A stretch of DNA of 41,413 nt from Methanocalculus chunghsingensis (GCF_018132105.1 NZ_JWHL01000012.1:1-41413); one strand, 5' to 3'; counted from the first letter of the stretch, positions 1 to 41,413 are shown. Program-made: numbers and translations. The notes: generated from the letters alone by a model not told the origin.

Positions 1-1
1 C

Positions 2-700
2 AAAAACCAGTTTTATCTCCTTATCGTGGTAGACGTACCTGAAGAACCACAGATTGAACCTGAGGAGATCATCGGAGTCGATCTCGGTATCGCCAATATC
101 GCAACAACATCGAAAGGTGAAACCTTCTCCGGGCAGAAATGTACTGAATCCAGAAAGAGATACACCCGTATTAAAGCGGATCTTCAATCCGTTGGTACAT
201 GGGACGCAAAAAAACATCTCAAAAAACTCAGTGGAAAAGAACGCCGATTCAAGAATGATACAAACCACTGTATCAGCAAACTAATTGTCGCTGAAGCCAA
301 AGGCACACAATCCGGTATCGCGTTGGAAGATCTGACAGGTATCCGTGATCGGACACCCGGTTATAAGGCATTAGCAGCGGCAATCGGTAAATGGGCGTTT
401 TATGAGATAGCAATGTACATACGATATAAAGCACATATGGCTGGTATCCCGGTCTACCTCGTTGATCCCCAATATACATCCCAACAATGTTCTCATTGTG
501 GATATACGAGCAGGGAAAACCGGAAAACCCAGTCTGACTTCATCTGTATCAAATGTGGATATACGGATAATGCGGATATCAATGCCGCAAAAAACATTGC
601 ATCAAGGGCTGATGTCAACCAGCCTATCGCACTCCGTCCTGAACCTAAACGGTCAGGAAGATGGAAGGGCAAGCCCACGACTTCAGTCGTGGGTAGTTGA
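2..700 (+). CDS. tnpB: TnpB RNA-guided nuclease of IS605 type (5' end outside window)
   Basis: This is the C-terminal part of TnpB, the RuvC-like nuclease of IS200/IS605 elements, which uses an RNA made from the element's right end to cut DNA. The reading frame is open to the first bases of the window, so the GTG at 26 is not the true start; roughly 230 codons are seen. All three RuvC acidic positions are present: Asp in GVDLGIAN, Glu in ALEDLTG and Asp in NADINAAKN. The four-cysteine zinc finger (CSHC and CIKC) lies between the last two. The stop TGA falls just after the right-end hairpin, so gene end and element end coincide, as is usual when the guide RNA overlaps the 3' end of tnpB. The visible part looks intact, with no frameshift. 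Confidence 0.9.
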   Translation, partial: KNQFYLLIVVDVPEEPQIEPEEIIGVDLGIANIATTSKGETFSGQKCTESRKRYTRIKADLQSVGTWDAKKHLKKLSGKERRFKNDTNHCISKLIVAEAKGTQSGIALEDLTGIRDRTPGYKALAAAIGKWAFYEIAMYIRYKAHMAGIPVYLVDPQYTSQQCSHCGYTSRENRKTQSDFICIKCGYTDNADINAAKNIASRADVNQPIALRPEPKRSGRWKGKPTTSVVGS

Positions 701-953
701 CAAATGGCTCCATGAATGCAGATGCCATCCGGTCAAGGTACTTCTTCTTGACAAGCGTGATGCAACAGACATCTCCCTCCTTCTCTGAGAGCATGACCAT
801 CAGCCGCTCACCCGGAGTGAAGCCTGCACGGTCCCGAACCTCTTTTGGAAGGACGATCTGGCCACGTGCGTCGATGGTGACGATCCCCTCAACAGAACAG
901 GAGCAGGGTCTCTCGTTATCCGTGCAGGATGAGCACGCTTCTTCCATCTTCAT
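645..953 (-). CDS. AbrB/SpoVT-type regulator with Cys-rich N-terminus, 3' end altered by IS
   Basis: This is a small protein (102 codons as it now reads) with a SpoVT/AbrB swapped-hairpin DNA-binding domain, seen as VTIDARGQIVLPKEVRDRAG at about residues 25-44. The Cys-rich start (CSSC, then CSC) and the later VCCITLVK match the family usually annotated as HgcAB-associated protein; that link is from family memory, and no hgcA or hgcB is in the window. The natural protein probably ended shortly after MEPFV. The last 18 or so codons (from NYPRLKSW) are read out of the IS right-end hairpin and tnpB, giving a foreign tail up to a TAG at 645-647. Upstream there is a TATATC-like box near 979-984 and an AT-rich direct repeat at 1000-1020 that could be its operator. 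It may still be functional, because the DNA-binding core is complete. Confidence 0.75.
   Translation of the reverse strand: MKMEEACSSCTDNERPCSCSVEGIVTIDARGQIVLPKEVRDRAGFTPGERLMVMLSEKEGDVCCITLVKKKYLDRMASAFMEPFVNYPRLKSWACPSIFLTV
674..693. repeat. Right-end hairpin of the IS605-type element
   Basis: An 8-bp perfect stem, CCCACGAC paired with GTCGTGGG, closes a TTCA loop. It is preceded by AAG and followed by TAGTTGA. In this IS group such an imperfectly conserved hairpin is the substrate recognised by TnpA and forms the end of the TnpB guide RNA scaffold. The same AAGCCC...GGGTAGTT frame is seen again at 11250-11280. Confidence 0.75.
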
Positions 954-999
954 AGATGATCATCTCTGGTGGACGACGATATAATGATTTCTTATTTTT

Positions 1000-1020
1000 C
1001 TGAAAAATCAGAAAAATCAG
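1000..1020. promoter_or_regulatory. Overlapping CTGAAAAATCAG repeat, possible operator
   Basis: The sequence CTGAAAAATCAG is followed directly by AAAAATCAG, giving two overlapping units with CTGA/TCAG half-sites. It lies about 50 bp upstream of the AbrB-like start (953, minus). A self-regulatory operator is a plausible reading, but it rests only on position and symmetry. Confidence 0.3.
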
Positions 1021-1289
1021 TAATTTTTGGATCTGTAAGAAACCCATATGGATCAGGGTGTATTCAGCAGTGCAGACGCAGTATTCCACTCAGGACAGGA
1101 GAGGGCATGGATCAGGAAGAATGGAAGAGATGACTTCTCTGATCGGGAGATGGGGGAGCGCCATTCCGCTGATGGCACGGATGCCATTCTCCATGAGGGT
1201 CTGGATATCCAGATCTGATCAAGCCTTTCGTTTTTGATCCTCTACAACAGAATGGTGAAGTTCATCGTATCATCTGCCAAATATGGTGT
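1021..1289. other. Gene-free spacer, 269 bp
   Basis: No convincing gene is present. A 56-codon frame at 1048-1218 (+) and a 42-codon open stretch at about 1090-1218 (-) both exist, but neither has a ribosome binding site or a recognisable product. The minus-strand stretch has the more protein-like composition and could be a relic. Confidence 0.4.
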
Positions 1290-2264
1290 ATGATCCTCGA
1301 AGAATCGCTCATCTTCAACTCTGAGGAAGAAGCAGATCTCATTTTGAAGCATCTGCGTGATCTCGGTGCAGCAGGGAAGAAGATATACCGGAGCACGGCT
1401 TTTTCAGAAGAGCTTGTCACCTGCAGTATTGGCGGGTTCATCGCCTGGTTTTCTGATCTCGCCATGGAGGAGTCCAATACTGATCCGGAGGGGTCCGGTC
1501 CGGCACTCCCCGGAACGTATGCATTTCAGCGCGATCTGATGATCCGGATTTCAAAAAAACTCCATCTCCTCCTTGACGGCAAAAAACCGGGTGATCTGAT
1601 CTACACACATGAAGAGGCACGTCAGGGCCTCCTCTCCCTCCTCGGGAGGGTTCAGGCGATGCATAATGACGATTCTGATCATGATACCTACGATGACACC
1701 TGGGTTTCGATAACGATCATCATGAAGGATAATGATCTCGTCGAAGAGACCCCTGATGGCTTTCTGTTGAAGCGGGAGATCGGGGATCCCGGCTCTCTCC
1801 TCTATGAGATAAGGTCACTCTCAGAAGAAATTGCATTCAGGGAGTCGGGATCGGCATATAACCCGGTCTTCTCGACCCATTACTATATCGAACCGGAATG
1901 CGTTGTTGTCACCGACCCGCGCCTCTATTTTTGTGACCCTCATGACTCTATCATCGATGATCTGGAGGAGATGGATGTCGATCTGGATTCATTCGATCAG
2001 TTTTATGAGAACTACCAGACAAAGCGGAACGTGCTCAATGCAATGGTCGAGGTTATTGGCAGGGCGGGATCCATCTCGATTGATGAACTCATTCGTGAGA
2101 TGAAGGATTACTCTCATCCGCCTGGAGGAGAAGAAGATGGGTTCTCAATTGATCTCGATCCGCAGGTAACGCAGATGATCGTCCATGAGCTGCAGAAAGC
2201 GAAGATCCTCACCGGCCCGGATCGGAGGATCAGGCTGGGGAAGGCAATGGGGCAGAAGCCCTGA
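1290..2264 (+). CDS. Conserved-looking protein of unknown function
   Basis: A 324-residue acidic, soluble protein that I do not recognise. The frame is long, has host-like codon use and no signal peptide or membrane segment. The N-terminal 45 residues are predicted mostly helical (EEEADLILKHLRDLGAAG). The middle is rich in Asp and Glu, including the run DDLEEMDVDLDSFD near residue 225. The last 80 residues (GSISIDELIREM, then VTQMIVHELQKAKIL and a basic end) have the look of a winged-helix fold, which is an inference from pattern only. The ATG at 1290 follows GGTG almost directly, so its ribosome site is not ideal; the next in-frame ATG codons lie well inside the gene. It stands alone between the AbrB-like gene (opposite strand) and the DUF1294 gene (50 bp downstream, same strand). 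Confidence 0.75.
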   Translation: MILEESLIFNSEEEADLILKHLRDLGAAGKKIYRSTAFSEELVTCSIGGFIAWFSDLAMEESNTDPEGSGPALPGTYAFQRDLMIRISKKLHLLLDGKKPGDLIYTHEEARQGLLSLLGRVQAMHNDDSDHDTYDDTWVSITIIMKDNDLVEETPDGFLLKREIGDPGSLLYEIRSLSEEIAFRESGSAYNPVFSTHYYIEPECVVVTDPRLYFCDPHDSIIDDLEEMDVDLDSFDQFYENYQTKRNVLNAMVEVIGRAGSISIDELIREMKDYSHPPGGEEDGFSIDLDPQVTQMIVHELQKAKILTGPDRRIRLGKAMGQKP

Positions 2265-2314
2265 GGGATGTTCCATCATCTCCCCTTATTTCTGAAGAGA
2301 GCCAATAATTCCAT

Positions 2315-2617
2315 ATGACAGTACCTCTTCCACAGGATCTCCTCATTCATGGAGCACTCTACCTGGTTCTGAATTTCTTCTCTTTCCTGACGTTTGCCGA
2401 CGATAAGGCAAACTCCAAGACGAATCAATGGAGGACGAGCGAGAAGCGGCTTCTGCTGTATGCCATGATCGGCCCGTTTGGCGCGATGGCAGCGATGAAG
2501 TTCCTCCGGCATAAGACGCAGAAGATCAAATTCAAGCTCGTCTACCTCTTCCTTGCAATCCATCTCGGGCTTATCGGGTACTATCTCCTGTCTACATTAC
2601 AGGTAATTCGGATCTGA
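2315..2617 (+). CDS. DUF1294 family small membrane protein
   Basis: A 100-residue membrane protein of the DUF1294 family. The family signature is clear: a hydrophobic first segment (YLVLNFFSFLTF), then DDKANSK...WRTSEKRLLL, then the glycine-rich second segment (GPFGAMAAM), FLRHKTQKIKFKLVY, and a last hydrophobic stretch to the C-terminus. Three membrane passes are likely. The molecular function of this family is not established. Length is normal for the family. It lies 50 bp downstream of the unknown gene at 1290-2264 and could share its transcript. The gene downstream is convergent, and a T-run at about 2670 may end transcription. Confidence 0.85.
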   Translation: MTVPLPQDLLIHGALYLVLNFFSFLTFADDKANSKTNQWRTSEKRLLLYAMIGPFGAMAAMKFLRHKTQKIKFKLVYLFLAIHLGLIGYYLLSTLQVIRI

Positions 2618-2691
2618 TGGTCACGTTGGAAAATAGGGGGAAAGGGTGAATGTTGCACCATCAGATTCGCTTTTTTTGACCTCTCCTGTAT

Positions 2692-3558
2692 TCACCCGGT
2701 TTCGAAGAACTCAGGTTGCCATGCCGGATCGACGATACTCAGGAGTGATGCGGGTGTATCCCCCGAGTTCCGTATCTCCTTTGCCTGGCCTGGAGGGAAG
2801 TACGCGGCATCTCCTGCCCGGACGGTGATCTCTGCCCCTTCAGGTGTGATGAAATCCACCTCCCCATGAATGACATAAATGAGATCGGCTGCACCTGTCA
2901 GCCGGTTATTGATGATTTTTCCACTCGGCAGAAGTTCGGCATAGGCGACGCTGTAATCGATTGGAATCTCCAGCTCTGGCATCAGGACCGGGTTGATGAG
3001 GGTGTAGATCATCGTCCCTGTCTCGTAGTCCCATTCGATCCCTTCCTCGGGGTTGGCGATCACTATCGGCGTTTGACTTGTCATCATCTCATAGGATGCG
3101 AGGTCATCGCCCCGGATATCGATGGCGTCCCGGTAGTGTGGCTGGTTAGCTGATAGGTACCGGAGATCGGTCTCACCAACGCTGAGAATCGACTGGAGGA
3201 CACCCTCCGGCAGGAGGATGAGTTCCCCTTTTTCAGCAGTAACAATCGTCTCGTCGCAATGTATCCCGGCTATCCCGTCGATCACATAGACGAGTTCACT
3301 GGTGCCGAGGAGGCGGTGGGGATCGGTTGCATTCCCCGGACTGATAGTGACCTGGCCAAGGTTGTAGCTCATCGGGGGGATGGGTGTATCGATGGTGATA
3401 AGGTGGGAATAGAGGCCCTGCCCTTCAAAGATGGGGAAGGGGTTCCGGGGTTCAATCACCAGTATCTCCGCTCCCCCTTCCTCTTCGGGCGGAGCTGCCG
3501 TGAGGCACCCGGCCGAGAGGAGGAGTGGTATAATAAGAATCAGAATGCATTTGTGCAT
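2692..3558 (-). CDS. Secreted lipoprotein with two cupin domains
   Basis: A 288-residue protein with a lipoprotein signal peptide: a hydrophobic stretch, then LLSAGC at about residues 14-19 with Cys as the probable lipid-modified residue. Two cupin barrels follow. The first spans about residues 60-155 (PHRLLGTSELVYVIDG, then EKGELILLPEGV). The second spans about 190-285 (TGAADLIYVIHGEVDF, then VRAGDAAYFPPGQ). The usual metal-binding His pairs of the first cupin motif are poorly kept, so metal binding and catalysis are doubtful; a sugar- or ligand-binding role is possible. It would sit on the outer face of the cell membrane. The start lies in an AT-rich region with a TATA-like stretch at about 3575-3590 and no ribosome site, suggesting a nearly leaderless transcript. 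Confidence 0.8.
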   Translation of the reverse strand: MHKCILILIIPLLLSAGCLTAAPPEEEGGAEILVIEPRNPFPIFEGQGLYSHLITIDTPIPPMSYNLGQVTISPGNATDPHRLLGTSELVYVIDGIAGIHCDETIVTAEKGELILLPEGVLQSILSVGETDLRYLSANQPHYRDAIDIRGDDLASYEMMTSQTPIVIANPEEGIEWDYETGTMIYTLINPVLMPELEIPIDYSVAYAELLPSGKIINNRLTGAADLIYVIHGEVDFITPEGAEITVRAGDAAYFPPGQAKEIRNSGDTPASLLSIVDPAWQPEFFETG

Positions 3559-3714
3559 ATTATTAGTTACGGACTGATTGGATTAAACATATTGTTATTT
3601 TCAGCATCTGCTCATGCATCAGGCTTGGATGCCGGGGTGGGGGGAGATGGAAACCGACTCTCCGGGGTGAGCATCAATAAGGCTGCGGAGCAGATGATAT
3701 ACAGAGTTGGTAGG

Positions 3715-3855
3715 ATGAGCGAAGAGGAAGTACAGAGGGAGATCCAGGAGTTGCGGGAGATGGTCAAAAAGCAGGAGAAGCGGATCGACCGGCTGGAGAA
3801 GTTTGCCATCGCCGCGTACAGGGAGATGGTTGGATCAGAGAAGAAGGCAAAGTAG
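3715..3855 (+). CDS. Small coiled-coil protein (start uncertain)
   Basis: A 46-residue, highly charged protein with a heptad-like pattern (EEEVQREIQELREMVKKQEK, then RIDRLEKFA), predicted to be one long helix that forms a coiled coil. I chose the ATG at 3715; an ATG at 3694 preceded by GGAG (53 residues) and a GTG at 3667 (62 residues) are in the same frame and equally open. The longer open frame further upstream is only the shadow of the bicupin gene on the other strand. Function unknown. It is divergent from the bicupin gene and convergent with the dockerin-like gene. Confidence 0.55.
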   Translation: MSEEEVQREIQELREMVKKQEKRIDRLEKFAIAAYREMVGSEKKAK

Positions 3856-3914
3856 AGGGCGGAGATCCCGGAGTTTTGGGGATGATGGGCGATACATTCG
3901 GTATAATAAAAAAA

Positions 3915-4493
3915 TCAGAGTGCCGGGATCTTCCCGACATAGAAATATGCGATCCGGGCGGCATCTGCTGCCTGTACCCTGCCATCATAGGAGAAATCTC
4001 CACGAAGCTCTTCTTCAACAAGCCCAACTGACATGTACGCTACCCGTGAAACATCCCCGATATCCACCCTGCCGTTGCCATTCAGATCCCCTTTCAGCGC
4101 TGTCTGGGTGATGGATATCCGGAGACTCTCCCCACTCCCGAAACGGGCCGTTTCGTCAGCGGGATACCCGTGGATGAAGAAGGCAATCTCCGCTCCGGGC
4201 TGAATCTCTCTCTCTTCTCCATATGCCGATTGCTGGATAATGAGTCTTTCATCAAAGGGTCCGGAACCACCGATCATCCCTGGCTCCCTGACGATGATCC
4301 GGGCAACCTCGTTCCCAGCGACGAATGCAGTGACGATTGCACCGGGGGGTGCGGGTTCGCCGTTGATGGTGACGGTGCCGGAGATCTCGCAGGGGAGGGT
4401 GGGAATGGACGATAGCGCCGCTGCGGGTAGCACCGCAATCATGGCGAGTGCGATTATCAGGATAGATGCGATAATGATTCGATTTCTCATCAA
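3915..4493 (-). CDS. Secreted protein with dockerin-like calcium-binding repeats
   Basis: A 192-residue exported protein. The N-terminus is a signal peptide (basic start, then a hydrophobic run to PAAALS, cleavage near residue 27). Residues about 35-130 form a beta-rich module beginning CEISGTVTINGEPAPPG, similar to the metal-/sugar-binding modules in methanogen surface proteins. The C-terminal 58 residues hold two dockerin-type repeats: GDLNGNGRVDIGDVSRVAYM, and GDFSYDGRVQAADAARIAYF. The Asp/Asn ladder of the first repeat is a full calcium loop; the second is slightly degenerate. Dockerins pair with cohesins in bacterial cellulosomes; in archaea they are found on surface proteins with mostly unknown partners. 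No cohesin is visible here. It lies downstream of the TasA/signal peptidase locus on the same strand but is separated by a terminator and 340 bp. Confidence 0.8.
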   Translation of the reverse strand: MMRNRIIIASILIIALAMIAVLPAAALSSIPTLPCEISGTVTINGEPAPPGAIVTAFVAGNEVARIIVREPGMIGGSGPFDERLIIQQSAYGEEREIQPGAEIAFFIHGYPADETARFGSGESLRISITQTALKGDLNGNGRVDIGDVSRVAYMSVGLVEEELRGDFSYDGRVQAADAARIAYFYVGKIPAL

Positions 4494-4813
4494 TAGTTTC
4501 TCCGTTTCTTCAATTCATTAAAAGATACATTTCCTTTCCATTCATGGTGAAGGAAGGCGTTTCACAATTATAGCCGATAAAGGATATCCGCCTGAGTGAT
4601 ATCAGGCAGTGAGAGCATCGTCCTTCAATATTCCGGCTTTTTACTGGTGCACCGCTTCCTTCAGGTATCCCTTTATTATTTTTATGTATAATGAATTGAT
4701 GATGTAACTGACGATTAATCTATCGTTATGTTGTGAGACAATTATACCAAGGGCCATTCTGATGTATTTTCTGGGGTGAGGGGCAGAAGAGGGAAAACTC
4801 GCAAGATGAATAA
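4494..4813. other. Gene-free spacer, 320 bp
   Basis: No gene is visible. The part next to 4493 (AATTCATTAAAAGATACAT and similar) is AT-rich and probably carries the promoter of the dockerin-like gene. The rest has stop codons in all frames and no strong structure until the hairpin at 4814-4827. Confidence 0.5.
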
Positions 4814-4827
4814 GGGGGAATACCCCC
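4814..4827 (-). terminator. Hairpin terminator after the DUF5305 gene
   Basis: A perfect GGGGG-TATT-CCCCC hairpin read on the minus strand starts four bases after the DUF5305 stop codon and is followed by TTATT. It is well placed to end the TasA/signal peptidase transcript or protect its 3' end. Confidence 0.6.
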
Positions 4828-4831
4828 GGTA

Positions 4832-5866
4832 TCAGTTTTCCGAATACCGATACATCAGCTCATTGACAACGAAGAAGTAGATCCCGCTATTCTCATCATA
4901 GATGACACGCTGGTTCATATCGACCGCCGCAGCAACGAGATCTTCAAGTGATGCAAACTCGATCATGTCGGTATTCCTCAGCCCCGTATAGCGGCCGCTG
5001 CTGATCCAGTCTTTATACTCGATCCGGATATCCTCCCGTTTCAGCGCCTCCGGATCAATGCCCCCCTGCCTGCGAACCGAGATTGTGGTGATAAGAACGA
5101 AGATAAGGATTGCCACCAGAATCAGAAAGCCTGCTGTAAGTAAATATTTCTCGATGACAGGCGGTTCCTTCCGGACGAGCCGCATCCTGGGCGTCGTCAC
5201 GGTCTCACTCTGAACAGTATCTCCTGCAACTGAGTAGTAGCCGCTTCCCAGCTCAACCGGCAGGGAATATGTACTTATTCCCGTGATCTCCTCTCCATTC
5301 AGGGTGCCGGTATAGATGACTGTCGTCACAATCTCAGCAGAGGGGGTGCCCTGTCGTAAATTCAGGACACCGGAGATGGCTGAGATTTCGTCACCCAGAT
5401 CCTTGATATTCAATGAGATCGTCTTTTCAAAGGAATCAGAGTTCAGTTGTGCTGTATCTTCGGAGATGATCAGATCCTTCTTCCAGAAGGGTGATCCGCC
5501 GCCAGCGGTCATGGCAAGGGTGGCTTTGGTCACTGTCGATATTCGTAGATTCACATCACGGGCCAGAGCTTCAAACCTGAATGTGGATGTGAGTACAGGA
5601 GATGCCGCATAGAAGTATGTCTTCTGATCTGAGAGGGTTGTTCCAACCGGCCAGAGGGGATTTTCCATCATGACGATGGCGCTATTGCTGTACGATCCAT
5701 TCAGCGTATAGAGGGGTTCTTCATATCTGATCTCCTGGTACTGTACGACGAACATCGTATTATAGACGCCAATTCCCGATATTACGATAGCCGGTACCAA
5801 TATCAGCATAATGACGGCGCTATACGCAGAGATGTAATACCTGATCTTATTACGTGTTAAAGCCAT
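4832..5866 (-). CDS. DUF5305 family membrane protein
   Basis: A 344-residue membrane protein matching archaeal DUF5305, a family found beside archaeal signal peptidases. One membrane segment is at about residues 15-40, followed by a beta-rich extracellular region of about 200 residues and a second membrane segment near 242-265 (LLTAGFLILVAILIFVLITT). The rest, about 80 residues, would be cytoplasmic and ends FFVVNELMYRYSEN. Function is not established; the context suggests a partner of the signal peptidase or of the exported TasA-like protein. Its start overlaps the end of the upstream signal peptidase gene by 17 bp, so translation is probably coupled. It is the last gene before the hairpin at 4814-4827. 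Confidence 0.75.
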   Translation of the reverse strand: MALTRNKIRYYISAYSAVIMLILVPAIVISGIGVYNTMFVVQYQEIRYEEPLYTLNGSYSNSAIVMMENPLWPVGTTLSDQKTYFYAASPVLTSTFRFEALARDVNLRISTVTKATLAMTAGGGSPFWKKDLIISEDTAQLNSDSFEKTISLNIKDLGDEISAISGVLNLRQGTPSAEIVTTVIYTGTLNGEEITGISTYSLPVELGSGYYSVAGDTVQSETVTTPRMRLVRKEPPVIEKYLLTAGFLILVAILIFVLITTISVRRQGGIDPEALKREDIRIEYKDWISSGRYTGLRNTDMIEFASLEDLVAAAVDMNQRVIYDENSGIYFFVVNELMYRYSEN

Positions 5867-6830
5867 GGTTTTTCGGTCTCCGTTTCTTCTTTGAGGAGGG
5901 GTACTTCTCCCGCAGCCAGATGGGGTGAAGGAGAATGATGATGATCATGCCTGGGACTACAGCGATGAATAATGAAGGGAGATAGGGGTGGAGATCTGCG
6001 AGCATCAGGAACCAGAAGACCGGAAGGATATAGGGGGCCCGGATGATCCGGAGTGGTTCGGATGAACCTGATGCTATGCCCACTACCTCTTCGCCGGGTC
6101 CAATAATCCCGTATTCCGGCTCTGCTGAAGATGAAGGCAACAGATAGACCTCCGGTATCAGGTTCTGCCCCTTTATTGTCACCATACCCTCTGCGGGTGT
6201 ATACTCTCCAGCCATTCCGGCGAGCGAAGGGAGGGCGATGATCCAGAATGGTGCCAGGACGAGGAGGCCAAGAAGCAGCAGACGTTGTCCATTGATCGTA
6301 TACAGGGAACGCCTCCTGTTCTTCTTCTCTCTCTCCTGACGCATGAGCTGCCGGGGATCGGTATTGACGGTCCGCAGTTCTGAGAGAAGAAGGGCGATTG
6401 CAGGCAGGATCACAAAGAAGAGGGTCACTTCACGGCGTGCTTCATTCGTGTACCCGATCAGGGGAATGAGGAAGACCGCTTTTCCGACAACATCATCATA
6501 TGAGAAGGGATTGGCATCGATAGCATTATTCGCATCACCCTTTGTGACGAACTCCCGGTTTTCCGGATCTATTTCAAGAACCCGGTGGGTGACGACGACC
6601 CGCTCCTGTGCTGAAGGAATCTGAAATGAGATGATATCGCCGGGTTCGATCAGCTCAGGATCCAGGGGTGCAACAAGTATGACATCCCCCGTGAGCATCA
6701 CCGGCTCCATACTCCCCGAGAGGACGATCATCGGTTTGATCTCCATCATGACTCCGGCAACAAGAGCACTGCCAACGATGATGGCGATGATGATAACGAT
6801 GACCTGTTGTACCCGCTCTTTCCTGTTCAT
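5850..6830 (-). CDS. Signal peptidase I, archaeal/SipW type, with extra C-terminal membrane segments
   Basis: A 326-residue membrane-bound serine protease of peptidase family S26B. The N-terminal membrane anchor is followed by the nucleophile motif SGSMEP (Ser at about residue 40), then VVTHRV (His at about 82, which replaces the bacterial Lys as general base), then KGDANNAID (Asp at about 99 and 105). This Ser/His/Asp set is that of archaeal and eukaryotic signal peptidases and of Bacillus SipW. After the catalytic domain, which ends at about residue 130, come at least three more hydrophobic segments (near 135-152, 185-205 and 275-305). Length is therefore about twice the usual archaeal enzyme. 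It probably trims the TasA-like protein encoded two genes upstream. The start is 147 bp downstream of the smaller signal peptidase; an AT-rich TATA-like stretch at about 6944-6956 could give it its own promoter. Confidence 0.85.
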   Translation of the reverse strand: MNRKERVQQVIVIIIAIIVGSALVAGVMMEIKPMIVLSGSMEPVMLTGDVILVAPLDPELIEPGDIISFQIPSAQERVVVTHRVLEIDPENREFVTKGDANNAIDANPFSYDDVVGKAVFLIPLIGYTNEARREVTLFFVILPAIALLLSELRTVNTDPRQLMRQEREKKNRRRSLYTINGQRLLLLGLLVLAPFWIIALPSLAGMAGEYTPAEGMVTIKGQNLIPEVYLLPSSSAEPEYGIIGPGEEVVGIASGSSEPLRIIRAPYILPVFWFLMLADLHPYLPSLFIAVVPGMIIIILLHPIWLREKYPSSKKKRRPKNHGFNT

Positions 6831-6943
6831 TCTTCAATCCCGCCTTCTCAAGTGTCGTACATGATGAACCCGATCTCTTCGTCTCTTGGTTGAACCGCAT
6901 TCTCAATGACAAAGGATCGAATGAAAAGTGATACGAACTGAAG

Positions 6944-6956
6944 AATTATATAATTT
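6944..6956 (-). promoter_or_regulatory. Possible TATA box for the large signal peptidase
   Basis: The minus-strand reading AAAATTATATAATTC lies about 115 bp before the start at 6830 in a region much richer in A and T than its surroundings. It would give a leader of about 90 bases. This is a sequence-pattern call only. Confidence 0.35.
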
Positions 6957-6977
6957 TTGTTTTTATATTTATTGTGC

Positions 6978-7451
6978 TCACCTTCGCATCCTCTGGATCT
7001 CAAGGGCGATAAGCAGAAGGCCGGGTATCAGGACGAGTGCCAGGTACCCGGCAAGGGAGGTAACGATATGCATCGCTGCCCCCGCATAAGGGATGATCAG
7101 GACGACTCTGCCTGCAATCTGGTCCGGCCTGATATGATACGGGTCGGTGGCTGCAAGATTGTCGCCCCTGGTCCGGATCGTTCCGTCATCCTCGATCGAG
7201 ACGATCCTGTGTGCTATAGGCACACTCACCCCTTCCTGCGGTCTGAACGCGATGATGTCACCAACAGCGGGTTCTCCGGCAGCCAGGGGAGCGATCACCA
7301 CGAGATCGTTTTGTGTGATGGTCGGCTCCATACTGGTGCCGATGACCCCTGCCATGTTCAACGGGGTGCAGAAGAGGAGAGCGATAACAGCAGCAGTTGC
7401 TATGAAGGCTGCGTATTCGCTTTTTCTCATCTGCATCCCATTAAGTGTCAT
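6978..7451 (-). CDS. Signal peptidase I, archaeal/SipW type, short form
   Basis: A 157-residue second signal peptidase of the same S26B type. A membrane anchor at about residues 13-30 is followed by GTSMEPTI (Ser at about 40), PIAHRI (His at about 81), RGDNLAATD (Asp at about 97 and 103) and a C-terminal membrane segment (LAGYLALVLIPGLLLIALE). All catalytic positions are kept. The gene starts 15 bp after the TasA-like stop, so the two are surely cotranscribed. The ATG at 7451 lacks a ribosome site; in-frame ATG codons at 7436 and 7430, just after GGG, are alternatives that shorten the protein by 5 to 7 residues. The SipW role, cutting the special signal of TasA-like proteins, fits best and is an inference from context. 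Confidence 0.85.
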   Translation of the reverse strand: MTLNGMQMRKSEYAAFIATAAVIALLFCTPLNMAGVIGTSMEPTITQNDLVVIAPLAAGEPAVGDIIAFRPQEGVSVPIAHRIVSIEDDGTIRTRGDNLAATDPYHIRPDQIAGRVVLIIPYAGAAMHIVTSLAGYLALVLIPGLLLIALEIQRMRR

Positions 7452-7466
7452 CCAGATATGAGATGT

Positions 7467-8087
7467 CTACATGCCCCAGTTCGGATTATCTGTCTGCATG
7501 GCGTTAAAGATCATACTAAGTGTTCTTGATTTGCCAGCATACTGATTACCTGCATCATTGTCCAACGTGACATCAACCTTGAAGTACTGGTAAAAACCAC
7601 TTTCCATGGGGTGATTATTTTCGGTTGCATTCAGCAAAGTCGTCCCGGCATCACTGATATCTGCCCATCTGAAAGTCTGTACTTTTCCCTCTTCACCCCA
7701 ACCAGTTATAGCTCCATCTGGAAGCGAGAATCCGGATATTTCTGAACCATCACCTTTATAGGTGGTTGTTGTAAATGTCATTTGACCGAGATTCAGATCT
7801 CCTGCAGTCGGAAGTAGATGTGCTTTAAAGAATAGGTCAACACTTCCATTATTCCAGATGAAAACATACCCCATTGTCTCAGGCACTCCGGGACGAAGTG
7901 TGTCCGATGTTTTTAATGGCCCAGCAGTGCCGTTTGTATCAAAAGTTAAAACGCCTAAATCGACATTCCCTGTCGTAATGACATTGTTAGGAACGGTCTC
8001 TGTGTCGCTAAACCATGCGAATGTCCCGAGCCCGACGCCGCCGAGGGCGATGCCGATGATCAGAATACTCATAAGATATCCTTTCAT
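7467..8087 (-). CDS. TasA/camelysin-like secreted protein with SipW-type signal peptide
   Basis: A 206-residue exported protein. The N-terminus has a hydrophobic run then GLGTFAWFSDTET followed by NNVITTGNVDLGV, the hallmark of the SipW-cognate signal peptide class seen in TasA, camelysin and related archaeal proteins. By analogy with TasA, cleavage would fall after Ala 24 (TFA/WF). The mature part is beta-rich, Gly/Thr/Asn-rich and almost free of Cys, as in TasA. TasA-family proteins assemble as extracellular fibres, and the archaeal bundling pilin of Pyrobaculum is a relative; a fibre role here is inferred. It is the first gene of the locus, with GGAGAG 10 bp before the ATG and a long AT-rich upstream leader. 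Confidence 0.85.
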   Translation of the reverse strand: MKGYLMSILIIGIALGGVGLGTFAWFSDTETVPNNVITTGNVDLGVLTFDTNGTAGPLKTSDTLRPGVPETMGYVFIWNNGSVDLFFKAHLLPTAGDLNLGQMTFTTTTYKGDGSEISGFSLPDGAITGWGEEGKVQTFRWADISDAGTTLLNATENNHPMESGFYQYFKVDVTLDNDAGNQYAGKSRTLSMIFNAMQTDNPNWGM

Positions 8088-8285
8088 TTTTTCAACTCTC
8101 CGTAATTCATTTCATGCAAGGCCTGCGGGGAACGGGTGTTTCGTTGAGGACGTGGTATCCGGTGTTCTGGCATGAATGACCAGAACGATACAGTGTACTC
8201 ATGAGTGGCTCATGTGCAGTGTGCTGATGCAAACCCTACAATCACCAATAATAAATATAAGTATTTAAATATATTTATATGGTTT
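8088..8285 (-). promoter_or_regulatory. Promoter and structured leader of the TasA-like locus
   Basis: TATA-like sequence lies at about 8244-8282 on the minus strand, placing transcription start near 8220 and leaving a leader of about 130 bases. The leader contains a perfect hairpin, GTTCTGG at 8164-8170 paired with CCAGAAC at 8180-8186 around a 9-base loop, and the 10-bp palindrome ACTCATGAGT at 8197-8206. A regulator site or an RNA switch is possible; I recognise no known riboswitch class. Confidence 0.4.
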
Positions 8286-8532
8286 ATTTTAACCATCGGA
8301 GGCTTATTCGTCAATTGGATAATTAAGAATCCTTAAATAGTGCATACAAAAATTAATTATTATAGATTTCATATTTATAATATATATTAAATAAACCTTG
8401 GAAAAAGGGGAGATGAGACACGTTTTCACGATTACTGTGTCACTCAAAGAGGGCAATGTTTATATACAGTCTTTTGCAGAAAAAACAATTCATATGCCTC
8501 AAATATTTTTATAAAAACATTATTATAAAAGT
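8286..8532. other. AT-rich spacer
   Basis: This is an unusually AT-rich stretch with many TATA-like motifs (for example TTTATATAC at 8458-8466 and TTTTTATAAAAA near 8504-8516) and no gene. A 79-codon frame starting at 8456 has no ribosome site and odd composition and is not called. Confidence 0.5.
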
Positions 8533-8645
8533 ATGCCGCGAAGGTGCGGCAGGGGGTCTATTTTTCATGACTATTCTCCCGGCTTCCCCACATCAACATC
8601 GGCGGTGGCGAGTGAGGGCCACAACCATCCGATTCTCACTTCACA
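8533..8645. ncRNA. Candidate structured RNA (GC-rich island in AT-rich DNA)
   Basis: A GC-rich island of about 110 bp with several possible stems: TGCCGC/GCGGCA at 8534-8539 and 8546-8551 around GAAGGT; GTGGC/GCCAC at 8605-8609 and 8618-8622; and, as an alternative, GAGTGAG/CTCACTT at 8610-8616 and 8635-8641. A strong TATA-like box lies just to its left. Read on the minus strand, the TGCCGC hairpin is followed by a T-rich tract, like a terminator, so either strand could be transcribed. I do not recognise the family. Confidence 0.25.
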
Positions 8646-8786
8646 GCAAGGAGATGTTTTTCATTCATGAAGACCATTCTGATGTTCTTTGTTAAGATGA
8701 GTCGCATCTCGTCGATATATCTGTTTATGCTCTTAATGAATGTATACAGAAATAAATGCGTCATGCAATCCTGATGAAAACAAGAA

Positions 8787-8871
8787 TGCGAGGGACCGGA
8801 TTCGAACCGGCGAACTCCTACAAGAATAGGCCCTGAACCTATCGCCTTTGACCTGGCTCGGCAACCCTCGC
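8787..8871 (-). tRNA. tRNA-Leu(CAG)
   Basis: An 85-base class II tRNA. The acceptor stem is GCGAGGG/CCCTCGC with discriminator A. The anticodon stem ATAGG/CCTAT closes the loop TTCAGGG, giving anticodon CAG (codon CUG, Leu). A long variable arm and the T arm CCGG-TTCGAAT-CCGG follow. There is no encoded CCA, and no intron is seen. The plus-strand mirror image reads as a false protein on both strands. Confidence 0.95.
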
Positions 8872-8901
8872 GCCTATGCTCTTTACTCTTTGCTCTTCTG
8901 A

Positions 8902-8910
8902 GGTATAAAT
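8902..8910 (-). promoter_or_regulatory. TATA box of the tRNA-Leu gene
   Basis: The minus strand reads ATTTATACC about 31 to 39 bp upstream of the tRNA 5' end, the normal archaeal box A position for a tRNA with a short 5' leader. Confidence 0.65.
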
Positions 8911-8992
8911 ATGTCCACTTCGATTCGGAAAAACCGGTGAAGAAAGGTGATGGATGGAAGGGGGGTACCCCGTTCGTCACGTTCTCATTCGT

Positions 8993-10714
8993 CTACTCTT
9001 CAACTGGTCCCTTCGGAGCTTTCCTGCTGCCAGAGCCATCATCATCCCCGTTCTGGCCCGCAGCCCTTGCCATCTCTCGTTCCCGAAGCTCTGCCCGCTT
9101 GATCTTTCCTGAGATCGTCTTTGGAAGATCAGATACAAACTCAATCGACCGCGGATACTTATACGGGGCGGTCGTCTGCTTCACATAGTTCTGGATCTCC
9201 TTGATCAGCTTCTCTGACGGCGTGCATTTCTCATGGAGGACGATGAATGCCTTCACCACCATCCCCCGGATCATATCCGGTGTTCCGATGACCGCCGCTT
9301 CCTGAACCGCCGGGTGCTCAAGGAGTGCTGACTCAACCTCGAAGGGGCCGATCCGGTAGCCGGAGCTCTTGATCACATCATCATCCCGGCCGACGAACCA
9401 GAGATATCCGTCATCATCCTTGTATGCCTTATCGCCTGTGTAGTAGAACCCATTAACGAAAGACTCTGCATTTGCCTCCGGATTATAGAGATACTCCCGG
9501 AAGAGGCCGACCGGCCGGGGGTTGAGGCTGATCGCAATCCTGCCCGCCTCGCCATCAGGAACCGGTTTCCCCTCCTCATCATGCAGTTCAATCTGCCAGC
9601 CGGGCGACGGCTTCCCCATCGAGCCGTACTTGCATTTCATCCCTGGGAAGGTCGCGATACAACAGACCGTCTCGGTCTGGCCGTATCCTTCATAAATATC
9701 AAGGCCTGTTCCCTCTCTCCAGATACGGATGACCTCAGGGTTGAGCGGCTCCCCTGCGGAACAGCAGTGGCGGAGCTCAGAGAAGTCAAACTTCCGGAGG
9801 TCAGCGATGATCAGCATCCGGTAGATGGTCGGTGGGGCACAGAAGGTGGTAATCCCATACCGCTCGATCAGGGGGAGGAGCTCGGTCGCCTTGAACCGCC
9901 CGCGGATATCATAGACGAAGATGGCGGAACCGCAGATCCACTGGCCGAAGTACTTCCCCCATGCCGCTTTTGCCCACCCGGTATCCGAGACGGTGAAGTG
10001 GAGATCATTCTCCTTAAGATCATGCCAGAACCGTGCCGTAATGATATGGCCGAGGGCATAGCTCTGTTCATGCAGCACCATCTTTGCCTCCCCGGTCGTT
10101 CCCGAGGTGAAGAAGATCAGGAGTGGATCGGTCGGTTTCGTCCTCCTGAGACTCCTGAAGTGAACAAGCGTCCGTGCAACGGGAGCAGGGTATGCCAGTT
10201 CGAACGGATAGCTGATCCAGTCCTCCCGCTCTCCATCAACGACCATCTTCTGAACAAGTGACGGGCATGAGTCCTGCAACCCCTCAAACTTCGGTGCATT
10301 CTCCATATCGGTGATGACCATCTTGAAGTCACCTTCATTAATCCGATAGATGATGTCCTTTGTTGTCAGCATCGTCGGAGAAGGAGCAAAGACCGCCCCG
10401 AGCTTCATCAGGGCAAGTGTCAGTATCCACCACTCAGGGATACGCGGAAGCATCACAAAGACACGGTCACCTTTATTGATCCCGAACTTCAGGAGAATAT
10501 TTGCCGCTTCATTTGAGAGGGTCTTCAGATCCCAGAAACTGTACTTCTTCTCTTCTCCCTTCTGGTTCACCCATATGAGAGCAAGCTTGTTTCTATCCTT
10601 CTCGGCCCATGCATCAACGACATCAAAGGCGAAGTTAAAAAATTCAGGAAGATCGATCCTGAAATCATCCCCGGCGTCCTCATATACCCGGATGGCACTA
10701 TCTCTTGCGATCAT
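8993..10714 (-). CDS. AMP-forming acyl-CoA synthetase (medium-chain/Macs type)
   Basis: A 573-residue enzyme of the ANL adenylate-forming superfamily that activates a carboxylic acid with ATP to an acyl-AMP and then to acyl-CoA. The phosphate-binding loop FFTSGTTGEAK is at residues 201-211, GYGQTE at 343-348, YYTGD at 424-428, the hinge and substrate motif GYRIGPFEVE at 452-461, and the catalytic Lys at 537 in KTISGKIKR. Full length and order suggest the medium-chain (ACSM) clade, like the Methanosarcina acetivorans enzyme Macs, rather than acetyl-CoA synthetase; the real substrate cannot be read. The C-terminus carries a charged tail (NGDDDGSGSRKAPKG). It is monocistronic, starting from an AT-rich intergenic region (10800-10860) shared with the divergent small gene. 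Confidence 0.92.
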   Translation of the reverse strand: MIARDSAIRVYEDAGDDFRIDLPEFFNFAFDVVDAWAEKDRNKLALIWVNQKGEEKKYSFWDLKTLSNEAANILLKFGINKGDRVFVMLPRIPEWWILTLALMKLGAVFAPSPTMLTTKDIIYRINEGDFKMVITDMENAPKFEGLQDSCPSLVQKMVVDGEREDWISYPFELAYPAPVARTLVHFRSLRRTKPTDPLLIFFTSGTTGEAKMVLHEQSYALGHIITARFWHDLKENDLHFTVSDTGWAKAAWGKYFGQWICGSAIFVYDIRGRFKATELLPLIERYGITTFCAPPTIYRMLIIADLRKFDFSELRHCCSAGEPLNPEVIRIWREGTGLDIYEGYGQTETVCCIATFPGMKCKYGSMGKPSPGWQIELHDEEGKPVPDGEAGRIAISLNPRPVGLFREYLYNPEANAESFVNGFYYTGDKAYKDDDGYLWFVGRDDDVIKSSGYRIGPFEVESALLEHPAVQEAAVIGTPDMIRGMVVKAFIVLHEKCTPSEKLIKEIQNYVKQTTAPYKYPRSIEFVSDLPKTISGKIKRAELREREMARAAGQNGDDDGSGSRKAPKGPVEE

Positions 10715-10906
10715 ACAACATCGGAGATTAGTCTTTCATCCGATTTATGCAATTCGGAATGCGTATGAGCCGCCCTCCTTCCTGTATACGGGCTTTCCCT
10801 CGTCATCTGATACGATGGAGTGAAAAATGATAATTATTTCAATTATTAAATAAATATGCACCTGAATAACAATACTATGATATACCCGAAGTGTCGAGGA
10901 GATTGT

Positions 10907-11236
10907 ATGCCGGATGTTGCCAGGGGAGAGATCGGACGGAGGGTATTTCAACTGAAGAAGGAGAAGAGCGTCGAGGAGGCTATGGCGATCATACGCAATA
11001 GCATCGCACAGGAGTGGCGTTCGCTCTCTGAGGAGGATATCCAGTATATCCGCAGGATGCTTGGTGATCTCTGGATCTATATCGATCGTACCACCTGGGA
11101 ACAGTACTCCTTCTCTATGCTGACATGCCATGATGTTGGCATCATCATCCGGACAGGGAGATTCGTCTCTGATGGCAGGATGCAGGAGAAGGCTGCTGTT
11201 GAAGAGATTGCACGGCTCCTCTCCTCGCATGTTTAA
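10907..11236 (+). CDS. Small protein of unknown function
   Basis: A 109-residue soluble protein I do not recognise. The start at 10907 is chosen because GAGGAG lies 6 bp upstream; the same frame runs back to an ATG at 10856, but that part would sit in AT-rich promoter-like DNA. It is helical and charged (FQLKKEKSVEEAMAIIRNSI, then SEEDIQYIRRMLGDLW). No signal peptide, membrane segment or metal motif is seen. The stop codon lies in the loop of a strong hairpin at 11224-11249, itself followed by an IS605-like hairpin, so the 3' end of this gene has been touched by a mobile element remnant or is shaped by a terminator. No operon partner; it is divergent from the acyl-CoA synthetase. Confidence 0.7.
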   Translation: MPDVARGEIGRRVFQLKKEKSVEEAMAIIRNSIAQEWRSLSEEDIQYIRRMLGDLWIYIDRTTWEQYSFSMLTCHDVGIIIRTGRFVSDGRMQEKAAVEEIARLLSSHV

Positions 11237-11280
11237 CTCCACATGCGAGAAGCCCCCTGCGCAAGCGGGGGGTAGTTCAC
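11224..11280. repeat. Double hairpin resembling a solo IS605-type right end
   Basis: The first stem is CTCGCATGT (11224-11232) paired with ACATGCGAG (11241-11249), 9 bp and perfect. The second is CCCCCTGC (11253-11260) paired with GCGGGGGG (11265-11272), closed by a GCAA tetraloop, followed by TAGTTCAC. The frame AAGCCC...GGGTAGTT(C/G)AC matches the end of the IS at 671-701. No transposase or tnpB is attached. It may also act as transcription terminator for the gene ending at 11236. Confidence 0.55.
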
Positions 11281-11609
11281 ATCGGGGGGGATATCTTACC
11301 AAATCCCTCTCCAGCTTTTTATTTTCATTTTGAGATAGTTATAAATAACCGGCTGTATATTATCCCGTATATACAGTCAGACATGGCAATAAAGGATCTG
11401 CTCCACTATGCATCGGGCATCAGAATTTGGTTGTGGTGGCGAATCACGTGCGATCGAACGATTAAAACTTGTAGCCATGGCACGGTGCAATGACAGGATT
11501 GAGGAGGCGACAAAGAGACCAAAGAAGCGTTCCTCACCACGGGCTCCATCGCATGGCCTGACCACACTGTTGCGATCCAGTCATGGACTATAACCCCGGA
11601 TGGCATCTC
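11281..11609. other. ATP synthase operon upstream region
   Basis: A 329-bp stretch without a clear gene. It holds the probable operon promoter (11339-11347) and a palindrome (11353-11376). The rest, 11384-11600, has short open frames on both strands (a 36-codon frame from 11384 and a 62-codon frame on the minus strand) with no ribosome site or recognisable product; they may be a long leader or a decayed gene. Confidence 0.45.
11339..11376 (+). promoter_or_regulatory. Probable promoter of the ATP synthase operon, with palindrome
   Basis: TTATAAATA at 11339-11347 is a good archaeal TATA box. CTGTATA (11353-11359) and TATACAG (11370-11376) form a perfect inverted repeat that would cover the expected transcription start, about 25 bp downstream of the box. 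A repressor or activator site is possible. The resulting leader to atpH would be about 235 bases. Confidence 0.5.
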
Positions 11610-11930
11610 ATGTCCCCTGAACAGTCAATATTGCAGAAGATACGGGAGAAGGAACTTGAAATCAGTGCACGAGTTGAAGAGATCCGGTCCCAATCCGATG
11701 TACTGATAGAAGAGGCACAGCAGGAAGCCGGGGAGATTATTGAGCGTTTCGATGCCGAGGGGAAGGAGGCGGCCAGAAACTATTATAACGCTGAGATGCA
11801 GGCTATTCAGTCCGAGATTGAGGTTCTGAATCAGGAGACTATTGAGAAGAAGAACGATCTGCAGAAGAGCTGGGAGGAGAACCTCCCTCGTGCTGTTGAG
11901 ATGATTATACAGGAAGTACTATCCGGATGA
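11610..11930 (+). CDS. atpH: A-type ATP synthase subunit H
   Basis: A 106-residue, almost fully helical, charged protein (ILQKIREKELEISARVEEIR, then a long Glu/Lys/Ala-rich stretch). It forms the peripheral stalk of the archaeal ATP synthase as a coiled coil with subunit E, linking the catalytic head to membrane subunit I. Position as first gene before subunit I matches the H-I-K-E-C-F-A-B-D order known from Methanosarcina. I chose the ATG at 11610, preceded by GGATGG; an ATG at 11583 is in the same frame but adds nine residues (MDYNPGWHL) unlike the family start. Confidence 0.8.
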   Translation: MSPEQSILQKIREKELEISARVEEIRSQSDVLIEEAQQEAGEIIERFDAEGKEAARNYYNAEMQAIQSEIEVLNQETIEKKNDLQKSWEENLPRAVEMIIQEVLSG

Positions 11931-11939
11931 GCTGGGAAT

Positions 11940-13883
11940 ATGCTTCAGAGAATGGTGAAAGTACAGGTCATCGGACCTGCAAAAGATCTCCACCGTATCG
12001 TAGATACCCTCTATACTGCAGGCACCATTCATCTGGAAGACTATTCTAAAGAGATCTCTGTCGGAGATGCAATACTCAACAAAATCGAGGTCGGGGAGAG
12101 TGATACCCTCTCCGGGTTAATCTCAAAGATTGAGGGTATCCAGCTCATATTTCCAAAGACTCCGTCTGACACCGGGAAACAGAAAGAGCTGATGCAGTCG
12201 CTTCGGGCAGAAGGGCATGAAGCTATCCTGAACCGGGCATCGGATGCACTATCTAACCTTGAGGTGAAGACAAAGACCCTCATAACACGAAAGAGCGATC
12301 TGGAATTTACCATCGCAAACCTCACCCGGTATCAGGGCGTCATCGAGAAGATTCTTCCAATAGAAAGCCAGATCCCGGCACTTGAGAGATTTGAAATCAC
12401 CATCATCCTGATAGAGAGAGAGTTTGAGCATGCTCTTCCGGTGATCAGAGATGCTCTTATGGATATCACAAATAACCAGTGTGAGCTGATATCTGCAGCA
12501 GTCGATGAGAAGAGCATTGCAACCGTCGCCATCTTTAGCCGAAAATACTCAGAGCAGGTTCACTCGTTCATCTATACCCAGAATGTCAATGAGCTCCGGC
12601 TCCCAGCCCAGTATATGGGCCGCCCACTTGCTGAAGTTCTCAGGCTCAATGCCGAGAAGAAGAAAGAGGCAATGCTTGAAGCCCGTTCTATCGATGAAGA
12701 GCTTACCGAAATCTCATCGGCCTGGCATGATGAACTGACGGTTCTCAGACAACTGCTTGCAGACCGGTTTGAGGAACTGAAGGAGTATAATAAATTCGCA
12801 CGGACAGACTACACCTTCATCGTTCTTGGCTGGATACCGAAAAAATATCTCCCCCGTACCCGCGAGCTTCTCCAGAAGGAGTATGGGGAGGCGGTCATCA
12901 TTAATGAGCTTCTGGAAACCCCGGACTCGATGGATGAGGCCCCTACATTCTATGACAGCCATGAGTTCATCAAGCCGTTTGAGTATCTGGTACGGCTGAT
13001 CACCTCTCCAAAGTACAATGAGGTTGATCCAGCCCCGCTGCTCGCCATCTTCTTTCCGATCTTTTTTGGGCTTATCGTTGGGGATATCGGATACGGCCTG
13101 GTGATTCTTTCGTTTGCACTCATCATGAAGAAGAAGTTTCCCGAAATCGACTGGCTGAAACCCCTGATGAACCTGATGATCATCGCCGCCTTTCCGACGA
13201 TCATCTTCGGGTATATCTTCGGGGAGTTCTTTGGCGACTTTGGAGAGCAGATGGGCTGGCTCCATCCGATGGAGATAATGGGGGTGACATGGCACCGGAT
13301 TGATGCAATGGTGCCGATGCTTGTCCTCGCGATCGCAATCGGGTTCTTCCATGTCCTCCTTGGACTCTTCATCGGTATCGTCAACCAGAGGACAAAGATG
13401 CAATGTACAAAGTATCTCTGTGAATGCAGGAAGCATATCTGCGAGAAGGTCGGGATGATCGTGGTTATCATCAGCATTCTCATCCTCCTCGGGGCTGCAA
13501 CCCAGATACTTCCAGGTGTCGTCCTCTATCCCGGCATTCTTATGATGGTCATCGCTCTTGCCCTGATCATTTATGGAGGAGGGTTCATTGCGAGCCTCGA
13601 GGTCATCAGTATGGTGGGAAATATCCTCTCCTACGCACGCATCATGGCAATAGGAACGGCTTCGGTCATCCTTGCCCTTGTTGCAAATGAGCTGGGGGGG
13701 ACGATGGAGGTCGCCCTGGTGGGAGTTCTGGTTGCATCCATTATTCATCTTCTCAATATCGGACTGAAGATGTTCATCGGCTCGCTTCATTCGTTTCGTC
13801 TGCATATCGTTGAGTTCAGTCCAAAGTTCATGGAGGGGGGAGGGAAGATCTATAAACCCTTTGGGAGGAGGGATCAGAGATGA
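11940..13883 (+). CDS. atpI: A-type ATP synthase membrane subunit I (a-type subunit)
   Basis: A 647-residue protein. The N-terminal 330 residues are soluble and helical and contact the E/H stalks. The C-terminal half has about seven to eight membrane segments (from PLLAIFFPIFFGLIVGDIGY on) and forms the ion path next to the c-ring. The conserved Arg needed for rotation is in the segment LSYARIMAIGTASVILALVA near residue 565. Length is normal for the family. It starts 9 bp after atpH. The minus-strand open frame over this region (12714-13958) is a shadow made by membrane-protein codon bias. Confidence 0.92.
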   Translation: MLQRMVKVQVIGPAKDLHRIVDTLYTAGTIHLEDYSKEISVGDAILNKIEVGESDTLSGLISKIEGIQLIFPKTPSDTGKQKELMQSLRAEGHEAILNRASDALSNLEVKTKTLITRKSDLEFTIANLTRYQGVIEKILPIESQIPALERFEITIILIEREFEHALPVIRDALMDITNNQCELISAAVDEKSIATVAIFSRKYSEQVHSFIYTQNVNELRLPAQYMGRPLAEVLRLNAEKKKEAMLEARSIDEELTEISSAWHDELTVLRQLLADRFEELKEYNKFARTDYTFIVLGWIPKKYLPRTRELLQKEYGEAVIINELLETPDSMDEAPTFYDSHEFIKPFEYLVRLITSPKYNEVDPAPLLAIFFPIFFGLIVGDIGYGLVILSFALIMKKKFPEIDWLKPLMNLMIIAAFPTIIFGYIFGEFFGDFGEQMGWLHPMEIMGVTWHRIDAMVPMLVLAIAIGFFHVLLGLFIGIVNQRTKMQCTKYLCECRKHICEKVGMIVVIISILILLGAATQILPGVVLYPGILMMVIALALIIYGGGFIASLEVISMVGNILSYARIMAIGTASVILALVANELGGTMEVALVGVLVASIIHLLNIGLKMFIGSLHSFRLHIVEFSPKFMEGGGKIYKPFGRRDQR

Positions 13884-14000
13884 GAGCATCAGCAAATAAG
13901 GAATTCGGGGTTGGTGACATGATATGACAGAGATCACTCTTCCGGTGTGGCCGGTCACCGGAGAGAGAAGGCATCATAACGGCCATGGAAAGGAGAATAT

Positions 14001-14017
14001 ACGCCGGTAACCGGCGT
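14001..14017. promoter_or_regulatory. Hairpin in front of atpK
   Basis: ACGCCGGT-A-ACCGGCGT is a perfect 8-bp inverted repeat with a one-base centre. It sits 18 bp before the atpK start, in the 150-bp gap between atpI and atpK, the largest gap in the operon. A role in mRNA processing or stability to raise c-subunit output is plausible, since the c-ring needs many copies. It also argues against the ATG at 13985 as start of atpK. Confidence 0.45.
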
Positions 14018-14035
14018 TACATGCAGGTAGTGGAT

Positions 14036-14248
14036 ATGGACTGGTTTATACCAATCGGAGCGGCAATCGCGTTTGGCCTCGGAGCACTCGGGGCTGGAAT
14101 TGCGATGGCACGAATAGGCTCTGCAGGAGCAGGAACAGTAGCAGAACGGCCCGAGACATTCGGGTATATGCTGATATTCCTTGCGATTCCCGAGACGATT
14201 GCTATCCTTGGGTTTGTGATTGCTGCAATGATCCTGGTCATGATATAA
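14036..14248 (+). CDS. atpK: A-type ATP synthase subunit K (c-ring proteolipid)
   Basis: A 70-residue hairpin protein with two membrane helices (WFIPIGAAIAFGLGALGAGI and YMLIFLAIPETIAILGFVIA). The ion-binding Glu is in AIPETIAI of helix 2. Loop residues RPE between the helices contact the central stalk. It is a single-hairpin subunit. Helix 1 has no Gln, while the Na+-binding subunits of this class usually have Gln there; this hints at proton use but does not prove it. The start is taken at 14036; ATG 14021 (five residues longer) is also possible. The longer frame from 13985 would run through the hairpin at 14001-14017 and is unlikely. Confidence 0.88.
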   Translation: MDWFIPIGAAIAFGLGALGAGIAMARIGSAGAGTVAERPETFGYMLIFLAIPETIAILGFVIAAMILVMI

Positions 14249-14335
14249 TCGGTGTATCATTGCATACCCTCTCCCCTCTGTAAAGGAGGAAGGGGGATCT
14301 GTTCGCCTGTGCCTGGTGGAGGAGGATGTGACTGT

Positions 14336-14911
14336 ATGTATGAGCACCTGATTGAAACGGTTGAACTGAGTGCAGAGGAGAAGATTCGAGAGATACAACA
14401 AACAACCGGGAGTCTGGCAGAGAGGATCAGGGAAGAAGCGAGAGCAGAAGGGGAGAAGGTACGCGATCAGCATTATGCAGCCGCAGAAAGAGCAATAGCT
14501 TTGGAGCGATCTGCAATCCTTACCGCCAGAGAGAGAAACAAGCTTGACATTCTCCGCACAAAGGACGACGTCTTCCAGAAGACCTTCAATGAAGCAGAGA
14601 AAAAACTGGAGACCATCAGGGATGATCCCCGGTACCGGACATTTCTCGATAAGGTTATAACCGGCCTCTCCGGGGAGATGGAGGGGGCGTTCACCCTTCA
14701 CGTCGATGAACGGGATCTCGAGCTCTGCAAGGGTATTGTCGCATATCATGGCCTTGAAATCACTCTTATTCCTGACATCTCATGTATGGGTGGTGTTATT
14801 GCACGCTCCTCAGATGGATTCCTGACTGTTCAGAATACCCTCGAATCCAGACTGCAGCGATCAAAAGAGGTCCTCAGGTCTGAAGTCTTTCGGATTCTCA
14901 ACGGTGGTTAG
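14336..14911 (+). CDS. atpE: A-type ATP synthase subunit E
   Basis: A 191-residue peripheral stalk protein: N-terminal half a long charged helix (SAEEKIREIQQTTGSLAERI onward) that pairs with subunit H, C-terminal half a small mixed fold (from about residue 105) that binds subunit B. The start at 14336 is chosen because a strong GGAGGAGG lies 10 bp upstream; the frame is open back to 14252 but that part covers a CCCTCTCC...GGAGGAAGGGGG imperfect hairpin (about 14268-14296) that separates it from atpK. Ends in TAG, directly in front of atpC. Confidence 0.88.
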   Translation: MYEHLIETVELSAEEKIREIQQTTGSLAERIREEARAEGEKVRDQHYAAAERAIALERSAILTARERNKLDILRTKDDVFQKTFNEAEKKLETIRDDPRYRTFLDKVITGLSGEMEGAFTLHVDERDLELCKGIVAYHGLEITLIPDISCMGGVIARSSDGFLTVQNTLESRLQRSKEVLRSEVFRILNGG

Positions 14912-14912
14912 G

Positions 14913-15965
14913 ATGGAGTACGGATATGTGAACGCCCGGGTCAAGGGAATGAAGAGCCGCCTCCTCACTACCCATGAACTTAATGATCTCACCAATAAGC
15001 CTGATCTTGATGCTTTCATTTCTGCACTTGAAGATACTGCGTATCGTGAAGAGCTCCAGAAGGCTGGAATTGAATTCTCCGGCCTGGAACGAATTGAGGT
15101 TGCCCTGAGACGGGATCTTATCCGGGCATTTCAGAAAGTACTCTCCCTCTTTGCCGGGGAGAGGGAAGAGATCTATATCCGTATTATCCTCAACAGATGG
15201 GATATCCAGAATATCAAGACCCTGCTCCGTGGGAAGAAGATCAATGCCCCGACAAACGAGATCCGTGACTGCCTCGTACCGGCGGGCGACCTGGACATGG
15301 CTGCCCTCCTCGAACTCTCAAAACAGCCTGATATTCGGGGTATCATCGATCTTCTGGCAACATGGAGGATTGACTATTCCCGTCCCCTCACCCGCAATCT
15401 GCCGGCGTATCTTGATAGCAGGGATCTCTCTGTACTCGAACTTCCTCTTGATCGGTACTATTACGAGCATGCCCTCTCTCTCCTCGATAATCCTGAGATC
15501 TATGATCAGCAGATCATTTTGGAGATGATCACAACCGAGATCGATATCACAAATATCAGAACACTCCTCCGGATCCTCAGGGAGAGAATGCATGGAGATG
15601 AGATACGCGATTTTCTCATCGATGGAGGGCGGTATCTCAGTATTGAGCGACTCTTTGACCTTGCATCATTGGGAAACATGGAAGATGTTGTAAAGGAGCT
15701 GAGTACAACGCCCTATGGCTTTCTTGGTGACATCCAGCCCGAATGCATATCCGCAGGAAGAATCTCGGTGATGGAGCGGGAGCTTGAGCGGTTTATGATT
15801 GAGAAAGGCTGTAAAAACTTCCTCAGGGAACCCCTGAGCATCGCAATTCCCGTCGCCTATATCTGGGCGAAGCAGAATGAGGTGACCAACCTCAGAATTA
15901 TCGCCCATTCGATCATCGGCGATGTCCCTGAAACTGAAATGCGGAGGGCATTATCGTATGTATAA
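14913..15965 (+). CDS. atpC: A-type ATP synthase subunit C
   Basis: A 350-residue helical protein of the V/A-type subunit C (d) family, which sits as a funnel between the c-ring and the central stalk. Typical features are the start MEYGYVNARVKGMKSRLL and the repeated three-helix pattern (LILNRWDIQNIKTLLRGKK-like segment near residue 92, TTEIDITNIRTLLRILRER near 207, AKQNEVTNLRIIAHSI near 326). The ATG at 14913 follows GGTGG and lies one base after the atpE stop; the GTG at 14904 adds only three residues. The end overlaps atpF by 8 bp. Confidence 0.92.
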   Translation: MEYGYVNARVKGMKSRLLTTHELNDLTNKPDLDAFISALEDTAYREELQKAGIEFSGLERIEVALRRDLIRAFQKVLSLFAGEREEIYIRIILNRWDIQNIKTLLRGKKINAPTNEIRDCLVPAGDLDMAALLELSKQPDIRGIIDLLATWRIDYSRPLTRNLPAYLDSRDLSVLELPLDRYYYEHALSLLDNPEIYDQQIILEMITTEIDITNIRTLLRILRERMHGDEIRDFLIDGGRYLSIERLFDLASLGNMEDVVKELSTTPYGFLGDIQPECISAGRISVMERELERFMIEKGCKNFLREPLSIAIPVAYIWAKQNEVTNLRIIAHSIIGDVPETEMRRALSYV

Positions 15966-16278
15966 ATGTATGGTCGTCACCGATCCCGAGACGGCTATCG
16001 GATTTCGGCTTGCCGGTCTCGAGGTGATAGAGCTCATCGATCCCAAAGAAGCCTCTGCTCTCCTCTCATCACTCCTGTACAGGGATGATACCGGAATTAT
16101 CGCCATGAATGAAGATTTTATCGCTGAGCTGGATGGGAGGATCATGGAGCGGGTCGAAAAGACCTACCGGCCGATCGTTATCCCCATTCCTTCAGGAAAA
16201 AGAGCAGTGGGGCAGGAAAATTATATCGAGAGGCTTCTCCGGAAGGCTATCGGCTATAACATTGTGGTGAGGCAGTAA
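15958..16278 (+). CDS. atpF: A-type ATP synthase subunit F
   Basis: A 106-residue central-stalk subunit with the CheY-like fold known for this family: MYKCMVVTDPETAIGFRLAG at the start, the hydrophobic strand GIIAMNEDF in the middle, then YRPIVIPIPSGKR and a C-terminal helix. It connects D to the catalytic head. Start at 15958, with GGAGGG about 10 bp upstream; the frame extends back into atpC, but without a better start. The stop is 3 bp before atpA. Confidence 0.9.
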   Translation: MYKCMVVTDPETAIGFRLAGLEVIELIDPKEASALLSSLLYRDDTGIIAMNEDFIAELDGRIMERVEKTYRPIVIPIPSGKRAVGQENYIERLLRKAIGYNIVVRQ

Positions 16279-16281
16279 ACG

Positions 16282-18021
16282 ATGACAGAAGGGGTTATTT
16301 CAAGGATCTCAGGCCCTGTTGTGACAGCAGACGGGCTGCGTGGATCACAGATGTATGAGGTTGTCCGTGTTGGTAAGGACGAACTGTTTGGAGAGATCAT
16401 TCGCCTTGACCGCAATGAAGCTGTCATCCAGGTATATGAGGATACATCGGGTCTCAGGGTCGGAGAGAGAGTGGCAAGTACCGGATCACCGTACTCTGTG
16501 GCGCTTGGACCGGGCCTTTTATCATCGATTTACGATGGTATCCAGCGCCCTCTTCCAAATCTCTATGAGATGAGCGGAGATTTCATCTCGCGGGGGGTCT
16601 TCCCGCCAGCTCTTGATCTCTCCAGAGGATGGGAGTTTCATCCATCCGCTGTCCCCGGCCAGAAGGTAGCGGCAGGTGACGTCATCGGAACAGTCTCAGA
16701 GTTTTACCTCGAACACCGGGTGATGGTACCCCCATCTGCAGCAGGGACCATCAAAGAGATCCATGAGGGGTCATTCACCGTCTCTGAGCCGGTCTGTATT
16801 CTGGATAACGGTCTTGAGATTCCACTTATGCAGATATGGCCCGCACGGAAACCACGCCCGTTCCGGAAGAAACTCGATCCCGACACACTCCTCATCACCG
16901 GCCAGCGAATCTTTGATACCTTCTTCCCGGTTGCGAAAGGCGGTACAGCAATGATACCGGGTGGCTTTGGAACCGGGAAGACCGTTGCCGAGCAGACGCT
17001 TGCAAAATGGTCTGATACACAGGTCGTCGTCTACATTGGCTGCGGCGAGCGGGGAAACGAGATGACCGATGTCCTCTATGAGTTTCCTGAACTGATCGAT
17101 CCAAGGACCGGCCTCCCTCTCATCGAGCGGACGGTCCTCATCGCCAATACATCCAATATGCCTGTTGCCGCCAGGGAAGCATCCATCTATACCGGTATCA
17201 CCATCGCTGAATACTATCGTGATATGGGGTATGATGTCGCCCTCATGGCAGACTCGACATCGCGGTGGGGCGAAGCGCTCCGTGAGATCTCAGGAAGGCT
17301 TGAGGAGATGCCGGGAGAAGAGGGCTATCCTGCGTATCTGGCAACCCGGCTGGCTGCCTTTTATGAGCGGGCGGGCAGGGTCATCTGTGCCGGATCGGGT
17401 GAGCGGATCGGCTCCGTCACCATCATCGGTGCTGTATCTCCGCCAGGGGGAGATTTTTCAGAGCCGATAACCCAGAACACACTCCGCGTTGCGGGAACAT
17501 TCTGGGCGCTTGATACAAATCTTGCGTACCGGCGTCACTATCCGTCGGTCAACTGGATCAAGAGCTATTCACTCTATCTTGACACAATTGGAGAATGGTT
17601 CTCTGAGCATGTGGCAGAGGACTGGCGCGAGATCCGTGACAGGGCAATGTATCTCCTTCAGAAGGAGGTTGAACTCCAGGAGATTGTTCAGCTCGTCGGC
17701 CCGGATGCACTTCCGGATAGTGAGAAGATCATACTGGAGGTTACCCGGATGATACGGGAGGATTACCTGCAGCAAAGTGCATTTCATGATATTGATTCGT
17801 TCTGCTCACTTGAGAAACAGTACTGGATGCTTCGGGTTATCCTTTCTTTTCATGAACGGTCACTCCGTGCCATGAATATGGGAGTCCCAATCGAGGGAAT
17901 CCTGAAACTCCAGGTCAAGAAGGATATAGGAAGAATGAAAGAACGGTCAGATGCCGACAGTCTGAAGGACCTTATTGAAGAGATCGGGCAGGGAATCTCA
18001 GAACTGCTGGAGGAAGAGTGA
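16282..18021 (+). CDS. atpA: A-type ATP synthase catalytic subunit A
   Basis: A 579-residue nucleotide-binding subunit that makes or splits ATP at the A/B interfaces. The N-terminal barrel (residues 1-70) and the family-specific bulge domain (about 110-190) are present. The P-loop at residues 227-234 reads GGFGTGKT, a slight variant of the more common [24 protein letters not shown] (about 322-337) is the catalytic Arg/Ser region and follows the usual layout. Length is normal. It overlaps atpB by one base. Confidence 0.95.
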
Positions 18022-19418
18022 TGGCCGGAGATCTCGTTACCAGGGAGTACACATCGATCAGCTATGTCTCAGGTCCGCTTATATTCATCAGAAATGTAAA
18101 AAACGTCTCCTACAATGAGATTGTACGTATCACTCTCCCGAATGGAGAGGAGCGATCGGGACAGGTCCTGGAAATATCAAAGGATGTTGCTGTCGTTCAG
18201 GTCTTTGAAGGGACGAGTGGTATTGACAATTTCAGAACAAAGGTGAGATTCACTGGTGAGCCGCTCCTCATGAAGCTCTCCCCTGAAATGACGGGGAGGA
18301 TCTTTAATGGGATAGGACACCCGCGTGACGGAGGTCCCGGGGTGATTGAAGAGGTAAGCCTTGATGTCAATGGTATGCCGATCAACCCGGTTGCACGGGA
18401 TAAGCCATCTGATTTCATTCAGACCGGCATATCTGCGATTGATGGTTTAAATACGCTTGTCCGTGGGCAGAAACTCCCGATCTTCTCCGGAGCCGGCCTT
18501 CCTGCAAACAAACTGGCCGCCCAGATAGGCAGACAGGCACGGGTGCTTGGCGAGGGTGAAGAGTTCGCTGTCGTCTTTGCGGCGATGGGTATCACCTTCA
18601 AGGAAGCGTCATTCTTCATGAAGGCATTTGAGAAGACCGGTGCACTGGGGCGTGCTGTCATCTTTATGAACCTGACTGATGATCCGATCATCGAGCGTCT
18701 TGCGACACCACGATGTGCCCTGACTGTTGCAGAATATCTTGCATATACACAAGGCCTCCATGTCCTGGTCATTCTGACCGATATGATCAACTATTGCGAG
18801 GCCCTCAGGGAGATATCGACTGCCCGCGAGGAGGTGCCCGGCCGGAGGGGCTATCCAGGCTATATGTATACAGACCTCTCCTCGATTTATGAGAGGGCAG
18901 GAAAGATCAAGGGCAGGAAGGGATCAATAACCCAGATCCCCATCCTGACGATGCCGGATGATGATATCACCCACCCTGTCCCTGATCTGACAGGGTATAT
19001 CACCGAAGGCCAGATCGTCCTCTCCCGCGATCTCTTCCGGAGAGGTGGTAATCCACCGATTGATATTCTCCCCTGTCTCTCCCGTCTGATGAACTCGGGG
19101 ATAGGAGAGGGGAAGACACGTGAGGATCACCGCAATGTTGCAGATCAGCTCTACGCCTCATATGCCTATGGGAGGGATCTCAGGAGACTGGTCGCCATCG
19201 TCGGCGAGGAGGCACTGACCGAACTGGACAGGATGTACCTCACCCTTGCCGATGCGTTTGAGAAGCGGTTCATCAGCCAGGGTGACGAGGATCGATCCAT
19301 CGAAGAGACGCTTGAGACAGGATGGGATCTTCTCACGATACTGCCTGAGGAGGAGCTGAAGAGGATTCCCATAGATTATATCAGGAAGTATCATCCCGCC
19401 TACAGAGAGGTGGGATAG
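18021..19418 (+). CDS. atpB: A-type ATP synthase regulatory subunit B
   Basis: A 465-residue non-catalytic partner of subunit A. As expected, the P-loop is lost and replaced by [14 protein letters not shown] (about residue 155), while the overall ATPase fold is kept ([33 protein letters not shown]). The ATG at 18021 is used, with GGAGG 7 bp upstream; the GTG just before it is in frame but redundant. The TAG stop is directly followed, in the same frame, by the ATG of atpD, showing that TAG is read as stop in this organism. Confidence 0.95.
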
Positions 19419-20069
19419 ATGGAGCAGATTCATCCGACGAGGATGGAACTCATCAGAATAAAGACACAGATCAAACGTGCAGAGCAGGGAAAGGATCTCC
19501 TCCGGCAGAAGATGGATGCCTTGATTGCGGAGTTCTTTCAGATTATGCGTGGTGTATCAGAGTCGAGGAAGATGCTTGAGAAGGTGGATGAGGCCGCCAG
19601 GCATTCGCTGCACCTTGCACATGCCGTCGATGATTCGGTAGCTCTCAAATCTGCTGCCCTTGCGACACGGAGCGGCATCCTCCTTGATATCTCGGGAAAG
19701 AATATCATGGGCGTTCCTGTACCGGTCATTGAGAAACGAAGGTTTTCAAAGACGACATTTGAACGGGGGTACGGTATCCTTGGGGTAAGTGGCAGGATTG
19801 ATGAGGTCGCAGATCATTTTGAGGCAGAACTTGATCTCATCATCGAACTGGCAGAGACTGAAACCGCACTACGAAGACTTGGTGAGGAGATCCAGAAGAA
19901 CAGGAGAAGAGTCAATGCCCTTGAGCAGATTATGATCCCTGAACTCAAAAAACAGGCGAAGTTCATTAAGATCGCAATCGAGGAACGTGAACGTGAAGAC
20001 CTCTACCGGCTCAAGAAGATGAAGAAGATCATCGAAAGGAAGAAAGTTATTGAACCTGAGGGATGGTAA
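19419..20069 (+). CDS. atpD: A-type ATP synthase subunit D
   Basis: A 216-residue central rotor shaft: two long antiparallel helices, N-terminal (TRMELIRIKTQIKRAEQGKD) and C-terminal (EIQKNRRRVNALEQIMIPEL then KKQAKFIKIAIEERERED), joined by a short beta-hairpin region (about 85-130). It is the last gene of the operon here; a separate subunit G gene, present in Methanosarcina, is not visible. The intergenic part downstream (20070-20249) contains only the TBP promoter. Confidence 0.93.
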   Translation: MEQIHPTRMELIRIKTQIKRAEQGKDLLRQKMDALIAEFFQIMRGVSESRKMLEKVDEAARHSLHLAHAVDDSVALKSAALATRSGILLDISGKNIMGVPVPVIEKRRFSKTTFERGYGILGVSGRIDEVADHFEAELDLIIELAETETALRRLGEEIQKNRRRVNALEQIMIPELKKQAKFIKIAIEEREREDLYRLKKMKKIIERKKVIEPEGW

Positions 20070-20189
20070 CCCTCTCAAAACCGGATATCCGCTCATCACA
20101 GCCCCCATTGACATCTCTTTTCTGGAAGTCCGGATCGATCGAACATTCCCGCTATACCCTGATACCCGGCATCTGCCAGCCACGAAGAC

Positions 20190-20204
20190 GCTGATACCAT
20201 AAAT
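20190..20204 (+). promoter_or_regulatory. Possible TATA box of the TBP gene
   Basis: GATACCATAAATC at about 20193-20205 is a weak TATA-like element 45 to 55 bp before the ATG at 20250, so the TBP gene may have its own promoter rather than read from the ATP synthase operon. Confidence 0.35.
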
Positions 20205-20249
20205 CTTCTCCATCACCATTATGGTCTGAAAGGCTTCAATTATACGAGG

Positions 20250-20804
20250 ATGGCAGATCAACAGTACGACTCATTAAAGATCGAAAATATCGTCGCTTCC
20301 GGTGTCATCGCCGATTCGATCGATCTCCTGGCAATTGCCGAACATATCGAGGGGTGTGAGCTCAATACGAAGAGATTTCCAGGGGCGGTCTATCGGATCA
20401 AGGATCCGAAGATGGCATCACTGATCTTCTCATCAGGAAAAGTTGTTCTCACCGGGATTAAGAATGAATAGGACATGGATCGTGGTCTTGAGATCATCAT
20501 GTCATCACTGAAGGATGCCGGTGTCGTGACGCATGAGGTCCCTGATGTCAATGTCACAAATATCGTCTGTTCCTATGATATGGGAAAATCAATCAATCTG
20601 AATAAAGTTGTCATCACCCTGCAGCTTGAGAATATTGAGTATGAGCCGGAACAGTTTCCGGGACTTGTGTACCGGATTGCAGATCCAAAGATCGTCGCAC
20701 TCCTCTTCTCATCAGGAAAGATCATTCTGACGGGTGGAAAGAACCTCAATGATGTCAGGGCCGGTCTTGGTGTCCTTGAACAGCATCTGGCAGATATCCT
20801 CTGA
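20250..20804 (+). pseudogene. tbp: TATA-binding protein gene interrupted by an in-frame TAG
   Basis: This frame encodes a full two-repeat TBP saddle, 184 codons plus stop, the normal archaeal length, but codon 74 (20469-20471) is TAG. The first repeat (IENIVASGVIADSIDL, RFPGAVYRIKDPK, LIFSSGKVVLTGIKNE) ends at the stop; the second repeat begins after it (DMDRGLEIIMSSLKDAG, then VNVTNIVCSYDMGKSI, QFPGLVYRIADPK, LLFSSGKIILTGGKN) in the same frame. Homologues have an ordinary polar or charged residue at that position, so one base change (for instance from AAG, GAG or CAG) explains it. Options are a recent nonsense mutation, a sequencing error, readthrough, or two separately made halves (ATG at 20475, poor ribosome site). 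TAG is a normal stop elsewhere in this window, so pyrrolysine reading is not the general code. Methanomicrobiales often carry several TBP genes, so loss of one copy would be bearable. Confidence 0.85.
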
Positions 20805-20807
20805 TTA

Positions 20808-23540
20808 TTACCAGAACCGGTGAGTGGTGATGAACTTCTTCTCGGCCTTGAGGATCTCCTTATAAAAGGCATCCCCGGTCGTATGGGTTGCGAGGATGCG
20901 CGATGCCACCTCGGGACCAACACCCCTGCCCGCAAGGGCAATCATCGCCTTCTTTCCACTTGAAAGAACGATATTCGCTGACCGGAGCATCTTCGCTTCT
21001 ATCTCCTTCTCCTCAGCCGATTTCTTCTTCTTTCGGATGATCCGGTAATTCTCTTCCTCATACGGTTTGAGAGCAGCAATAAGACGAGCCCCGCACTTCG
21101 GGCACTCAGGCTGATCCGGGGCTCTGGAGAGGGTGGTCCTCTGTTTCCATTCCTTGCAATGCATGCAGGCGAGGATGATCTCCTGTGCATCGAGCCGGCG
21201 TTTCACTGCACCGATGATCGCCTGGTCGCCTTCAGCTGGTGTGATGAGATCCTGTGATGTAAAGAGCCCTTCAGATCCAATGATCGAGAGGGGGCCGATC
21301 CGGACCTCGATCTCGTTCTTTCTGATTCTGGATATCAGATCCCCAGCTGCCCTGACATCCATATACCTGCTGAAGAGCTCCCGGTATACCTCCTGGGAAA
21401 CGATCGTATCGTCGAAATGTTCGCTGAGACGATAGAGGCTGATCTTTTCATAATCCGCATCGGCATCGATGGCACCAAACTTTTTTGCAACCGCCACAAG
21501 CTTCCATTTATACAGAGCAGTCCTTTTCATTGCGATTCTGAGGATCGCCTCGATATGCTCGCTTTCAAGAGAGTGAAGGAGATCTCTTATCTCACGCGCC
21601 CCGACACTCCTTGGGAGTCGGAGAAAGATCCGGTAGGCATTAATCTCAATTCCGACACTTGTTCCGAACCTGGCGGATATCAGGATGGATAAAGCCCGGC
21701 CGAGTGCCTCGTTCGCCTTATGGCCGCCACAGATGTTGATGATCACCCCCTCCTTCGTATGCTCAACCATCACCAGTCTGTCTGTTGGAACGGGTGTCCT
21801 GTTCTTCTCCATCTCGCCGAGAACTCTTCTGATATAATCAACAGATGGTTCATCTGCACCGTATTCGGTGAAATTCCGAACCCTTCTCAGCTGGCCGACC
21901 TCTTCTGCAACCTCAAACGGTACCGGGATCTGTTCCCCCTCCCACGAAGGAAGCTCTCCGACACTCTTTGGTGCAGGTTCGACGGTGATCTTCTCGTCCT
22001 CGATCTCAAGAACCCGCCAGAGACGGCCCCGTGTAATAAATACAGCCCCGATATGGATCCAGCCAATGACAAAAGACTCATCAAGGGTCCCGATTATTCG
22101 TCGTGTCACATAATCGATAATCGGAAACTTCCTCTCATCAACAATCATCGAGAGGTTCGTGGATAGATACTTCCGGGCGCGACCGGTCATGATCACCCGA
22201 TCTCCATCCCGGCGGATCAGCCGGTGTTCCTCCATCTGGCTGATGCATGTATCAAGGAGATCATCACATCCGAAGAAAGAGAATGCCCGGTTGAGGATGT
22301 GTCGTATTGTTTCTGTCTCAACCTCGCCACGTTCAACTGCAATAGCGGCAACCTGGTTTGCCATCACATCGGCAGAACAGCGTGGCGGGGTAATCGGCTC
22401 GGTCCTGTTCCTGAGCGCCCGGCGTGCAATGACAAGCGACTCGAGGAGATCATCAAATCCGGTTGCGATGATTGTCCCCCGTGAGATCTGATCAAGACGG
22501 TGTCCTGCCCGGCCGACCCGCTGTATCAGCCGGGCGACCTCACGCGGGGATCCAAACTGGACGACATGACCGATATGGCCGATATCGATCCCAAGTTCCA
22601 TTGAGCTTGTGCAGACGAGGCCACGGATCTCCCCCTTTGCAAACCGCTCCTCTGCATCAATCCTTACCTCTTTGGAGAGTGAGCCATGATGGATCTCGAT
22701 ATCCCCCCGCCCGATGAGGTGGTGGCCTATCGCTTCGGCGACCGAACGTGTATTGACGAAGATGAGGCTGGCAAGATGTGCGTTGATGCTCTCCTCAATC
22801 AGCTTCACCTGAGAGTCGAACCGCTCGCCGCCGAAGCGAACTGAAAGAGAGAGCCTGCTTGCAACCGGGACTTCAACAATACCAAACGGCCTGGTGCCAC
22901 AGAGAAAGTTCCCGACGACCATTGGGTTTCCGACAGTTGCGGATATTCCAATCCTCTGAAACTCACCTGCATACTCCACAATGCGTTCGAGTGCGACCGA
23001 GAGCTGTGCACCACGTTTTCCATCCGCAAGCTCATGAATCTCATCAACCACGACATACCTGACATTGGCAAGGTGCTTCCTGAGCCGTGATCCCATCAGC
23101 ATCGACTGGATCGTCTCTGGCGTTGTAATCAGGAGATTCGGAGGGTGGAGGGCTTGCTTGCGCCGCTCTGCCATTGTTGTATCTCCGTGCCGGACACCGA
23201 CAGAGAGGCCGAGCTCACCACACCACCATCGGAGGCGTGAGAGCATATCACGATTTAAGGATCGGAGGGGTGTGATATAGAGTGCCTGAAAGCCTCCGGA
23301 TTTCCCTTCTTTCAGGATGGCATGGAAGACCGGGAGCATCGCACTCTCTGTCTTCCCTGTTCCGGTCGGTGCTATCAGTATCTGGTGTTCTTTTCTCAGG
23401 AGCGGGGGGATTGCCCTGAGCTGAATCTCTGATAGATCAGAAAAACCCCGTCTTCGAAGGGTCTGCTGTACCCTCTCATCCAGCTGATCCAGGATCACAC
23501 TCGGATCTGAGGGCTCCGAGGGTGTCGATATAGGTTCCAT
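20808..23540 (-). CDS. Lhr-family superfamily 2 DNA helicase
   Basis: A 910-residue ATP-dependent helicase of the Lhr (large helicase-related) family, thought to act in DNA repair and recombination. Walker A APTGTGKT is at residues 58-65, motif Ia TPLRSLNRD near 90, DEIH (motif II) at 166-169, SATVG (motif III) near 200, and motifs V and VI around GLVCTSSMELGIDIG and QRVGRAGHR near 310-345. The winged-helix and Lhr-specific domains fill the middle. A four-Cys zinc site (CMHC and CPKC) is near residues 806-830. Length is normal. Its start lies inside the end of the phosphoesterase gene (65-bp overlap) and so belongs to the RPA-like/phosphoesterase/helicase operon. Confidence 0.9.
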   Translation of the reverse strand: MEPISTPSEPSDPSVILDQLDERVQQTLRRRGFSDLSEIQLRAIPPLLRKEHQILIAPTGTGKTESAMLPVFHAILKEGKSGGFQALYITPLRSLNRDMLSRLRWWCGELGLSVGVRHGDTTMAERRKQALHPPNLLITTPETIQSMLMGSRLRKHLANVRYVVVDEIHELADGKRGAQLSVALERIVEYAGEFQRIGISATVGNPMVVGNFLCGTRPFGIVEVPVASRLSLSVRFGGERFDSQVKLIEESINAHLASLIFVNTRSVAEAIGHHLIGRGDIEIHHGSLSKEVRIDAEERFAKGEIRGLVCTSSMELGIDIGHIGHVVQFGSPREVARLIQRVGRAGHRLDQISRGTIIATGFDDLLESLVIARRALRNRTEPITPPRCSADVMANQVAAIAVERGEVETETIRHILNRAFSFFGCDDLLDTCISQMEEHRLIRRDGDRVIMTGRARKYLSTNLSMIVDERKFPIIDYVTRRIIGTLDESFVIGWIHIGAVFITRGRLWRVLEIEDEKITVEPAPKSVGELPSWEGEQIPVPFEVAEEVGQLRRVRNFTEYGADEPSVDYIRRVLGEMEKNRTPVPTDRLVMVEHTKEGVIINICGGHKANEALGRALSILISARFGTSVGIEINAYRIFLRLPRSVGAREIRDLLHSLESEHIEAILRIAMKRTALYKWKLVAVAKKFGAIDADADYEKISLYRLSEHFDDTIVSQEVYRELFSRYMDVRAAGDLISRIRKNEIEVRIGPLSIIGSEGLFTSQDLITPAEGDQAIIGAVKRRLDAQEIILACMHCKEWKQRTTLSRAPDQPECPKCGARLIAALKPYEEENYRIIRKKKKSAEEKEIEAKMLRSANIVLSSGKKAMIALAGRGVGPEVASRILATHTTGDAFYKEILKAEKKFITTHRFW

Positions 23541-24240
23541 CTGAGAGAAATACCTCCGCAGTTTCTATTCTGATACTCTTGGCGAGGGGGGATATCCCGC
23601 TCTCCGGGATCGTCCTGATGTCAATACCCCCTGCATACTCATAAAATGCAGGCACGAGAAGGAGGCGGGTCGGGTGATCGACTGTCGGGATCTGAAGAAT
23701 ACCTTCATCGACCTCGCCGAGAAGGTATGCCGGGCTCCCCCGTAGAGAGCAGCCGACCTCATCATAGAGGTGGATGACAGGATGGTGGTGGCCTGCAAGG
23801 ATCAGGTGGCCTGCGAGCTCGGGTGACGGATATGTATGGCCATGAAGAAAGCCTGTCCCATCGATGACGATACCATTCTTTGGGAGGAGCTCTCCCTCTT
23901 CCAGATACCGCTCGATCCCGACGTCGTGGTTGCCGGGAAGGAGCACGAGATCCACTCTCTTCCGTATCGTATCCAGGACATGGGGGAGTTCCCGGGCCTC
24001 CTGCCAGGTCACCTGCGGGACAGAGTGTTTCAGATCTCCAAGGATAAGGAGCAGATCCGGGTCTGTATTCTCAATACAGGTGATGATCCGGGAGAGGCGA
24101 TCATCGGTTCTGCTCCGAAAATGCCAGCCCTTCCGGGATAATGCGCTCTCTACACCGAGATGAATATCTGCTATCACAAGGATCGACCGGCTCCGGCTGA
24201 TCAGAACTGCAGGCCCCTCGGGGAGGAACCGTGGCTTCAT
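23476..24240 (-). CDS. Calcineurin-like metallophosphoesterase, DNA-repair associated
   Basis: A 254-residue two-metal phosphoesterase. The family motifs are all present: ADIHLG near residue 24, GDLKH near 65, LPGNHD near 100, LHGHT near 130 and AGHHHP near 145. Proteins of this group (PdeM-like) are commonly encoded next to Lhr-type helicases and act on DNA. The ATG at 24240 is chosen because it overlaps the TGA of the RPA-like gene as ATGA; the frame extends twelve codons further to 24276. The 3' end overlaps the helicase gene by 65 bp. Confidence 0.88.
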   Translation of the reverse strand: MKPRFLPEGPAVLISRSRSILVIADIHLGVESALSRKGWHFRSRTDDRLSRIITCIENTDPDLLLILGDLKHSVPQVTWQEARELPHVLDTIRKRVDLVLLPGNHDVGIERYLEEGELLPKNGIVIDGTGFLHGHTYPSPELAGHLILAGHHHPVIHLYDEVGCSLRGSPAYLLGEVDEGILQIPTVDHPTRLLLVPAFYEYAGGIDIRTIPESGISPLAKSIRIETAEVFLSDGTYIDTLGALRSECDPGSAG

Positions 24241-24923
24241 AGGAGACGGATTATTCCATTTGTTGGCATATAGCACTCCCCTTCTTCGAGAAGTCTGGTA
24301 AGAATCGCCTTCACCTCATCCTCGCCTATCCCTGCATCTCCTGCAGAATGTATAATATCCTCAAGTGGCGCCCCTTTTGGCCCTGAGATGGATGAGACAA
24401 TCCCGATCATCATTTCGGTTCTATCCGGAGCTTCTGCTTCATCTGCATTATTAATCACCGCAAGAGCGGTCTGTACCATCCGGGCGATCTCTCTCTGGGA
24501 GGGTGAGAGGCTGTTTTGTTGTTCAAGACGGCATAATGTATCTTCCGCGCAGAGATGAAGGAAACGATCGCGTTCAGTCCGTGTTACGGTACTACATGCA
24601 TCAACGATCAGGCGTATCTCATCAGATCCTTTCTGTGCAAGTTCACCCGCAACTGCAATGAATTCCGGGGGATCGGTGGATGCGAGATGATCAGCCACGA
24701 GAGGGCAGGATCTGTTCACCGATATCGTGATCCCTCCGGTCGGGTCGCTGACCCTGCCCTCAACAGAACGGCTGTTCAGTACGTGCAATTCGGTCAGAAC
24801 ACCGATGAGAAAGAGACGGCGTATGTGTGCTCCGGTCGGGGTGATGAAGCGATCCTCCCTCCGGATCGCCTCATGACATTCCCCTGCAAAGACCCAGCTG
24901 ATCGGATCGGCCGCTTGTTCCAT
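24237..24923 (-). CDS. RPA-associated OB-fold protein (COG3390 type)
   Basis: A 228-residue protein with an N-terminal OB fold (TGAHIRRLFLIGVLTELHVL, then VEGRVSDPTGGITISVN at about residues 30-70) and a C-terminal winged-helix-like part (APLEDIIHSAGDAGIGEDEV, then ILTRLLEEGECYMPTNGII). This layout is that of euryarchaeal RPA-associated proteins, distantly like eukaryotic RPA32, which help single-stranded DNA binding. No gene for a large RPA subunit is next to it. First gene of a minus-strand operon with phosphoesterase and helicase. The ATG at 24923 is preceded by AGGTG; a GTG one codon earlier is in the same frame. It is divergent from rfcS with only 81 bp between. Confidence 0.82.
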   Translation of the reverse strand: MEQAADPISWVFAGECHEAIRREDRFITPTGAHIRRLFLIGVLTELHVLNSRSVEGRVSDPTGGITISVNRSCPLVADHLASTDPPEFIAVAGELAQKGSDEIRLIVDACSTVTRTERDRFLHLCAEDTLCRLEQQNSLSPSQREIARMVQTALAVINNADEAEAPDRTEMMIGIVSSISGPKGAPLEDIIHSAGDAGIGEDEVKAILTRLLEEGECYMPTNGIIRLL

Positions 24924-25004
24924 CACCTGAATATTAGCTTCTGGCGGACATCATGGTATCGTTTGAACAGATCCATTTTCACCATCGCGATCCAATGATC
25001 ATGT

Positions 25005-25988
25005 ATGGAGGATATCCACGGGATCTGGATCGAGAAGTACCGCCCTTCCCGGCTATCAGAGATGGTCGGCCACAAGGATATCGTTGAGCGTCTCTCAAGC
25101 TATGTCCGGCAGGGAACCCTCCCGCATCTTCTCTTCACAGGAAGTCCGGGTGTCGGGAAGACGACGGCTGCAGTCGCTCTTGCACGCGAACTCTTTGGCG
25201 AGGATTATGGGATGAACTTCCGGGAGCTGAATGCTTCGGATGAACGGGGGATCGATGTCGTCCGCAATCAGATCAAACAGTTTGCCCGGACAACCCCGAT
25301 GGGGGCATCGACATTTAAGGTGCTCTTCCTTGATGAGGCAGATGCACTGACAACCGATGCGCAGGCTGCGTTGCGGAGGACGATGGAGAACTATGCACAG
25401 AGTTGCCGCTTCATCCTTTCATGCAACTACTCATCAAAGATCATCGATCCAATCCAGAGCAGGTGTGCCATCTACCGGTTCCGCCCTCTCACAGCAGAGG
25501 ATGTCGGTGAGGAGATCAGACGAATAGCCGCAAATGAGGGTCTCACCGTAACACCCGAGGCAAAGGATGCCATCGTCTATATTGCCCAGGGAGATATGCG
25601 AAAGGCGATTAATGCGCTTCAGGGAGCGGCCATCATCACCTCTGATATCACAGCTGAGCGGATCTATGAGATCACCTCGAATGCACGGCCGGAAGAGATC
25701 GAAGCGCTCATCTCCCTCTCACTTGACGGGGACTTTGAAGGGGCTGAACGCCATCTCTCCTCCCTCCTTCGGGATCGGGGGATTGCACCGACAGAACTCC
25801 TCGGCCAGTGCTACCGCTTTATCCTGACGATGGAGATTGACCGGATGCTGAAGGTGGAGATGATCGATCACCTCGGTGAAGCCGACTATCGGATTTCGGA
25901 AGGGGCTCACAGTGATCTTCAGATGGAGGCGCTTATCGCCAGATTCGTCCTGTCAGCGATGAAGAGACGAGGGATGGATCAGAGTTGA
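25005..25988 (+). CDS. rfcS: Replication factor C small subunit
   Basis: A 327-residue AAA+ clamp-loader subunit which, with the large subunit, loads the PCNA sliding clamp. IWIEKYRP opens the protein. Walker [10 protein letters not shown] is near residues 46-54, Walker [10 protein letters not shown] near 107, sensor 1 [10 protein letters not shown] near 138, the SRC motif in QSRCAIYRF near 153, and sensor 2 [11 protein letters not shown] near 198. Length and order are those of the canonical small subunit. It is the first gene of a long co-directional run; its stop overlaps the TTG start of mcm. Confidence 0.95.
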
Positions 25989-28105
25989 GTTCTGATGAGG
26001 AGTACGACATTGAAGTCGTCGATAAATCAAAGGAATGGGCCGATTTCCTCTCAAAAAAATATAAACAGGAACTTCGTACAATAGGGAGGGAGTTTCCCTA
26101 TCAACGCTCTCTTATCATCAACTATGAGACGCTCCAGAAGTTTGGACGATCAGGAGTTAAACTGGCCGATGAGCTCCTCGGCTATCCAAACAAGGTATTT
26201 GCCGAGGTGCGGGATGCGCTTCGGACCCATAACCTCCTTGCCCGGAAGGATGCACATGAGATCATCCCCAGAGTGAACATCCGGTTCATCAATCTCCCTC
26301 GAAAGACCCTCGTCCGTGATATCCGATCCGACCAGCTCAATACCTTCGTCTCCGTCGATGGGATCATAAGGAAGACAACAGAGGTCCGCCCCCGTCTTGT
26401 TGAGGCGGTCTTCCGGTGCCCGGCCGGGCATATGACCATCCGGGAACAATCCTATGGACGATTCGTCGAGCCTGATAGCTGTGGGATGGCAGACTGCACC
26501 CAGAAGAAACTTGAACTCATCCCCATGCGATCCAAGTTCATCGATGCAGAGAAGATTCGTATTCAGGAGACACCGGAAGGGCTCAGGGGAGGTGAACAGC
26601 CCCAGACCCTTGATGTCGATGTAACGGATGATCTCGCAGGCCTTGCAGCACCTGGGGACCGGGTCGTCATCAACGGAATCCTGAAATCAATCCAGCGGGT
26701 GACGATGGGAGCAAAGAGCACCATCTTTGATATTTATCTTGAATGCAACTCCATCGAATTTGGTGAAAAAGAGTTTGAAGAGGTGAATATCACAGAAGAG
26801 GATGAGGCGGCTATCCTCGAACTTTCAAAGGATCCGAACCTGTACAGGAAGATTGCCCACTCCATCGCACCGACGATCTATGGTAATGATGAAGTAAAAG
26901 AGGCGGTATCCCTCCAGCTTTTTAGCGGCATTGCAAAAGAGATGCCTGACGGCAGTACGCTTCGTGGTGATATTCACATTCTGCTCGTCGGAGATCCGGG
27001 TATTGCAAAGTCCCAGCTCCTGAGGTATGTGGTAAAACTCTCACCCCGTGGCATATATACATCCGGGAAGTCCGCAACATCCGCCGGTCTCACCGCGGCT
27101 GCCGTCAAGGATGAGTTCGGGGATGGGAGATGGACCCTTGAGGCTGGTGCCCTCGTCCTTGCCGATATGGGGGTTGCCGCAGTCGATGAGATGGATAAAA
27201 TGCAGAAGGATGATCGTTCATCTCTCCATGAAGCGATGGAACAGCAGACGATATCCATTGCAAAGGCAGGGATCACAGCGACGCTGAAGACGAGGTGTGC
27301 ACTTCTCGGTGCTGCCAATCCGAAGCTCGGAAGATTCGATGAGTATGTCGGCATCTCCGAGCAGATTAATATGCCCCCGTCCCTCCTCTCCCGGTTTGAC
27401 CTCATCTTCATCATGACAGACAAACCTGAGAAGCAACGTGACGAGGCGATAGCGCAGCATATCCTCAAGGCGCACTCGGTCGGTGAGCTGATCATGCAGC
27501 ACCGGAAGCACCCCATCGAAGGTGTTGATGAGGACTATATTACAAAGGAGCTTGCCCCGGTCACTCCTGAGATCGATCCGGTGATGTTTCGGAAATATAT
27601 CGCATATGCAAAACGGAACTCATTTCCGATCATCACCCAGGAGGCACGGGAGGCGCTCGTCGATTACTATATGAAACTGAGAAACCTCGCCTCCCCGGAT
27701 AAGCCTGTTCCTGTCACTGCCCGGCAGCTTGAAGCCCTCGTCCGGCTTGCGGAGGCGAGTGCACGGACCCGTCTTGGGAACTCGATTGAACGGGATGATG
27801 CCATCCGTGTGATCAAAATCGTCGATAACTGCCTCCGGAAGGTTGCATATGATCCACAGACAGGGTCCTTTGATATCGACAAGATCGCAACCGGCGTATC
27901 GAAGCAGAGCAGGGATCTCATCAGGAGTATCAAAGAGACGATCCGGCAGTCCGGTGATGATACCGGCACCGCCCGTGTCGATCAGGTGATTGAGACCCTC
28001 ACACAGAAGGGATTCTCGCGTGATGCCATCGAGAAGGCGGTTGAGAAACTCCGCCAGGGCGGCGAAGCCTTTGAACCCAAACATGGCCTTATTAAACTGA
28101 TTTAG
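25985..28105 (+). CDS. mcm: Replicative helicase MCM
   Basis: A 706-residue MCM helicase that unwinds DNA at replication forks. The N-terminal domain has a zinc site with Cys/His/Cys/Cys spacing (CPAGH at 145-149, Cys 166 and 171). The AAA+ domain has Walker A GDPGIAKS at 336-343, Walker B VDEMDKM near 400-406, sensor 1 [13 protein letters not shown] and the arginine finger [11 protein letters not shown]-terminal winged helix ends the protein. The only start that gives the usual N-terminus is TTG at 25985, because no ATG or GTG occurs in frame before the conserved EWADFL. That TTG overlaps the rfcS stop. Ends in TAG, 10 bp before mptD. Confidence 0.93.
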
Positions 28106-28115
28106 GTGACTATTC

Positions 28116-28439
28116 ATGCCAACAGAGAGAGAACAAGCAGTATTTGAAGCGGCGATCAAACTTGGTGCACTCTACCATCAGTTCGTCGGGACCCCTGTCT
28201 CCCAAGAGACCGCAGCGACGATTGAAGAGGCAATAGAGTCGGCTGTCCGGCTCCAGCCATATGTCACGGATGTGACGGTCCGGCTCGACCGCTCCGTCAT
28301 GCTTGAGAATCCCTTCGGGTATTCCGAGGTCTCGGGACGGATGTTTGATGTCACCATATCGACGAGGGTGGGTGAGGCAACCTGTACAGCAGCCCTCCGA
28401 TATGAGAACGGGTACCCCATGATGTCCATCATCGATTAA
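28116..28439 (+). CDS. mptD: Archaeal dihydroneopterin aldolase MptD (DUF372)
   Basis: A 107-residue protein of the DUF372 family, shown in Methanocaldococcus to be dihydroneopterin aldolase, which makes 6-hydroxymethyl-7,8-dihydropterin for methanopterin. The family signature EREQAVFEAAIKLGALYHQF occupies the start. GTPVSQETAATIEEAIE, PYVTDVTVRLD and NPFGYSEVSGRMFDV follow in order. The whole length is conserved and nothing is missing. GGTGA is 7 bp before the ATG, overlapping the end of mcm. Its stop is one base before the next gene. Confidence 0.9.
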   Translation: MPTEREQAVFEAAIKLGALYHQFVGTPVSQETAATIEEAIESAVRLQPYVTDVTVRLDRSVMLENPFGYSEVSGRMFDVTISTRVGEATCTAALRYENGYPMMSIID

Positions 28440-28440
28440 T

Positions 28441-29268
28441 ATGCAGCAACCGCGCTTTCCGATCACCGATGATCATATGCATATCGATCCGATGAACGGG
28501 ATCGGTATCACTGCTGTGAAGGAGTTTGCCCGCTCCGGTGGAACACATATCTTCCTTGTAACGAAGCCATCCTGGTCATTTGGCATCGATGCGGTAACAC
28601 CTGATGACTTTCGTCCGATCTATGAGAAGACGATTACAATTGCAGATGAGTGCAAGGAAGCAGGTGTGACCGCCTTTCCCATCCTCGGCGTCCACCCGGC
28701 AGAGATCTCCCGGCTCATCGGGAGGATGAGCCTCCCGGAGGCGGAGGCACTGATGGTCGGCGCACTCGGGATTGCAGCAGAGTATGTGAAGAATGGGGAC
28801 GCAATCGCTCTCAAGAGTGGCAGGCCGCATTATGAGGTCGACGCTGAGGTATGGGATGCATCAAACCGGGTCCTCTCCTCTGCCCTTCATTTCTCAGCCG
28901 AATGTGGCTGTGCTGTCCAGTTGCATGCCGAGAGTGGGCCCTGTTCTGATGTTGTCCAGATGGCCGGAGATGTCGGGATGCCTATCGACCGGATTGTAAA
29001 GCATTTTGCAACACCCGATACCCCGCTTCACCCTTCCTTCATAGCGAGCCATGAGTCGATCCCGGAGGCTGCAATGGAGGGGAGGGCGTTTACCATGGAG
29101 AGTGATTATATTGATGAGCGTGATCGCCCCGGTTCGGTTCTCGGACCGCGCTCCGTCCCTCGATTCACACTCCGCCACCTTGAAGCAGATCGACTCTCTG
29201 AAGAGGCTGTCTGGCGGATCCATGCCGAGATTCCAGAACGCGTCTATGGTGTGGAGATCACCATCTGA
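28441..29268 (+). CDS. TatD-related metal-dependent hydrolase (COG1831)
   Basis: A 275-residue TIM-barrel hydrolase of the amidohydrolase/TatD group. Likely metal ligands are His-x-His in DDHMHID near residue 11, His in GVHPAEI near 83, His in VQLHAESGP near 162, His in IVKHFATPD near 183, and Asp in MESDYID near 222. Substrate is unknown for this archaeal clade. It starts one base after the mptD stop and probably depends on translational coupling because no ribosome site is seen. Confidence 0.85.
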   Translation: MQQPRFPITDDHMHIDPMNGIGITAVKEFARSGGTHIFLVTKPSWSFGIDAVTPDDFRPIYEKTITIADECKEAGVTAFPILGVHPAEISRLIGRMSLPEAEALMVGALGIAAEYVKNGDAIALKSGRPHYEVDAEVWDASNRVLSSALHFSAECGCAVQLHAESGPCSDVVQMAGDVGMPIDRIVKHFATPDTPLHPSFIASHESIPEAAMEGRAFTMESDYIDERDRPGSVLGPRSVPRFTLRHLEADRLSEEAVWRIHAEIPERVYGVEITI

Positions 29269-29310
29269 TACGCGATCCTTTTTGCATCATGACGACGCAA
29301 TTATATTGAA

Positions 29311-29598
29311 ATGTATCTCAGGATTCATGCTGCGCCGGGAGGAGGGAAGGTCGTTGCAATCTGCGATCGTGAACTTCTCGGCAGGACGCTTAGAGAGGGT
29401 GATCTTGAGATCACCATAACAGAGGACTTCTATGGGGGCGATCCTGCAACAGAAGATGAGGTAAGAGACGCCCTCCGTCATGCGACGAATGCCAATATTA
29501 TCGGCTGGAAAGTTGTGAATATTGCGATATCCCTCGGAATTGTTGAGATCTCATCCTGTCTGATGATCGATTCCATTCCGCATGCCCAGATATTATAA
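29311..29598 (+). CDS. DUF424 protein
   Basis: A 95-residue protein of the archaeal DUF424 family, known as a small protein of unknown but widely conserved function. Recognisable parts are GKVVAICDRELLGRTLREGD near the start, EITITEDFYGG and NANIIGWKVVNIAISLGIV near the end. The family is commonly adjacent to translation genes, as here with NMD3, 9 bp downstream. No ribosome site is clear. Confidence 0.85.
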   Translation: MYLRIHAAPGGGKVVAICDRELLGRTLREGDLEITITEDFYGGDPATEDEVRDALRHATNANIIGWKVVNIAISLGIVEISSCLMIDSIPHAQIL

Positions 29599-29606
29599 CC
29601 AGGATT

Positions 29607-30647
29607 ATGAGTATACAACAGACAATATGTCCACGCTGTGGTGAGCCGTCAGAGGAAGGACTCTGCGGTTCCTGTCGGCTTCATGAGATCGAATGGGTGA
29701 CCATTTCACCACGGGTCCAGACGATCCTCTGTCCTACCTGCGGATCACGAAAAGTCGGGAGCTCCTGGTCTGACTGCCAGGAAGAACGTGAAGAACTTGG
29801 GCGTTCACTTGTACTATCAGGGATTGAACTCCATCCTGATGTCAAAAATCCGGAAATTGAAATGGATCTCCGTGATATCAGCTCCAACCGGACACAGGCA
29901 ACCCTGACAATTTCTGCCCGCTGTTATGATCTTCCGGTGAGCAGACAGGGCAGAGTCCTCATCGTCTGGGGCAAGGAGCAGTGTGACCGGTGCTGCCGGA
30001 TCAGCGGAAGCTATTATGAAGGTACCATCCAGGTGAGAGCAGAGGGAAGAAAGCCGTCTGAATGGGAGGTGAAGAGGTGTGCCGAGATCGCCTACCAGGC
30101 CGAGGATATGGCACAGCAGGGAGGTGAACGGCTTGCTTTCGTCTCATCGATGGAGACATCACGCGACGGGCTTGATATCATCGTCTCCTCCCTCGGATTT
30201 GGCCAGTCGATTGTGAATGATATCACATCACTCTTTGGTGCAAAGACCACTTCGCATCCGAAGCTGATCGGAGAAAAGGAAGGGAAACGATTATATCGTG
30301 TCACCTGGCTGATCAGGCTCCCGCGAATCATCCGGGGCAATGTTATCGAGATACAGGGGCGATACTATCAGGTGACGGGATCTGATGGCCAGACCCTCAG
30401 AACACGGGATCTCCTCACCTCAGGACCAAGAACATTCAGGGATGAGCCATCCATCCGGGTCATCGCCCATTCCCGGGATGCGATGGAGGCGATGGTGACG
30501 CATCAGGAGGGCTCTGTCATCGGTATCCTGGATCCAAAGACGCAGATGCCGGCTGAGATTGCTGCTCCGGAAGGGTGCCGGGTGCCTCCCGGGGGTGTCG
30601 TTCATCTCCTTCGGGATGGGGATACACTCTTTGTGGTCGGATACTGA
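29607..30647 (+). CDS. NMD3-family ribosome-associated protein
   Basis: A 346-residue relative of eukaryotic NMD3, the 60S export adaptor; in archaea it is thought to act in large-subunit maturation or binding. The N-terminus carries paired zinc ribbons (CPRC and CGSC at residues 8-23, CPTC near 42). A further CDRCCR lies near residue 127. The central region and C-terminal OB-like fold follow the family. Its TGA overlaps the ATG of the taw2-like gene as TGATG. Confidence 0.88.
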   Translation: MSIQQTICPRCGEPSEEGLCGSCRLHEIEWVTISPRVQTILCPTCGSRKVGSSWSDCQEEREELGRSLVLSGIELHPDVKNPEIEMDLRDISSNRTQATLTISARCYDLPVSRQGRVLIVWGKEQCDRCCRISGSYYEGTIQVRAEGRKPSEWEVKRCAEIAYQAEDMAQQGGERLAFVSSMETSRDGLDIIVSSLGFGQSIVNDITSLFGAKTTSHPKLIGEKEGKRLYRVTWLIRLPRIIRGNVIEIQGRYYQVTGSDGQTLRTRDLLTSGPRTFRDEPSIRVIAHSRDAMEAMVTHQEGSVIGILDPKTQMPAEIAAPEGCRVPPGGVVHLLRDGDTLFVVGY

Positions 30648-31513
30648 TGCGCGCACGGATCGTCCCCCCGGAAACCCTCCGGTCACTCGATACCCTTGAC
30701 TGGGTTGATCGTAGCCGCCGGGTATTCCGGGAGGAGGATCATGTGTATGTTCCTGTGAAAGACGGCTATCCATATGATGCCGTACTTCCCACCCGCATCC
30801 GCAAAGGGCGGGGATACCAGCGCCTCGGCGATGCGGTGATCTTCCATGGAAGGCGCCCGTCTGCAGAGGAGATCGAGGATGTGGCATGCCGGGAAGAACC
30901 TGCATTCATCCTCTTTATTCCGGCACATACCGGAGATCTCAGGGTGCCGTACTACGAGCTCCTCTCCGGGATCCCCCATGAGGTACTCCACCGTGAGAGC
31001 GGGATTCTCTATCATCTCGATCCGACGAAGGTGATGTTCTCCCAGGGGAACCGGGAGGAGAAACGCCGGATTGCATCCCTGATTCGTCCTGGTGAGCGGA
31101 TCGCGGATATGTTTGCCGGGATCGGGTATTTTACCCTCTCGTCTGCCACTGCAGGGGGGATGGTTCATGCGATGGAGATCAATCCCGACTCTTTCTACTA
31201 CCTGCAGAAGAACATCAGCTCAAACCAGCTGACAACATCTGTCCTTGCGGAGTGCGGAGACTGCCGTAATCTCCTCTCCGGTGAATATGACCGCATCATG
31301 ATGGGCCATTTCGATTCGGAGTTGTTTCTATCGATTGCTCTTTCCCATACAACTCCAGGAACCGTCATCCATCTTCATACCCTCCACCCTGATGAGGATA
31401 CCGTGAAGGGAATGATCGGAGAGCATGGATATGATGCGCGGATCACCGTGCATAGAGTAAAGAAATATGCGCCACAAATCTGCCATTGTGTTCTGGATGT
31501 GGTTCTGAGATGA
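30647..31513 (+). CDS. taw2: tRNA wybutosine synthesis enzyme Taw2 (Trm5-like fold)
   Basis: A 288-residue class I SAM-dependent enzyme. In the Taw2/TYW2 group it transfers the aminocarboxypropyl part of SAM to the tricyclic base at position 37 of tRNA-Phe. The SAM-binding motif DMFAGIGYFTLSSA is near residue 151, and MEINPDSFYYLQKNI near 171. The closely related Trm5 methyltransferase has an NPPY-type motif, which is absent here and favours Taw2. Start at 30647, directly at the NMD3 stop. It ends in ATGA overlap with coaBC. Confidence 0.82.
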   Translation: MRARIVPPETLRSLDTLDWVDRSRRVFREEDHVYVPVKDGYPYDAVLPTRIRKGRGYQRLGDAVIFHGRRPSAEEIEDVACREEPAFILFIPAHTGDLRVPYYELLSGIPHEVLHRESGILYHLDPTKVMFSQGNREEKRRIASLIRPGERIADMFAGIGYFTLSSATAGGMVHAMEINPDSFYYLQKNISSNQLTTSVLAECGDCRNLLSGEYDRIMMGHFDSELFLSIALSHTTPGTVIHLHTLHPDEDTVKGMIGEHGYDARITVHRVKKYAPQICHCVLDVVLR

Positions 31514-32637
31514 GGCGGACACTTGAAGGGAAGATGATCGTCCTTGCAGTGACGGGGAGTATCGCCGCTGTCGAGACTGTGAAGCTCGCCCATGAACTCA
31601 GGAGAAAAGGGGCGATCGTCCAGGCGGTTATGTCGGATGCTGCAACCGGCATCCTCAATCCCGAGTCTCTCACCTATGCAACCGGCCGTGAGACGATTGT
31701 CACAATCTCCGGCCATGTCGAGCATGTCCTCTATTGTGGTGATGAGATGGCGGCCTCCCTCCTCCTGGTCGCGCCCTGTACGGCAAATACCATCGGAAAG
31801 ATAGCAACCGGGATCGATGACACGACCGTGACGACATTTGCCACAACCGCACTTGGGAGCGGCCAGCCGGTCGTCCTCGTCCCTGCCATGCATCATTCGA
31901 TGTACCGTCATCCCGCTGTCGTTCGGAATCTCAAAACCCTGGAGGAGTTTGGGATCGATATCATCCCTCCCCGTATCGAGGAAGGAAAGGCGAAGATCGC
32001 TACCATCGATGAGATCGTCCTCTATGCTGAACGGGCGGTCCTCGGACGACCCCTCGCAGGAGAGAAGATCGTCATCACAAGCGGACCCTGCAGGGAGCCG
32101 CTCGATGATGTCCGGGTCCTTACCACACGATCAACCGGACAGATGGGTCGGGCTATCGCATATGAAGCCTTCCGGCTTGGTGCGGACGTTACCGTCATTC
32201 ATAACGATCACTTCCCGGCTGTCAGGAATATCCGGATTGAGACGGCGGTAGAGATGAAGAATGCCGTTATCGGGATGATAGACGAGGGGATATCCGTCTA
32301 TGTCAGCGCAGCAGCCATCTCAGACTACGCACCTGAGCGGATTATCGGAAAGATACCATCCGGAACAGAGCAGGATATCCACCTCCTCCCCCTTCCGAAG
32401 GTTATAGACTATGCACTTGCCTTCCCCTCAATCCGGACGATCGGCTTTAAGCTGGGTGATGATGCCGCCTCAGGAGGCCGGGATCTCATCCAACGGGGGG
32501 CGTCCCTCGTGGTGGCAAATCCCCCGTCAGCAATGGGATCAGAAACAGCCCAATTTCTTCTGATGACTGAGGAGGGGGAGTATATGGTTCATACTAAAGA
32601 GGAGGTTGCGTCAGCGATATGCCGCCATCTGTTGTAG
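31510..32637 (+). CDS. coaBC: CoaBC: phosphopantothenoylcysteine synthetase/decarboxylase
   Basis: A 375-residue bifunctional flavoprotein that couples 4'-phosphopantothenate to cysteine and decarboxylates the product to 4'-phosphopantetheine. The N-terminal decarboxylase part has VTGSIAAVETVKLA near residue 15, the active-site His in SGHVEHVLY near 69, and LVAPCTANTIGKIA near 90. The C-terminal synthetase part begins VITSGPCREPLDDVR near 190 and contains AAAISDYAPE near 273. Overlaps the end of taw2 by 4 bp and the start of the pantoate kinase gene by 19 bp. Confidence 0.93.
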   Translation: MRRTLEGKMIVLAVTGSIAAVETVKLAHELRRKGAIVQAVMSDAATGILNPESLTYATGRETIVTISGHVEHVLYCGDEMAASLLLVAPCTANTIGKIATGIDDTTVTTFATTALGSGQPVVLVPAMHHSMYRHPAVVRNLKTLEEFGIDIIPPRIEEGKAKIATIDEIVLYAERAVLGRPLAGEKIVITSGPCREPLDDVRVLTTRSTGQMGRAIAYEAFRLGADVTVIHNDHFPAVRNIRIETAVEMKNAVIGMIDEGISVYVSAAAISDYAPERIIGKIPSGTEQDIHLLPLPKVIDYALAFPSIRTIGFKLGDDAASGGRDLIQRGASLVVANPPSAMGSETAQFLLMTEEGEYMVHTKEEVASAICRHLL

Positions 32638-33464
32638 CCTGGGCACCGGGCCATATATCCGGATATTTCCGGAGGGTTATCGGAGAGACCTTCCGGGATA
32701 CAGGGAGTACCGGTGCAGGGATCGTCACCAGTGAAGGAGTCATCGCCACGGTTGCAGAATCAGTTGAGACGGAGATCTTTGTCCTCTCGGATGGTGTTGA
32801 GAATACGGGATCTCCTCCCATCGAGTATGCCCTTGACCGCCTTGATCTTACTGCATCGATCACAACAGAGTCGAAACTCCCGATAGGTTCGGGATTCGGC
32901 CTCTCGGCTGCTTCACTGCTTGCGACACTGACCGGGCTCAATGAGCTCTTCACCCTCTCGATGAGCAGCCATGAGATAGCCATCCTCGCCCATGAGATTG
33001 AGGTTCAGTACAGCCATGGACTTGGAGATGTGGCCGCCGAGGTAGGAGGCGGGCTCGTCTGCAGGACCGGACCGGGGATTGATGTCGAAGTAAACCGGAT
33101 GGCCGGGTTGGATGATACTATCTGGTGTCTCTGTGCAGGTCCGATACCAACTGACGGTATCCTTCGGTCGGCGGGGATGATGGACCAGATTGCCAGTGCC
33201 TATCCCGGAAGGTGCCCTGTCGATCTCCCTGACTTCCTCTCCCTCTCACGCCGGTTTGCCGAGGCATCAGGTCTGATCACCCCCACCGTCAGGGAGATAC
33301 TTCAGGCATGTGATGATGCCACTGTTTTGGCAAGTATGACGATGCTCGGTGAGGGTGTCTTTGCCATCGGTGATGATGCAGAGGCGGTCCTCTCCCGGTT
33401 TGGGAAGGTATATCCGACCGGGATCGCAGAGGCAGGACCGGCGGTTCTTGAGGTGCGGGAATGA
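32619..33464 (+). CDS. Pantoate kinase (GHMP family)
   Basis: A 281-residue GHMP-superfamily kinase that phosphorylates pantoate in the archaeal route to CoA. WAPGHISGYF at the N-terminus and the GHMP phosphate-binding motif LPIGSGFGLSAAS near residues 88-100 are seen. The third motif near LASMTMLGEGVFAIGDD (about 231) is also kept. It is followed directly by phosphopantothenate synthetase, the next step, which makes the assignment firm. GGAGGTTG about 10 bp upstream of the ATG supports the start. Overlap with the next gene is ATGA. Confidence 0.9.
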   Translation: MPPSVVAWAPGHISGYFRRVIGETFRDTGSTGAGIVTSEGVIATVAESVETEIFVLSDGVENTGSPPIEYALDRLDLTASITTESKLPIGSGFGLSAASLLATLTGLNELFTLSMSSHEIAILAHEIEVQYSHGLGDVAAEVGGGLVCRTGPGIDVEVNRMAGLDDTIWCLCAGPIPTDGILRSAGMMDQIASAYPGRCPVDLPDFLSLSRRFAEASGLITPTVREILQACDDATVLASMTMLGEGVFAIGDDAEAVLSRFGKVYPTGIAEAGPAVLEVRE

Positions 33465-34192
33465 TACCGGCAGATCATCCACGGTACCGCTCCCTTGTTG
33501 CCCGGGAGAGGCTTGCTGATGCCGCACGTGACGGGATCGCATCCCTTGAAGGGCTCACGGCGCACGGCCGGGGTGAGGCATTCGACTATCTCATCGGGGA
33601 GAGGACGACTCCGAGCGCAGCAGAGGCCGAAGAGCTCGCTGCCCGGCTTCTCATCTCGGCACGGCGACCGGTCATATCGGTGAACGGGAATACCGCCGCG
33701 CTCGCAGCACCTGCCATCCGGGATCTCCAGGAGGCATCCGGCGCTGCCGTCGAGGTCAATCTCTTTCATAGGACCGACGAGAGGATACAGCGGATTTCTG
33801 CCTATCTCTCCGGCCAGGGGATCGTGGTTCTCTCCGGGGAGTATGAACGCCTCGTCCCCCTCTCACATGGCAGGGGGCTCTGCCTTCCGGAGGGAATCGC
33901 GGCAGCAGATGTTGTGCTCGTTCCACTTGAGGATGGGGACCGCTGTGAGGCGCTCCGAAGAATGGGAAAGATCGTCATAACCATCGATCTCAACCCCCTC
34001 TCCCGGACAGCAAGGATGGCGACACTTACCATCGTTGATGAACTGACCAGGGCGTTGCCTGCGATGACGGAGGCATGCTGGTCTGCGACTCCGGGCGACC
34101 CTGAAGAGATGGCTCTTTTAATCGATAACACGAAGTTTCTTAGAGAGGCGAAAGAAGCGATGAGACGGAGGCTGACCGATGCTCTGGATTGA
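33461..34192 (+). CDS. Phosphopantothenate synthetase (4-phosphopantoate-beta-alanine ligase)
   Basis: A 243-residue protein of the archaeal DUF137/PPS family that joins 4-phosphopantoate to beta-alanine with ATP. Conserved segments are MIPADHPRYRSLVARERL at the start, HGRGEAFDYLIGE near 38, VNGNTAALAAPAI near 72, EVNLFHRTDERI near 97, and TIDLNPLSRTARMATLTIVD near 177. Together with coaBC and pantoate kinase it gives the whole route from pantoate to phosphopantetheine. Overlaps rfcS paralogue by 14 bp. Confidence 0.92.
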   Translation: MIPADHPRYRSLVARERLADAARDGIASLEGLTAHGRGEAFDYLIGERTTPSAAEAEELAARLLISARRPVISVNGNTAALAAPAIRDLQEASGAAVEVNLFHRTDERIQRISAYLSGQGIVVLSGEYERLVPLSHGRGLCLPEGIAAADVVLVPLEDGDRCEALRRMGKIVITIDLNPLSRTARMATLTIVDELTRALPAMTEACWSATPGDPEEMALLIDNTKFLREAKEAMRRRLTDALD

Positions 34193-35171
34193 GAAGTACC
34201 GGCCGCAGATACTGGATGAGATAGCCGGCCAGGAGCATGTCAGGCGGCAGCTGCGATCATTTGCGGATCGCGCATCGTTTCCCCATATGCTCGTATCAGG
34301 TCCACGTGGTGTTGGAAAAACGACGGTGCTCGATGCATTTATGCGACACTTCTATGGAGATCGTGCCTCAGAGAATGTGACGGTAATACAATCGGGTCCC
34401 CTCTTTTCGCAGGGGAAGGCATACCTTGAATCAAATCCCCGGTTTACCACACTTTATAAGAAGGATCAGGGGGTCCTTGCGAACTTCAAGCATATCGTCC
34501 GGTGGCATGCCTCGATCAAACCATTGAATACTGCCTTCCGTGTGGTTATCTTTGATGAGGCGGATGCGCTCCCCCAGGATGCGCAGAACGCCCTCCGGAG
34601 GACGATGGAGCGGTACAGTGCAACCTGCCGTTTCGTCTTCGTAACGACACGACCTGCTGCGCTTATCGATCCCCTGCAGTCCAGATGTCTCCCGCTCTCC
34701 TTCCTCCCGGTGGAGCCGTCGCTCATTGGAGAGCGGCTTCGTGCCATCCTTGCGATGGAAGGGAAGACCGGGGTTCTATCTGATGAAGATCTCGACCTCC
34801 TCGCCTTCTCTGTCCGTGGTGATCTCCGGAAGGCTATCATGACCCTCCAGGTCGGTGTCGAGACCGGGGAGATGATCGACCCGGGAGATATTGATGATAC
34901 CGAGACACTCAGGATGGCAGAGGTCATCCTTGAGGCGATCCGGCGCGGCGATCATGCCGCGGCCCAGAAGAGTGCGGAGACGCTCATGATCGAGTACGGC
35001 CTCTCCGGGCGTGATCTCCTCTCAAGAATGCGGAAGGTCCTTGGAGTCTGTTGCCGGAGTCCGGCACTCTCACTCCTTCTTGCAGAGACCGACTCCCTCC
35101 TGGGGAATGCCGGGAATGAATATATACAGGTGAATGCATTCCTTGCGAGGCTTGCGGAGATGAAGATATGA
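34179..35171 (+). CDS. Second RFC small-subunit paralogue
   Basis: A 330-residue AAA+ clamp-loader protein. LWIEKYRPQILDEIAGQ, Walker A SGPRGVGKTTV near residue 40, Walker B VIFDEADAL near 124, QSRCLPLSF near 169 and GDLRKAIMTLQ near 214 are all there. Unlike rfcS, an insertion of about 25 residues lies between Walker A and Walker B (around SQGKAYLESNPRFTTLYKKD). Such divergent second small subunits are known in Methanosarcina and haloarchaea and form mixed clamp loaders; the name of the subtype cannot be fixed here. It ends in ATGA overlap with the methyltransferase gene. Confidence 0.88.
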   Translation: MLWIEKYRPQILDEIAGQEHVRRQLRSFADRASFPHMLVSGPRGVGKTTVLDAFMRHFYGDRASENVTVIQSGPLFSQGKAYLESNPRFTTLYKKDQGVLANFKHIVRWHASIKPLNTAFRVVIFDEADALPQDAQNALRRTMERYSATCRFVFVTTRPAALIDPLQSRCLPLSFLPVEPSLIGERLRAILAMEGKTGVLSDEDLDLLAFSVRGDLRKAIMTLQVGVETGEMIDPGDIDDTETLRMAEVILEAIRRGDHAAAQKSAETLMIEYGLSGRDLLSRMRKVLGVCCRSPALSLLLAETDSLLGNAGNEYIQVNAFLARLAEMKI

Positions 35172-35884
35172 GCAGGATAAAAGTACAGGCACACTACGAT
35201 GAGGTTGCAGAGGTCTATGATCAGCGATATGATCTCCGGCAGGGGAGGCTCTACCATCATCACTTAAGCCAGACGGTCCTCGACCGGGTTGCGGTAGACG
35301 GGCTTCTCCTCGATCTCGGGTGCGGAACCGGCCTTTTCATAGAGCATTATCATAAGAACGGTGGACGGGCAATTGGCCTTGACATCTCACCCGGCATGGT
35401 AAAGATGGGCCGCCTTCGGTGTCCTGAGAGCGAATTTATTGTCGGAACAGCAGATATCCTTCCGTTTGAGGACGAGAGCTTCGAGAGTATCGCAAGCCTG
35501 CTCGCATTTACCTACCTCAATGATCCGGATCTGATGCTTGAAGAGGCATACCGTATCCTGAAGCCGGGTGGGAAGATTGCTGTTTGTACCCTCGGCAGAA
35601 ATATGATGACCCTCCTTGTACCTTTCTTCTACCGGATGGGGGAGCGGATCGGGTACAAGAAGATCGGTGTCGGGGATTTTGGTGAGAATTACTATACAGG
35701 CGGTGAGATGGAGAAGATGTTCCGTGAGGCCGGGTTCGTGGATGTGGGATCACAACGATGTTCATTTGCCCACTATACCCTCTCGCCCCGGATCTTCTCG
35801 ATGGCTCAGAGGGCAGAGCCGTTCATTGAGGAGCACCTTCCATCCTTCGCCTTCAATGTCTGTGTGAGTGGAAGAAAAGAGTAG
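35168..35884 (+). CDS. Class I SAM-dependent methyltransferase, substrate unknown
   Basis: A 238-residue UbiE/type-11-like methyltransferase. HYDEVAEVYDQRYD opens the protein, motif I LLDLGCGTGLF is near residue 48, LDISPGMVKMGR near 76, GTADILPFEDESFE near 97 and ILKPGGKIAVCTLG near 136. Substrate cannot be told. Last gene of the long plus-strand run; it ends in TAG 7 bp before the convergent AIR-synthase-related gene. Confidence 0.85.
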   Translation: MSRIKVQAHYDEVAEVYDQRYDLRQGRLYHHHLSQTVLDRVAVDGLLLDLGCGTGLFIEHYHKNGGRAIGLDISPGMVKMGRLRCPESEFIVGTADILPFEDESFESIASLLAFTYLNDPDLMLEEAYRILKPGGKIAVCTLGRNMMTLLVPFFYRMGERIGYKKIGVGDFGENYYTGGEMEKMFREAGFVDVGSQRCSFAHYTLSPRIFSMAQRAEPFIEEHLPSFAFNVCVSGRKE

Positions 35885-35891
35885 GGAGAAT

Positions 35892-37208
35892 CTATCCCAA
35901 CCGTTTCAGAATCCTCTCCTTCTTCATCCGTGCCGCCTCAGCCGCACGATCCACCTCTCTCTTCATCGCTTCAAAGTCCCCGGTTCGTGTATCGACGACC
36001 TTCTTCAGTGGTGTATAGGGTGCCTCCCTGAACTTCGGCGAGAAATCAACCTCCTTCCCACAGCTTCTGAGGATCGATTCTGCATCTCCCTCTTCTGCAA
36101 TGCCGATGATCTCAACCGCGACACCCTGGTTCCTGATCACCGCAAGCACCCGGTCTGCCGCTTCAGGTGGGACGACGACAAGGAGCGAGTCGAGTGAGAC
36201 ACCGAGATAGTCGATGCCGAGTTTGTCGAGCAGTGCGAGGACACGGGGATTGACAAGACTGCGGAGCTTCTCCTCCTCGATAATAATCCGGCACCCTGCG
36301 GTCTCTGCCATCTCAAAGACATCGCCACGGAGACCCCCGTTGGTGACATCGGTCATCGCATGGATCTCCGGGAATACTGCATCCCGGATGAGGGCGTCGC
36401 AGGCATGGAGGAAATGAAGGTTGATCGTCTCTTCGACGACATCTGCATTGCCGGAGTAGATCGCCGCGGTGGCGATGGTTCCTCCTCCAGCTCCTTCGGT
36501 CATCAGGAAGAGGTCGCCTGGCTGAATCTGGCGGCGTGCTGTGATATGATCGGCGACGCCGACAACTCCGACACACCCGGTCATCCGGTCGCCGATGACC
36601 ATATCGCCACCGATTCTGAGAGTCGAGCCGGCGATGAGGGGGACACCAAGTGCCTCTCCGACGGCGGTGATCCCTGCGGTATAGTCGAAGATCTTGGCGA
36701 CATCGCCGTCATCTGCAACATGGATGTCGGAGATGAGCCCGACTGGCCGTGCACCCATCACGTACACATCACGGAGTGTGGCACGGGTTGCATGGAATCC
36801 TGCGAGGAAGGGATAGTCGGAGAGGCGGGAGTGCATCCCGTCGACGGTTGTGATGATGAACTGCCCGCCTGCCGGGACAACCCCCCCGTCATCCATCTCG
36901 GAGACCCCGACGGATGCGCCGGTCTCCCCGATGATCTCTGCGATCTTCCTGTGCGCATAAAAGTCACCGGTCCCCCGTGATCCGACGCCGAATGCTCCCA
37001 TGGAGATACCGGCCTTCTCGTACGTGAAGAGATCGCCGCTGAGGTCGCCGGTGATCCGGACCTCTTCTATCGCCGCTCGTGCGAATGCTTCTGCATAGTC
37101 TGACGGGACCTCTTTAATCTCAAGGATCCGGTCACGGAGGCGGGTTGCAAGGTCATCATCGCTGATACCGGTATGCAGATGCCTCCGCACATATCCTTCA
37201 ATATCCAT
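35892..37208 (-). CDS. AIR-synthase/HypE-related ATP-binding protein
   Basis: A 438-residue protein of the PurM/HypE/SelD superfamily. The N-terminal dimerisation domain has the metal-ATP motif SEMDDGGVVPAGGQFIITTV near residue 104; the C-terminal domain starts near 220, and TDVTNGGLRGDVFEM near 290 is the conserved glycine-rich segment. It is an archaeal group annotated as AIR-synthase-related or hydrogenase maturation factor (COG1973); the reaction is not known. No hyp genes are adjacent. A coiled-coil tail (about 405-438) rich in Arg, Lys and Glu is not part of the core fold. It stands alone, divergent from thiD. Confidence 0.78.
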   Translation of the reverse strand: MDIEGYVRRHLHTGISDDDLATRLRDRILEIKEVPSDYAEAFARAAIEEVRITGDLSGDLFTYEKAGISMGAFGVGSRGTGDFYAHRKIAEIIGETGASVGVSEMDDGGVVPAGGQFIITTVDGMHSRLSDYPFLAGFHATRATLRDVYVMGARPVGLISDIHVADDGDVAKIFDYTAGITAVGEALGVPLIAGSTLRIGGDMVIGDRMTGCVGVVGVADHITARRQIQPGDLFLMTEGAGGGTIATAAIYSGNADVVEETINLHFLHACDALIRDAVFPEIHAMTDVTNGGLRGDVFEMAETAGCRIIIEEEKLRSLVNPRVLALLDKLGIDYLGVSLDSLLVVVPPEAADRVLAVIRNQGVAVEIIGIAEEGDAESILRSCGKEVDFSPKFREAPYTPLKKVVDTRTGDFEAMKREVDRAAEAARMKKERILKRLG

Positions 37209-37346
37209 ATACCGAGGTGTTGAACCTGTGCGGCAATAAAAGCGTGATGTACTGCGCTACGATCCTGATAGATATCTCCCCTGCCATCTGGTGACGCGCC
37301 AAACCAGAAGACTGATGTTCTGGTATGGCAAGAGAGATCTTCTGCT

Positions 37347-38156
37347 ATGGCCATCGATCCGATTCCGACCGCATGCACCATTGCGGGATCCGACTCAAGC
37401 GCGGGGGCGGGCATCCAGGCTGATCTCAAGGTCTTCTCAGCGTATGGCGTCTACGGCCTCACCGTCATCACAGCAACGACCGCACAGAATACCCGGCGTG
37501 TCGCCGGTTCCTGGATACAGTCGGGTGATTCGGTTGCGGCACAGATCACCACACTCTGCGAGGAGTTTACCATTGGTGCATGGAAGACCGGGATGCTTGG
37601 AAATCCTGAGGTGATCGACGCGGTCATCGATTCGCTTCCGGACGGGGCATCACTCATCCTCGATCCGGTCATCGTCTCAACGAGCGGCCACCGCCTTCTC
37701 TCTGCTGATGCCCTGACACTCCTCATCGACGGGTTGATCCCGCTTGCGACCGTCGTCACCCCGAATATTCCGGAGGCGGAGATGATCACCGGGATCACCC
37801 CGATCCTGACACCTGAGGATGTGCGGGAGGCGGCGGCGGTGATCCGCTCACTCGGGGCTGACGCGGTCATCATCAAGGGAGGGCATGGGACCGATACGGA
37901 GGCGACCGATATTCTGCTGGATAGCGAGGGGGAGGTCGCCCTCTCATCTCCACGGTATCCCTATGAGGTGCATGGATCAGGGTGCTCATTCGCCTCCGCC
38001 ATTGCCGCCGAGATCGCCCTGGGTGCGGACCTGCGATCCGCATTTCCTGATGCAAAACGATTCATCGATGGTGCTATCCGTCATGCAATCAGGTTCGACT
38101 CGGGGGGGGCGGTCCCTGATCCCTTCTGGGAGATGCGCCGGATCGAGATCGATTGA
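37347..38156 (+). CDS. thiD: Hydroxymethylpyrimidine/phosphomethylpyrimidine kinase
   Basis: A 269-residue ribokinase-fold enzyme that phosphorylates HMP and then HMP-P in thiamine synthesis. AGSDSSAGAGIQADLKVF near residue 13 is the substrate signature, LDPVIVSTSGH near 110 the metal and phosphate part, and VHGSGCSFASAIAAEIALG near 215 the anion hole, with GSGC in place of the usual GTGC and the base Cys/Asp pattern altered only at that Ser. No ThiE domain is fused. It is followed by an Lrp-type regulator 31 bp downstream. The upstream 138 bp shared with the divergent gene hold its promoter. Confidence 0.9.
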   Translation: MAIDPIPTACTIAGSDSSAGAGIQADLKVFSAYGVYGLTVITATTAQNTRRVAGSWIQSGDSVAAQITTLCEEFTIGAWKTGMLGNPEVIDAVIDSLPDGASLILDPVIVSTSGHRLLSADALTLLIDGLIPLATVVTPNIPEAEMITGITPILTPEDVREAAAVIRSLGADAVIIKGGHGTDTEATDILLDSEGEVALSSPRYPYEVHGSGCSFASAIAAEIALGADLRSAFPDAKRFIDGAIRHAIRFDSGGAVPDPFWEMRRIEID

Positions 38157-38187
38157 TATATCTCTTTGTGATGCAACCATCAGGGTA

Positions 38188-38628
38188 ATGGATGAGACCG
38201 ATCATGCCATCCTCGATGCGTTGATGAGTGATGCCAAAGTACCGCTGGCTGATCTCGGGAAGCGGCTATCTATTGCCCCTTCGACAGTATTCAAACGGAT
38301 TGAGCGGTTGAAGCAGGAAGGTGTGATCGCGCGGTTTACTATTGCCGTGAATCCTGAATTCTTCCCGCGCCGCCTTGTTTCATTTCTTTCCATCAAGGTT
38401 GATCCCGAGGCGGCGGCTGATCTGATCGCTTTTCTCAGGGAGCGGCCGATGGTCAGGGAGGTCTTTGAAGTACTTGAACCAAATGATTACCTGGTCAAGG
38501 CGGTGACGACGGATATCTCAGAACTCAAAAATGAGCTCATCCATCCGATCTCGGCATTGCCGGGTGTCCGTGAGGTGAATACCATCCTTGCTGTCAGAAA
38601 GATTAAAGAGCAGACATATGTTGGATAA
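38188..38628 (+). CDS. Lrp/AsnC-family transcription regulator
   Basis: A 146-residue regulator. The N-terminal helix-turn-helix spans residues 1-50 (DETDHAILDALMSDAKVPLA, then RLSIAPSTVFKRIERLKQEG). The C-terminal RAM-like ligand-binding domain runs from about 65 to 140 (SFLSIKVDPEAAADLIAFL, then VLEPNDYLVKAVTTD). The start at 38188 is chosen since the HTH begins there; the frame extends back into thiD without a product-like sequence. It may regulate itself or the thiD locus; the effector is unknown. Confidence 0.9.
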   Translation: MDETDHAILDALMSDAKVPLADLGKRLSIAPSTVFKRIERLKQEGVIARFTIAVNPEFFPRRLVSFLSIKVDPEAAADLIAFLRERPMVREVFEVLEPNDYLVKAVTTDISELKNELIHPISALPGVREVNTILAVRKIKEQTYVG

Positions 38629-38651
38629 CGTTTGTGTGTATGGAGGCGACA

Positions 38652-38927
38652 ATGGCGTTTGAGATGCTGTATGGGATCCTTGCGATCATCACCCTCATCA
38701 TGGGGGCGGCACTGATTGTCCTGATGTACCTCTCCTATACACGGGTGAAGGACAGGACGCTCCTCCTCTTCAACCTGGGCCTCTTCCTCCTCGTCATCGG
38801 GATCGTCTTCTCGGATATCGTCGCGATGATCTCAGGAGAAGGCGTAGTATCGTACTGGTCCATCGTCACCGCCCGCCTCCTCCAGATTGCAGGCATCGGG
38901 TGTATGATTACGGGGGTCTTCCGGTAG
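38652..38927 (+). CDS. Small membrane protein, unknown function
   Basis: A 91-residue protein with three hydrophobic stretches: near residues 4-25 (LYGILAIITLIMGAALIVLM), 37-58 (LLFNLGLFLLVIGIVFSDIV) and 70-90 (IVTARLLQIAGIGCMITGV). Loops are short and basic after the first. No family is recognised; the layout recalls small archaeal sensor-like membrane anchors, but this is only an impression. GGAGGCG sits 5 bp before the ATG. Ends in TAG 13 bp before the next gene, so the two are likely in one transcript. Confidence 0.75.
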   Translation: MAFEMLYGILAIITLIMGAALIVLMYLSYTRVKDRTLLLFNLGLFLLVIGIVFSDIVAMISGEGVVSYWSIVTARLLQIAGIGCMITGVFR

Positions 38928-38940
38928 GAGGGTACAGGCT

Positions 38941-39384
38941 ATGGGATTTGGCGCCTCATTCGCACGCGACTGGACGATCAGCAAGACATCGAGGTTCTTC
39001 GGCAAGAACAGGATCGCCGATCCCCTCCTTGGGCGTCTTGCCGCAGATCCATCTGAAGCAGTCCGGGAGGCGGTTGCCCGGCATGCCTCGGCTCTCGGTG
39101 CTGAGGAGGGGGCAGGGTTCCGGCGGCGTGTTCCGGATGACGAGGTCCTCCTCATCGTCGAGAGCTTCCTGCTGACGGCGGGGGTGCCCTATGATAGAAA
39201 GAATGATAACGATATTGTGATAAAAAAGGATTTCTCTGCATCGGCTGACCAAGGCCTCTGCTGCCCCCTGATTGCCTCCTCGTACCTGACCGGCTTCCTC
39301 GCCGCTGTTCTTGAGAGCTGGGAGAGGATCGAGACGGACGAGGAGATCAGGTGCCGCAAGAAGGAAACAAAAGAGTCTTTTTAA
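38941..39384 (+). CDS. Protein of unknown function
   Basis: A 147-residue protein I do not recognise. GGAGGGT lies 7 bp before the ATG. The N-terminal third (RIADPLLGRLAADPSEAVRE) has helix-repeat (HEAT-like) character; the C-terminal part contains DNDIVIKKDFSASADQGLCC and PLIASSYLTGFLAAVLESWE, with a Cys-Cys pair that could bind a cofactor or metal. It follows the small membrane protein closely, suggesting a functional pair. It ends in front of an AT-rich promoter region of the pilin gene. Confidence 0.7.
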   Translation: MGFGASFARDWTISKTSRFFGKNRIADPLLGRLAADPSEAVREAVARHASALGAEEGAGFRRRVPDDEVLLIVESFLLTAGVPYDRKNDNDIVIKKDFSASADQGLCCPLIASSYLTGFLAAVLESWERIETDEEIRCRKKETKESF

Positions 39385-39391
39385 AACAAAA

Positions 39392-39410
39392 TAGGAAATC
39401 ATATTTCCTA
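39392..39410. promoter_or_regulatory. Inverted repeat upstream of the pilin promoter
   Basis: TAGGAAAT-CAT-ATTTCCTA is a perfect 8-bp inverted repeat 49 bp upstream of the TATA box at 39459-39469. This spacing and symmetry suit a dimeric regulator. Confidence 0.45.
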
Positions 39411-39458
39411 AACAGGGTTTTGTCTACATTGTATTCTCCTGCTAAACCAAACCCATAG

Positions 39459-39469
39459 TATATATATAG
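39459..39469 (+). promoter_or_regulatory. TATA box of the pilin transcript
   Basis: TATATATATAG at 39459-39469 is the best TATA element in this spacer and would start transcription near 39490, about 80 bp before the pilin start. Confidence 0.5.
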
Positions 39470-39570
39470 ATCGTATTACAATGAATGCTTATCCGCACCC
39501 TGTCCGGAAAGATGCGGCGCTCCTCCGGGATGCGATCGGTCCGGGCGGTGGTGACGTGAGGTGAATGATT

Positions 39571-39948
39571 ATGACGATGAAGAGAAATGACGATGCAGTC
39601 TCACCGGTCATCGGTGTCATCCTGATGGTCGCCATCACGGTGATCCTCGCTGCGATCATTGCGGCGTTTGTGTTTGGGATGGTCGGTGGAACATCGACAA
39701 CGAAGGTTGTTGGATTGACTGTTGCACAAGATAATGAAACACATGGATCGATTACATGGCAGGGTGGAGCAGATATTCGGGATATCCAATCTTGGAATAT
39801 TACTTCTCCCGAACAAACAACTTACCCAAACGACATTCCAACTGTGGGCTTGGTATCTCCTATTGAAATGGAGCCTGGTGACCGTGTTGTCATCACTGCT
39901 TCATTCAAGGATGGCTCAACACAGGTCATCTACGACCGGCAGTTCTAA
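39571..39948 (+). CDS. Archaeal type IV pilin (Pilin_N domain)
   Basis: A 125-residue pilin-like protein. The class III signal is clear: a short basic start (KRNDDAVSP) followed by the hydrophobic helix VIGVILMVAITVILAAIIAA; the prepilin peptidase is expected to cut before or within DDAVSPVIG. The rest is a beta-rich head domain (DIQSWNITSPEQTTY, PGDRVVITASFKDGS). Such proteins form adhesive pili or pseudopilins. The ATG at 39571 has GAGGTG 7 bp upstream; ATGs at 39565 and 39577 are in frame. No assembly ATPase, membrane core protein or peptidase is in the window. Confidence 0.88.
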   Translation: MTMKRNDDAVSPVIGVILMVAITVILAAIIAAFVFGMVGGTSTTKVVGLTVAQDNETHGSITWQGGADIRDIQSWNITSPEQTTYPNDIPTVGLVSPIEMEPGDRVVITASFKDGSTQVIYDRQF

Positions 39949-39977
39949 GACTGCACTCATTTTTTATTTTATTAATC

Positions 39978-40135
39978 CCTCAATAACCCCCCCGCCTCCC
40001 GCTCCTTCTCCCCACCGCACTTCCTCACAAGCACCAGATGATGCCTGACCAGCCACCCCAGCTCAGGATCATGGTTTCGGAGGTACCGGGTCGTGTGGAC
40101 CGCCGCCTCAATGATGGCATTGAATCCCCGGTTCA
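39978..40135 (-). pseudogene. Truncated, frameshifted copy of the DUF447-like gene
   Basis: This 158-bp stretch is about 90% identical to 40701-40859. On the minus strand it reads NRGFNAIIEAAVHTTRYLRN...GWLVRHHLVL and so copies the C-terminal half of that protein. A one-base loss in a G-run shifts the end to EAGGLLRD and a TAA. No start codon or upstream part remains; the copy breaks off at 40135, next to the hicA remnant. Confidence 0.8.
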
Positions 40136-40143
40136 AGGAGGTA

Positions 40144-40366
40144 TTATGATAGGTCTTCTATCTCATCACGATCAATACCAGCCTGTTTCAGTATCTCTAT
40201 CAGAGTTCTGATTGGAAGTTCACGCTTATGTAAAGGAATAATGACCCTGCGCTTTGTTTCCGGGTTGAAAAATATGATGGCTTCCCTTTATTCGATCCAG
40301 CAAAAACCCTCTCTTCTGGATAATTTTCTTTACCTTTTGGGGTGTGAGTGCCGCTAATTTAGGCAA
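40144..40366 (-). pseudogene. hicA: hicA toxin gene with a frameshift
   Basis: On the minus strand, after the overlap with hicB, the frame reads from a TTG at 40366: PKLAALTPQKVKKIIQKRGF then LLDRIKGSHHIF, the start of HicA mRNA interferase with its active-site His in GSHH. At that point the frame shifts; continuing two bases lost (or one gained) later it reads NPETKRRVIIPLHKRELPIR then TLIEILKQAGIDRDEIEDLS to a TAA at 40144. The length, 223 bp, is not a multiple of three. A start by TTG rather than ATG is also unusual. The toxin is most likely dead. Confidence 0.82.
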
Positions 40367-40598
40367 ATGCGTCTATGGTTATGGTATATTCGAGGAGTCC
40401 TCCATCTGTCGGGACCTCCTCTCCCTTCTCCAGAAGATGCTCAATATAGATCTCAATAGCTTCTTTTGCCATATCTATTGCCTCATCTATCGTTTCGCCA
40501 AAGGTAATACAGCCGGGTAGTGTCGGAACAGTGACGGTAAATCCACCTTCGGGTTCTTTACGGAGCAGAATACGATAATTCCTGTATGTCATGATCAT
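40359..40598 (-). CDS. hicB: HicB-type antitoxin
   Basis: A 79-residue HicB-family protein: YRNYRILLRKEPEGGFTVTV, PTLPGCITFGETIDEAIDMA, then KEAIEIYIEHLLEKGEEVP. HicB proteins bind and neutralise HicA and many regulate their own operon; this one is the short form without an added DNA-binding domain. It is complete. The ATG at 40598 and the one at 40592 are both possible. Its 3' end overlaps the broken hicA by 8 bp. It may now be an orphan antitoxin kept for protection against other HicA toxins, or simply a recent remnant. Confidence 0.88.
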   Translation of the reverse strand: MIMTYRNYRILLRKEPEGGFTVTVPTLPGCITFGETIDEAIDMAKEAIEIYIEHLLEKGEEVPTDGGLLEYTITIDAFA

Positions 40599-40674
40599 CC
40601 CCGGGTTATGGTAACAAGAGATCCAGGTATCTCGTCATGATAAATTGTTGTATCGGGTAGAGATAATCGCTCTG

Positions 40675-40992
40675 CTATAAGGGTTCGTCCCGGATGAGCG
40701 CCTCAATAACCCCCGCCGCCTCCCGCTCCTTCTCCCCCCCGCACTTCCTCGCAAGCACAAGGTTATGGCGGATAAGCCACCCCAGCTCGGGATCATGGTT
40801 CCGGAGGTACCGGGTCGTGTGGACCGCCGCCTCGATGATGGCATTGAATCCCCGGTTCACCGGGCGGTGGACCGGATCAACAAGGATCTTCTCCTCAAGG
40901 TGGGTTAGTTGGATGCTGTATGCCTCGCCGCTCTCCCCGATGACGCGGGCAGAAAAGGCAACCCAGGCATCGGCGGCGGCGAGGCGGTGCAT
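40675..40992 (-). pseudogene. C-terminal part of a DUF447-like protein
   Basis: A 105-residue frame (HRLAAADAWVAFSARVIG, KILVDPVHRPVNRGFNAIIE, AAVHTTRYLRNHDPELGW, LIRHNLVLARKCGG) that looks like the C-terminal half of archaeal DUF447 flavin-binding-like proteins, which are about 190 residues long. Immediately upstream the same frame meets a TGA, and the N-terminal half is missing, so it is called a fragment. This family assignment is from memory of its pattern and is moderate. A second, shorter copy lies at 39978-40135 on the other side of hicAB. Confidence 0.5.
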
Positions 40993-41139
40993 TGTGTTTA
41001 CGGTGATGTTTCAACGAAGGGGGAGAGAAAATTAATTTAAAGGTTAATCCTGCCTTGATCGAAAGATTGTAATCAATTTACATCTAAATAATTTTATTCA
41101 GCATATTGTTTCCCTTAGATTCCAAGTTGTCTTCTTATC
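40993..41139. other. AT-rich spacer before the tandem repeat
   Basis: No gene. The AT content rises sharply after 41028. A perfect palindrome CTTATCA-A-TGATAAG (41133-41147) marks the start of the repeat array. Confidence 0.5.
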
Positions 41140-41405
41140 AATGATAAGATGTTGTGAAAGATAGATGTTTTTTGTTGTTTAGAAGAATAGGTTTCACATT
41201 AACGTTTATTTCATGAGATATATCTTATCAATATAAACAATGATAAGATGTTGTGAAAGATAGATCTTTGTTGTTGTTTAGAAGAATAGGCTTCACATTA
41301 ACGTTTATTTCATGAGACATATCTTAACAATATAAGCAATGATAAGATGTTGTGAAAGATAGATGTTTGTTGTTGTTTAGAAGAATAGGTTTCACATTAA
41401 CGTTT
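41140..41405. repeat. 99-bp tandem repeat array (about 2.7 units)
   Basis: Units begin at 41140, 41239 and 41338, each starting AATGATAAGATGTTGTGAAA and containing TTTAGAAGAATAGG and TTCACATTAACGTTT. The first two units are full (99 bp each), about 95% alike; the third diverges after 41405. All frames hit stops in the unit, so it is not coding. Nearly all of the unit is conserved, which is unlike a CRISPR array. Confidence 0.85.
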
Positions 41406-41413
41406 CTCATTCC

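Follow-up and report, generated by a model that had tools for sequence, protein, structure and literature searches.

A cluster of four genes in Methanocalculus chunghsingensis encodes a TasA/camelysin-like secreted protein (TasL), a short and a long S26B signal peptidase (SipS and SipL) and a DUF5305 membrane protein, and its strictly conserved unit is the pair SipL plus DUF5305. The presence of this pair in many archaea of the phylum suggests an export or assembly system that has yet to be studied. For the cluster itself we favour, with moderate confidence, the reading that it makes a TasA/AbpA-type extracellular protein together with its own processing enzymes, and that this protein is joined into a fibre by donor-strand exchange, with SipL and DUF5305 as the membrane part.

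Organisation of the cluster

The four genes lie on the minus strand of the window (the whole 41,413-nucleotide stretch of this Methanomicrobiales genome that was analysed), in open frames running from position 8087 down to 4832 in the order TasL, SipS, SipL and DUF5305. Gene set and order are those of the initial annotation, and each product matched its family models: TasL (7467-8087, 206 amino acids, predicted cut after Ala24) was recognised by TIGR04088, PF12389, a family profile and fold prediction; SipS (6978-7451, 157 amino acids with translation from the first ATG; the ATG at 7430 is a possible alternative start) and SipL (5850-6830, 326 amino acids) by TIGR02228; and the DUF5305 protein (4832-5866, 344 amino acids) by PF17231. 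TasL and SipS are separated by 15 bp and SipS and SipL by 147 bp, and the last two genes overlap by 17 bp. A terminator had also been placed after DUF5305. A possible hairpin (GGGGGTATTCCCCC, minus strand, 4812-4827) does lie directly 3' of this gene, but as a terminator it is a pattern match only, of a kind that also arises by chance (9 found against 3.5 expected).

The upstream neighbours are a tRNA-Leu gene (8871-8787) and an acyl-CoA ligase-like gene (named by inspection). Between TasL and the tRNA-Leu gene, a long stretch rich in A+T (8090-8560) is a likely promoter region; a sigma-70 promoter scan was set aside as unsuited to archaea. Downstream, a library scan identified a secreted dockerin-type protein and a cupin gene. 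The former (3915-4493, minus strand; PF00404, E 5.1e-5) follows the cluster immediately and is not at the same place in the sister species G012. At the start of the window, an IS605-type TnpB-like fragment with a Cas12f1-like TNB domain (26-700, plus strand) enters from the edge and is overlapped on the opposite strand by a MazE/AbrB-type DNA-binding ORF (645-953, minus strand).

TasL and the TasA family

Wang et al. are said to have put archaeal TasA homologues in print in 2022. TasL matched the model of the SipW-cognate signal peptide (TIGR04088; E 3e-10, 39.9 bits, cut-off 19), as did all 19 members of its family, and on its own it also matched the camelysin model PF12389 (28.8 bits, cut-off 22.5), over residues 6-46 only, so that this match could reflect the signal peptide alone. 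The mature domain was covered by the profile of the 19-member family, which retrieved from the PDB the mature Bacillus TasA chains 5of1 and 8aur (E 1.8e-6 and 3.1e-6 respectively, positions 32/33-198); PF12389 was matched by 18 of the 19 members and the NCBI TasA model (NF046066) by 11. The family profile was needed for this result: a single-sequence PDB search with TasL gave no match, and the TasL of the window did not match NF046066 at E 0.01. AbpA was not among the PDB matches of the family profile. Invariant residues in the family alignment include Asn181, in a C-terminal N.Y.G motif, and Pro66, which occupies the same alignment position as the conserved proline of the “proline box” at the interface between TasA protomers (PMC10151520). 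The relation to TasA claimed at the outset is borne out by these profile matches, on which TasL is judged to be a TasA/camelysin relative across the mature domain, beyond the signal peptide.

In the AlphaFold model of TasL the N-terminus is disordered and the core is all-beta, with block pLDDT values of 71-89 for residues 41-110 and 131-200. A comparison of the predicted fold with TasA and AbpA had been suggested in the initial annotation, and a Foldseek search of 350,542 PDB chains placed Pyrobaculum AbpA first (7ueg; E 4.8e-4, probability 0.99, with low TM-scores of 0.32-0.36), the cannula protein CanA second and TasA (5of2) at rank 33 (E 0.047), the TM-scores of the fold comparison being 0.31-0.36 in all. 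An unrelated fold is not indicated; since the TM-scores are low, this evidence backs the sequence evidence and would not stand alone. Around the predicted cut, between GTFA and WF, both P2 and P2' are aromatic, as in TasA, a pattern that is poorly handled by bacterial LepB and is cut by SipW, an ER-type peptidase (PMC10269814).

TapA or another SipW-cognate accessory subunit is absent: the whole genome has one TIGR04088 protein, and the family here called A7 is missing from it. A7 is a third family of SipW-cognate proteins, encoded between SipS and SipL in Methanoculleus and Methanosarcina (L109:8369-8965, L105:7281-7877, L115:6149-7183), and is a candidate TapA-like accessory subunit. Two similar SipW-cognate proteins (MAYFSSIQTSGP) were also seen in genus g13 at a contig end (L102:31-2194), where a downstream peptidase may be cut off; a related copy at locus L103 is followed by a short peptidase.

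The two signal peptidases

Both peptidases exceeded the cut-off of the archaeal signal peptidase I model (TIGR02228, 51.85 bits), with 74.3 bits for SipS and 105 bits for SipL. The Ser/His/Asp residues reported earlier as intact were found in place on inspection, as S40/H81/D97/D103 in SipS and S40/H82/D99/D105 in SipL, the latter set being invariant in 14 SipLs across the phylum. The SipL profile matched human SEC11A/C in the PDB (E 1e-22 to 1e-24), and the two peptidases did not reach the Bacillus SipW equivalog NF046067 (58.1 and 86.9 bits, cut-off 190). In SipL, a catalytic domain (about residues 1-155) is followed by more hydrophobic segments enclosing an extra domain; by hydropathy, the hydrophobic segments of the protein lie near 10-28, 134-152, 184-202 and 283-301.

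Two dedicated peptidases had been proposed as a feature of the system, and this proposal did not hold in other genera. In Methanoculleus and its kin, what occupies the SipS position is a remnant that lacks a normal peptidase frame (the alignment comprises seven loci, and translated SipS similarity was seen in three), and SipL is the sole intact peptidase of these clusters. The SipS pseudogene (L109:7960-8370, and the same place in L105-L108, L110 and L111) lies between TasL and the third SipW-cognate gene. Genus g5 has TasL and one short peptidase, with neither SipL nor DUF5305. A requirement for both peptidases is rejected in view of the decay of SipS in Methanoculleus and the absence of SipL from g5; each peptidase type can accompany TasL alone. 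Bacillus SipW reportedly has a second, regulatory role beyond cleavage (PMC13082335), so that further functions of such peptidases would not be without precedent.

The SipL-DUF5305 pair across the phylum

The DUF5305 protein matched the full PF17231 model (1-217; E 4.5e-38, 131.3 bits, cut-off 29). It consists of a hydrophobic helix (16-34), a beta-sandwich, a second hydrophobic helix (242-260) and a conserved small C-terminal domain (AlphaFold pLDDT 78.7). No function was read from its fold search, which gave partial matches only (TM about 0.2).

Full-length SipL was found in five of the 120 genomes of the order (G000, G072, G092, G096 and G104), and full-length DUF5305 in exactly these five, an association that exceeds chance; all five have a SipW-cognate protein. 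In the phylum sample, DUF5305 was present in 116 of 391 genomes (110 above the Pfam cut-off). Fifty-nine DUF5305 loci were considered up to 8 kb on either side (L130 excluded, SipL counted if it had at least 270 amino acids), and 56 of them contained SipL (45 within 500 bp, 40 upstream on the same strand). With three S26 genes in a genome of 2.13 Mb, as here, chance alone would place one in about 2% of 16-kb stretches.

A search for the gene set elsewhere, proposed in the initial annotation, found it again in family f9 and in the genera Methanoculleus and Methanosarcina; probable haloarchaea have part of it. Methanosarcina spelaei (L115) has the order TasL, TasL2, SipS, the third SipW-cognate protein, SipL and DUF5305, and f9 has close versions of the Methanosarcina order (L076, L153, L154); TasL, SipS, SipL and DUF5305 follow one another in that order in both. 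Family f9 is probably Archaeoglobus-like, and families f13, f17, f20, f22 and f26 are probably haloarchaea. What had been described as a methanogen version is a phylum-wide module, mostly lost in this genus.

Among the 59 loci, TasL was near the pair in nine and DUF1102-like genes in 40, never both, with neither in 10, and DUF7344 genes were near it in 35; the DUF1102 and DUF7344 counts are approximate, as they come from small purpose-built models with a Pfam check on a few proteins only. The probable haloarchaea have the SipL-DUF5305 pair without TasL, mostly beside DUF1102-like proteins. At L079:6956-12177, L080:6968-12649 and L155:7950-12783, the pair is accompanied by DUF1102 proteins (PF06510) in tandem and by a DUF7344 gene, which looks like a parallel system with a different subunit family; one of the genomes concerned, G250, has a separate TasL-type set as well (L076). 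One profile comparison of DUF1102 with the TasA family (probability 88%, the signal peptide contributing) hints at a possible distant relationship between the two. Searches of the PDB with profiles of the DUF5305 and DUF1102 sequences found no solved relative. Neither family was mentioned in the literature searched, which lay mostly outside subscription journals, and an earlier notice of the pair is possible.

The variety of these neighbours (TasL, DUF1102 or neither) means that SipL-DUF5305 is not tied to one substrate family, as would be expected of a general export or quality-control pair handling several kinds of secreted beta-proteins and not specific to fibres. We regard this explanation as possible, if somewhat doubtful: most genomes of the order lack the pair and carry a separate S26 peptidase, so that it is not a housekeeping function, and the other substrate family may itself be remotely related to TasA. 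A general export role would in any case be compatible with fibre formation by TasL.

Proposed mechanism and comparison with known systems

In the favoured reading, TasL as the subunit of a fibre, the protein would be exported by Sec, and one of the cluster's S26B peptidases would then cleave it after Ala24. This would leave a mature beta-sandwich whose hydrophobic N-terminus (WFSDTETVPNNVIT), now free, would most likely complete the next subunit by donor-strand exchange; we infer export, cleavage and joining from TasA and AbpA (PMC9674648). The product would be a thin adhesive or matrix fibre. DUF5305 and SipL, to judge from their anatomy, would probably act jointly at the membrane to release, hold or chaperone, or nucleate subunits, in a role similar to the one that TapA has in Bacillus, and SipS would be an optional second peptidase.

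TasL might alternatively be a camelysin-type protein of the surface or associated with the S-layer that does not polymerise and that the peptidases merely process. Its three N-glycosylation sequons (N52, N80 and N153) are compatible with a plain surface protein, and camelysin is the Pfam name of a family in which fibres are proven for few members only; we nevertheless consider this unlikely, since both relatives that have been characterised, TasA and AbpA, assemble into donor-strand fibres (PMC9674648), and TasL conserves the N-terminal segment and the proline position that those fibres use. The fibre reading of TasL can also be widened, tentatively and with rather low probability, to SipL-DUF5305 as a Halobacteriota membrane machine that would couple signal-peptide removal to donor-strand filament assembly, with TasA-like subunits in methanogens and f9 and DUF1102 in haloarchaea.

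The tapA-sipW-tasA operon of Bacillus subtilis shares with the cluster a SipW-cognate subunit adjoining an ER-type (S26B) peptidase, homology in the mature domain and the cleavage pattern, whereas the methanogen cluster lacks TapA, has the long peptidase and DUF5305, and places the subunit gene first. Camelysin-family subunits and SipW without TapA are also found in the CalY/TasA-SipW system of Bacillus cereus (PMC10151520), which has two camelysins, compared with one SipW-cognate protein in this genome and two or more in Methanosarcina and f9; archaeal TasA homologues have already been published (PMC10151520). AbpA, from the bundling pili of Pyrobaculum calidifontis, is an archaeal TasA relative and provides the best PDB fold for the predicted TasL, but its TM-score is low and there is no sequence-profile match; the comparison covers the subunit. 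Sulfolobus acidocaldarius threads (Saci_0406) are likewise an archaeal donor-strand fibre with a subunit cut by signal peptidase I (PMC9715654), but the subunit family is another one and no dedicated peptidase or DUF5305 is described for them. The Mth60 fimbriae of Methanothermobacter, methanogen fimbriae thought not to be type IV pili (PMC10370314), are encoded by different genes (mth58-mth61).

Evolutionary history of the cluster

In the tree, the DUF5305 proteins of the window and of Methanoculleus are sisters (support 100/99), which fits vertical descent within the order. Within the genus, the cluster is present in one of eight genomes, this one. Sister species G012 has lost all of it save the last 103 codons of DUF5305 (92% DNA identity over 322 bp), which lie between the same flanking genes on both sides and adjoin an acetyltransferase-like ORF (named by inspection); because of this deletion scar, the patchy spread is, at least in part, due to loss. 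No cluster remnant was found in the cupin gene neighbourhood in three further species of the genus. Recent transfer is not supported, as the tree and the G012 scar speak otherwise. The scar itself (L020:7159-7527, G012:C2) has 86% amino acid and 92% DNA identity, against 82-86% in the flanks, and is an intact 122-amino-acid frame that includes a membrane helix as well as the conserved small domain; this fragment might still be in use. The restriction of the cluster to one genome of the genus, the fragment in G012 and the G+C content of TasL (45% against 52% for the window) might suggest a remnant, in decay or of recent acquisition, that now serves little purpose. This is highly improbable, given four open frames with intact active-site residues and a DUF5305 placed in the tree as under vertical descent.

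Significance

How archaeal thin surface fibres other than type IV pili are assembled is largely an open question; for the Sulfolobus threads, assembly is stated to be possibly spontaneous or catalysed (PMC9715654). The strictly linked SipL-DUF5305 pair, which adjoins TasA-like subunits in methanogens that can be cultivated and DUF1102 proteins in probable haloarchaea, is a defined and testable gene set, and together with its neighbours it yields a first functional hypothesis for DUF5305 and DUF1102.
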